Source of the DNA: a virus
Strand: one strand, 5' to 3'
IMG/VR virus record: IMGVR_UViG_3300034418_004925
Span: 1 to 36,211 of that record
DNA: 36,211 bases
Position numbers and translations under genes: made by a program. Positions 1 to 36,211 of this stretch are shown in pieces. Under the pieces are notes generated by a model. It had not been told where the DNA came from, did no database searches, and worked only from the letters and a program-made list of their open reading frames with translations. The first letter of the stretch is position 1. Every line of letters starts with the position of its first letter.

Positions 1-374
1 TCGGTCTGCTCTTCTAAAAAGTCTAGGGAATCTATACCAAATTCCTTTAGACCCTTTAGGATAGTTCCTTCATTAACAGAATACTTATCCTTCAACAAAT
101 ATAGTGCTGCAGCATAAGATGCAATCTTAGTTTTACCAAATGGGAGTTTATTCAGTAATCTTTTGACATTAAACACAAGCCGGATGAACGGCGTATAGTA
201 GTTTTTATACGCGTCTCTATCCTCTAGACTATTCGTGTTAAACGATTTAAGTCTTTTACCGTCTTTATCTATAATACCGTATTCATATGCCTTAGTCTTT
301 TCCCATGGCGTTGTAAGAAGCCTAAGGAATCTAAGTGTATAAATTATATCACCGGTAGATTTAAATATACCCAT
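1..374 (-). CDS. Hypothetical phage protein, 3' end cut by window edge
   Basis: An open frame runs from an ATG at 374 to the left edge with no stop, giving at least 124 residues. The protein starts MGIFKSTGDIIYTLRFLRLL and is mixed and basic, with no motif I can name. Its ATG overlaps the stop of the next gene upstream (TAATG), so the two are probably translationally coupled. It belongs to the late virion-type block and has no signal peptide or membrane segment. I infer a virion or assembly role from position only. Confidence 0.75.
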   Translation of the reverse strand, partial: MGIFKSTGDIIYTLRFLRLLTTPWEKTKAYEYGIIDKDGKRLKSFNTNSLEDRDAYKNYYTPFIRLVFNVKRLLNKLPFGKTKIASYAAALYLLKDKYSVNEGTILKGLKEFGIDSLDFLEEQT

Positions 375-742
375 TATATTTTTCTTAGCCTTTCTACCAC
401 AGTCTTATCCATCGGGATCTCTGTATATTGATCATTCTTAATATGACGAAGGAATATCAAAAACGGTTTCAACATAGGCCAATAGTCTGGCTTAATTTGA
501 AATTCTAACATTTTTAAACTAGGCTCTATATCAAACACATTAAATATAACAATAAGATGGTTCAGTATTAATCTTTCAGAAAGCTGACCGTCATTGGCAT
601 ACCTGTAGAATAGCCTTTTTAAATATTTAAATCTTTTCAGGTCATCATAAAATTCTTCTGCATCTATAACATTCGGTTTATAATAATTTCGAGCTGCATA
701 TAATAAAAAGTTTTCATCAGTTAGAGTTTCAAATAATTTCAT
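374..742 (-). CDS. Hypothetical phage protein, 122 aa
   Basis: A 122-residue soluble, probably helical protein (starts MKLFETLTDENF). I recognise no domain. The N-terminus is weakly like the F-x-x-[FL]-x-x-E leader shared by its right-hand neighbours, but the match is poor. It lies between two genes of the virion-type block, with 12 bases to the upstream gene and a TAATG overlap with the downstream one, so it is part of one long late transcript. Function unknown. Confidence 0.8.
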   Translation of the reverse strand: MKLFETLTDENFLLYAARNYYKPNVIDAEEFYDDLKRFKYLKRLFYRYANDGQLSERLILNHLIVIFNVFDIEPSLKMLEFQIKPDYWPMLKPFLIFLRHIKNDQYTEIPMDKTVVERLRKI

Positions 743-754
743 CTTAGGCCCTTA

Positions 755-1138
755 TTAACCTAGGATACCTCTCAAAGTCTCAATTAGTTTCGCTTTCGAT
801 TTTCTACGATCTAGTTCTACACCATTTTCTCTGCCGAGAGATTCCAATTCTGCTTTAGTCATTTCTTCTAGACTATCTATAACACCATCATCATTCAGGT
901 CTGCGATAACGTCATCGTTCTCTTCTTCGACGAATCCGGCTGCAGCCATTGCTGCTTGGATTTTACCCTCTTGATTCATATCTTGAATTTCTTCAAACGA
1001 AGGCATTCCATAGAATTCGTCGATCTGGGCTTGATTAAATCTAGATGAAACTAGAAGTTCATTTGTGTTAGGATCAACCCAGCCTTTCGATAAGACTGGG
1101 ACTGCACCTCTGCACCAATTAGGTGGTTTTATAGCCAT
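755..1138 (-). CDS. Hypothetical protein with C-terminal SAP/HeH-like helix-extension-helix
   Basis: The 127-residue protein begins MAIKPPNWCRGAVPVLSKGW, a conserved-looking N-terminal block with an indication of the protein's own shape (Trp/Cys/Pro-rich). Residues about 78-90 are acidic (DLNDDGVIDS) and resemble an EF-hand loop. Residues about 92-125 (MTKAELESLGRENGVELD, then RRKSKAKLIETL) look like a SAP or HeH DNA-binding helix-extension-helix, as found at the ends of several phage head-completion proteins. Good Shine-Dalgarno (AGGAGAATATAATG). In this late block it may be a head-tail or DNA-contacting virion protein; that is inference. Confidence 0.75.
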   Translation of the reverse strand: MAIKPPNWCRGAVPVLSKGWVDPNTNELLVSSRFNQAQIDEFYGMPSFEEIQDMNQEGKIQAAMAAAGFVEEENDDVIADLNDDGVIDSLEEMTKAELESLGRENGVELDRRKSKAKLIETLRGILG

Positions 1139-1147
1139 TATATTCTC

Positions 1148-1771
1148 CTACTCTTTAGTTACCGCTCCAGCTACAGGATTAATAATTTTCTTATCACCTG
1201 CCTTATTATCGTTGGAACGTGGCTTAGCATTTGGTCCTGCCTTATTTGCTTTAGAAGCATCGTCATGACCTAGCTTATCATAGTTGCTGATCTTGCTGCT
1301 ATCATCTACAGCATTATCAGCTCTCATATCCTCAGCACCTTTGTTACCTTTTTCGGTATCGCCCCACTCCTGAGACTTAGCTGCTTTTTTATAGTGCGCA
1401 TCGCGTTTCTCAAGAATACGGGCATATATGGTTGGGATAGTAGATTCTGCAGCCATTCCAGCTTCTGCATTAGGATCCTTTTTCTCTTTCTTATCCTTTT
1501 TAGGATTCATTACCACTTCTTCCTCTTCACCCACAGGTTTTTTGCTTTCCTTTTGATCGGCGATAGCTTTCGCTGTATCTTTTTTCATAGTCACTGGGTG
1601 TTTCTTACCATTAAAGGTAAAGTGGGATTGTCCAGCTTTATGCGCTGCAGCAGCTGCACCCATATAGGCATTACGTTCTGCTGTTGGAATCTCTTCCGGA
1701 ATTAAAAATTTTGATTCATTAACGCTGACTTCAGAATATCTTTCAGCCAACTTTTTGATCCATTCGCTCAT
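1148..1771 (-). CDS. Hydrophilic Lys/Ala-rich virion-type protein
   Basis: 207 residues, extremely hydrophilic, with charged runs (EEEEVV, KKDKKEKKD) in the middle and a disordered C-terminus rich in K, D, N and G. Residues about 38-70 form a compact block (GAAAAAHKAGQSHFTFNGKK) that looks like the only folded part. A second block (YARILEKRDAHYKKAAKSQE, about 116-135) resembles one in the 467-aa protein at 4921-6324 (AARDAHFKKMSKR). No enzymatic motif. Composition and position suggest a virion-internal or scaffold-like protein; identity unknown. Confidence 0.75.
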   Translation of the reverse strand: MSEWIKKLAERYSEVSVNESKFLIPEEIPTAERNAYMGAAAAAHKAGQSHFTFNGKKHPVTMKKDTAKAIADQKESKKPVGEEEEVVMNPKKDKKEKKDPNAEAGMAAESTIPTIYARILEKRDAHYKKAAKSQEWGDTEKGNKGAEDMRADNAVDDSSKISNYDKLGHDDASKANKAGPNAKPRSNDNKAGDKKIINPVAGAVTKE

Positions 1772-1784
1772 GATTGTTTTCTCC

Positions 1785-2063
1785 TTACATCCAAAGTTGA
1801 GCTGCGATTGATCCTGAAATAGCTATTAGTGCTATCCAGAATAGTTTATTTATTGTATGTACCGTACGACAGTTGTCTTCAACTTTTTTTTCTATTGCGT
1901 CAAGTTTTTCTGAAAACTTGTTCATACGTTCCCATGATCGTTCACGATACTCATTATAAGCATCCATCTTCTCTTCAAAGCGAGCAATAGAGACTATTAC
2001 ATCACCAAGCTTGTCGAGCTTTTCTTCGATTCGATCTAGTCTGTTATTTGTACTCTCTGGCAT
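1785..2063 (-). CDS. XhlA-like coiled-coil protein with C-terminal membrane anchor
   Basis: I chose the ATG at 2063 (MPESTNNRLDRIEEKLDKLG) because the frame upstream of it overlaps the neighbouring gene, and the neighbour's stop (2074) leaves room for this start. The 92-residue protein is a charged coiled coil (about 5-70) followed by one hydrophobic segment (about 74-90, FWIALIAISGSIAAQLWM). This is the layout of XhlA-type holin accessory or haemolysin proteins and of some phage spanin-like proteins. It may anchor at the inner membrane with a cytoplasmic N-terminus. No enzymatic residues. Confidence 0.75.
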   Translation of the reverse strand: MPESTNNRLDRIEEKLDKLGDVIVSIARFEEKMDAYNEYRERSWERMNKFSEKLDAIEKKVEDNCRTVHTINKLFWIALIAISGSIAAQLWM

Positions 2064-2073
2064 ATCTATAATC

Positions 2074-2382
2074 CTACCACTTTTCCTTATCCGCCCAATA
2101 AGCGGCTGACATTTTACCTTTAGCAATGTTTTTAGCGTGGCGGGCTTTAAACGACTTACGTCTAGCTTTTTGACGATCTGACTCACCTTTTTTAGGTGCA
2201 CCCGCAGTAGTAACCCCAGCTTGTCCGAATCGAATTGTTTTAACTTTATCGCCATCTTTCGCTACCACAATGTGGCTCTTTGTTGGGTGATCAGGAGTAC
2301 GCTTGGGTTTATTAAAACCTTTTACTCCCGCTCTAGCAATCCTAGGATCTTTTTCTTCGCAGAAAGTCTTAAAGGTAATCAT
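2074..2382 (-). CDS. Conserved basic marine-phage protein with capsid-targeting-like N-terminus
   Basis: 102 residues, strongly basic. The C-terminal half (FGQAGVTTAGAPKKGESDRQ through RHAKNIAKGKMSAAYW) matches a motif I recognise from structural-region proteins of marine T4-like phages: a Gly/Lys loop, an Arg/Lys helix and a final KMSAAYWADK. The N-terminus MITFKTFCEE fits the F-x-x-F-x-x-E leader shared by this block. The stop overlaps the 762-aa gene's start region by 4 bases. It probably packages with the virion and binds nucleic acid; biochemical function unknown. Confidence 0.8.
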   Translation of the reverse strand: MITFKTFCEEKDPRIARAGVKGFNKPKRTPDHPTKSHIVVAKDGDKVKTIRFGQAGVTTAGAPKKGESDRQKARRKSFKARHAKNIAKGKMSAAYWADKEKW

Positions 2383-4667
2383 TTCTCATCCTTTGCCATA
2401 GAACCAGATTTTATTGTGCCTGACTTTTTAATTTTGTTAATCAGCTTCATGTTTCTCATATTAGTAGCTGATTCATTCTTAGGGGATTCTGCAGATTTTT
2501 TAGCAGCCATTTTAGCCAGACGTTTTGCAAGATTTTTTGTTTTTATAACATTACCAAATTGATCTTTTCTTTCGGGCTCGGGCTTCTTCCATCCGGTATC
2601 TGTTTTCCATTCACCTTTTTCTTCCCTAATCGAAGCTTTATAAAGTTCTAATCCCTTCGCATACTTAGGATTCTTCATCATTTTTTTAGACTCGGGATTA
2701 TCAGGATTTTGGTGAGCCATACGTACAGTTGGTTCATCTAAATTATGCTTTTTCATATGATCCTTATATACACCAAACTTTTTAGAGTCCACACTTGGCC
2801 CGAATCTATTTCTCATTGTGGTCATTGTGTGGCGTGGTCCGGCCTCAGATACGGTTTCTTCTTTTCTTAGCATTTTAATATGTTTTTGCATAACAGATAG
2901 AATCTTTTCACGTGGTTCAGTATCCAACTCATCAACAAACTTGTTAAGCTGTTTGCTTTGATTTCTCTTCATCAACATAACAGCTTTCATAAAGTCGTTT
3001 TTGTCAATTCCACCAGACTTACGTGCATAAGCTTCCAACTCTTTTGCTGCTGTCGCCATGTTACCTTCATCAACTTGTACAGAATCTTTGATATTGTTTT
3101 TCTTTTTGTACTTGTCGTATTGACCGTCTGGATTGATACCACGCTTACTAGCTTTTGCATCAGCCTTATCAGTGTCCATCATATGCTTAGCATAACCCAT
3201 TTTAGCCATTTTTGGATCTTGCTTTTTATGCTCTGCATCTTTCTGATCTTGACGCTTCTTACGAATTGCCTGCATGTTCTTCATTGTCATCATACGATCT
3301 TTAGATGTGTATTTACCACCAAACATACCAGACTTATCAGCATACTTAGCAGATGTGCCAACTGCTTCATCTACAGATTTTTCTCTTTCACGTCTAAGGT
3401 CGGAAGTTAAGTCCTCATTCGTTTGGGCATCGTCGTCATTCATCATATAACGATGTGCAGAGTTTAGATAGTCTGCTGCCTTAGTAATTTTATTTTGTAC
3501 CCATTCTGGTAAGTTTTGATCGTCAGAGAACATCTTAATCATGTGCTCTGCATCTGTTAGAATACCTTTTAGCTGGGTCTTAGCCATTGCACCTTCGTTA
3601 TCATATTCGCCAGGATCTTTCTCTTCCATTGTTGACCGAGGTCTTTTATTCATAACTGTTTGAGTACGCTTTGTTACTTTATCAAGTTTTTTATCAATGT
3701 GTTTCATAGTCGGACTAGTTATACCAAGACGGCCAAACGCATCAGCTTCTGTGTAAGACTCTTTTTTAATCCAGTTCTTTCCTTCTGGATTATATGCATC
3801 GTACATGCAGCTTTCACTCTTTGGTTTACCGAATTCGTCACCACAGTGTTTGCAGCACATACCATTCATATCTTTTTCTTCTTTGACTGCCTTACGGGCT
3901 TTATTGAACATAGCATCGTCACCAGTAATCATGCCAATTAATTCTCCAAGCATATCGAATAGAATGCCCCGTTCTTTTTGTGGAACAGCTTTACCATCCT
4001 TCATAAGTGTTAAGGCACGAACGATCTTCGTCATATCCTTTTTATCCATAAGACCTAGGCGAACAAGCTGCTTAACCTTTTCCATTTCCGGATCTTGTGC
4101 TTCTAGAATCTCTGTCCCTTCTTTTACTGATTCATTATATTGATTGGCTTTTTGAGTGGCTGCATGTGCTGCTTGGCTAGTTGCACCACCGGCAGCTTGG
4201 GGACGAAGATGAGCTGGCTTAGAAAGATGTTTATCGAAATATGATGCAGCTTTCATATGAGCTCTTGCAGCTGCTTTATGTGCAGAAGCTGCCATTTTAT
4301 CACCAGCTTTATGCGCTTTTTCAGCTTGCGAGTTGTGATGATCAGCTTGATCTTCGTGTGCATCAGCACGGCTCTCAATGCTACCTTTTAAATATGCTCC
4401 TTCTGCTATCTTTTTAGCTTGCCATGTAGCAATGGCCATTTTCTTTTTCATATCCATACCTGGATTATCCCTTTCCATAGCCTTTGCAATCTCCTCCCGC
4501 TTCTTTTTCTCAGCAGGGGTCAAGGTCTTTTCATTGGTCTCTTCCTTTTTCACAGGAACCATCCGGATTTTAGTCTTACCATCCTTATCAATATATTTCT
4601 CAGGCTTCTTATCAGCCGATTGCGTGGTCTTATCCCAGTTTTCTTTTATTTCTTTTATGGTTTTCAT
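2379..4667 (-). CDS. Large multi-module virion-internal-type protein (762 aa)
   Basis: A 762-residue, lysine-rich, modular protein. Residues about 50-90 form a module (AEKKKREEIAKAM, then MAIATWQAKKIAEG). About 95-175 is an Ala/His-rich helical stretch. About 270-295 contains a Cys cluster (MCCKHCGDEFGKPKSESC) that could bind zinc. The rest is charged helical segments ending in Lys-rich tails. It starts MKTIKEIKENW, close to the T4 internal-protein leader MKTYQEFIAE. It contains several I/L-x-E sites of the kind T4 prohead protease gp21 recognises. I infer a packaged, possibly processed internal protein; no enzyme motif seen. Confidence 0.75.
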   Translation of the reverse strand: MKTIKEIKENWDKTTQSADKKPEKYIDKDGKTKIRMVPVKKEETNEKTLTPAEKKKREEIAKAMERDNPGMDMKKKMAIATWQAKKIAEGAYLKGSIESRADAHEDQADHHNSQAEKAHKAGDKMAASAHKAAARAHMKAASYFDKHLSKPAHLRPQAAGGATSQAAHAATQKANQYNESVKEGTEILEAQDPEMEKVKQLVRLGLMDKKDMTKIVRALTLMKDGKAVPQKERGILFDMLGELIGMITGDDAMFNKARKAVKEEKDMNGMCCKHCGDEFGKPKSESCMYDAYNPEGKNWIKKESYTEADAFGRLGITSPTMKHIDKKLDKVTKRTQTVMNKRPRSTMEEKDPGEYDNEGAMAKTQLKGILTDAEHMIKMFSDDQNLPEWVQNKITKAADYLNSAHRYMMNDDDAQTNEDLTSDLRREREKSVDEAVGTSAKYADKSGMFGGKYTSKDRMMTMKNMQAIRKKRQDQKDAEHKKQDPKMAKMGYAKHMMDTDKADAKASKRGINPDGQYDKYKKKNNIKDSVQVDEGNMATAAKELEAYARKSGGIDKNDFMKAVMLMKRNQSKQLNKFVDELDTEPREKILSVMQKHIKMLRKEETVSEAGPRHTMTTMRNRFGPSVDSKKFGVYKDHMKKHNLDEPTVRMAHQNPDNPESKKMMKNPKYAKGLELYKASIREEKGEWKTDTGWKKPEPERKDQFGNVIKTKNLAKRLAKMAAKKSAESPKNESATNMRNMKLINKIKKSGTIKSGSMAKDEK

Positions 4668-4921
4668 TTATTTAACCTCGCTTTTTGCTTAGCCCATAGA
4701 TCGGGATCGCCTTTAACTCTTGTTCTTCCACCAGTAATAAAACTATTTACTCTAGCCATTCCCCATTGTTGTGGGGTGGTACCAGGCTTGTGACCAACCT
4801 TCCAAGCTGCTACGCCTCTGCTATAAACCTTTTTCAGGATTCCTAATGAGAATCCTGATTTCTTAGCTTTATCAGCCAGAGCTGAATCTGAACTCTCCAA
4901 AAATAATTGAAATGATTTCAT
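4664..4921 (-). CDS. DUF5824-like small protein with capsid-targeting-like leader
   Basis: 85 residues. After the leader MKSFQLFLESS comes a compact block (KKVYSRGVAAWKVGHKPGTT, PQQWGMARVNSFITGG) that I recognise as the DUF5824-type domain found in many marine phages and some larger viruses. The function of that domain is not known to me. The stop overlaps the start of the 762-aa gene (ATGA-type), and its start abuts the next upstream gene, so it is embedded in a tightly packed late operon. The leader is the best match in the block to the T4 sequence MKTYQEFIAE. Confidence 0.8.
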   Translation of the reverse strand: MKSFQLFLESSDSALADKAKKSGFSLGILKKVYSRGVAAWKVGHKPGTTPQQWGMARVNSFITGGRTRVKGDPDLWAKQKARLNK

Positions 4922-6324
4922 TAGTCATCCCCGTACATTTGTTTAAACTTTTTCGTATACTGTGATGGCTTTGTGCCTTTTGCTCTAGCCTTCTTATCAC
5001 CTGGTGCATCTTTATATAGATCTGGATTACCGTGATCATCACGCTTAGACATTTTCTTAAAGTGTGCGTCACGTGCTGCCTTTGTGGACTTAGACTTTAT
5101 ACCCATTTGGAATGTAGCAGGCTGTGAACCTTTACGGTCATCAATATCAGGATCCTGACGAACCTGGATCTTTTCCTGCATAGGCTTTTGCTTTAGGTAT
5201 TTCTTACGAGAAATTGGCGGGCCACCATATTCGTTTACATCTTCACCCTTTGCCCGTCTCAAAGCATCTGGTGTTGGTGCACCCTTTTCGCCTTTTTTTC
5301 TCATCCGCTCGCCACGTGCGCGTTTGGCCCAAATGTTAGCCCATAGACTTTCATTCTGACCTGGGGTCATCTTCTTAGCGTGTTTAGCAGATGCATCAGT
5401 ACCCCATTCATATGGGGTTGTTTCTTCGTTTGAAGCTTCTCTAATGACGCCATCAAAATCATCATTAGGTATATCCTGTACATCCCAGTTTACTTGTTGA
5501 TTAGGATCAACCTTAGAAATATCATCCAGCCAACATCTCCAGGTCTCTCCTTTAGATTCCACAATAACATAATTCGTACCAAGATGTTGGATGTTACCAA
5601 CAATCCCGTGTCTAGTCATTACGACCTGGTCCCCCTTCTCAAATATGTTATCTCGAATGTAGGCTTCCCTAAGTTCGGATACTGGCTCTAGTTGTACGTG
5701 GTTTTTAAACTGTTTAGCCTCTTTTAATCCCATTGCCTTACGAATAGTGTTAAACATTTTTTTGGCATCAGGATTAGAAACTGCCTTTGGTAATCCTTGT
5801 GAAAAGGATACAAAGTCATTATCCTTTGCAAAACCTCTCATCTTAGATGCTGACATACCTTCAACACCTTCTGAATCAGGATCTCTCTCACCTGCAGAGA
5901 TTACTTTAATTGATTTAAAATTATAGAATCCATGAGTAGATTTCTTACCATTATATTTCTTCAGTAATATATCAAACTCGTTTAGACGATCTGATCCGAC
6001 TACCATTACTAGATTTATAAATCCCTCATCATATAAAGCAGATGCTGCTGCCATAGGATTATTAACTTTTTTATTCATCATAATGGATCGAGCATGCTTA
6101 GGGAATAACTTCCTAGCAAATTTAATCTTTTCTTGATATTTTAATGGATTCTTATTTTGATCCTGGGATTGGGATAGAAAGACTCTATACGGATTGGATC
6201 CAGATTTCTGGGATAAAACATCAAGCAACTTACCATGACCAATCGTCGGGGGATTCATTCTCCCGAACGTAAAGAATACAGTCTTTTCCTCTTCTACTAA
6301 AAACTGTGAAAAACTGTTAAACAT
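4921..6324 (-). CDS. Nucleotidyltransferase-domain virion-type protein (467 aa)
   Basis: I chose ATG at 6324 (MFNSFSQFLVEEEK) over a GTG 30 bases upstream, because that removes the overlap with the preceding gene and restores the shared leader. Residues 15-200 are a HIGH-type nucleotidyltransferase fold: FFTFGRMNPPTIGHGKLL (TIGH at 27-30), then a GSDR motif and an ISASK-like SASKMR, as in NMN/pantetheine-phosphate adenylyltransferases. About 230-280 is a KOW/SH3-like strand block (GDQVVMTRHGIVGNIQHLG). The C-terminus is basic, with the repeated module LWANIWAKRARG. Probably packaged in the virion; substrate unknown. Confidence 0.8.
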   Translation of the reverse strand: MFNSFSQFLVEEEKTVFFTFGRMNPPTIGHGKLLDVLSQKSGSNPYRVFLSQSQDQNKNPLKYQEKIKFARKLFPKHARSIMMNKKVNNPMAAASALYDEGFINLVMVVGSDRLNEFDILLKKYNGKKSTHGFYNFKSIKVISAGERDPDSEGVEGMSASKMRGFAKDNDFVSFSQGLPKAVSNPDAKKMFNTIRKAMGLKEAKQFKNHVQLEPVSELREAYIRDNIFEKGDQVVMTRHGIVGNIQHLGTNYVIVESKGETWRCWLDDISKVDPNQQVNWDVQDIPNDDFDGVIREASNEETTPYEWGTDASAKHAKKMTPGQNESLWANIWAKRARGERMRKKGEKGAPTPDALRRAKGEDVNEYGGPPISRKKYLKQKPMQEKIQVRQDPDIDDRKGSQPATFQMGIKSKSTKAARDAHFKKMSKRDDHGNPDLYKDAPGDKKARAKGTKPSQYTKKFKQMYGDD

Positions 6325-6325
6325 A

Positions 6326-6778
6326 TTAAGATCGCTTTTTACCCATTTCTGCACGTCTTAGTTGTGGTAACAACTTTTTAGCCAACCGGTTAACCCGCGG
6401 CTTCATTTTATCTAGACGGGCTTCTATTTCTTTTTTTCTAGAGGGGGTAAGATCTCTCTTAGCAATACCTTGAGTCAGCTTTTTAGCCATTGCTCTACGA
6501 GCAGCTTTTTGGGCTCTCTTAGCTAGAACCTTAGCACTAGCAATTTTAGCTTTGGCTTTTTTAGCACCGACTTTTATACGGGCTTGGTATTTTCTCATGG
6601 TACGAGCTTTCTTACGGCGTTGAGCCATTGTAAGAGCTTCATCCGTTGGCTCTACAGATTCCCCTGTGTTGCCTGTCGGTGTATCCATTTTTCTTTTCTT
6701 TGCCTGACGCTTAATTAGTTCATCTTCGCCCGGCATATAATCTACTGGTGTAAAATCTTTAAAACTGACCTTTGCCAT
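6326..6778 (-). CDS. Very basic Lys/Arg/Ala-rich virion-type protein
   Basis: 150 residues. From about residue 50 to the end the sequence is Lys, Arg and Ala (ALTMAQRRKKARTMRKYQAR and onward), forming long amphipathic helices and ending KKLLPQLRRAEMGKKRS. This histone-like composition matches proteins of marine T4-like phages in the same gene neighbourhood. The N-terminus (MAKVSFKDFTPVDYMPGEDE) is only a weak version of the capsid leader. It likely binds DNA or scaffolds the head interior. Two bases separate its stop from the next start. Confidence 0.8.
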   Translation of the reverse strand: MAKVSFKDFTPVDYMPGEDELIKRQAKKRKMDTPTGNTGESVEPTDEALTMAQRRKKARTMRKYQARIKVGAKKAKAKIASAKVLAKRAQKAARRAMAKKLTQGIAKRDLTPSRKKEIEARLDKMKPRVNRLAKKLLPQLRRAEMGKKRS

Positions 6779-8020
6779 TTAGTTCCTCGTTGGTTTGTCC
6801 CATCCTTTTAATATATCTGGTGAAAAGTTGTTGTATGAGAACTCCATACGATCAACAAGTTTCACAGCGTCACCACCTAATTTGTCAATAGCAACAAAGC
6901 CTTCGGCTCCCGTTACTTTAAATCCATTCTTACTCTTAACAAAAGTTGAAATATTTTGTAAAGTATTAAGCTTATTTATAAGTTTTAATTTCACAAGAAC
7001 GATCAATTTTTGTAGATCAAACATCTTTTCTAGTGATTTTTTATTATCGTTCGAAAAAAAGCTTAATATTTTTTCTAGTTTATCTCTTTGGGTTGCTTTA
7101 CCCTTTTCGCTTGTTCTTTTAGCTATTTCTTTGGCGTATCTAAGTCTGATCCACCTAATGAGCATTGATACGTGTCTTCCTGAATCTCCAATGACCTGTC
7201 CCTTTCTGACATACTTATTATTGAATTGCTCAATGAGGCGCGGTAGCTCTTCATGTGATTCGAGCTCCCTAAGGGTTGATCCGGCGATCTGGTTAAATAG
7301 TTTGCCAATTTCGGAAAGATTCGCGTTAACATCATCTGTGTCCTTTTTACTCATGGTTGCTTTAGTTAGGTCCCTTAACATTGCATCTTGTGACCAAACA
7401 TTTTTACTTTTCTTTAGCGAGGAAACATCGACGCCGTAGTCTGCCCTATAGGTGGCAAAACCTCCACTTGGATTGGATGATCTATAAGTTGTGTGCCAAA
7501 CAATTCCGATTTTCGCGGTTCTGACCGCTGCAGCAGAAGGGCTGCTAGCAGGTATAGCATAGACGATAGTATTAGGGTGGAAAGTAATATAGTCCTCACC
7601 ATTAATTTTTTTCCTTTTAATATCCCCTGGTCCATATAAAAAATCACCTTGGATAATACCTTTAATTCCTAACTCTGGTAAATGCTTTAGTGCGAGCTTA
7701 AGCTTAACAGCCAGATCACCGCTAGTATCAGCATCCACGTCAGAATCAGATTTATAGACCTTAGGATTCTTATTAAAGATTCCCTTTTTGGCGACAAAGA
7801 ATTTGCCGTCACGTGGATCAGTGCCAGCAAAAATAGCAGGAGCGCCATCCCACTTAACAGATACATTACCGTCATGCTCACCTCTTAACATATCTCTTAG
7901 ACTCCGAAGAGCCATTATAGCATCCCGTGTTCCTTTGACACCTCCATAGAGGACCTTGTCCTCAATATGAGTCATGTGTGTATTTTTCTGTTCTGTTATA
8001 TATGAGCTAAAGTTTTCCAT
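6779..8020 (-). CDS. Ligase-like nucleotidyltransferase (DUF6267-like) with capsid leader
   Basis: 413 residues. Leader MENFSSYITEQK is followed by SVKWDGAPAIF (KWDG at 56-59), the KxDG motif that carries the AMP-lysine in ATP-dependent DNA/RNA ligases and capping enzymes. Then come GIIQGDFLYG (about 121-130, like motif III), GIVWHTTYR (about 172-180, like motif IIIa) and near the C-terminus EGFVAIDK (like motif IV) and KLGGDAVKLV (like motif V). The family is the one I know as DUF6267 in marine phages. I infer adenylyltransferase or RNA/DNA-ligase chemistry, perhaps delivered with the DNA. Activity unproved. Confidence 0.75.
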   Translation of the reverse strand: MENFSSYITEQKNTHMTHIEDKVLYGGVKGTRDAIMALRSLRDMLRGEHDGNVSVKWDGAPAIFAGTDPRDGKFFVAKKGIFNKNPKVYKSDSDVDADTSGDLAVKLKLALKHLPELGIKGIIQGDFLYGPGDIKRKKINGEDYITFHPNTIVYAIPASSPSAAAVRTAKIGIVWHTTYRSSNPSGGFATYRADYGVDVSSLKKSKNVWSQDAMLRDLTKATMSKKDTDDVNANLSEIGKLFNQIAGSTLRELESHEELPRLIEQFNNKYVRKGQVIGDSGRHVSMLIRWIRLRYAKEIAKRTSEKGKATQRDKLEKILSFFSNDNKKSLEKMFDLQKLIVLVKLKLINKLNTLQNISTFVKSKNGFKVTGAEGFVAIDKLGGDAVKLVDRMEFSYNNFSPDILKGWDKPTRN

Positions 8021-8057
8021 GTAATCTTTATACTACCTCGTTACAATAAAGTCAACA

Positions 8058-8939
8058 TTAATTGTCAACTAATAATAAATCAAATGAAGCTGTTAACCGA
8101 GCATTGTTTGTTCTCATTGAAGCTCTTACATCAATGTCTGATTTTTGTGGTACAGGAATTGGAAAACCAAAGCTAAAGTTATAGTATCCACCTGCACCAG
8201 AAACTTCAAATGAATGACCAACTCTAAATGTATCTTGACCAAAATATCTGACAAACATGTCGCCGGTTGCATCCGCTCCATATTGAATTGAACTTGTTCC
8301 TTGCATTAAATATCCTGTCTTGCCAGCAGGAATTGTATACACAGCCATAAGAGTTTGGCTTTTACCAATATTAATTCTTGCAACCTCAGTAGCTCCACGA
8401 CTCATACGGATCTGTGAAGTGTTAGAACTTGAACCATCAGTAACATAAGCTCTGAATACTCTTTTGAATGTCGTTGTGCCAGTTGCAGTGCTTCCAGATA
8501 TTGTAAGTGTGTCTGTTGCAGGAGCATAATCAGAATCCAATCCCTCAATAACAACATTCAATCCATTATCTGTCGTAACAGTAGATCCATTTGCAGCTGT
8601 TGTTGCAATTGTAATTATACCTGGAGTATCGAATGCTGACCAAGGATAATCAGTATCGTTAACATCCCAGACTGACCCACTTTGGTTGTTACTCATTGCT
8701 GGAACAGCACCAAATTTATGAACAAATGAATGACCAGTCACATTACCTTGTGAAACATCTAAGCCCCAAGGCTTAGCAGAAATAGTACCACCACTAAGGC
8801 CTCCACTTCCCATAGTAACAGGAAAGGGGTTGTCAGAATTAACAACAAGACCATTCTTATTAGCAATCATCATTACTTCATACAAATCATTATTTGTAGG
8901 ATTAAAGAAATCGTATCGTTTTTGACTGAACTGTGCCAT
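8058..8939 (-). CDS. Virion structural protein, fibre or decoration type
   Basis: 293 residues, acidic to neutral, rich in G, S, T and N, with beta-sandwich character. Blocks such as HSFVHKFGAVPAMSNNQSGS and WDVNDTDYPWSAFDTPG match structural proteins of marine T4-like phages that are found in virions. The N-terminus MAQFSQKRYDFFNPTNNDLY lacks the capsid leader. It is followed (downstream) by the ligase-like gene. I infer an exposed head fibre, decoration or tail-fibre-associated protein; which of these cannot be decided here. Confidence 0.8.
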   Translation of the reverse strand: MAQFSQKRYDFFNPTNNDLYEVMMIANKNGLVVNSDNPFPVTMGSGGLSGGTISAKPWGLDVSQGNVTGHSFVHKFGAVPAMSNNQSGSVWDVNDTDYPWSAFDTPGIITIATTAANGSTVTTDNGLNVVIEGLDSDYAPATDTLTISGSTATGTTTFKRVFRAYVTDGSSSNTSQIRMSRGATEVARINIGKSQTLMAVYTIPAGKTGYLMQGTSSIQYGADATGDMFVRYFGQDTFRVGHSFEVSGAGGYYNFSFGFPIPVPQKSDIDVRASMRTNNARLTASFDLLLVDN

Positions 8940-10340
8940 TTATGCTCCAGCCTCCACTTTTACATATACTGAAGAATCAGAGGTTTTAGATCCGGCCAGA
9001 TTAACTAGATAAGAAATAAACTGATCCCGTTTTGTTTTAGTTGCTTGATCCACTGCATAGATTATTTCTGTAGCACCCAAGTTAGCATGAATCCGATCAA
9101 CACTTTGTTTTTTTAGTTCCTCCCAAAACGGCTCCCAGGCTATATCCGAATGAATTGAATGTGCTTTTTCCCAAAGCGCTTTTGCCGAAGTTTCATTCTT
9201 TCCACCTAGCATTGCTCGCGAAGCAGTTTTAAGCTGATCGTTAGTTTTTAATGTTACACCTAAATACTCCTTCGCAGCGTATTCAATTGAACCATATCCA
9301 CTACGTCCACCTCTTGCGCCAGTTCCTTGAATCTCTACGTTTAGTGGACCTAAATTAGTAGGGGCTCTAACATCCATTTTCTTTTGACGATCAAAGAATA
9401 TATATCCGCCTTTTGATGACCAGAATGTAGCGTTTCTAGTAGAGGCTTTAAGAATAGAATGATCATAGGTATGTTTACCAAGCTCCACGCCATCCAAATT
9501 ATAATCGGTTAACTTTGCTTTGGTAGTAAGTTTATTAATCTGCTTTAGAGAAATACCAACAATGTCCCGATCTATGAAAGCCTGCTTAATTGTAGAATTA
9601 AGATTCTGTACACTAGTAGCATCCAATTTAGTAGATAGATTAATGGTTTTCTTAATCGCCCATATATCTCCAGGGTTCCATTTATCGCCTGCCAACTGGG
9701 GTTTCCCATCCGCCCTAAAAGCTTTCGTTTTCATTTTATAGATTTCATTCATTTTAGTAGAGCCTCTATGGAAAGTGTGATCCTTCCCCACATATTTTTT
9801 ATCAATCAATGCCTTGCCTGATACGTATGCAGATATGTGCCAACCTTCTGCAGCGCTCATCATATCTTCAAATGTACGATCGGTATCGATAACTGTAGAA
9901 TATTTCTTCAGGACTTCAGGAGTAAAATGTGAAAATTCCTTCTTTACCCCTTCACCTATCAGTGCAGCAAGATATAAACACTGAAGGGCTTCTCCGTTAG
10001 CGGTAACACCTGTCGCACCAGCTCCTTGTCCTGCGCCTCCGAATATCGGCGCTTTACCCAGTGTGTTAGAAAGTATGTTAGATTTATCAGCAAGGGTAAG
10101 AATGAAATATTGATCTTTGCTAGATTTAAAGTTTTCAATAGCATCTAGATTTGCTTTAGTGTTAGGTATAGAAACATCCTTACCATTTACATCTGGGATT
10201 GCACTCCCATCTTTTATAGCTTGTGCTAAAATGTCCAACCGCACGTCAGTGGTACGCGCCTTTACTTTTAGCCACTGAGCACGTGTCATAGGTGAATACA
10301 TACTACGTCTTTCCGTTAAAAAATCTCTGAATCGAAGCAT
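8940..10340 (-). CDS. Virion-type protein with capsid leader, first gene after late promoter
   Basis: 466 residues starting MLRFRDFLTERRSMYSPMTR, a good copy of the shared F-x-x-F-x-x-E leader. The body is a mixed alpha/beta protein with a central motif LAGDKWNPGDIWAIKK (about 215-232) that I have seen in large uncharacterised proteins of T4-like phages, and a region SKGGYIFFDRQKKMDVRAP. No catalytic motif I can name. It is the first gene downstream of the TATAAATA promoter at 10371 and of the terminator at 10385, so it heads the late operon. Likely packaged. Confidence 0.8.
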   Translation of the reverse strand: MLRFRDFLTERRSMYSPMTRAQWLKVKARTTDVRLDILAQAIKDGSAIPDVNGKDVSIPNTKANLDAIENFKSSKDQYFILTLADKSNILSNTLGKAPIFGGAGQGAGATGVTANGEALQCLYLAALIGEGVKKEFSHFTPEVLKKYSTVIDTDRTFEDMMSAAEGWHISAYVSGKALIDKKYVGKDHTFHRGSTKMNEIYKMKTKAFRADGKPQLAGDKWNPGDIWAIKKTINLSTKLDATSVQNLNSTIKQAFIDRDIVGISLKQINKLTTKAKLTDYNLDGVELGKHTYDHSILKASTRNATFWSSKGGYIFFDRQKKMDVRAPTNLGPLNVEIQGTGARGGRSGYGSIEYAAKEYLGVTLKTNDQLKTASRAMLGGKNETSAKALWEKAHSIHSDIAWEPFWEELKKQSVDRIHANLGATEIIYAVDQATKTKRDQFISYLVNLAGSKTSDSSVYVKVEAGA

Positions 10341-10370
10341 TACCGTTACTTGTTTTTAACTGTATTTATG

Positions 10371-10378
10371 TATTTATA
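10371..10378 (-). promoter_or_regulatory. T4-type late promoter TATAAATA
   Basis: The minus strand reads TATAAATA exactly, the T4 late -10 box read by sigma gp55. It sits 30 bases before the ATG at 10340 and just downstream of the terminator ending the early-type operon. No -35 hexamer is seen, as expected for late promoters. Confidence 0.8.
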
Positions 10379-10384
10379 AGACAC

Positions 10385-10414
10385 AAAAAACCCGGGGAAA
10401 GACCCGGGTTTTGA
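10385..10414 (-). terminator. Rho-independent terminator
   Basis: A perfect 10-bp stem (AAAACCCGGG, 6-base loop, CCCGGGTTTT) is followed on the minus strand by a T run. It lies immediately after the stop of the gene at 10416-10670, separating the early-type operon from the late virion operon. It is symmetric enough to act in both directions. Confidence 0.9.
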
Positions 10415-10415
10415 A

Positions 10416-10670
10416 TTACCGATCGTAAACGTATATGTCTGCTTTTTCAGCGAAGGAAAGGGGAAGGGATACATTGTAACGACGATTACCCATTCTATGG
10501 CCCCGACCTTGAAGCTTTACATACTGACGTCTTGAACTACCTTTAGACTTTTGGAATTCATTGGATTCTTTTACGGTCTTGCGGATTGCCTTGATCCAAG
10601 CTTGGTCATCGGGGTCTTTCAGATCTACAGTTGCGATATAAGAGTTTGTGCGGTCAGACTTAATAATCAT
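10416..10670 (-). CDS. Small basic hypothetical protein
   Basis: 84 residues. The middle (SNEFQKSKGSSRRQYVKLQG then RGHRMGNRRYN) is rich in Arg, Lys and Gly and may bind nucleic acid; the ends look folded (beta). Start ATG at 10670 follows a good Shine-Dalgarno (GGAGATACCTCTATG). It has its own sigma70-like promoter just upstream and a terminator just downstream, so it is probably a single-gene early transcript or the end of one. I recognise no family. Confidence 0.8.
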   Translation of the reverse strand: MIIKSDRTNSYIATVDLKDPDDQAWIKAIRKTVKESNEFQKSKGSSRRQYVKLQGRGHRMGNRRYNVSLPLSFAEKADIYVYDR

Positions 10671-10696
10671 AGAGGTATCTCCTTATTGATAATACT

Positions 10697-10725
10697 ACTC
10701 TACCGCTTTTCAAATCGATTGTAAA
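10697..10725 (-). promoter_or_regulatory. Sigma70-like early promoter
   Basis: Minus strand: GGGGG then TTTACA (10725-10720), 17-bp spacer, TAGAGT (10702-10697), followed by AGTATTATCAA and a Shine-Dalgarno. The same arrangement precedes the genes starting at 13138 and 14414. Confidence 0.75.
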
Positions 10726-10735
10726 CCCCCTTTTT

Positions 10736-11209
10736 TTAAAATTTATAAAGATATTTTGCTATATGCCCAACAAATGGTAGAAGCATCAATGCCATTATTA
10801 AATTCATTCCAGTATGTGCCATAGCTATTCGAAGGGTATCACCTCTAGGCCATCCGTCTGAAACAAAAAAGCCAGCTAGCCATATCGTACCCGTGGTACC
10901 AATATTAGCCCCTAGAACTGCTGCAACTGCAGCTGGAAGAGGTAAAGCCCCAGATGCAACTAATGCAATAATAGCTGTAGTTGAAAGAGAGGAGGATTGC
11001 CACAAAAGAGTCATGACTATTCCGCCGACGAACATATAAATTGGATTACCTAAAAAGAACTGAAGGTGGTCCATATTACCCATCGACTTCATACCTCCCG
11101 AGAATGTTTTGAGGCCAATATAAAAAATCACCAACCCTACAAGGGCGGTGATTACAGGATTTCCTAGGTCCATTTTTTTTACCTTTTTCCAGAGTTTAGT
11201 AGTTGACAT
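10736..11209 (-). CDS. Half-size Na+/phosphate cotransporter-like membrane protein
   Basis: 157 residues with about four hydrophobic segments (about 17-35, 55-75, 80-115, 127-150). Residues 71-79 are QSSSLSTTA, the QSSS signature of the PF02690 (NptA/SLC34) Na/Pi cotransporter family, followed by the typical small-residue stretch AVAAVLGANIGTTGT. The full family has two inverted QSSS repeats; only one is present here, so the protein would need to form a dimer to transport. Cytoplasmic-membrane protein. A late TATAAATA promoter lies 29 bases upstream. Whether it imports phosphate or does something else (for example disturb the membrane) is open. Confidence 0.85.
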   Translation of the reverse strand: MSTTKLWKKVKKMDLGNPVITALVGLVIFYIGLKTFSGGMKSMGNMDHLQFFLGNPIYMFVGGIVMTLLWQSSSLSTTAIIALVASGALPLPAAVAAVLGANIGTTGTIWLAGFFVSDGWPRGDTLRIAMAHTGMNLIMALMLLPFVGHIAKYLYKF

Positions 11210-11238
11210 ATCATCATCCTTAATATTAAAAGACGATT

Positions 11239-11246
11239 TATTTATA
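11239..11246 (-). promoter_or_regulatory. T4-type late promoter TATAAATA
   Basis: Exact TATAAATA on the minus strand, 29 bases before the ATG of the Na/Pi cotransporter-like gene. It overlaps the last codons of the upstream gene. It sits inside a block otherwise driven by early-type promoters. Confidence 0.75.
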
Positions 11247-11460
11247 CCCCTAGAATACGAGCCGCCTCCCTTTTATTATCATGTGGTAAGGACTTACCAG
11301 CCATAAGGTGTTCTACAATTTGATGGAAGTAAAAGGCGGCATCCTCCTGACCGTCAGCATCTAAGACCTCTGCGCAATCTTTGAAAAACATTTTTAGTTT
11401 CATATCCTGCAGACCGTCACCTAATGCTGCCTTATGTGTTTTACCCCGCCGTTGATTCAT
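11242..11460 (-). CDS. Small hypothetical protein, 72 aa
   Basis: ATG at 11460 (MNQRRGKTHKAALGDGLQDM) is preferred over an upstream in-frame start because it has a strong Shine-Dalgarno (GAGGAGGATGGTATG). The 72-residue protein is a probable helical bundle (KMFFKDCAEVLDADGQEDAA, then FYFHQIVEHLMAG). No family recognised. It overlaps the upstream gene by 20 bases, suggesting coupled translation. Confidence 0.7.
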   Translation of the reverse strand: MNQRRGKTHKAALGDGLQDMKLKMFFKDCAEVLDADGQEDAAFYFHQIVEHLMAGKSLPHDNKREAARILGV

Positions 11461-11632
11461 ACCATCCTCCTCTTGCAAGCATCTCTTTGAATTTAACCAC
11501 AGCGTCTGCATCCAAGGTTATCTTAGATGCAGGAACGCCATCGTCTTTACTATACTGCCTTAAGGTTGTTCCGTAAACCCCCTCAGACAAATAGTATACG
11601 TGAACATGGTTATCGTGCACGTACTTGGTCAT
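11441..11632 (-). CDS. Small hypothetical protein, 63 aa
   Basis: 63 residues starting MTKYVHDNHVHVYYLSEGVY, a probable small beta-strand protein ending in a helix (DADAVVKFKEMLARGGWYES). The start lies 2 bases after the upstream stop with no clear Shine-Dalgarno, which fits coupled translation. No family recognised. Confidence 0.65.
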   Translation of the reverse strand: MTKYVHDNHVHVYYLSEGVYGTTLRQYSKDDGVPASKITLDADAVVKFKEMLARGGWYESTAG

Positions 11633-11634
11633 GG

Positions 11635-12165
11635 TTAAGCAGCATTCCGATATTCGAGAATGATATCTGCAAAATCGACACCACGTTTAATTTTAAGACG
11701 TTTTGCGCCTTTTTTGGCTAAATTTTTATTTTGTTTCATTTTATTTGTGTCCGTAATCTTGGGACAGAATCTAAACCCTTGAATATCAAAGTGATTAGCG
11801 AAATCATTAAAGGTTGCAAAGGTTAGATTATTATTAATAGATTCTTGGTAGAACTTTTCATAGTTATCCCAAGTAAATCTATTAGTCGGAAGGCTTTCAG
11901 CAAGTAAATCGTTCTCGCGGTCGTTATTTACTGGTTGAACGAAATTTCCGCCGCTGACGTAATCAGCAGTGTCGGTATAAAGATACATCTCATCCCCATG
12001 TTCAATCTCAATATTGTGTTTATCTACTAGTAGCCAATCATGGTCACCGTTATCATCAGCGATGATCTGACATACATACGTCTCTGACATGGGCTGATAA
12101 CGCATCACGTCCAGTGCAAGATCGCCATACTTTTGACTTTTAAGCATAATTTCCGTAATTTCCAT
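11635..12165 (-). CDS. Hypothetical phage protein, 176 aa
   Basis: The ATG at 12165 (MEITEIMLKSQKYGDLALDV) has a strong Shine-Dalgarno (AAGGAGATACATTATG); the longer frame upstream runs into the DUF932 gene and is rejected. The first 90 residues look beta-rich and acidic (QIIADDNGDHDWLLVDKHNI). The C-terminus is basic (KMKQNKNLAKKGAKRLKIKR) and ends in a short helix. No recognisable domain. It follows the DUF932 gene by 16 bases and is probably co-expressed. Confidence 0.75.
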   Translation of the reverse strand: MEITEIMLKSQKYGDLALDVMRYQPMSETYVCQIIADDNGDHDWLLVDKHNIEIEHGDEMYLYTDTADYVSGGNFVQPVNNDRENDLLAESLPTNRFTWDNYEKFYQESINNNLTFATFNDFANHFDIQGFRFCPKITDTNKMKQNKNLAKKGAKRLKIKRGVDFADIILEYRNAA

Positions 12166-12181
12166 AATGTATCTCCTTAGA

Positions 12182-13138
12182 TTAAGCGGCAGTCGCCAGT
12201 TCGACTGCCTTGTTTGCTGCAACAACCTTACGTGCTGCGTTTTGACCAAACCACTGAGAGTGGAGGCGGTTATCTTTGTTCCGACCTTGTACGTGATCGG
12301 TAACAAAGGTTACTGAGTTGAAGGCCTGCCACCAAGTACCTTGTGCAAATTCTGCACCTGGCTGGGTATCAAGAACATCAAAGCAGAGTTTAGCATTGCG
12401 AGAAAGATCCTCGTAAGCTTTAACTTCTTTTGGCATTTCTGTGCGAGAAGTATTTGGGAATACTGAATTATAGTATTCGATAAGTGACTCGGCAGAGGTT
12501 TTACGTGAACCAAGGAACTGAGCCATTTCTTTGTACTTAGCAAATTTCTCGTGAGCGATGCCAAGTGTTTCTTTTACCATATCTGGATTAAACTCAGTAC
12601 GGTGAGAAAGACGTACACTATTTTTAGATTCGGCTTCCAGTGACATAGTCAATGTATTGTTGCAAACCACACGGATTGGTGTGAAGCGAACATCGATTGA
12701 TTTGCCATACTTATGGGGGTTACTAAAGAGCAAGTAAGAATCGATAGTATCCTCGCCGAATACGTCGAATGATTCCTTGACCTTTGCCAGTGCCCAAACA
12801 TATTCACCATCACGTAATGAACCTGCTGTGTGCATTTCCATATCACCAGCAAGAACAAATTCTGAAAAGAATTCGAAGGCGGTTTCGTTTTGGACTGGGT
12901 TCCAGTTTTCACCGATGTTGGTGAGGATGCGACCGTCTGAACCACGGATAAGTGATTTTTGACCGGTGGGCATTTTTTCGCCATTGAATTCTACGAATGA
13001 CTCGACTGCGTGAACTTCCCAATCCACTCCAGCTTTTTTCATCATTTGAATTGGTGTAAGATCGTTAGAGACCTTTTCACCAAGACCGTGCCAAGGTAGT
13101 TCGCCAGCGTATGCCATAGTTTCAACCATATGTGCCAT
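12182..13138 (-). CDS. DUF932 / TIGR03299 phage-plasmid-like protein
   Basis: 318 residues. The pattern MAHMVETMAYAGELPWHGLG near the N-terminus, then ESFVEFNGEKMPTGQKSLIR, FRVVCNNTL-type block (FTPIRVVCNNTLTMSL, about 175-190) and a C-terminal WWQAFNSVTFVTDHVQG is the DUF932 (TIGR03299) family of phage and plasmid proteins. Its function is unknown, although relatives occur with replication and anti-restriction genes. A sigma70-like promoter and a good Shine-Dalgarno (ATAGGAGAATATATTATG) precede it, so it is probably a strongly expressed early gene. Confidence 0.85.
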   Translation of the reverse strand: MAHMVETMAYAGELPWHGLGEKVSNDLTPIQMMKKAGVDWEVHAVESFVEFNGEKMPTGQKSLIRGSDGRILTNIGENWNPVQNETAFEFFSEFVLAGDMEMHTAGSLRDGEYVWALAKVKESFDVFGEDTIDSYLLFSNPHKYGKSIDVRFTPIRVVCNNTLTMSLEAESKNSVRLSHRTEFNPDMVKETLGIAHEKFAKYKEMAQFLGSRKTSAESLIEYYNSVFPNTSRTEMPKEVKAYEDLSRNAKLCFDVLDTQPGAEFAQGTWWQAFNSVTFVTDHVQGRNKDNRLHSQWFGQNAARKVVAANKAVELATAA

Positions 13139-13165
13139 AATATATTCTCCTATTTGATAGATACT

Positions 13166-13194
13166 ATCTTGTCGTATTTCGATTCATTTGTAAA
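13166..13194 (-). promoter_or_regulatory. Sigma70-like early promoter
   Basis: Minus strand: AGGGGG-TTTACA (13194-13189), 17-bp spacer, CAAGAT (13171-13166), then AGTATCTATCAAATAGGAG. It drives the DUF932 gene. The -10 is weaker than at the other sites but position and flanks match. Confidence 0.7.
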
Positions 13195-13198
13195 CCCC

Positions 13199-13549
13199 CT
13201 AATTCAAATAATTACGACATTTTTTTAATTTATTTGAAATAAATTTAGGGTCGTTTATTTGACGGTTGAGGGGCGATGGATGGGGTAAGGTAAAGTGATC
13301 CACACCAAGTTTAGTTAGTACCTTAGAGACTAAACCACCTAATGCTATTACTTTATCGTGCCCGCGTACGCACGCGAGTACGTGCTCGCGGTCGAGCGTG
13401 CGCTTGTCCCAGTGTGGATCGTGGGATAGATTGGTAAAGGCTACAATGCCCACATCCAATTCATCAATCCAATCCTGTAGACGATACCAGGCACAGCCTT
13501 TACGGTACTGTGCCTTAGTAGGATTTATTCCAATGATTATACTAGGCAT
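13199..13549 (-). CDS. Uracil-DNA-glycosylase-superfamily-like protein
   Basis: ATG at 13549 (MPSIIIGINPTKAQYRKGCA) gives 116 residues; the upstream extension overlaps the preceding gene. IIIGINP (4-10) resembles motif 1 of the MUG/TDG branch (GINPG). LPHPSPLNR (88-96) resembles motif 2 (HPSPL/NPSGLNR), and KVIALGG (66-72) is the strand before it, in the right order and spacing. It is short for the family (usually 160 or more), lacks the Gly after GINP, and so may be a minimal or non-catalytic member. In a phage with predicted modified cytosine it could process DNA bases; inference. Confidence 0.55.
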   Translation of the reverse strand: MPSIIIGINPTKAQYRKGCAWYRLQDWIDELDVGIVAFTNLSHDPHWDKRTLDREHVLACVRGHDKVIALGGLVSKVLTKLGVDHFTLPHPSPLNRQINDPKFISNKLKKCRNYLN

Positions 13550-13775
13550 TGTACTTGTAGTGGCCTTTAAATGCCGAACCAATAACTCCATCTCCAGATC
13601 CGGCTAGTTCTAACATCCAAAGTATCCGAGACACCTCGGCTGAATTAGGGGCTTCGTTGATGTCTTTAGTCAAGCGGAACATTTTAGTCCTCTTGACCTT
13701 AAGCTGTTTTAAATACTCTAATCCAAGCTCTTTTGCTTCTGCCAGAGGAAGATTTTCAATACCACGAATATTCAT
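13542..13775 (-). CDS. Small hypothetical protein, 77 aa
   Basis: Start ATG at 13775 (MNIRGIENLPLAEAKELGLE) has a strong Shine-Dalgarno (AAGGAGTGGTAATATG); the longer frame is rejected. The protein is helical at first and ends SGDGVIGSAFKGHYKYNA. Its last codons overlap the start of the glycosylase-like gene by 8 bases. No family recognised. Confidence 0.75.
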   Translation of the reverse strand: MNIRGIENLPLAEAKELGLEYLKQLKVKRTKMFRLTKDINEAPNSAEVSRILWMLELAGSGDGVIGSAFKGHYKYNA

Positions 13776-13776
13776 A

Positions 13777-14004
13777 TTACCACTCCTTATAGTAACCCAT
13801 CTCTTCATTATAGTCATACCCAGCGCGATAGGCTTCAAGTTCATCTGCGCTCATTTCACCTTCATCTACCCGATTACTTTGATAAGTTGCGCTGCAAAAA
13901 AAGTGAGGATTAAACCCACGACGATAATACGAATCAGCAGATCCGCGATCCCAAGGACCTCCATGGCGGTCATCGTATTTTTTTCCATTATATGTAACTC
14001 CCAT
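13777..14004 (-). CDS. Small hypothetical protein, Tyr/Gly/Asp-rich
   Basis: 75 residues with a strong composition: DRHGGPWDRGSADSYYRRGF near the start and ELEAYRAGYDYNEEMGYYKE at the end. The 'RGxADxYYxRxFxPH' pattern is one I have seen in small proteins of marine phages and loosely recalls ribosome-modulation-factor-like sequences, but I cannot assign a function. Its start overlaps the upstream stop. Confidence 0.75.
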   Translation of the reverse strand: MGVTYNGKKYDDRHGGPWDRGSADSYYRRGFNPHFFCSATYQSNRVDEGEMSADELEAYRAGYDYNEEMGYYKEW

Positions 14005-14414
14005 TATACCATTTCCTCGTATTCTACTACGGCTTCGATTTCTTTGATAAGTTTCTTACCATAAGGGGTGAATAGGATACCTTGTTCCCAAACAAAATGT
14101 TCTACGTCTTGAATGTGATAGAACTTTTCAGGACCAATAATCCATCTGATAGCGGTGAGGCGATCGATAGCACCAAGACCCATTACGTCTTTGATCCGAG
14201 CCTCGAACTTTTCGATACACTCTTTTTCGAAGAGCTTTTCAGCTTTAGTATTCGCTTCGAGTTGGTAGCAAAGTTCGTCCCACATCTGCTGTTTAACTTC
14301 GTCGCATTCGTGATAGAAACTAGAAAGGTGACCGCCGTCTCTGGCGGGGTCACGAGTTCCATAAACATCTTTTACGAGGTCTGAGAAAACATCATTCGAA
14401 CCGAAAGTGTACAT
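14004..14414 (-). CDS. Hypothetical phage protein, 136 aa
   Basis: 136 residues, acidic, mainly helical (EVKQQMWDELCYQLEANTKA, EKLFEKECIEKFEARIKDVM). No recognised domain. First gene after a clear sigma70-like promoter; good Shine-Dalgarno (AAGGAGATAATACAATG). It leads a run of small early-type genes down to the terminator at 10385. Confidence 0.8.
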   Translation of the reverse strand: MYTFGSNDVFSDLVKDVYGTRDPARDGGHLSSFYHECDEVKQQMWDELCYQLEANTKAEKLFEKECIEKFEARIKDVMGLGAIDRLTAIRWIIGPEKFYHIQDVEHFVWEQGILFTPYGKKLIKEIEAVVEYEEMV

Positions 14415-14438
14415 TGTATTATCTCCTTTGATAATACT

Positions 14439-14467
14439 AATATAATGTATTTCAGTTCAAATGTAAA
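14439..14467 (-). promoter_or_regulatory. Sigma70-like early promoter
   Basis: Minus strand: GGGGA-TTTACA (14467-14462), 17-bp spacer, TATATT (14444-14439), then AGTATTATCAAAGGAG. It drives the gene starting at 14414 and shares the downstream AGTATTATCAA with the promoter at 10697. Confidence 0.8.
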
Positions 14468-14507
14468 TCCCCTCCCCCCTGACTTTTTTCATTTTTTTCG
14501 AATTTTT

Positions 14508-14645
14508 TTATTCTTTTTTCCAGATAGTCCAAGCACCATAGGCAATAGCTATTCCTGCGGCTATCTTAGCGAGTGGGGCTAGAAACAAAGTCATAAGACC
14601 TAAAGCTACCAGGGCAGCCCCATCCCATGAGGTTCTTTCCTTCAT
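14508..14645 (-). CDS. Small membrane protein, 45 aa
   Basis: A 45-residue frame starting MKERTSWDGAALVALGLMTL, with one long hydrophobic stretch (about 10-40) and a basic end (TIWKKE). The ATG overlaps the region just after the upstream stop (TAGAATG). It ends a run of three membrane proteins next to a lipase gene. The Shine-Dalgarno is weak. A holin-like or membrane-association role is possible but unproved. Confidence 0.65.
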   Translation of the reverse strand: MKERTSWDGAALVALGLMTLFLAPLAKIAAGIAIAYGAWTIWKKE

Positions 14646-14646
14646 T

Positions 14647-14934
14647 CTACTTTTTACCCAATCCATTTTCGATTTCCTCCAATCGTTTTTCTATGCTGTC
14701 TATTTTACTGGTTACCTTGGGATAGCGTTTACGCCAGGCATCAGGATCATCCTGTAACCAGTCCCAACCAAACCTATCCACAAGATAATCCAATAGCTTG
14801 TCAAATTTAGACATAAGCCATAAAGCAGCGCGGGTATTTCTAAACCATGCCAAAAATGCTGCACCCACTAGAGATCCAGCAATGGCTGTATAGATCCATA
14901 ATGTGTCACCGAACATTCTTGATAGCACTTCCAT
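14647..14934 (-). CDS. Membrane protein with C-terminal coiled coil, 95 aa
   Basis: The ATG at 14934 (MEVLSRMFGDTLWIYTAIAG) is chosen because it overlaps the upstream stop as TAATG; the longer frame runs inside the neighbour. One hydrophobic segment (about 12-32), then an amphipathic region and a charged coiled coil at the C-terminus (KIDSIEKRLEEIENGLGKK). The topology fits a small holin or spanin-like accessory. Downstream of the lipase and coupled to a second small TM protein. Confidence 0.75.
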   Translation of the reverse strand: MEVLSRMFGDTLWIYTAIAGSLVGAAFLAWFRNTRAALWLMSKFDKLLDYLVDRFGWDWLQDDPDAWRKRYPKVTSKIDSIEKRLEEIENGLGKK

Positions 14935-15155
14935 TAGATTCCTCCGTATGTACTCATAATAGCTGGACCAAACAAACTCATGACCCACATAAGAACTGCG
15001 ATACTGAATATACCAATCAGTAGCCATTTCATTTTAAAGTCATCCACCTTCATTTGTAGTCCGAGCACTTCGTTCCCTAAAATTCGGATTGCAAGCTCAA
15101 ACTTACCTTCCGGATGATCCACCGCTTCGATCATTTTTTGTTTTTCTTCAGCCAT
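14934..15155 (-). CDS. Small single-span membrane protein, 73 aa
   Basis: ATG at 15155 (MAEEKQKMIEAVDHPEGKFE) has a good Shine-Dalgarno (GGAGAAAGAAAATG) and overlaps the end of the lipase gene by 8 bases. Residues 42-63 are hydrophobic (WLLIGIFSIAVLMWVMSLFG), preceded by an amphipathic helix. It belongs to the same lipase-associated membrane set. Holin-type function is possible. Confidence 0.75.
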   Translation of the reverse strand: MAEEKQKMIEAVDHPEGKFELAIRILGNEVLGLQMKVDDFKMKWLLIGIFSIAVLMWVMSLFGPAIMSTYGGI

Positions 15156-15876
15156 TTTCTTTCTCCAAATATTTGATATAATTCGACATGCCATGATCTC
15201 TCGCTCCATCGAAAGGTTGTCTTTTTTTCCATGCTGCCATACGACCACGCCAACCGTCTTTAAATCTTTGCCAACTTGTCATCTTCCTAATGTTTCCATA
15301 GAAGTTTATATAGCGCAACTCCCCATGATGTCTATATCCCATCCATTTAAACGGAACCTTAGGAACTATATCATTGTTATTTACATGTCTATAATGTGGG
15401 GCTTTAATTGATTTCACCCATTCAGCATTTCCTGCTCTTGGTGAGCCGTATGTGTATAGACCAGTAACTTTATCACCCAACCTGCTTGCTGCGATAGTAG
15501 CCATTGCACCACCCAGAGAATGACCACAGATATACAAATGGTAACACTTCTGGGCTTCCATGACCTCTAGAATGTTGTGCCAAATTTTATTAACTTCTTC
15601 TTGGAATCCATTGTGGACTTTACCATGGCCATTGTGTGCTGCATCAGGCCAGGCATTTAGATCTGCTTTAATATCAGAAAATTCGTCTGGCTCTGTGCCT
15701 CTAAAACATATAGCCATTTCCTTATCGTCCCAAATTACATGACACTGCGCACCTTTCACTTCGATGAACTTGTGACCTTTCCATCCCATTTTCTTATAAA
15801 GCTTTTTGGCTTCTTTCCCATCCAAATAAGCAATGCCGGCCAACTGCGACATTTCATAACATCTCTCAATAGACAT
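15148..15876 (-). CDS. Class-3 lipase-like alpha/beta hydrolase
   Basis: 242 residues. CGHSLGGAMATIAA (nucleophile Ser120 in GHSLG), NNNDIVPKVP (Asp169) and DHGMSNY (His228) form the catalytic triad in the order of the lipase class-3 family (PF01764). CFRGTEPDEFSDIKADL supplies the family's oxyanion and strand region. No signal peptide, so it would act on the cytoplasmic face or reach lipid by another route. Its neighbours are small membrane proteins and a coiled-coil membrane protein. I infer membrane-lipid attack during lysis or envelope remodelling. Gly/Ser chemistry looks intact. Confidence 0.88.
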   Translation of the reverse strand: MSIERCYEMSQLAGIAYLDGKEAKKLYKKMGWKGHKFIEVKGAQCHVIWDDKEMAICFRGTEPDEFSDIKADLNAWPDAAHNGHGKVHNGFQEEVNKIWHNILEVMEAQKCYHLYICGHSLGGAMATIAASRLGDKVTGLYTYGSPRAGNAEWVKSIKAPHYRHVNNNDIVPKVPFKWMGYRHHGELRYINFYGNIRKMTSWQRFKDGWRGRMAAWKKRQPFDGARDHGMSNYIKYLEKENG

Positions 15877-15884
15877 AATACCTC

Positions 15885-16580
15885 CTAGTCATTAAGTGGA
15901 TTGTCTAAAGCCTCTTCAATTGTTTTCTTGATTTCGGTTTCAAGATCATCCATTTTAAATTCTAGATCAGCGGTCGTCTCTTTCATAACGTCACGTGTAT
16001 CTTTTTCAGATTCTCTCATAGTCATTTCCACCTCCCTTAAGGTAGCGGAAGTTTCTGATCTAATTTCGCCCATAGTATCTCTGATCTTTTCAAGCTCTAG
16101 TTTTAGGTTGTTCGACATTACCTCTAGTTCGTCTTGAGCTTCTTTTAGATCAGCCGCGGCTTCAGCCAATTGTTGTTTTGTTTTATTCTCAAATTTATCT
16201 ATAGTATTTTCGGTCTTAATTTCAAATGATTCGATTGAATCCTTTGTCTTATCAACTGATTCATCTACCTTAGCATCTAAACGATCAAGGGTACCTTCCA
16301 TCTTCAGCAGGTCGTCCTTTAGATCGTTTTTAATATCTCTGGTATACGTTATTGCTTCATCAATCCGTAGCATAGACTCATCTAGCTTTTGTATCACTAA
16401 AGCATTCTCTGCAGCTATAGCATCGATGTCAATCTCTTGTATAATCTCTTTCATATCCATGTAGTCTTTGTAGAACTCAAAGCCGGCCCAAGCTGCACCG
16501 CCTAACGTGGATAATGCCGTCAGAACGGCAAACATTTTTCCGCCCCTGAATGTTGTGCCAGCAAATTCAAATTCTGCCAT
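15885..16580 (-). CDS. Membrane-anchored long coiled-coil protein
   Basis: 231 residues. An N-terminal hydrophobic segment (about 16-36, MFAVLTALSTLGGAAWAGFE) is followed by nearly 190 residues of unbroken charged helix with heptads (for example LKDDLLKMEGTLDRLDAKVD, LEKIRDTMGEIRSETS). This looks like a single-span anchor with a long rod. It may act as a spanin-like or membrane-linking protein; sequence alone does not decide. It is directly upstream of the lipase (8 bases). Confidence 0.75.
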   Translation of the reverse strand: MAEFEFAGTTFRGGKMFAVLTALSTLGGAAWAGFEFYKDYMDMKEIIQEIDIDAIAAENALVIQKLDESMLRIDEAITYTRDIKNDLKDDLLKMEGTLDRLDAKVDESVDKTKDSIESFEIKTENTIDKFENKTKQQLAEAAADLKEAQDELEVMSNNLKLELEKIRDTMGEIRSETSATLREVEMTMRESEKDTRDVMKETTADLEFKMDDLETEIKKTIEEALDNPLND

Positions 16581-16901
16581 TTATCTTTCTCCTAATGGTA
16601 TTTCTATTCCTGCTACTATACCCTTTAACTTATAATCTTCTATCCCCGGCATAGCAAAAAAGTTACCAGCTTTAAATCTAGCCATTGGAACTATGTGGGC
16701 TGAAGTGTATCCCGTCATAAATCCCAATTCAATGTTATCATTTAGATCCCAACTTAAATAATTACCTATTTTCTTTTCACTATTTACAAGTAATCCGTAA
16801 TTATAACGACCTCGCTCACATGTGGCATATGGATGAATCATATTATAGCCGTCATCCATATTCAAATGGAGTGACAGCGCCAACCCTAAAAGACAGTTCA
16901 T
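16581..16901 (-). CDS. Small exported beta-strand protein, 106 aa
   Basis: 106 residues with a short hydrophobic N-terminus (MNCLLGLALSLHLN) and a beta-rich body with alternating aromatic and small residues (YNYGLLVNSEKKIGNYLSWD, FMTGYTSAHIVPMARFKAG, IVAGIEIPLGER). This resembles small outer-membrane-barrel-type phage proteins, but the family is unproved and the signal region is short. ATGA overlap with the large secreted gene upstream. Exported or envelope-related by inference. Confidence 0.6.
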   Translation of the reverse strand: MNCLLGLALSLHLNMDDGYNMIHPYATCERGRYNYGLLVNSEKKIGNYLSWDLNDNIELGFMTGYTSAHIVPMARFKAGNFFAMPGIEDYKLKGIVAGIEIPLGER

Positions 16902-18661
16902 CTATTGTCGTATTGCATCCTTACTAGTGCGTTATGTTTTTCGTCACTTGCCCCGTTAAAGAATCTTGAATTTGGGTTATCATGATTTTTTTGGTTTGGG
17001 TAAATCTCCTTTGGTTTATAAAAATCTGCGTCAGCCATTTGAAGTTGTTGGTATTGGCTGAATAATGGGTTATATCCTAAAAGTGCGGATCGTGCATCTT
17101 CATCATCACTGCCTTCAAATGCCTTTGCTACCAGCTCGGCTTCTTCCATAGTACTCATAGGTTCAGCAATTTCTTCTTTTGGTTCTGGTAGTTTAAGTTC
17201 GAATGTAGGAGATGTTACTTGACTTATAATATTATTTAAAATATCATTTGCGGTTTCTACATTTACATCATCCACAATTATTTCTAACTGCAAAACATTC
17301 TCTTCTAAATTTAAAGCTGCAAATTGTTGTTGTGAAACATTAGAAGCAATTGACTGTACGTTCTCTATTAATTGCTCCTCCATTTCAAAGGATAGTTCAG
17401 CAGACTCTTGGGCCTGCTCCATTACAAAACTAGTGGATTGTTGGTCTGATTGAATAGATGATGTTGTAGCACTGCTTATGGCATTATTGGCCGCGGCAGC
17501 AGCGTCAGCAACAGCGCCTCTAGCCACATCCAACGGATTAATCCGTACCCTTGGGCTCGTTCCAGTTTCCGCCACAGTGTCATTTAATATATCTGGTTCA
17601 AGATCGCCAGCAACTTCTATGGGCTCTTCCAACACTTCTTCAATGGCATCTTCTATTACCTCTACTACTGGTTCTGGTCCTGGCTGAGATTCTTCAATAA
17701 CTTTCTCAGTACGTGGAGTTTCATTAACTTCTTCAATTGTTCCTGTGTCATTTGTCATCTCCGCCATTGCTAGTTGTTCGGCCAACATGGCCTCTTGTTG
17801 TTCTTGTAGTGCCGTAGCATATCCAGGGCATCTAGCATCATTCAAAGGATCACTACAATCCAATGGTTCTTTATAAACAAAGATGGAATAGATACCAGCT
17901 TCTCTAAACTCTGGACCCCAGTAGCCAGCCCAGTAACCAGCATCTTTACCCTCAACTTCTAGCGTAAGTGTATCAACTTTATCGCCCATTAAAAAAGGAT
18001 CATACCACTGCATTCCATTTTTTTGTTCCCAGTCACTTATTGAATATGAGTAATCCCACTCTCTTTCATCAAGGACATTTCCATCATTATCTTTGACAAT
18101 GACTCTTACATATAATGGGTCTTGATTATTGACTTGAACTGCGCTTGTATCATTAGCATTGTAATTTTTAACTTTCCACTGCCATAAGTATCCAACAACT
18201 TGAACACCCGCAACTTTTAAAGCATCATTTATAATGTCTTGTGTTTGAGAAACTATTGTATTATTGTATCCGAAACGAATAGCTCCATCACCATTAGTAC
18301 CTATATTAGCACATGAACCACCAGACGTTCCACCCCAAGATCCATCTCCGCCATTAGAAGCTGAAGGATCTAAACATCCAGTTGTGGCTGTCCAAGAGTC
18401 TATAGAGTAAGTTGTATTTTCACTTTCAAACCATCCCGTTCCTAAAAACCCACCGTCTCCAGTCGTAGTTGCAGTAACATTATTATCAATCAGCTGTTCC
18501 ATATATGTGCGTTCATTATATTCCAACAGATCATCAGGATTCGATGGAGCAGCATACAGCGTTCCCATATCAATATCTTGTTGGGTTAGGTCCTGCGCGC
18601 TAGAGTATTGCGAGAAGAGCCAAGAGCATACCAAGACCGATGAAAGTGTTTGCTTTAGCAT
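16898..18661 (-). CDS. Large exported protein with signal peptide
   Basis: I prefer ATG 18661 (MLKQTLSSVLVCSWLFSQYS), which gives a normal signal peptide cut after SSAQ; an upstream ATG at 18712 adds a basic 17-residue extension, and neither has a strong Shine-Dalgarno. The mature protein (about 560 residues) has an N-terminal beta-rich region with Gly/Ser/Asn turns and Cys (about 70-270), a long Glu/Pro-rich linker (VEVIEDAIEEVLEEPIEV), an Ala-rich helical region, and a hydrophilic tail. It overlaps the Asn/Thr-repeat gene by 62 bases. No family recognised. Probably periplasmic or envelope-exposed. Confidence 0.75.
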   Translation of the reverse strand: MLKQTLSSVLVCSWLFSQYSSAQDLTQQDIDMGTLYAAPSNPDDLLEYNERTYMEQLIDNNVTATTTGDGGFLGTGWFESENTTYSIDSWTATTGCLDPSASNGGDGSWGGTSGGSCANIGTNGDGAIRFGYNNTIVSQTQDIINDALKVAGVQVVGYLWQWKVKNYNANDTSAVQVNNQDPLYVRVIVKDNDGNVLDEREWDYSYSISDWEQKNGMQWYDPFLMGDKVDTLTLEVEGKDAGYWAGYWGPEFREAGIYSIFVYKEPLDCSDPLNDARCPGYATALQEQQEAMLAEQLAMAEMTNDTGTIEEVNETPRTEKVIEESQPGPEPVVEVIEDAIEEVLEEPIEVAGDLEPDILNDTVAETGTSPRVRINPLDVARGAVADAAAAANNAISSATTSSIQSDQQSTSFVMEQAQESAELSFEMEEQLIENVQSIASNVSQQQFAALNLEENVLQLEIIVDDVNVETANDILNNIISQVTSPTFELKLPEPKEEIAEPMSTMEEAELVAKAFEGSDDEDARSALLGYNPLFSQYQQLQMADADFYKPKEIYPNQKNHDNPNSRFFNGASDEKHNALVRMQYDNR

Positions 18662-19589
18662 GGGGTGTAGTTTCTTCTGTTTGTGGAATAGGTTTTTCTT
18701 CTGGGAATTCATCCCATAGTGCCTGTGCTTGGTCTCCTATAGTACCATCAAATGGGCAAGGGGTGCCAGCCATTCTCATAGCGTTGAATACCGCTGCATC
18801 TTGACACATTAAAGCTACCGCAGCAACCTTCATACCCATATTATAAAGAGCTTTAGAGTTCTTTAGTCTCTCACAGTTTATATCTCTTATGTGCCCACCA
18901 CCGCTCATCCCAAGTATTTGGGTTTGCACAGAACTAGACCATGTCACTGTACAGTTGTCATTACCACCTGACATAATGGTAGGTGCTATTGCTGATGGCG
19001 GTGGGGATTCAATCTTTTGAGTAACGTCTGATGTAGATGTATTTTGATTTACATTGGCATTAGTATTGCTAGACGTACTACTCATGGTAGTATTACTAGT
19101 GTTATTGTTTGTATTAACATTAGTATTTGTATTGGTGTTTGTACTAGTATTCGTATTGGTATTGGTATTTGTACTAGTATTTGTGTTGGTGTTATCCGTA
19201 GTCACACTAGATGTATTATCAGAAGTGCTATTGACCGTGCTAGTGGTAGTGTTATCTATAGTCGAAGTATTCGTATTAGTATTTGTACTAGTATTAGTAT
19301 TTGTATTATTTGTCGTACTAGTATTCGTATTCGTGTTTGTCGAAGTGGTTGTACTATCTACAGTACTAGTATTCGTGTTTGTATTAGTATTTGTATTTGT
19401 ACTAGTGATCGTCGTATCATTAGTATTCGTATTATCAGTAGTTACAGTGCTAGTTGTGGTTGTAGTACTATCATTGTTTGTTTCTACATAGCTAGTACTA
19501 TCAAAATTACCATCTGCGTCATTAGCGACTTGGGCCTGAACAACAGATGATGCCATAACGAAGAGAACTGCGGACAGAAGTCTCTTCAT
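18600..19589 (-). CDS. Exported Asn/Thr-repeat protein with C-terminal membrane anchor
   Basis: 329 residues. Signal peptide MKRLLSAVLFVMASSVVQAQ (cut near AQA/QV), then about 150 residues of Asn-Thr/Ser-Thr repeats (TNTNTNTST and variants, about 35-185), a folded Cys-containing domain (about 200-290), and a hydrophobic C-terminus (ANTFIGLGMLLALLAIL). This layout suits a secreted protein tethered to the membrane with a long flexible spacer. It follows the late TATAAATA promoter at 19623, so it is probably a late gene. Function unknown; repeat count may vary between relatives. Confidence 0.85.
   Translation of the reverse strand: MKRLLSAVLFVMASSVVQAQVANDADGNFDSTSYVETNNDSTTTTTSTVTTDNTNTNDTTITSTNTNTNTNTNTSTVDSTTTSTNTNTNTSTTNNTNTNTSTNTNTNTSTIDNTTTSTVNSTSDNTSSVTTDNTNTNTSTNTNTNTNTSTNTNTNTNVNTNNNTSNTTMSSTSSNTNANVNQNTSTSDVTQKIESPPPSAIAPTIMSGGNDNCTVTWSSSVQTQILGMSGGGHIRDINCERLKNSKALYNMGMKVAAVALMCQDAAVFNAMRMAGTPCPFDGTIGDQAQALWDEFPEEKPIPQTEETTPHAKANTFIGLGMLLALLAIL
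19035..19490 (-). repeat. Asn/Thr-coding low-complexity repeat tract
   Basis: Short in-frame units coding NT, ST and DT alternate for about 450 bases inside the exported repeat protein. The codons vary (AAT/AAC, ACT/ACA/ACC), so the protein repeat is better kept than the DNA repeat. It also creates a long open frame of Val/Leu on the other strand that is not a gene. Confidence 0.85.
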
Positions 19590-19622
19590 AATATTTTTCC
19601 CTTATGAATTATTAGTCTTTCG

Positions 19623-19630
19623 TATTTATA
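19623..19630 (-). promoter_or_regulatory. T4-type late promoter TATAAATA
   Basis: Exact TATAAATA on the minus strand, 33 bases before the ATG of the Asn/Thr-repeat protein. It predicts late expression of the exported-protein and membrane-lipase block to its left. Confidence 0.8.
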
Positions 19631-19640
19631 CAAAAATTTT

Positions 19641-20072
19641 TTAGAAACTTTGTTTATCTACTTTTGGGGGCTCCCAGGGCTGGGGATCGGTCCAGGGTTG
19701 GAAGTTCCCTGCAGGGGAAAGTAAACATATCATACCATCGGGAAACTGAATTGTAATAGAAGCGTTTTTGGTTTCCATATTCCACCAAACAGCAACTGCA
19801 CCTCTAAAATACCTATTGCTAGAATATTCCTTAACAGCTCCGTTACCTACAAACATTAATCTTTCGTCACTATTCTTTTGAATGTCGAATACAATGGGGA
19901 AATAATCACAAGGTGCGTGGATTAAAACACCCTTCCCGCCCGGTTGAGTTTCAGGTTCGGGTAATTCAGGCTTAGCAGGAGGCTCTAATTGTTGAGCACT
20001 TAATGCTGTTCCAGCAAAAATAAAACATGCTAGAAATATTGCAGTTCTTATAATACTATATCTTCCATACAT
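19641..20072 (-). CDS. Exported hypothetical protein, 143 aa
   Basis: A signal peptide (about 1-26, FLACFIFAGTALSA, cut before QQLEPP) is followed by a Pro-rich segment (EPPAKPELPEPETQPGG) and a small beta domain with two Cys residues (HAPCDYFPIVFD and FPDGMICLLSPAG) that could form a disulfide in the periplasm. Strong Shine-Dalgarno (GAGGAGAATATAATG). No family recognised. The terminator upstream suggests it needs its own start or read-through; only a poor CATAAATA box (20148-20155) is seen. Confidence 0.8.
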   Translation of the reverse strand: MYGRYSIIRTAIFLACFIFAGTALSAQQLEPPAKPELPEPETQPGGKGVLIHAPCDYFPIVFDIQKNSDERLMFVGNGAVKEYSSNRYFRGAVAVWWNMETKNASITIQFPDGMICLLSPAGNFQPWTDPQPWEPPKVDKQSF

Positions 20073-20085
20073 TATATTCTCCTCT

Positions 20086-20117
20086 ATAAAAAATAGGGAG
20101 CTAACCGTGGCTCCCTG
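20086..20117 (-). terminator. Rho-independent terminator
   Basis: Stem AGGGAGC and GCTCCCT (7 bp, 8-base loop) followed on the minus strand by ATTTTTTAT. It lies after the porin-like gene and ends the tmRNA-membrane protein-porin transcript. Confidence 0.85.
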
Positions 20118-20161
20118 CGTGTCTATTACGTGACAACCCGATAATAATATTTATGATAATA

Positions 20162-20953
20162 TTAGAAGGAGAATGTAAGACCTACGCTGGGCTTAAATTC
20201 TTCTGCATCAAAATTATAATTGGCGCCAGCGCTTACTTCTGCTCCGCCAAGATTATAAACATATTCACCACCTATGTTTTGTAGTGTTTCATCAGTATCA
20301 CCATTCAAGTAAGCTGTTGCACCCATAATTGACGCAGTTGTTTCGAAGCCAAGTTTCTCTGCATCAATATCATATGAAAGTGCCCCACCAACTCCTAAAC
20401 CAGCTGCTTCGAACCCGTTAACACCTGCACCAAGTACAGTGTTTTCGGTATCAAAGTTGTAGTCCAGAGCTGCAGTAACATCCATGCCCATTACACCGAG
20501 TGTGTAAGAACCTTGCAAATTGCTAAGATCTGTCAGATCGGTACCCCAATCAGTAAATCCTACCGCTACTGATGCACCAGCTACTTCCACTTTCACTGAC
20601 TCTGCCATGGCAGGTTTAGCCAGTGTCTGGTTTCCTTCTGCATCGGGCATAAGCCCGTTGTCGTCACCAATAGAAAGACCGATACCAGCAACTGATGTGC
20701 CTACGGTCCAGTTATCTAGTACAACGGCATTGCCATCTGTTGCACTAAAGTCTAGGTCTATGTTAGCCAAACCTGCAGCATCGATGCCAAGGTCTAGACC
20801 CATAGATCCGGCCATGTCGCCGGCTGCAGTTTCTGCTAAAGTTATACCGACTTCGCCAGAAATAGTTGGCCCTGCACTGGCCGTTGTGTCTTCAGCAAAT
20901 GCTACGCCGGCGAACGATGTAGCGATTGCGGATGTGATAAGTAACTTTTTCAT
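20162..20953 (-). CDS. Porin-like outer-membrane protein
   Basis: 263 residues. Signal peptide MKKLLITSAIATSFAGVAFA, then an acidic body of alternating strands with small and hydrophobic residues (GPTISGEVGITLAETAAGDM, GGALSYDIDAEKLGFETTAS, GGEYVYNLGGAEVSAGANYN) ending GLTFSF. A terminal Phe is the usual BAM-recognition end of outer-membrane barrels. The style resembles alphaproteobacterial porins, and it looks like a complete small barrel of perhaps 12-16 strands. Co-transcribed with the tmRNA and a small membrane protein, ending at the terminator at 20086. May replace or mask a host porin; inference. Confidence 0.75.
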   Translation of the reverse strand: MKKLLITSAIATSFAGVAFAEDTTASAGPTISGEVGITLAETAAGDMAGSMGLDLGIDAAGLANIDLDFSATDGNAVVLDNWTVGTSVAGIGLSIGDDNGLMPDAEGNQTLAKPAMAESVKVEVAGASVAVGFTDWGTDLTDLSNLQGSYTLGVMGMDVTAALDYNFDTENTVLGAGVNGFEAAGLGVGGALSYDIDAEKLGFETTASIMGATAYLNGDTDETLQNIGGEYVYNLGGAEVSAGANYNFDAEEFKPSVGLTFSF

Positions 20954-20968
20954 TATTATTTCCTATTA

Positions 20969-21199
20969 TTACTTTTTGTTCCAAATCTCATATAGAACCC
21001 AAACTGCGATCAAACCAACTAGTCCTTGAGCGCCTAACATCGCGATGATACCGCTAACATTAGTAATTACGCTAGCTGTTGGGAGAAACGGAATTGCACC
21101 AAGTCCCAAGACTTCTAGTACAATCATAAGAGCTGCGATACTAATACCGACTTCTGCTAGTGCCCCTGCCCATGTTTTTACTTTGTTTAGAATTTCCAT
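20969..21199 (-). CDS. Holin-like two-span membrane protein
   Basis: ATG at 21199 (MEILNKVKTWAGALAEVGIS) follows a Shine-Dalgarno AAAGGAATAACAATT at usual spacing; the upstream extension runs towards the tmRNA and is rejected. The 76-residue protein has two hydrophobic segments (about 12-32 and 46-70) joined by AIPFLPTASVITNVSG and a short basic end (EIWNKK). This is a typical holin or small phage membrane protein; related sequences occur in marine phages. It lies between the tmRNA and the porin. Confidence 0.75.
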   Translation of the reverse strand: MEILNKVKTWAGALAEVGISIAALMIVLEVLGLGAIPFLPTASVITNVSGIIAMLGAQGLVGLIAVWVLYEIWNKK

Positions 21200-21237
21200 A
21201 ATTGTTATTCCTTTATTTGTTATTCGCCACACTTCTG

Positions 21238-21490
21238 TTGCTAGGCAGTGGCCGCCCCCTGTGATTATGCTGCTAGAGCAAATCCAGATGGTGCAAAATT
21301 ATCGTTTGCATTTGTGTTTTGTAAACTGGACTACATGTCGATCCTATTTCAGCCCCATCAAAAACACACCTTCTTGGCCCGACTAAGGGTTGTGTGCTGC
21401 ACCACACCTATTGTGCAGATAGGCGAAGTGTGTTTTTGGTGGAGCTGCTGGGTACCGCCCCCAGGTCCATATAACCTTTATAACGTCTAC
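21238..21490 (-). ncRNA. ssrA: Circularly permuted two-piece tmRNA
   Basis: Read on the minus strand. Acceptor piece (about 21490-21437): helix-2 strand TGGAC (21469-21465), T-arm CTGGG-GGCGGTA-CCCAG (21464-21448), acceptor 3' half CAGCTCC (21447-21441), discriminator A, CCA (21439-21437). An intervening hairpin (21436-21357) joins it to the coding piece, which starts GGGGCTG (21356-21350), pairs 7/7 with the acceptor half, and has the G3-U70 pair that alanyl-tRNA synthetase reads. It then has AGGATCGACA (D-analogue), GTCCA (21331-21327, pairs with TGGAC) and a tag frame (21309-21265) coding ANDNFAPSGFALAA then TAA. The tag end and stop lie in a hairpin (21281-21270 with 21248-21238). This order (acceptor before coding) is the alphaproteobacterial two-piece form. 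Confidence 0.93.
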
Positions 21491-21496
21491 TTCTTT

Positions 21497-21525
21497 ATTT
21501 AATCACATATCCGAGAAATTGTAAA
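21497..21525 (-). promoter_or_regulatory. Promoter of the tmRNA transcript
   Basis: Minus strand: TTTACA (21525-21520), 17-bp spacer, TTAAAT (21502-21497). The start would fall near 21490, at the acceptor-piece end of the tmRNA. It lacks the G-rich upstream element seen at the early promoters. Confidence 0.65.
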
Positions 21526-21600
21526 TACCATAAAACTATATTTTTACTTCGTGACATAATTATCACTTTCCAATTCTCGTCGTATGCTATGGTGATATTC

Positions 21601-22005
21601 TTATACTTCTTTATCGTGTACGTAGAGCTGGATGAGGGCATAGTGTAATACCTTCATTAAGTCTTTTCTAGCGTCTGCAGAAGAACCCTTCTTACCGTAC
21701 CGCTGTGCGTACTTGAGGACATTGCCAATACAGAAACCCGTGCCATGTCCACCATCAACAATAAATTCAGTAGCTTGGAATTTTTCTTTTGCATAGTGCT
21801 GACCATATGTGCTATCGACGTACTCCTTAAATTCTTTGATTAGTTCTGCTTCATTGAATTTATAATCAATATTTGGAACGAGAGTAAACGTATATTCGGT
21901 ATCTTCATAACCCTCTTTGGGCCAATCCTTATAATCCTCAAAATCTGATGAGTCAATCATCAAGGTTGATGTATCGATTGTGACGACGTTTTTTTCTTTT
22001 GCCAT
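21601..22005 (-). CDS. DUF3310-like phage protein
   Basis: ATG at 22005 (MAKEKNVVTIDTSTLMIDSS) follows GAGGAGACTTGGAT; the TTG two codons upstream is rejected. The 134-residue protein has GTGFCIGNVLKYAQRYGKKG near its end, followed by DARKDLMKVLHYALIQLYVH. That is the core of the DUF3310 (SaV-like, phage nucleotide-kinase-associated) family, whose biochemical role is unknown. The N-terminal half is unrelated and acidic. It overlaps the DUF1289 gene by 53 bases. Confidence 0.7.
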   Translation of the reverse strand: MAKEKNVVTIDTSTLMIDSSDFEDYKDWPKEGYEDTEYTFTLVPNIDYKFNEAELIKEFKEYVDSTYGQHYAKEKFQATEFIVDGGHGTGFCIGNVLKYAQRYGKKGSSADARKDLMKVLHYALIQLYVHDKEV

Positions 22006-22159
22006 ATCCAAGTCTCCTCATTATTTCCATACGTTTTTCATGGTCGTATGAAATCCATTCTGTTATCTCATCTATCGTTCTGCCACACCCAATGCATGTC
22101 CTATTCGGACCAATCTTACAGACTTGAATGCATGGTGTAACATATAAATCCTTATTCAT
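21953..22159 (-). CDS. DUF1289 small Cys protein
   Basis: 68 residues. TPCIQVCKIGPNRTCIGCGR has four Cys (10, 14, 22, 25) in the C-x3-C...C-x2-C pattern of DUF1289, followed by TIDEITEWISYDHEKRMEIM and a basic tail. The family is common in proteobacteria and may bind a metal; its function is unknown. It overlaps the SleB gene by 8 bases and the next gene by 53, so it probably shares a coupled operon. Confidence 0.85.
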   Translation of the reverse strand: MNKDLYVTPCIQVCKIGPNRTCIGCGRTIDEITEWISYDHEKRMEIMRRLGYGKRKKRRHNRYINLDD

Positions 22160-22616
22160 AGAATAGGTGCGAACCTATTACCCGAACCAGTTTCATTTCC
22201 TTCGCCCAAGCTGGATTAACCCAATTAGCATGGTAATGATTTGCCCCAAACGATGGATCCTCTACATTTCCTATCATAACGTCTCGTGCTATAACCTGGG
22301 CCTTTTCCCAAGCCTTTTCATCAGTCGGAGTATGATCCTTAATCATGTGGGTCCAACTGAATTGTTTATCCTGATATACCACACCGCAAATAGTATCTGG
22401 CCAACGTTGATCTTTGGCTCGGTTAGCAGTGACCTGCGCTACTGCTATTTGGCCCTCTGAGACTTCACCACGTGCTTCATGGTAAATATTAAGAGCCATA
22501 CATTTATGTTGTTCCGGATCTATATCCGGACGAAGTGCTAGTGCTGTCGCAAATAATCCTGCTGCTATTCCCATGGTAATTAACCCGCTCGCTGTGTTTA
22601 TTATCTTACGTTTCAT
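22152..22616 (-). CDS. SleB-type cell-wall hydrolase (endolysin candidate)
   Basis: 154 residues. MALNIYHEARGEVSEGQIAV is the start of the hydrolase-2 (SleB, PF07486) domain, with the catalytic Glu in HEARGE; QFSWTHMIKD and SFGANHYHANWVNPAW follow in family order. An N-terminal hydrophobic segment (about 8-28, TASGLITMGIAAGLFATALA) is uncleaved-looking, so it may be a signal-arrest-release endolysin that anchors in the inner membrane before activation. It cleaves peptidoglycan glycans. A sigma70-like promoter lies just upstream, unusual for a late lysis gene. Confidence 0.88.
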   Translation of the reverse strand: MKRKIINTASGLITMGIAAGLFATALALRPDIDPEQHKCMALNIYHEARGEVSEGQIAVAQVTANRAKDQRWPDTICGVVYQDKQFSWTHMIKDHTPTDEKAWEKAQVIARDVMIGNVEDPSFGANHYHANWVNPAWAKEMKLVRVIGSHLFYE

Positions 22617-22642
22617 GGTTATTTAGCCTTATATTCACGAGA

Positions 22643-22671
22643 ATACTACACTATTTTTAGGGAGTTGTAAA
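22643..22671 (-). promoter_or_regulatory. Sigma70-like promoter
   Basis: Minus strand: AAAAAAGGGGG-TTTACA (22671-22666), 17-bp spacer, TAGTAT (22648-22643). It drives the SleB gene and its two downstream partners. Confidence 0.8.
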
Positions 22672-22716
22672 CCCCCTTTTTTCATTTTATAGGAAAAAAA
22701 TTAAATAATATTATTT

Positions 22717-23070
22717 TCATTCGCTGTTATCACCTGGCATTTTAAGAGGACGGTTTAAGAAGTCGTGTCTAGGATCTTGACCATCGATGCCACCTTTCAT
22801 ATATGCACCAAAGAAGGAAGCATAGTTAATAAGGTCGACGATAGAATCTTCTAATGACTCGAAGTTTGGTTCATAATCAGGATCTAATTCCATAGACTCC
22901 ATAACAGACTGCAGGCGAAGCATCTTGCCAGTCATAATGTCCAGGATAGTAGCACATCCACGTGGATAGTACATAGCTTGTCGAACACGTGACTTTGGAT
23001 TCTGGTAATCGTTACCTTTTTGGTTCTGGATCTCTGCAGCACGCTGTAATATTTTCAATGACTCTTTCAT
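22717..23070 (-). CDS. Nmad1/DUF1599-like nucleotide-modification-associated protein
   Basis: ATG at 23070 (MKESLKILQRAAEIQNQKGN) follows a GGGGATTAAT Shine-Dalgarno; the TTG upstream is rejected. The 117-residue protein carries KGNDYQNPKSRV, TILDIMTGKMLRLQSVMESM and ESLEDSIVDLINYASFFGAY, a pattern I associate with the PF07659 (DUF1599, nucleotide modification associated domain 1) family, which is found near base-modification genes. The assignment rests on these blocks, not on a search. Directly downstream of the NTP pyrophosphatase, with which it may act on nucleotides. Confidence 0.55.
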   Translation of the reverse strand: MKESLKILQRAAEIQNQKGNDYQNPKSRVRQAMYYPRGCATILDIMTGKMLRLQSVMESMELDPDYEPNFESLEDSIVDLINYASFFGAYMKGGIDGQDPRHDFLNRPLKMPGDNSE

Positions 23071-23071
23071 A

Positions 23072-23491
23072 TTAATCCCCAACAGCTAATGAGAAGTTGC
23101 CGTGGTTGTCATTATGGTTTGGTCCAACCCAATCATCCGGTTTAATCAGATCCGGTAAGCCGAATGGATTAGGGCGGCCAGGTTTTACACCAGGCGATTT
23201 TTTCATATTAGCTATCCAGATCTCATTCCAAGCCTTCCATGCATCTACACCGAATACGTCTAGTGTACCAATAGCAAAGACACATAGATCGATTAGTCCA
23301 TCTACAATCTCTTCGGGATCTTTGTTATCAATAGCCTCACGGGTTTCATCCAGCTCTTCCTCTACCATATTAAGGCGGAAGCGGAGATAAGTCTGCATTA
23401 GTTCTTTATCGTGTTTATTCTTTTCAAACCACTCGTGCACGCCGAACTTATCGTGCATTTTGTTAATATCTGCTACCCAATTTTCTGACAT
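23072..23491 (-). CDS. All-alpha NTP pyrophosphatase (MazG-like)
   Basis: 139 residues. Helices YLRFRLNMVEEELDETREAI and EEIVDGLIDLCVFAIGTLDV carry the E-E-x2-E and E-x2-D metal-binding pattern of the all-alpha NTP-PPase superfamily (MazG, dimeric dUTPase, PRA-PH). T4's dCTPase gp56 belongs to this superfamily, so this could remove dCTP to favour modified cytosine; that link is inference. The C-terminus is a Pro/Asn-rich tail (GRPNPFGLPDLIKPDDWVG). Strong promoter upstream. Confidence 0.75.
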   Translation of the reverse strand: MSENWVADINKMHDKFGVHEWFEKNKHDKELMQTYLRFRLNMVEEELDETREAIDNKDPEEIVDGLIDLCVFAIGTLDVFGVDAWKAWNEIWIANMKKSPGVKPGRPNPFGLPDLIKPDDWVGPNHNDNHGNFSLAVGD

Positions 23492-23520
23492 GGATTACCT
23501 TTCTTAATTTCACATAGCAC

Positions 23521-23549
23521 ATTATAATAGAATTATCTAACATTGTAAA
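23521..23549 (-). promoter_or_regulatory. Sigma70 promoter, near-consensus
   Basis: Minus strand: GTGTTTACA with TTTACA at 23549-23544, 17-bp spacer, TATAAT (23526-23521). It has the best -10 in the window and drives the NTP pyrophosphatase and Nmad1-like genes. Confidence 0.88.
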
Positions 23550-23551
23550 CA

Positions 23552-23785
23552 CTAAAGTAGCGTTCCATCATACTGGGGGTCGATTTTTTTAATCCCTAAA
23601 GCCCAGTTTTCCGCTGCATCCTCTACATATCTCAAAGACTTCCCGATGAAATCTTCTTTGTGAAACCACTTAGCGGAATCCTTTTTATAATATTTAAGAT
23701 AAAAGTATTCCTCTTTATAGTCCACGTGTATTTCACAGTATTCTGATTTATCATCCTTATAGAAGGTAGACAGCTTTTTTCCCAT
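23552..23785 (-). CDS. Small hypothetical protein, 77 aa
   Basis: 77 residues, Tyr/Lys-rich and likely beta then alpha: EYCEIHVDYKEEYFYLKYYK, then RYVEDAAENWALGIKKIDPQ. No family recognised. It abuts the ThyX gene (one base between) and ends just before the pyrophosphatase promoter. Confidence 0.75.
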   Translation of the reverse strand: MGKKLSTFYKDDKSEYCEIHVDYKEEYFYLKYYKKDSAKWFHKEDFIGKSLRYVEDAAENWALGIKKIDPQYDGTLL

Positions 23786-24475
23786 TTATTCCTCCTTCAT
23801 GAAGTTTACCATTTTTGGATAGATTTTAGATATAGCTCGAGCTACCTCCCTCGCCAATTCCATATGTTCTTTCTGGGTTCCATTTGCCGAACGTAGCTCG
23901 ACATAATGTATCCAGGAGCGAATAGTACCATTAACATAGAGCCTACTAACTGTATTACCTTCAGGCAAAACTGCCCTAGCTTGTTCTTTTGCGATTCCAT
24001 TTTCTATTGCCCAATTATATGCAGCTTTTGCTGTGTTGATCACACCTTGCTGATACCCTTTCCACATTTGCTGAAGTTCAATATTTTCATTATCAATACT
24101 ATTCTGTCGATTCTTTGGATCTTGTAAGCGAGCATCTCTTATAACAAAATCATCATCAAGATCACGAATATCAGCATACCGCTGAGAAAACTCTTGAAAT
24201 GAAAACGATCTGTGCCGGAGGAGCTGTCTTGCGATGTCTCTTGTGGTTTCGACTTCAATACAGGCTGATGCCATTTCGAAGGGTGACCAGTGTTTGTGCT
24301 TGATGAGGTAGTCGAGTAGCTTTGTCGTTGTTTTGGTGTTAGCCTGGTTCGACGGGTTGGAGACACGGGCACAATACGCGACGAGGTCTTGGATGTTATC
24401 CAATCCCTTGTAAGCCGCTTCGCCTGCGTGGATACGACCGCCGGGTTGGCTATAGGAGATAAGCTTTGCATGCAT
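23786..24475 (-). CDS. thyX: Flavin-dependent thymidylate synthase ThyX
   Basis: 229 residues, the usual ThyX length. RHRSFSFQEFSQRY (87-100) is the RHRxxS...S ThyX signature. LLDYLIKHKHWSPFEMASAC and the C-terminal blocks EQARAVLPEGNT and RSWIHYVELR are family-conserved. It makes dTMP from dUMP with methylene-tetrahydrofolate and NADPH-FAD, supplying thymine for phage DNA. It is paired in the same window with dCMP deaminase (feeds dUMP) and with a second TS-fold enzyme that has a dCMP-type active site, so dTMP supply and dCMP modification appear to be split. Confidence 0.95.
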   Translation of the reverse strand: MHAKLISYSQPGGRIHAGEAAYKGLDNIQDLVAYCARVSNPSNQANTKTTTKLLDYLIKHKHWSPFEMASACIEVETTRDIARQLLRHRSFSFQEFSQRYADIRDLDDDFVIRDARLQDPKNRQNSIDNENIELQQMWKGYQQGVINTAKAAYNWAIENGIAKEQARAVLPEGNTVSRLYVNGTIRSWIHYVELRSANGTQKEHMELAREVARAISKIYPKMVNFMKEE

Positions 24476-24479
24476 ATAC

Positions 24480-24680
24480 TTATGATACCTCTTTCAATTT
24501 TTTATATCGAGATTGGGGAGAAACCTTAACTTTTATAAACGGTTTATTAGTCTGTTCCTTATTTGGATTGGCAATAGTATAGACTACGGTCCTGCCTTTA
24601 TCTAATGCCCGTTGCTTATTTAACATTTTTTCCAGAGGCGTTACGCCTATCCCAGCTGTCTTCATTGATGATCTAGCCAT
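24480..24680 (-). CDS. Small basic hypothetical protein
   Basis: 66 residues, basic: MARSSMKTAGIGVTPLEKML, then GRTVVYTIANPNKEQTNKPF and a Lys-rich end. No family recognised. Its start overlaps the stop of the helicase gene by one base, which suggests coupled expression with the helicase. Confidence 0.75.
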   Translation of the reverse strand: MARSSMKTAGIGVTPLEKMLNKQRALDKGRTVVYTIANPNKEQTNKPFIKVKVSPQSRYKKLKEVS

Positions 24681-26044
24681 TATAATTTAAACTCCTTAAA
24701 TCGTTCATTCATTTCTGTTTTATCAAATGTAGGCGTATCGTCTACTAAGTCACTGGATCCTTCTGAATCGAATAATCGCATTTTAGACCGATCTACACCC
24801 ACTAAGAATCTCTTATTAATGTTTGGATCATTATATCTATTCTTTAATTGTTTTACCATAATCTGATTATCTTTAGAAAGCTCATCATTTGATATTAGGG
24901 CAAACATTAAGTCCGCCGTTGCGGGTAATCCAAAAGATTCGGACGTATCTTCAAGCCCAACATCCGAGTTAGAATAACCCGAACGCGTCGTCTGCGTTGC
25001 AGAGATAATCGGAACGTTGAACTCGACTGCAAGGCCTCGGATCTCTTCGGCAATAGCTTTAATATATGAGTAAGAATTAATAGATCCTCCCATCCCTTTC
25101 ATACGTGCGGATGCACATATATTTAAATAGTCTATGAAAATAATATCAGGTATAAAGTTCTTTTTTAGCTTTAGCTCATTAAGCAAAGCACGAAAATGAT
25201 TGGTGTGGGCCTGACCTGTTGGGTATTCCTTTATAATTAATTTACCATTAGTCTTGGCAGCAATCTGTGAAACTTTATTGACTAACATATCCTTAGATAG
25301 GGTTTCCAGCTGGTCAATAGGTACATCCAAAAGATTTGCATCGATACGTTCCGCGATCCGTTCTTCGCTCATTTCCATTGTAATATATAAGACGTTCTTA
25401 CCATCGTTTAAAGCCGCGGCACTGACGTGACACATAAAAAGAGATTTACCCACGCCCGTACCCGCGAGAGCGATGTTAAGCGTCTTATTAAGTAGTCCGC
25501 CCTTAGTAATTTTATTAAAGTAGTCAAGATCAAACGGGATTCGGGGTGAGTCCTCATGGTAGAAGTCATATCGGTCAGCTACGTTCTCAATATAATCGTG
25601 ACCGATATTCGTATCAAAAGAAACAGCCAGTGCCTTTGTAAGTATATCAGGTAAAGAGTTTTTAGTTAGCGTACTATGTTTGCCGTCGATGATACTTATA
25701 CTCTCCATAATGGCATTGTACACAGCACGATCCTGACACCACTTCTCGGTAGTATCAAAGAGCCATTTATCATCAATAGCTTCTACTGCAAATATGTTTG
25801 GAATAATCTCTACAGCATGTTGATATTGTTCGTCATTAAATTTATCAGACTGGTCTACCTCGATTTTAAAAGATTCCTGTGTAGGCAATCTATTATATTT
25901 GGCGACGTACTTAGCAACCTCTTTAAATAGCTGCCTATAAACACCATCGAAATATTCAGGCTTTATAAACGGTAAAACCTTACGCATGAACTTCTCGTTA
26001 GTAAGCACATTGCGCAGGACTGTTTGCTCTATGTTAGCGTTCAT
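24680..26044 (-). CDS. 41: Replicative DNA helicase, DnaB/T4 gp41 type
   Basis: 454 residues, close to T4 gp41. Walker A AGTGVGKS is at 194-201 and Walker B IIFIDYLNI at 301-309. The N-terminal domain (about 1-165) is helical, as in DnaB-type helicases, and the C-terminal half is the RecA-like motor (NVLYITMEMSEERIAERID). It unwinds DNA ahead of the polymerase as a hexamer. A sigma70-like promoter lies just upstream, inside the preceding gene. Start ATG at 26044 overlaps the previous gene by 11 bases. Confidence 0.93.
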   Translation of the reverse strand: MNANIEQTVLRNVLTNEKFMRKVLPFIKPEYFDGVYRQLFKEVAKYVAKYNRLPTQESFKIEVDQSDKFNDEQYQHAVEIIPNIFAVEAIDDKWLFDTTEKWCQDRAVYNAIMESISIIDGKHSTLTKNSLPDILTKALAVSFDTNIGHDYIENVADRYDFYHEDSPRIPFDLDYFNKITKGGLLNKTLNIALAGTGVGKSLFMCHVSAAALNDGKNVLYITMEMSEERIAERIDANLLDVPIDQLETLSKDMLVNKVSQIAAKTNGKLIIKEYPTGQAHTNHFRALLNELKLKKNFIPDIIFIDYLNICASARMKGMGGSINSYSYIKAIAEEIRGLAVEFNVPIISATQTTRSGYSNSDVGLEDTSESFGLPATADLMFALISNDELSKDNQIMVKQLKNRYNDPNINKRFLVGVDRSKMRLFDSEGSSDLVDDTPTFDKTEMNERFKEFKL

Positions 26045-26303
26045 CGCTTTCCTTTATTGAATTTTCTATTATGCCTAATAGTATCGAACCTGCGGTGAGT
26101 TGTAAATCCACATTATCAGAAGAATCACCAACAGGGGAATAATCCACCGAAAAGTCAAAATTTAAATGCTCGCCGTCTTCGGCCACCTTTATTGCACCAA
26201 AACTAATAACAGTTTCAACAAATTCTCCGGTTAGGATTCGGATATTCCAGTGATCGTCTCTGTCGGAGTTAGGGACTAATTCATAATCTATATTCTCTTT
26301 CAT
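26034..26303 (-). CDS. Conserved marine-T4-like hypothetical protein, 89 aa
   Basis: 89 residues with the pattern YELVPNSDRDDHWNIRILTG then EFVETVISFGAI and an acidic C-terminus. I recognise this as a small conserved protein next to the helicase/UvsX genes in T4-like marine phages; its function is unknown. The promoter for the helicase lies within its 3' part. Confidence 0.8.
   Translation of the reverse strand: MKENIDYELVPNSDRDDHWNIRILTGEFVETVISFGAIKVAEDGEHLNFDFSVDYSPVGDSSDNVDLQLTAGSILLGIIENSIKESDER
26078..26106 (-). promoter_or_regulatory. Sigma70-like promoter inside the upstream gene
   Basis: Minus strand: TTTACA (26106-26101), 17-bp spacer, TACTAT (26083-26078). It is embedded in the 89-aa gene and points to the helicase. 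Confidence 0.7.
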
Positions 26304-26534
26304 TTAGTGTAACACTTCACTAGGGTTAAAAGTTTTTACTTCAACCCTTAAATCAAACATAGTTTTTACCATTTTATTATAATCTTCTTCAGATAAAGAA
26401 GTTCTATAAAGTGACATACCAATAGTAGACATAACAGCAGCAACCATCATGGCATCAACTTTTTCTTCTAAGAGATTATTGGCTAAATCTATAAATTTAT
26501 TATATGTAAACTTAAATTGTTCTTCTTCGTACAT
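26304..26534 (-). CDS. Conserved small phage protein, 76 aa
   Basis: 76 residues, mostly helical (FTYNKFIDLANNLLEEKVDA, AAVMSTIGMSLYRTSLSEED). A family of small proteins found between UvsX and the helicase in T4-like marine phages; function unknown. Two bases separate it from UvsX and none from the next gene. Confidence 0.8.
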   Translation of the reverse strand: MYEEEQFKFTYNKFIDLANNLLEEKVDAMMVAAVMSTIGMSLYRTSLSEEDYNKMVKTMFDLRVEVKTFNPSEVLH

Positions 26535-26536
26535 TC

Positions 26537-27583
26537 TTATACCTCTTCCACAATTGTGTCCATATCTATCGGTGCTTGGTAGCCAATACTATACTGCTTT
26601 TTTAGAAAATCTTTAAAATCAGTTTCAGCGAAGATTGGATCCCAGAATTCTTTTTCTAAAGTTTGTTCATACCGGACTTTCGAGCCGATCTCTCCAGTTT
26701 CTCTATCAACTGCAGCGTACCAACCGTTAGAAGGTTTATTAACATAACCACCGGCAAGAGCACAATCGAGTAAACCAGAAAAATTACGTACACCACCGTC
26801 CCAACTGACAGTGATAGGAATCTTAGACTTTTCTTTAACATATCGCGATTTCTCCACATTAATTACGAAGTGATACCCTTGAATTTCTGTACCCTTTTTA
26901 TCTTGTTGACGACCAATGATCCAAATATTATCTGCGGAGTAGTAAATGCCCGTACCACCAGAGACAATAGCTTTAGGAAATAAACCCATTTCTTGATACG
27001 TATGGTTCACCGCTAATAGAGGAATATCTTTCATAGTCAGATAAGGTGTGCACATCCGAAATAAACCCTTAAGAGCTTTGGCTCTTGACATATCAGCTAC
27101 AGATTTTTCGTTTAGAGCATCCTCTAATTCTTTCTTCGATGCCAAGTTACCAATAGAGTCTATAACGATAACCACACGATCGCCGCGATCAAGTTGTTCT
27201 AATTGTCCGATTAAATCGAATTTAAGCTCTTCCACGTTCGCGACAGGTGTGTGTAAAACACGGGATGTGTCAATATTGAATTGTTGAAAGTATGATTGTG
27301 GTGAACCAAACTCCGAGTCATAGAACAACATAACTGAATCTGGATATTTTCTCATATAGGCTTCAGCCATCAACAAGGCAAAAGAGGTCTTGAAATGTTT
27401 AGATGGACCCGCTAAGACTGTAAGTCCTGGGGTAAGGCCACCATCTACAGAACCAGATAGTGCCACGTTAATCATAGGCACATCTGTTGGGATCATATCT
27501 TTTTCGGTAAAGAACTTAGAATCTGCTAAGACCTCTGTAGTCTTAATCTTACTATTTTTTTTAAGCTTGTCCATAATTGACAT
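26537..27583 (-). CDS. uvsX: UvsX recombinase (RecA-like)
   Basis: 348 residues. Walker A is GPSKHFKT (59-66), close to T4 UvsX GPSKSFKS, and Walker B is VVIVIDS (137-143). GSVDGGLTPGLTVLAGPSKH and the C-terminal strand blocks follow the UvsX layout. It pairs homologous DNA for recombination-dependent replication and works with the polymerase and helicase encoded here. Own promoter upstream. Start ATG 27583 follows GAGAGTACGATAA. Confidence 0.93.
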   Translation of the reverse strand: MSIMDKLKKNSKIKTTEVLADSKFFTEKDMIPTDVPMINVALSGSVDGGLTPGLTVLAGPSKHFKTSFALLMAEAYMRKYPDSVMLFYDSEFGSPQSYFQQFNIDTSRVLHTPVANVEELKFDLIGQLEQLDRGDRVVIVIDSIGNLASKKELEDALNEKSVADMSRAKALKGLFRMCTPYLTMKDIPLLAVNHTYQEMGLFPKAIVSGGTGIYYSADNIWIIGRQQDKKGTEIQGYHFVINVEKSRYVKEKSKIPITVSWDGGVRNFSGLLDCALAGGYVNKPSNGWYAAVDRETGEIGSKVRYEQTLEKEFWDPIFAETDFKDFLKKQYSIGYQAPIDMDTIVEEV

Positions 27584-27621
27584 TTATCGTACTCTCTTTT
27601 ATCTAATCCATATTAGGTTTA

Positions 27622-27650
27622 ATTGTATCATATTATTAGGTCGATGTAAA
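27622..27650 (-). promoter_or_regulatory. Sigma70-like promoter of uvsX
   Basis: Minus strand: GAGG-TTTACA (27650-27645), 17-bp spacer, TACAAT (27627-27622). It lies in the gap between the dCMP deaminase gene and UvsX. Confidence 0.85.
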
Positions 27651-27654
27651 CCTC

Positions 27655-28086
27655 TTATAGGAATTCCCATTGTAGACCAGCTTCTTTAAACATTTGTAGG
27701 GTTTGCTCCGTCGACTCTTTCCATCTAGGATTAAAAGCATCACCCTTCATAATAACTCTATGAATACCAACCTGAATTATAGCCTTTGCACATTCGGAGC
27801 AACATGGCAACCCCCAGACATACATAGTTGCGTTGTGAAGGCTTACTCCATTGTATGTAGCATTATATATGCAATTAGCCTCTGCGTGAACGATGTATTT
27901 GTACTTTTGTTCTCGGTCTTTATACCTATCATCATCTGCTATATGCCTAGGGAATCCATTATATCCTGTGCTTAGTACTTCGCCTTTTCGACCAACTGCA
28001 ATAGCCCCAATCTGACTCGATGGATCCTTAGACCAGGATGCGACTTGTTCAGCGAGTTTTAAATATCTTATGTCCCAATTATCCAT
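27655..28086 (-). CDS. dCMP deaminase
   Basis: 143 residues. The zinc site is HAE (67-69) plus CSEC within PCCSECAKAI (Cys96, Cys99), the pattern of the dCMP deaminase family (T4 cd). DPSSQIGAIAVGRKGEVLST and GYNGFPRHIADDD match substrate-side blocks. It converts dCMP to dUMP for ThyX. This competes with the predicted dCMP-hydroxymethylase for the same substrate, so regulation of the two is of interest. The usual dCTP allosteric site cannot be judged here. Confidence 0.93.
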   Translation of the reverse strand: MDNWDIRYLKLAEQVASWSKDPSSQIGAIAVGRKGEVLSTGYNGFPRHIADDDRYKDREQKYKYIVHAEANCIYNATYNGVSLHNATMYVWGLPCCSECAKAIIQVGIHRVIMKGDAFNPRWKESTEQTLQMFKEAGLQWEFL

Positions 28087-29371
28087 AGAGCTTACTCCAA
28101 ATGCTTTCGTTTAGTTGACGTTGACACATAGGTTCTTTACGAATCTTGTCGGTCTTTAGTGGATGTTTATCACGGTTAATAATTTCCGGTGGAAGTAAAT
28201 AACCAAATGTTTGCTTCAATGCCTTCTTTTCACCGTTTCTTAGTCCGTATGGCAACGCAAGAGCATGCTTAACCATCTTGGGTGATAGGAATGGTGCTCT
28301 TAATTCTATAGTACTTTCCATCATGGTTCTATCAAGCTTAGGCAGATGATAATAAGGTAATTCACACCAGACGTCTGATGCTTGGCTATCATATTCTTTT
28401 GCTCGACGGTAACCACCGAATAGTTCGTCTGCACCATCGCCAGTAAGTACTGCGTGGAATCCTAAGTCTTTTAGTGCACGAGCCATTGCAATCTGTGGCT
28501 TAGTGCTACCAAGATCTACAGGTGATTGGTGAATGCGGACCGACTCTTCATCGGTTACACCATCCAGTGTTACTTCAACCATATCATCGGCAATAAGCTT
28601 AGCATAGTCTTCTTCGCCATTGTGTACATGAATACAAGTAACAGATTTACCAAGGACCTGTGTAAGGATGCCGTGGATAATACTAGAATCTAGTCCACCG
28701 GATAGCAGCATAGAGAGTTCACGTTGACCCCCAAGACGACGATCGACTGACTCTATCATGTCACTGTGTAGTCTATCGGTTTCTACCATACGCCAGTCCC
28801 AATACTTATGGACCTGACCTTTGTGAACAAAGCATCCAGGTGGCAGTTGTTTTATTTCATTCCATGGTGTACCACCGGTTGGATCATAGCCCCATTTCAT
28901 AGTATTAGAATGAAATAATTCGTTACGTGTAACTGGGCCAAAAGCTTTTAATACATCTGGTTCTGATGCCATTGCTTCTACATCTGTACGATAATATAAA
29001 GGCTTAATACCAAGATGGTCTGTAACACCGAATAGTTTATTATCGACAATAGTTACATAAGTGAAGAATCCGTCGAACCTATTAAAGTCCCGGATTCCTC
29101 TAATCCAAAATGTCTGCCACGCACATTCTATATCGTTGACAAACCCCAACTCTTCGTAGTTAAATATCTCGCCGACGAATAAAGATTTATTCTGCGGCTG
29201 AATAGCTACCTTTGGGTCTAAATTGACGAATGGTAGACTATAATGGCCAAACTGAATAGCATTATTAAAGACTTCATAACCTTTATAGCCAGGTAATCCT
29301 CTATAAGATATATCTTCTAATAGTTCCTCGACGTTCACTTCCGTATATGCTGCTGCAATAAATCCACACAT
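28079..29371 (-). CDS. asnB: Class-II glutamine-dependent asparagine synthetase-like protein (AsnB)
   Basis: I moved the start to ATG 29371 so the protein begins MCGFIAAAYT, with Cys2 as the N-terminal-nucleophile Cys; SD GAGGAAAT lies within the last codons of the methyltransferase gene. About 1-190 is the glutaminase domain (FVGEIFNYEELG). Then LSGGLDSS (223-230, PP-loop), GDGADELFGGYRR and TIELRAPFLSP form the synthetase domain. 430 residues, shorter than cellular AsnB (about 550). It may make asparagine or amidate another acid, such as a modified nucleotide; the context favours the latter, but that is inference. Confidence 0.88.
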   Translation of the reverse strand: MCGFIAAAYTEVNVEELLEDISYRGLPGYKGYEVFNNAIQFGHYSLPFVNLDPKVAIQPQNKSLFVGEIFNYEELGFVNDIECAWQTFWIRGIRDFNRFDGFFTYVTIVDNKLFGVTDHLGIKPLYYRTDVEAMASEPDVLKAFGPVTRNELFHSNTMKWGYDPTGGTPWNEIKQLPPGCFVHKGQVHKYWDWRMVETDRLHSDMIESVDRRLGGQRELSMLLSGGLDSSIIHGILTQVLGKSVTCIHVHNGEEDYAKLIADDMVEVTLDGVTDEESVRIHQSPVDLGSTKPQIAMARALKDLGFHAVLTGDGADELFGGYRRAKEYDSQASDVWCELPYYHLPKLDRTMMESTIELRAPFLSPKMVKHALALPYGLRNGEKKALKQTFGYLLPPEIINRDKHPLKTDKIRKEPMCQRQLNESIWSKLYG

Positions 29372-29372
29372 A

Positions 29373-29864
29373 TTATATTTCCTCATAAAACGAAGTATAG
29401 ATCGGACCAGAATAATCCCGTTTCCAATATATAGCACTGATCCCATTCCCCATAGGAAATCCTAATTTAGAACCAGTCCCATAATGTCTCATTTCTTTGA
29501 TCCCTCCATATTTCGAGGTTTCTTTTACTAACCCATAAGCATTGAATGCTTTCCACGTGGGAATCAGATATACTATATTATCACAGATACCAAAGGAATG
29601 TAAAACAAATAATCTAATTAAAGAATAAGGTGGATTACTAATAATCCAATCTACCTTATGATGATAATCAAAAAAATCTTTTCCTTCGTTAATCTCGCAC
29701 CAATCAGCACCTGGAAGAAGATTAGTAAAAACACCGCCTCCCTTACATGGTTCTAAAATTTTACCGGAAGGATTGAAATGATTAATCATATCCTTTGCGC
29801 ACCATTCAGGGGTATAAATCTCATTATTACCAGGTTTTCGAAGAGCCGGGTTCATCTTTGACAT
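29373..29864 (-). CDS. DNA N6-adenine-methyltransferase-like protein
   Basis: 163 residues, start ATG after AGGGGTATAAT. EIYTPEWCAKDM leads to motif I LEPCKGGG (37-44, AdoMet site) and catalytic motif IV NPPY (77-80). No target-recognition domain is evident, so it is small for a DNA methyltransferase. It could methylate adenine in DNA, or protein or RNA. It lies between the TS-fold gene and AsnB, with 1-2 bases spacing on either side, as part of the modification block. Confidence 0.8.
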   Translation of the reverse strand: MSKMNPALRKPGNNEIYTPEWCAKDMINHFNPSGKILEPCKGGGVFTNLLPGADWCEINEGKDFFDYHHKVDWIISNPPYSLIRLFVLHSFGICDNIVYLIPTWKAFNAYGLVKETSKYGGIKEMRHYGTGSKLGFPMGNGISAIYWKRDYSGPIYTSFYEEI

Positions 29865-29865
29865 A

Positions 29866-30606
29866 TTATACCCCTATCAATCGACCCAGGGCAAAGCGAT
29901 CGTTTGCGAAACAATGTAGTGATGTGGAAGAAAAGTGTAAATACCCTACTTCAGCATCGATGCCACTTTGGTCAATCATCCACTGTGTAAGTCGATTGGC
30001 AAAGTACAGATCGTTGTGTAGGTGACGTACGACGTCACACGAGCGCATGTGATACGAACAGTGCAGTTGACCACCACGTTCCATAAAGTGCCAGCCAAAC
30101 GAGCACGGTACACGTTCACCTTGGTTCGCTGCTACGATATCCTCAGGAAACCACATAGGCACATAACACTGACGTGTAGTAGGATCTTTCTTCAGTAACT
30201 CTACTGCATCACCAAGGTTACCGGTCTTAAAGCGAATACCATCCATACTCGGTGCCCACATACGTTCAGGATACGAGTGGGAAAATGCTGCTTGGTTAGC
30301 AGACATATACTTGTCCGTATCTTTTAGCCACATGGTATGTGATGGTGGTGGGTTCAGTGGTTCACCACCAGTACGTTCGTTAAAGTGTACATCTGCCCAC
30401 GGCTGTGATGCACCAAGTTCATCAGAAGCTTTTTGTGCATCTGTGTACATTGGTGCAACCAGATCAGCGTGGAGAATTTCTAGAAACTTAGGTGGCTCTT
30501 TGGTGCCTTGCCATGAGCCAGTTTGGATTTCATATCCTTGGCGATAAAGTACTTCACGAAGCTTTGTCAGACCCTCTGCTAGTGTTCTGCCGCTTACTCT
30601 GTTCAT
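29866..30606 (-). CDS. Thymidylate-synthase-fold enzyme with dCMP-hydroxymethylase active site
   Basis: I chose ATG 30606 over a GTG at 30612. 246 residues. DPTTRQCYV (142-150) matches TS DPDSRR; VPC168 is the catalytic Cys; MRSCDVVRHLHND (187-199) matches T4 gp42 MRSNDVVFGFRND. In ThyA the last position is Asn (N177, binds uracil); here it is Asp199, the change that lets T4 dCMP hydroxymethylase use dCMP. The C-terminal SLHCFANDR (229-237) matches the dHIYxNH block. It therefore probably acts on dCMP with methylene-tetrahydrofolate, giving hydroxymethyl- or methyl-dCMP. It overlaps the nucleotidyltransferase gene by 53 bases. Confidence 0.82.
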   Translation of the reverse strand: MNRVSGRTLAEGLTKLREVLYRQGYEIQTGSWQGTKEPPKFLEILHADLVAPMYTDAQKASDELGASQPWADVHFNERTGGEPLNPPPSHTMWLKDTDKYMSANQAAFSHSYPERMWAPSMDGIRFKTGNLGDAVELLKKDPTTRQCYVPMWFPEDIVAANQGERVPCSFGWHFMERGGQLHCSYHMRSCDVVRHLHNDLYFANRLTQWMIDQSGIDAEVGYLHFSSTSLHCFANDRFALGRLIGV

Positions 30607-31036
30607 TATCACTCACTCTCTTTCTTAGGTCAGTAGTCGAGAATCTATGATCCCGCTTATTATAATAAATCTCTATGCCACGTGCAGAACATATAGCACG
30701 ACCAGTGAACTTACCGTTTTTGTACTCTTCGCCAATAATACGAATGTCTAAATTGAATAGTTGAAGGATGTCTTCCAGATCACGTTCGGTCTGATAAGGT
30801 ATAATCTCATCAACATATTTAACACCTTGGAGCTGGGTCCATCTTTCAACTAAGGTCTGTACCGGTTTATTCTTTTCTATTCTATCATAGCTAGGGTCAA
30901 CTTGTAAACAACAAATTAGCCAGTCGCATTGAGTTTTTGCCTCTCGAAGCATTGCAATATGACCGGCATGCAATAAATCAAATGTGGAGGCTGTTATACC
31001 TATAATTCTTTTAATCTCTTCCAAGTATCTTCCCAT
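30554..31036 (-). CDS. TagD-like cytidylyltransferase (nucleotidyltransferase)
   Basis: 160 residues. ITASTFDLLHAGHIAMLREA carries the HxGH motif (HAGH) of the glycerol-3-phosphate cytidylyltransferase/RfaE family; KYVDEIIPYQTE and RFSTTDLRKRV match the later family motifs. It would join a nucleotide to a sugar or polyol phosphate. It overlaps the PMM-like gene (37 bases) and the TS-like gene (53 bases). The SD sits very close to ATG 31036, so a slightly later start is possible. In this block it may prepare an activated sugar for DNA or envelope modification. Confidence 0.8.
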   Translation of the reverse strand: MGRYLEEIKRIIGITASTFDLLHAGHIAMLREAKTQCDWLICCLQVDPSYDRIEKNKPVQTLVERWTQLQGVKYVDEIIPYQTERDLEDILQLFNLDIRIIGEEYKNGKFTGRAICSARGIEIYYNKRDHRFSTTDLRKRVSDNEQSKRQNTSRGSDKAS

Positions 31037-31692
31037 CCTTTAACTTGATGGACTACTCCACCACCCCTAACTACCTCTAGAGACAACGTATAGTCATTTC
31101 CCTCAGGCTGCATCCTGTCACCATAAAAAGTAACCAAACTAGGCTCAAAGTCTTGTATAATCTGCGACTTATCCCTTCCTCGCCACATAATATCAATACC
31201 CGTTTCGCCGGCTATACCAAAGCTTAAACCTGGGTATTTTCTGGAAAGAATTTCAACCATCGATTCTCTTTCCCCTTTATGCTCATCCCATTGTTTATAC
31301 AGAAATCTTTCTTCTAAGGTTGTTGGCCTGCCGGGAATAGTAAAGTTAACCATCCCTGACCGTTTTTCTATGTGTCCACCTTTTTTAATATGAAACCTTG
31401 ATTCACTTAAAATTTGATTTAAATCTATATCCAGTTCATCCAGACATCCGATGGGTTCAGCTCGGATGAGTTCATCTCCCTCCCATACTTCATTACCATT
31501 ACAGTTATAGGATCTAATTGCTAAGTTGTATAGGTCCGATCCTAGTTGTTCTACACTAGCATCCTTATCTGATCCTGTCGCAAAATAAACCCTATTATTT
31601 GTAGCGAACTCCATAAACCATTCCTTGAAGGCTGGGTCCATTCTTTGTCTGGATGGGGTAAGAGTTCCGTCTATATCAAAAATATAATGCAT
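31000..31692 (-). CDS. Phosphomannomutase-like HAD hydrolase
   Basis: 230 residues, starting MHYIFDIDGTLTPSRQRMD. DIDGTLTPS (6-14) is HAD motif I, and GHIEKRSGMVNFTIPGR and FYGDRMQPEGNDYTL (about 190-204) follow the eukaryotic-type PMM (PMM2) pattern. It should interconvert hexose-6-P and hexose-1-P or be a related phosphatase. Such a step would feed a sugar nucleotide through the adjacent cytidylyltransferase. TAATG overlap with the upstream gene. Which hexose is used cannot be read. Confidence 0.8.
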   Translation of the reverse strand: MHYIFDIDGTLTPSRQRMDPAFKEWFMEFATNNRVYFATGSDKDASVEQLGSDLYNLAIRSYNCNGNEVWEGDELIRAEPIGCLDELDIDLNQILSESRFHIKKGGHIEKRSGMVNFTIPGRPTTLEERFLYKQWDEHKGERESMVEILSRKYPGLSFGIAGETGIDIMWRGRDKSQIIQDFEPSLVTFYGDRMQPEGNDYTLSLEVVRGGGVVHQVKGWEDTWKRLKEL

Positions 31693-32147
31693 TAGCCATT
31701 TAGATATTTGCCGTAATCAAATATCTTCCCTTCTAAGTTTTTTAAAACGTGATCAGCTGGAATGTAATCTAATATCTCGTAATACACTACGTCTCCTTCC
31801 TGCAAAGTGTTATGCCATAAGGAAGGATGGGGCGAAAACTTCCAAGCCACTATATGATCGATCTTTCCCTCGTTAATGCATTTTTGTATGTAAGGAGAGA
31901 TATGTATCTGATCAAATCTATTTACATGTTTAAAATCGCAGTGTCCAAAAAATTTGTGTACTGTATCATATGCATATCCCTCATGGATCTCATGTCCAGA
32001 AGTTTCAATTGAAGATTGGTGGCGCTCCGGGAATTCAAAGTCCCACTGGCGTTCTTTCCATTCTATATCCTCATCGCGATCATCGTCCTCGACCTGCTTA
32101 TTGCGGCGATCTATAAACTCTTTTGTGACCCTACCTTTAAATTTCAT
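31692..32147 (-). CDS. Hypothetical protein of the modification block, 151 aa
   Basis: 151 residues. The N-terminus is very acidic and basic mixed (KQVEDDDRDEDIEWKERQWD). The C-terminal part is a likely folded domain with several His and aromatic residues (EGYAYDTVHKFFGHCDFKHV, FDQIHISPYIQKCINEGKID). No family recognised. It lies between the cupin and the PMM-like genes and overlaps both by 1-11 bases, so it may take part in the same pathway. Confidence 0.75.
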   Translation of the reverse strand: MKFKGRVTKEFIDRRNKQVEDDDRDEDIEWKERQWDFEFPERHQSSIETSGHEIHEGYAYDTVHKFFGHCDFKHVNRFDQIHISPYIQKCINEGKIDHIVAWKFSPHPSLWHNTLQEGDVVYYEILDYIPADHVLKNLEGKIFDYGKYLNG

Positions 32148-32490
32148 CGCCCATAAACCCTACTGTTTCTCTTACAATATCATTATGGTTAAACTCAGCC
32201 CAATAGAGCTCATATGCAACACCAGACTCTAGACATTCAAACTGATGATAAAGACCTGGTTTGATTTTTGTATAATCTCCTCCATACAAAATAGTTTCAT
32301 CCACCAGATCATAGTCTTTCTGCCAGACACGAACCAACATTACACCTTTTTCGACATAGAACCCATTCCATTTGAACTCATGAAGATGTTTAGAGCAAAC
32401 ACCTCCTTTATTCATCTGAATACGATGAAACTCTAAAGCACCATTAGCTTCAATAAGCTCTGTAGTACCCCATACTTTCCCTGCTTTCAT
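32137..32490 (-). CDS. Cupin-fold protein (sugar isomerase-like)
   Basis: 117 residues. KHLHEFKWNGFYVEKGVM (34-51) carries the HxH and downstream Glu of cupin motif 1, and IKPGLYHQFECLE (76-88) the motif 2 His82. The metal-binding set looks complete. The style matches the small cupins attached to mannose-6-phosphate isomerase/GDP-mannose enzymes, consistent with a PMM-like neighbour. It may isomerise or epimerise a sugar phosphate. Overlaps the next genes by 4 and 11 bases. Confidence 0.8.
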   Translation of the reverse strand: MKAGKVWGTTELIEANGALEFHRIQMNKGGVCSKHLHEFKWNGFYVEKGVMLVRVWQKDYDLVDETILYGGDYTKIKPGLYHQFECLESGVAYELYWAEFNHNDIVRETVGFMGDEI

Positions 32491-32690
32491 CGTCTTTTTC
32501 CTTTTAAGTATTTTTGATATTCTTCATAATTTTCTTCACTTTTTTTAAACTGTTCCCATCCAGCTGTGGTCTCAGCATCCAGTTGCATTTTTTGAACACT
32601 GATACCTTTAGTTCGTTTCATAGGTTTACCCTTTTTAATTTCCCCACCTTTTTTAAGAAATTCATCAACTAAATGTTTATATTCACTCAT
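32487..32690 (-). CDS. Small Lys/Glu-rich hypothetical protein
   Basis: 67 residues, highly charged: EFLKKGGEIKKGKPMKRTKG, then a helical end (EEYQKYLKGKRR). No family recognised. TAATG overlap with the small coiled-coil gene upstream and ATGA-type overlap with the cupin gene downstream. Confidence 0.75.
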   Translation of the reverse strand: MSEYKHLVDEFLKKGGEIKKGKPMKRTKGISVQKMQLDAETTAGWEQFKKSEENYEEYQKYLKGKRR

Positions 32691-32845
32691 TATAATTTAC
32701 TCTCCGTTAATTCTCTAATTCGAATATGAGCATTGTTTAATTGTTCTTGTAAATCCCGAACATTCCGTTTTAAAATTTCAATAGTCTCTGCCTGGGATAC
32801 AATGATCTTCCTATTCTTTTCGGCTTCCATTTCATCAGGTAGCAT
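32690..32845 (-). CDS. Small coiled-coil protein, 51 aa
   Basis: A 51-residue frame starting MLPDEMEAEKNRKIIVSQAE, with a Shine-Dalgarno GGAG 7 bases before the ATG. It codes an unbroken helix with heptads (ETIEILKRNVRDLQEQLNNA) and ends RELTESKL. It overlaps the primase-like gene by 11 bases and the next gene by one. Likely a small accessory of the replication block; no family recognised. Confidence 0.7.
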   Translation of the reverse strand: MLPDEMEAEKNRKIIVSQAETIEILKRNVRDLQEQLNNAHIRIRELTESKL

Positions 32846-33776
32846 TAAAGACTCCATTTCTATAAACATATTCTAGTGCGTTGTTGGCCTCTTTTTCCAT
32901 TGGCCGATTCTCATACCAATTACCGGTATCATGGTCAAACTGCTTACATAATTGTTCGATTTCTTTAGCAGTAATAGGATAGCCTTTAGAAACTGCCTGA
33001 CCTGCAACGGCTATCATAATCTGATACATTTTAGCGTACCATCCAGTATTACTTATAGTAACATAATCAGATGCAAGCTTCTTAGGCCAGAATGGACAAT
33101 CATTATAACCGGACCAAGAGTATTGAGTATTGTCCAGTGAATTCTTTCTGTGGTCCATAATCTGTCTCTGCCACTCGTCAGGTAATCGGTCTAAGAAATT
33201 CTCTGCACGTTCTTTTAAGGAATAAGGATATTTATTGCAAAGATCATCAACAGGTATGGGATCGCCAGTATTACTAAAAATGAAGTTGTGAGCACCAGCA
33301 TACGTTGCAGGGACGTAATACATTCTAGATAAATCTTTAGTTTGCTTATCTCCGATGCTTTCCAACTCGGTGTTAAGTGCGTACCAGAAATGTTTGATTC
33401 TAGATTGTTCAACCTCCGAATCAAGTCTGAAGACAAGACGAAACTTTGGAAAATTTTCCTTACTGCTAGCGGTACTATAACACACAAAATCCCAATTACC
33501 AAAACGGCTAACAAGTTCATCCTTTAGATTTCCTTTAAATTCATGATCATCAACGTCAATAGCAGCCCAGCCTGCCCAACCCAATACGTTTTTATTGGCT
33601 CGAGTAGAATCTGGTGAGTAAGTAGCCGGTGATATAAGTTCAGCATCTTCTTTTCCATCTAACTGTCTTTCAGATAATTTGTATAGTAGATTTTTAAACT
33701 GGTCCCAAGTATTTAGGTCTATACGTTTATCAGTTTTATTATCAAATCTGCTTTTGAATATAGTCAAAGAATACAT
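32835..33776 (-). CDS. Primase-polymerase-like protein (VirE/AEP type)
   Basis: 313 residues. GWAAIDVDDHEF (about 69-80) gives an acidic DxDD motif, CYSTASSKENFPKFRLVFRL a strand-rich block in the place of the sxH motif, and KDLSRMYYVPAT (148-158) the R motif seen in VirE-N/RepB-type AEP primases. The C-terminal part is helical. This differs from the DnaG-type gp61 primase of T4. It is directly next to gp43 (TAATG overlap). It may be the phage's primase; activity is inferred only. Confidence 0.6.
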   Translation of the reverse strand: MYSLTIFKSRFDNKTDKRIDLNTWDQFKNLLYKLSERQLDGKEDAELISPATYSPDSTRANKNVLGWAGWAAIDVDDHEFKGNLKDELVSRFGNWDFVCYSTASSKENFPKFRLVFRLDSEVEQSRIKHFWYALNTELESIGDKQTKDLSRMYYVPATYAGAHNFIFSNTGDPIPVDDLCNKYPYSLKERAENFLDRLPDEWQRQIMDHRKNSLDNTQYSWSGYNDCPFWPKKLASDYVTISNTGWYAKMYQIMIAVAGQAVSKGYPITAKEIEQLCKQFDHDTGNWYENRPMEKEANNALEYVYRNGVFNAT

Positions 33777-36211
33777 TATACAAAGAACGCGTCCAGAGTA
33801 GCTCTGGGTTCGGTCTCCCAGTTGATTGTGTCCAAGATGGGTTGCAACGGATCGATGAACCCCTTAGTAAACATTTTACCATAGTCGACATGGGAATGTA
33901 AACCCAATTCCTTCGGTAAAATGGTGGGAAATGCAATAATGTTTTCCTTGATAGTATTGGGCTCTTTCAGGTACAAGAACTTAATCTTATCCCCCTCTTT
34001 TATGTAATCGTAACGGTTACCAACCGAAGCCCTGGATAGGTAGTGATTGTATAAGAGAGACCCGCGGACATGAATTGGGGTACCCTTTGTGTAGATCATT
34101 TTATGATCTTTCCATTTATCTATCTCTGTAACCCCACGGGGAAACGCTGCTGCCTCCGGGGGTAAAGCATAAAACTCTTTTTTAAAATCTGCAATATACT
34201 TCTGAACCTCAGATTCCGTAGATCCCATGATAAGCTTAAATACGTGTTTAAATTTATCCCGCATGATCTCTGGGGTGGAAGATTTGATAGCTTCAATTCC
34301 CATGATCTTAATCTTTGGTTCAGCATACTGTACACCCTCAGAGTTATGTACGTTTAGGATGTAGCGTTTCTTAGCCTGCCATATGCCGCGGTCTGCAATG
34401 ACCTCACGTTCCATCACCATCCGATTTTGATACGCATTAGATTCCTCGAAGAGCTCTTGCATAGAACGCTCGAACATAGGATTGAAATGTTCCTCACAGA
34501 TCTTAGATAGCCACTGGACGGGGTCTTTAGGATTAAACTTCTTTACCAGACCAGAAAAGTTAACATAGACCGAATCTGTATCGATTGCAATAACATAATC
34601 TTTATCAGTATCAAGGAGCTTGTTTAGTTCTGCATTGACCGCAGACTCACACCACTTGATAACCTTTTGGCCTGTAAGTGTAATGCCTTCGGCGATCCTA
34701 AGATCAAAGTATCGATACCACTTATTACCAAGTGCACCAAACAAACTATTGAGCAAAATCTTAATAGCCATTTGACGGTTCTGACAACGGACAATCTCAC
34801 GCTCAAGTTCTACAGATTTGTTTTTCTGGTACTCTTTTTGTGCAGCCAGCATCTGATTCTTTACGGTCTTACGTTCGGCATAATAGTCCACAATGATCTT
34901 AGGCATGATGCCTTCGAAGTCTTTTCGGTAATGACTATTGTTAGCAGCCCGTGCATAGTCACCATTGGCATCCATCTCCATCTGTGAGATAATAGTTTCT
35001 GGTGACATATTCCACTGAGCAATAATGTTAGGATACAGAGAGTTTAGATCAAAGCTAACCACCCATTCGTGCATACCAATCTGTGGTTCTTTCACGTACC
35101 CGCCCGCGAACGCGACTGTCTGACCTGCCAACTTATCCCGAGGTTTCATAGGGGGAACCGCAATCTTTTTCTTATTCAGTTCGCGATAGACAATAGAATC
35201 CCAGATAGATGTAGTACCCATGACGTCGGTAAAGTTAACACCGGCTTTATATGCCAGAGTGAAGGCTAAACCCATAAGGCCAGTCTTATCATTGATACGC
35301 TCGACCAATTCAACGTCTTTAATATTATAGTCGATATAGAGCTGATGATTTTCTTTGTATAGATTCTTTAGGTTACCATACTCTTCATATGAGAGTTTAC
35401 GTTCGCCAAGAACCACACTGGAAATGTGATTAAGGCTATAGCTTTCCTGGGGGCCATAGGCATAACCAAACTTCTTAAACAAATCAAAGTAGTCCATTTG
35501 ACTAATGCCAACAATCATATATGAATCCTGGTTCATATTTTTGAATTGTACAGCTTTATGACGTGGTTCGGCATTCCATGGTGATAGCCGCTTAGCCGCT
35601 TCCATTGTACCAATACGGAGAATACGGTTAATAATATAAGGCATATCAAAGAAGCGTATGTTCCAACCGGTGACTACGTCCGGATAATCAGACTGCCAAT
35701 ACTTTAGAAACTTAACCAATAACTCTTCTTCTGAATCACACTTATGATATTGTATAAGGAGATGTTTATGCGGGGATTGCTCTACGTCATATTCACCGCA
35801 TGCCCAGACGTGGTAAACATTAGACCGACTGGATTTAATTGTAATAGCAGTAATAGGATGAAGGGCTTCTTCGGGGGTGGGAAAGCCGTCTTCGGAATGA
35901 ACCTCAATATCGATGTTGACGACATTGATCTTAGACTCATCGAACCTAACTTCATTAGGAAACTTTTTGGCGATGAACTGCATGACGGCACGATCCATAC
36001 CACAATATGGTTTGCTGCCAGGAACTTCGCGGTCTTTTACCCACTCCCGTAAAGCCTTTGGTGAGGCGAGTTCCTTTTCTTTTACATTGTGGCCGTGAAT
36101 AGATTTCCAGCCAGTTTCTTCTTGACAATATTCGAACATAGTTGGCTTGAATTCATATTTGTGACTAACTGGTTTACCAATGTCACTGTAACCACGATAC
36201 ACTACGCGGTT
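33776..36211 (-). CDS. 43: DNA polymerase, family B (T4 gp43), 5' end cut by window edge
   Basis: The frame is open to the right edge; T4 gp43 has about 20-25 more residues before the block at [20 protein letters not shown], so the start lies outside. Numbered from the first GTG at 36202: exonuclease I DIE (98-100), exo [12 protein letters not shown] (179-188), exo [12 protein letters not shown] (292-300), motif A SLYPNI (388-393), motif [14 protein letters not shown] (481-493), motif C DTDS (541-544). All catalytic residues are present, so both proofreading and synthesis should work. Followed by the primase-like gene. Confidence 0.96.
33873..33902 (-). promoter_or_regulatory. Possible sigma70-like promoter inside gp43
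   Basis: Minus strand: GGG-TTTACA (33902-33897), 18-bp spacer, TAAAAT (33878-33873). It lies within the polymerase coding sequence and would drive the primase-like gene. The spacer differs from the other sites, so it is weaker. Confidence 0.45.

Follow-up and report, generated by a model that had tools for sequence, protein, structure and literature searches.

A permuted tmRNA gene without pseudoknot PK1 predicted in a T4-like phage, and its spacer as a putative cargo site in related viruses

The locus described here bears on whether a permuted tmRNA can do without pseudoknot PK1, and on what may be housed in the spacer between its two halves. The window, i.e. the whole stretch of 36,211 nt that was analysed, is a 36 kb virus contig which, judged by its genes, is a fragment of a T4-like phage. 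Its DNA polymerase aligns over the full length with many cyanophage polymerases (best with that of C48C1, Kyanoviridae, 49.8%), and a DnaB-type helicase, ThyX and a cell-wall hydrolase are encoded as well. C48C1, the nearest relative by polymerase, gave no permuted tmRNA match.

Phage tmRNAs have been surveyed before. The Melnitz report (PMC9004378) describes a two-piece tmRNA in this T4-like phage, counts 133 distinct phage tmRNA structures, 53 of them two-piece by ARAGORN, finds a permuted tmRNA in 17 of 47 contigs of the Melnitz cluster, and suggests the upkeep of hijacked machinery or the degradation of host proteins as roles. A second source (PMC11915505) lists 79 distinct phage tmRNA sequences and mentions two permuted genes whose intervening sequence holds a tRNA-Ala gene in one case and a repeat in the other. 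Phage DSS3_MAL1 has an annotated permuted tmRNA, and an unannotated one was found in HTVC008M at 145161-145370 (L305:2484-2693; tag ANFNEYALAA, 90.6 bits). An earlier note on this DNA had called a permuted tmRNA in a T4-like phage unusual; since Melnitz and HTVC008M each have one, such a gene must be regarded as already known. What goes beyond the published work is a short form without PK1 and the spacer as a cargo site, neither of which the earlier note contained.

Layout and fold of the permuted gene

Positions 21226-21490 of the window, read on the minus strand (as are all other features of this locus given below), are by covariance and order a circularly permuted tmRNA gene. The stretch 21494-21265 matches the Rfam family tmRNA_permuted (RF04321) at 83.3 bits (gathering 47) and 21528-21222 matches alpha_tmRNA (RF01849) at 82.6 bits (gathering 50); otherwise, a search of 20900-21700 against Rfam to E 5 returned just four weaker, overlapping matches of the same clan. 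The order of a 3' tRNA-like half, CCA, spacer, 5' half and tag can be read directly from the sequence. The earlier note's identification of a phage-borne, minus-strand gene of the alphaproteobacterial two-piece type is thus upheld, including by the alpha-tmRNA covariance search it had proposed; ARAGORN, proposed alongside, reported nothing here.

The comparisons below draw on 217 viral contigs with a pattern match, in which the gap from D-analogue to resume codon was 30-60 nt (at least 120 contigs) or 6-34 nt (97 contigs). These gave 214 loci, with L003, L016, L050 and L063 unparsed, the mis-parsed L074 removed, and the window and L303 added. L074 is still contained in the counts of spacer lengths, gaps, spacer proteins, spacer ends and tags, and is in none of the 46 cargo loci described below. 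Relatives were parsed only if a CCA-type end was present, which makes any count of CCA ends circular.

The acceptor 3' half CAGCTCC with ACCA (21437-21447) is the predicted end of the first mature piece and the acceptor 5' half GGGGCTG (21350-21356), recognised by Rfam and by eye, the predicted start of the second. The two halves pair at 7 of 7 positions, including the G3-U70 wobble of alanine identity, and the extended acceptor helix reaches 19 of 20 pairs (7, then 3 of 4 between ACCA and TGAT, then 9); direct reading gave the same figures as the earlier note. G3-U70 is present in all 58 distinct short forms and in 214 of 214 loci, and acceptor pairs 5 and 6 are altered on both sides among the 58 distinct relatives. 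The T arm CTGGG-GGCGGTA-CCCAG (21448-21464), also placed by Rfam, pairs in 58 of 58, with four of the five stem pairs covarying. The D-analogue AAATAGGATCGA (21338-21349) agrees with the alpha_tmRNA consensus, and the tag frame ANDNFAPSGFALAA with its stop (21265-21309), seen in the sequence and by Rfam, runs from an alanine resume codon GCA to TAA.

The earlier note had joined the two pieces by a helix 2 of TGGAC with GTCCA. This pairing was rejected: GUCCA is found in the 3' piece of only 3 among 58 distinct relatives, and another pairing shows covariation. RNAalifold, run on the 58 distinct of 99 short-form rows, predicts GTAGAC/GTTTAC together with an inner ATG/CAT. In the window, the outer 5' strand GTAGAC (21485-21490) forms six pairs with GTTTAC, one of them G-U, and the inner 5' strand GGTTATATG (21468-21476) forms nine pairs, three of them G-U, with CATGTAGTC, the latter helix being read from the sequence; both 3' strands lie at 21321-21337. 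Compensatory changes are seen across the 58 distinct sequences: in relatives the outer helix reads GAAGAT/GTCTTC or GTAGAT/GTCTAC, and the inner one CAG/CTG or CTG/CAG. The innermost three pairs are present in 57-58 of the 58, with covariation at two of them, and at least two outer pairs are altered on both sides. The outer strands were located by a motif search that forces pairs 3, 5 and 6, which leaves pairs 1, 2 and 4 as the informative ones; RNAalifold predicted this helix independently of the motif search. An automatic search for helix 2 gave clearly wrong pairings for some rows, e.g. L159, L194 and L076.

Downstream of the tag, a best-match search placed a 3' pseudoknot of the PK2 type at 21226-21259, with a GCCAC/GTGGC stem, a GGGC/GCCT knot and the GCAACAG-type loop of alpha_tmRNA. 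The search took in the 56 distinct sequences with ACAG(A/G)A; in 55 of them the stem round the loop is perfectly paired, and relatives form the knot with GGGT/ACCT, GAGC/GCTT and other pairs. Folding of the whole gene beats that of shuffled sequences by 2.1 standard deviations; its minimum-energy fold contains the acceptor, the spacer stem and outer helix 2, with inner helix 2 and the T stem replaced by other pairings.

The gene also has a settled place in the phage genome. Its upstream neighbour encodes a DUF3310 protein (21601-22011, by Pfam) that stands in the same place before the tmRNA in many relatives, where the tmRNA follows the order DnaB - ThyX - SleB - DUF3310; in several loci, relatives of the downstream neighbour, a 76-aa protein (20969-21199), are placed +283 to +383 relative to the spacer. 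Eleven close relatives were collected through an identical 30-nt stretch of the gene, so that 30 of its 267 nt are fixed thereby; among them the tmRNA gene has no variable site in 267 nt, against 1454 of 13518 aligned positions varying across 15-29 kb. This argues that the window's gene is not a chance match. The near flanks are also less variable than average, with 5 variable sites among 108 positions upstream and 7 among the 231 of the next gene (the DUF3310 gene has 48 in 411), and 3 of 339 overlapping segments of the gene's length, possibly including the gene itself, are equally unvaried. Further along the same strand, 18600-19589 encodes a 329-aa protein with a long, repetitive Thr/Asn-rich stretch and a weak match to phrog_20531; its neighbours 16898-18712 and 20162-20953 had no PHROGs or Pfam match at E 0.01.

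The short form and pseudoknot PK1

By its layout, the window's tmRNA is without pseudoknot PK1, because just an A-rich single strand of 11 nt (21310-21320) lies between helix 2 and the resume codon. The gap from the D-analogue to the resume codon is 27 nt, compared with about 64 by our own count in the alpha_tmRNA consensus, and the covariance-model alignment deletes the region where PK1, a typical feature that the score does not require, would lie. The strand after helix 2 is 10-13 nt long and mostly A-rich in all 58 distinct short forms, and every gap in the 97 viral contigs found with the 6-34 nt pattern is 26 to 29 nt.

Longer forms differ at this position. A hairpin just before the resume codon is found in 23 of 23 distinct forms with gaps of 55-67 nt, and these hairpins differ compensatorily (TGATC/GATCA, TGGTC/GACCA, TGGCC/GGCCG). 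The same test on gaps of up to 29 nt gave 13 of 42, the hairpins being weak, dissimilar and mostly built from helix 2 bases; the counts were 1 of 7 for gaps of 37-38 nt and 10 of 40 for gaps of 42-47 nt. The viral forms with gaps of 37-38 nt also seem to lack PK1. Among the genomes of 84,980 bacterial and archaeal species, the 6-34 nt pattern occurs in four stretches, of which three are chance matches and the fourth is L303 (NZKY01000164.1), a PK1-less tmRNA in an Opitutia bin whose own tmRNA is a one-piece form scoring 159 bits. Judged from its genes, the L303 contig looks viral. Loss of PK1 is not claimed to be exclusive to phages, as the 37-38 nt forms seem PK1-less and the scan of bacteria covered gaps of 6-34 nt.

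One locus, L110, has the window's tag and spacer element, yet a hairpin at the PK1 position is present. Its tmRNA follows a DUF3310 gene 85% like that of the window, with a relative of window 18600-19589 downstream. A DUF3310 tree of 64 rows and 92 columns, with many open forks and a single row with PK1, was too weak to give the loss of PK1 a direction.

Like Melnitz EXVC044M, an OM43 myophage, the window is T4-like and has a permuted alpha-type tmRNA with its own tag and thyX nearby; unlike the window, Melnitz has a longer leader before the tag, a tmRNA that ARAGORN finds and a glutamine riboswitch after it, whereas the window combines a gap of 27 nt with the absence of both PK1 and a riboswitch. 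The pelagiphage HTVC008M is also T4-like with a permuted tmRNA, but has a different tag (given above), a longer leader and a short spacer. With the alphaproteobacterial two-piece tmRNA (RF01849) the window shares gene order, acceptor, T arm, D-analogue, tag type and 3' pseudoknot; it differs in the absent PK1, the shorter gap and a shorter helix 2.

This has consequences for detection. ARAGORN missed all five PK1-less loci tried (the window, L139, L146, L148 and L180) and found all five permuted forms with a longer leader, which suggests that surveys based on ARAGORN undercount phage tmRNAs. A natural permuted lineage without PK1 also bears on whether tagging needs this pseudoknot. E. coli tmRNA lacking PK1 reportedly tags proteins, going by the title of a 2009 paper. 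According to PMC3968760, tagging in E. coli requires PK1, although a small hairpin can substitute for it. No report of PK1-less phage tmRNAs was found in the open-access literature (preprints excluded, few subscription journals).

Expression, proposed action and competing explanations

The gene is preceded by a sigma70-like promoter motif, TTTACA-17-TTAAAT (9 of 12 positions; 21497-21525), and by a degenerate box of the T4 late type, ATTAAATA (21496-21503), which matches TATAAATA at 6 of 8 positions and ends 5 nt before helix 2. TATAAATA is the T4 late promoter. Of 62 distinct upstream regions of the family, 42 match it at 7 or more of 8 positions in a place 4-6 nt ahead of helix 2, compared with 1.5% of shuffles; 23 have a sigma70-type pair matching at least 10 of 12 positions, compared with 1.8%. 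A stricter promoter scan of the single window left TTTACA-17-TTAAAT uncalled and called one other site, against 1.2 expected. The gene's own promoter, as claimed in the earlier note, is therefore borne out for the family, in which the motifs stand at a fixed distance, and not for the window alone, where 9 of 12 is not significant. A simple scan for terminators found none, and Rfam to E 5 found no glutamine riboswitch of the Melnitz kind in 20900-21700.

The gene probably encodes a working phage tmRNA of a compact, permuted class without PK1, which would rescue ribosomes in dependence on the host's SmpB. Transcription probably starts just before helix 2, and the precursor would fold into a tRNA-like domain of acceptor and T arm with the spacer as a long hairpin. 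By analogy with bacterial permuted tmRNAs, cuts after CCA and before GGGG would leave two pieces held together by the acceptor stem and helix 2. The host's alanyl-tRNA synthetase would charge the RNA by way of G3-U70, and with SmpB it would enter ribosomes stalled on mRNAs broken during infection. Translation would resume at GCA and add AANDNFAPSGFALAA, whose LAA end should direct the product to ClpXP; binding of LAA by ClpX is described in PMC3968760. The spacer would stay outside the product and so be free for other sequence, i.e. protein genes in related phages and a conserved RNA element here. No SmpB was found in 11 of 11 records (four titled complete genomes, the rest contigs; one of the complete genomes, C48C1, is without tmRNA), by a search that succeeded in 10 of 14 control genomes, so SmpB should be that of the host.

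In 184 of 215 loci the tag ends in ALAA or RLAA. The exact tag of the window recurs in L110 and is shared by 33 of the 99 short-form loci. Followed by TAA, it occurs in no stretch of the 84,980 species' genomes, so that tagged products can probably be told apart from those of the host. Other tags end in AAAA, AAVA or AQAA, and a basic tag of 31 residues, ANDNVAQPKFMKKRNTFARKVGFTKGMALAA, is found in L146, L181, L183 and L187, with a near copy in L207 (pattern ANDNVAQPKFMKKRNTFARKVGFTKG(M/T)ALAA). The divergent ends and the basic 31-residue tags suggest that degradation is not tuned alike everywhere.

Several explanations compete with that of a working phage tmRNA. The gene could be an ordinary alphaproteobacterial tmRNA newly captured from a host, with nothing specific to phages about it, as the alpha_tmRNA score above gathering and the ANDN..ALAA tag type common in the loci might indicate. 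Such a capture is quite unlikely in view of the gap of 27 instead of about 64 nt, the 97 viral contigs with the 6-34 nt pattern against four stretches in the species' genomes (three by chance, one viral-looking), the lack of the exact tag with TAA in those genomes, and the fixed place in the phage gene order. The RNA could instead be a decoy or inhibitor that occupies SmpB or ribosomes and thereby blocks the host's trans-translation. Loss of PK1 could hamper the resumption of translation, and PMC11915505 offers a precedent in the CDS-less tmRNA-like RNA of phage DS6A. That RNA, by the same source, has no tag frame, whereas the window has a full one and is thus not of the DS6A type; because resume codon, stop, tag C-terminus and 3' pseudoknot are kept along with the frame, a decoy is unlikely. 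Decay to a functionless remnant would fit the loss of PK1 and the silence of ARAGORN, and is extremely improbable given the absence of variable sites in 267 nt, the compensatory changes, and the persistence of pairing and tag frame in relatives.

The spacer and its cargo

The intervening spacer of the window (21357-21436) is predicted to be excised, and its ends prolong the acceptor helix. In the locus set spacers are 5 to 514 nt long (an entry of 1417 nt is a mis-parse), and their ends pair over 10.5 positions on average compared with 4.0 after shuffling (150 distinct spacers of at least 20 nt, one mis-parsed). In related viruses this spacer is, as far as sequence comparison goes, a cargo site, coding in 46 of the 214 loci for a protein from one of 13 families, which were grouped by eye. 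The tmRNA halves that flank the cargo pass an Rfam cut-off in all 16 cargo loci tested, as do those of L139, L140, L187 and L303. The permuted genes with a tRNA-Ala or a repeat, as given in PMC11915505, likewise hold cargo in the intervening sequence; those are single cases, in contrast to the phage protein genes, homing endonuclease and conserved RNA element seen here.

Nine of the 13 families (F1, F2, F3, F4, F6, F9, F10, F11 and F12) have relatives outside spacers in phage contigs, and F5, F7, F8 and F13 were seen in spacers only, among classified loci. Two such relatives are free-standing minus-strand genes of the window itself: an F1 gene (32487-32690) has its counterpart inside the spacers of L201 and L206 (71% over 66 aa), and an F10 gene (14934-15248) inside that of L053 (34% over 64 aa, E 1e-5), F10 being present outside spacers in many other loci as well. 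F3 occurs as a free-standing gene immediately upstream of the tmRNA in Melnitz (67%) and downstream of it in L179 (65%), and identity to relatives outside spacers reaches 65% for F12 and is 30-33% for F2. F11 is an HNH endonuclease (PHROG 655, E 7e-15). For the other spacer proteins, PHROGs gave two weak matches of unknown function for one and none for eight, and an F8 spacer peptide had no match to E 0.01 among annotated phages.

These frames might also have arisen by chance or through faulty assembly. Several of them span no more than 27-40 aa, 4 of the 13 families have not been shown outside spacers among classified loci, and F9 lacks a clear third-position bias in two of three comparisons (changes at codon positions 15, 7, 11 and 16, 11, 17); the bias is also weaker in F5 (17, 11, 22). 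Such an origin is very unlikely because nine families do have outside relatives and because changes fall mostly at third positions in F2 (9, 2, 23; 20 synonymous and 9 other codon changes), F3 (5, 2, 8), F6 (10, 7, 18) and F8 (L208/L185; 4, 4, 16), in a comparison from which L178 is missing. A strand control points the same way: a sense frame with a relative outside spacers was found in 20 of 75 distinct spacers of 90-1000 nt, and in each of the 13 spacers that also gave an antisense match, this was weaker than the match in sense. The 75 were tested out of 153 distinct spacers, with matches of at least 98% identity and loci beyond the tmRNA set left out. Moreover, the same forms recur across contigs of different metagenomes, and the isolate Melnitz has a spacer frame too.

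A role for the spacer as cargo site, with one gene lying inside an RNA gene, raises the question of how cargo translation and RNA maturation affect one another, be it by exclusion or by mutual help. At some loci of F5, F7 and F8 (L190, L139, L144, L219 and L028) the cargo frame ends at the tmRNA's own UAG of GAAATAG. In L144 the AGGAG before the cargo start codon sits in the spacer stem, so that folding and translation may be mutually exclusive. No report of protein genes in tmRNA spacers was found in the open-access literature, a search that left out preprints and took in few subscription journals.

No frame with a ribosome-binding site reaches 15 residues in the spacer of the window itself, which contains an RNA element instead (21373-21424). 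This element consists of two hairpins with complementary loops and a third hairpin, in the pattern CCTAT-CTGCAYA-ATAGG, TGTG-GTGCAG-CACA and CYC-N6-GRG. All 19 viral stretches with this pattern lie within permuted tmRNA spacers, of forms with and without the hairpin at the PK1 position; none lies outside a tmRNA, and a looser pattern gave the same 19. As a known RNA it had no Rfam match to E 5. Over six distinct sequences the named structure of the spacer is 99.4% paired, and five pairs are altered on both sides (2 of 500 shuffles were as high); four of these belong to the terminal helix and the fifth to the third hairpin. The six kissing pairs between the loops are invariant save for one C-G to U-G change and are missing from the spacer's minimum-energy fold, for which reason the kissing loops are put forward as a proposal only.

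Slightly more likely than not is a broader model in which the tmRNA spacer of marine phages is a general docking site, entered and left by protein genes, an HNH homing endonuclease and dedicated RNA elements. A single transcript would then give rise to a rescue RNA together with either a small mRNA or a non-coding RNA. In this model the core lacking PK1 would be a minimal tmRNA shaped by phages that tags without PK1, and the window's element would represent a new class of RNA which may aid precursor processing or act in trans. The HNH homing endonuclease could move spacer cargo.

Some individual spacers merit mention. In L057 and L101 the HNH homing-endonuclease gene lies within a 514-nt spacer, and relatives are found about 500 nt from the tmRNA in L035, L081 and L089. 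The Melnitz frame (L304:2808-2936), where no CDS is annotated, follows a GGAG site and would extend into the second half of the tmRNA. L138, L177, L180 and L189 make up another conserved spacer family, in which GGTACACAAYGG and AGAATCRGCTAGTGT are shared.
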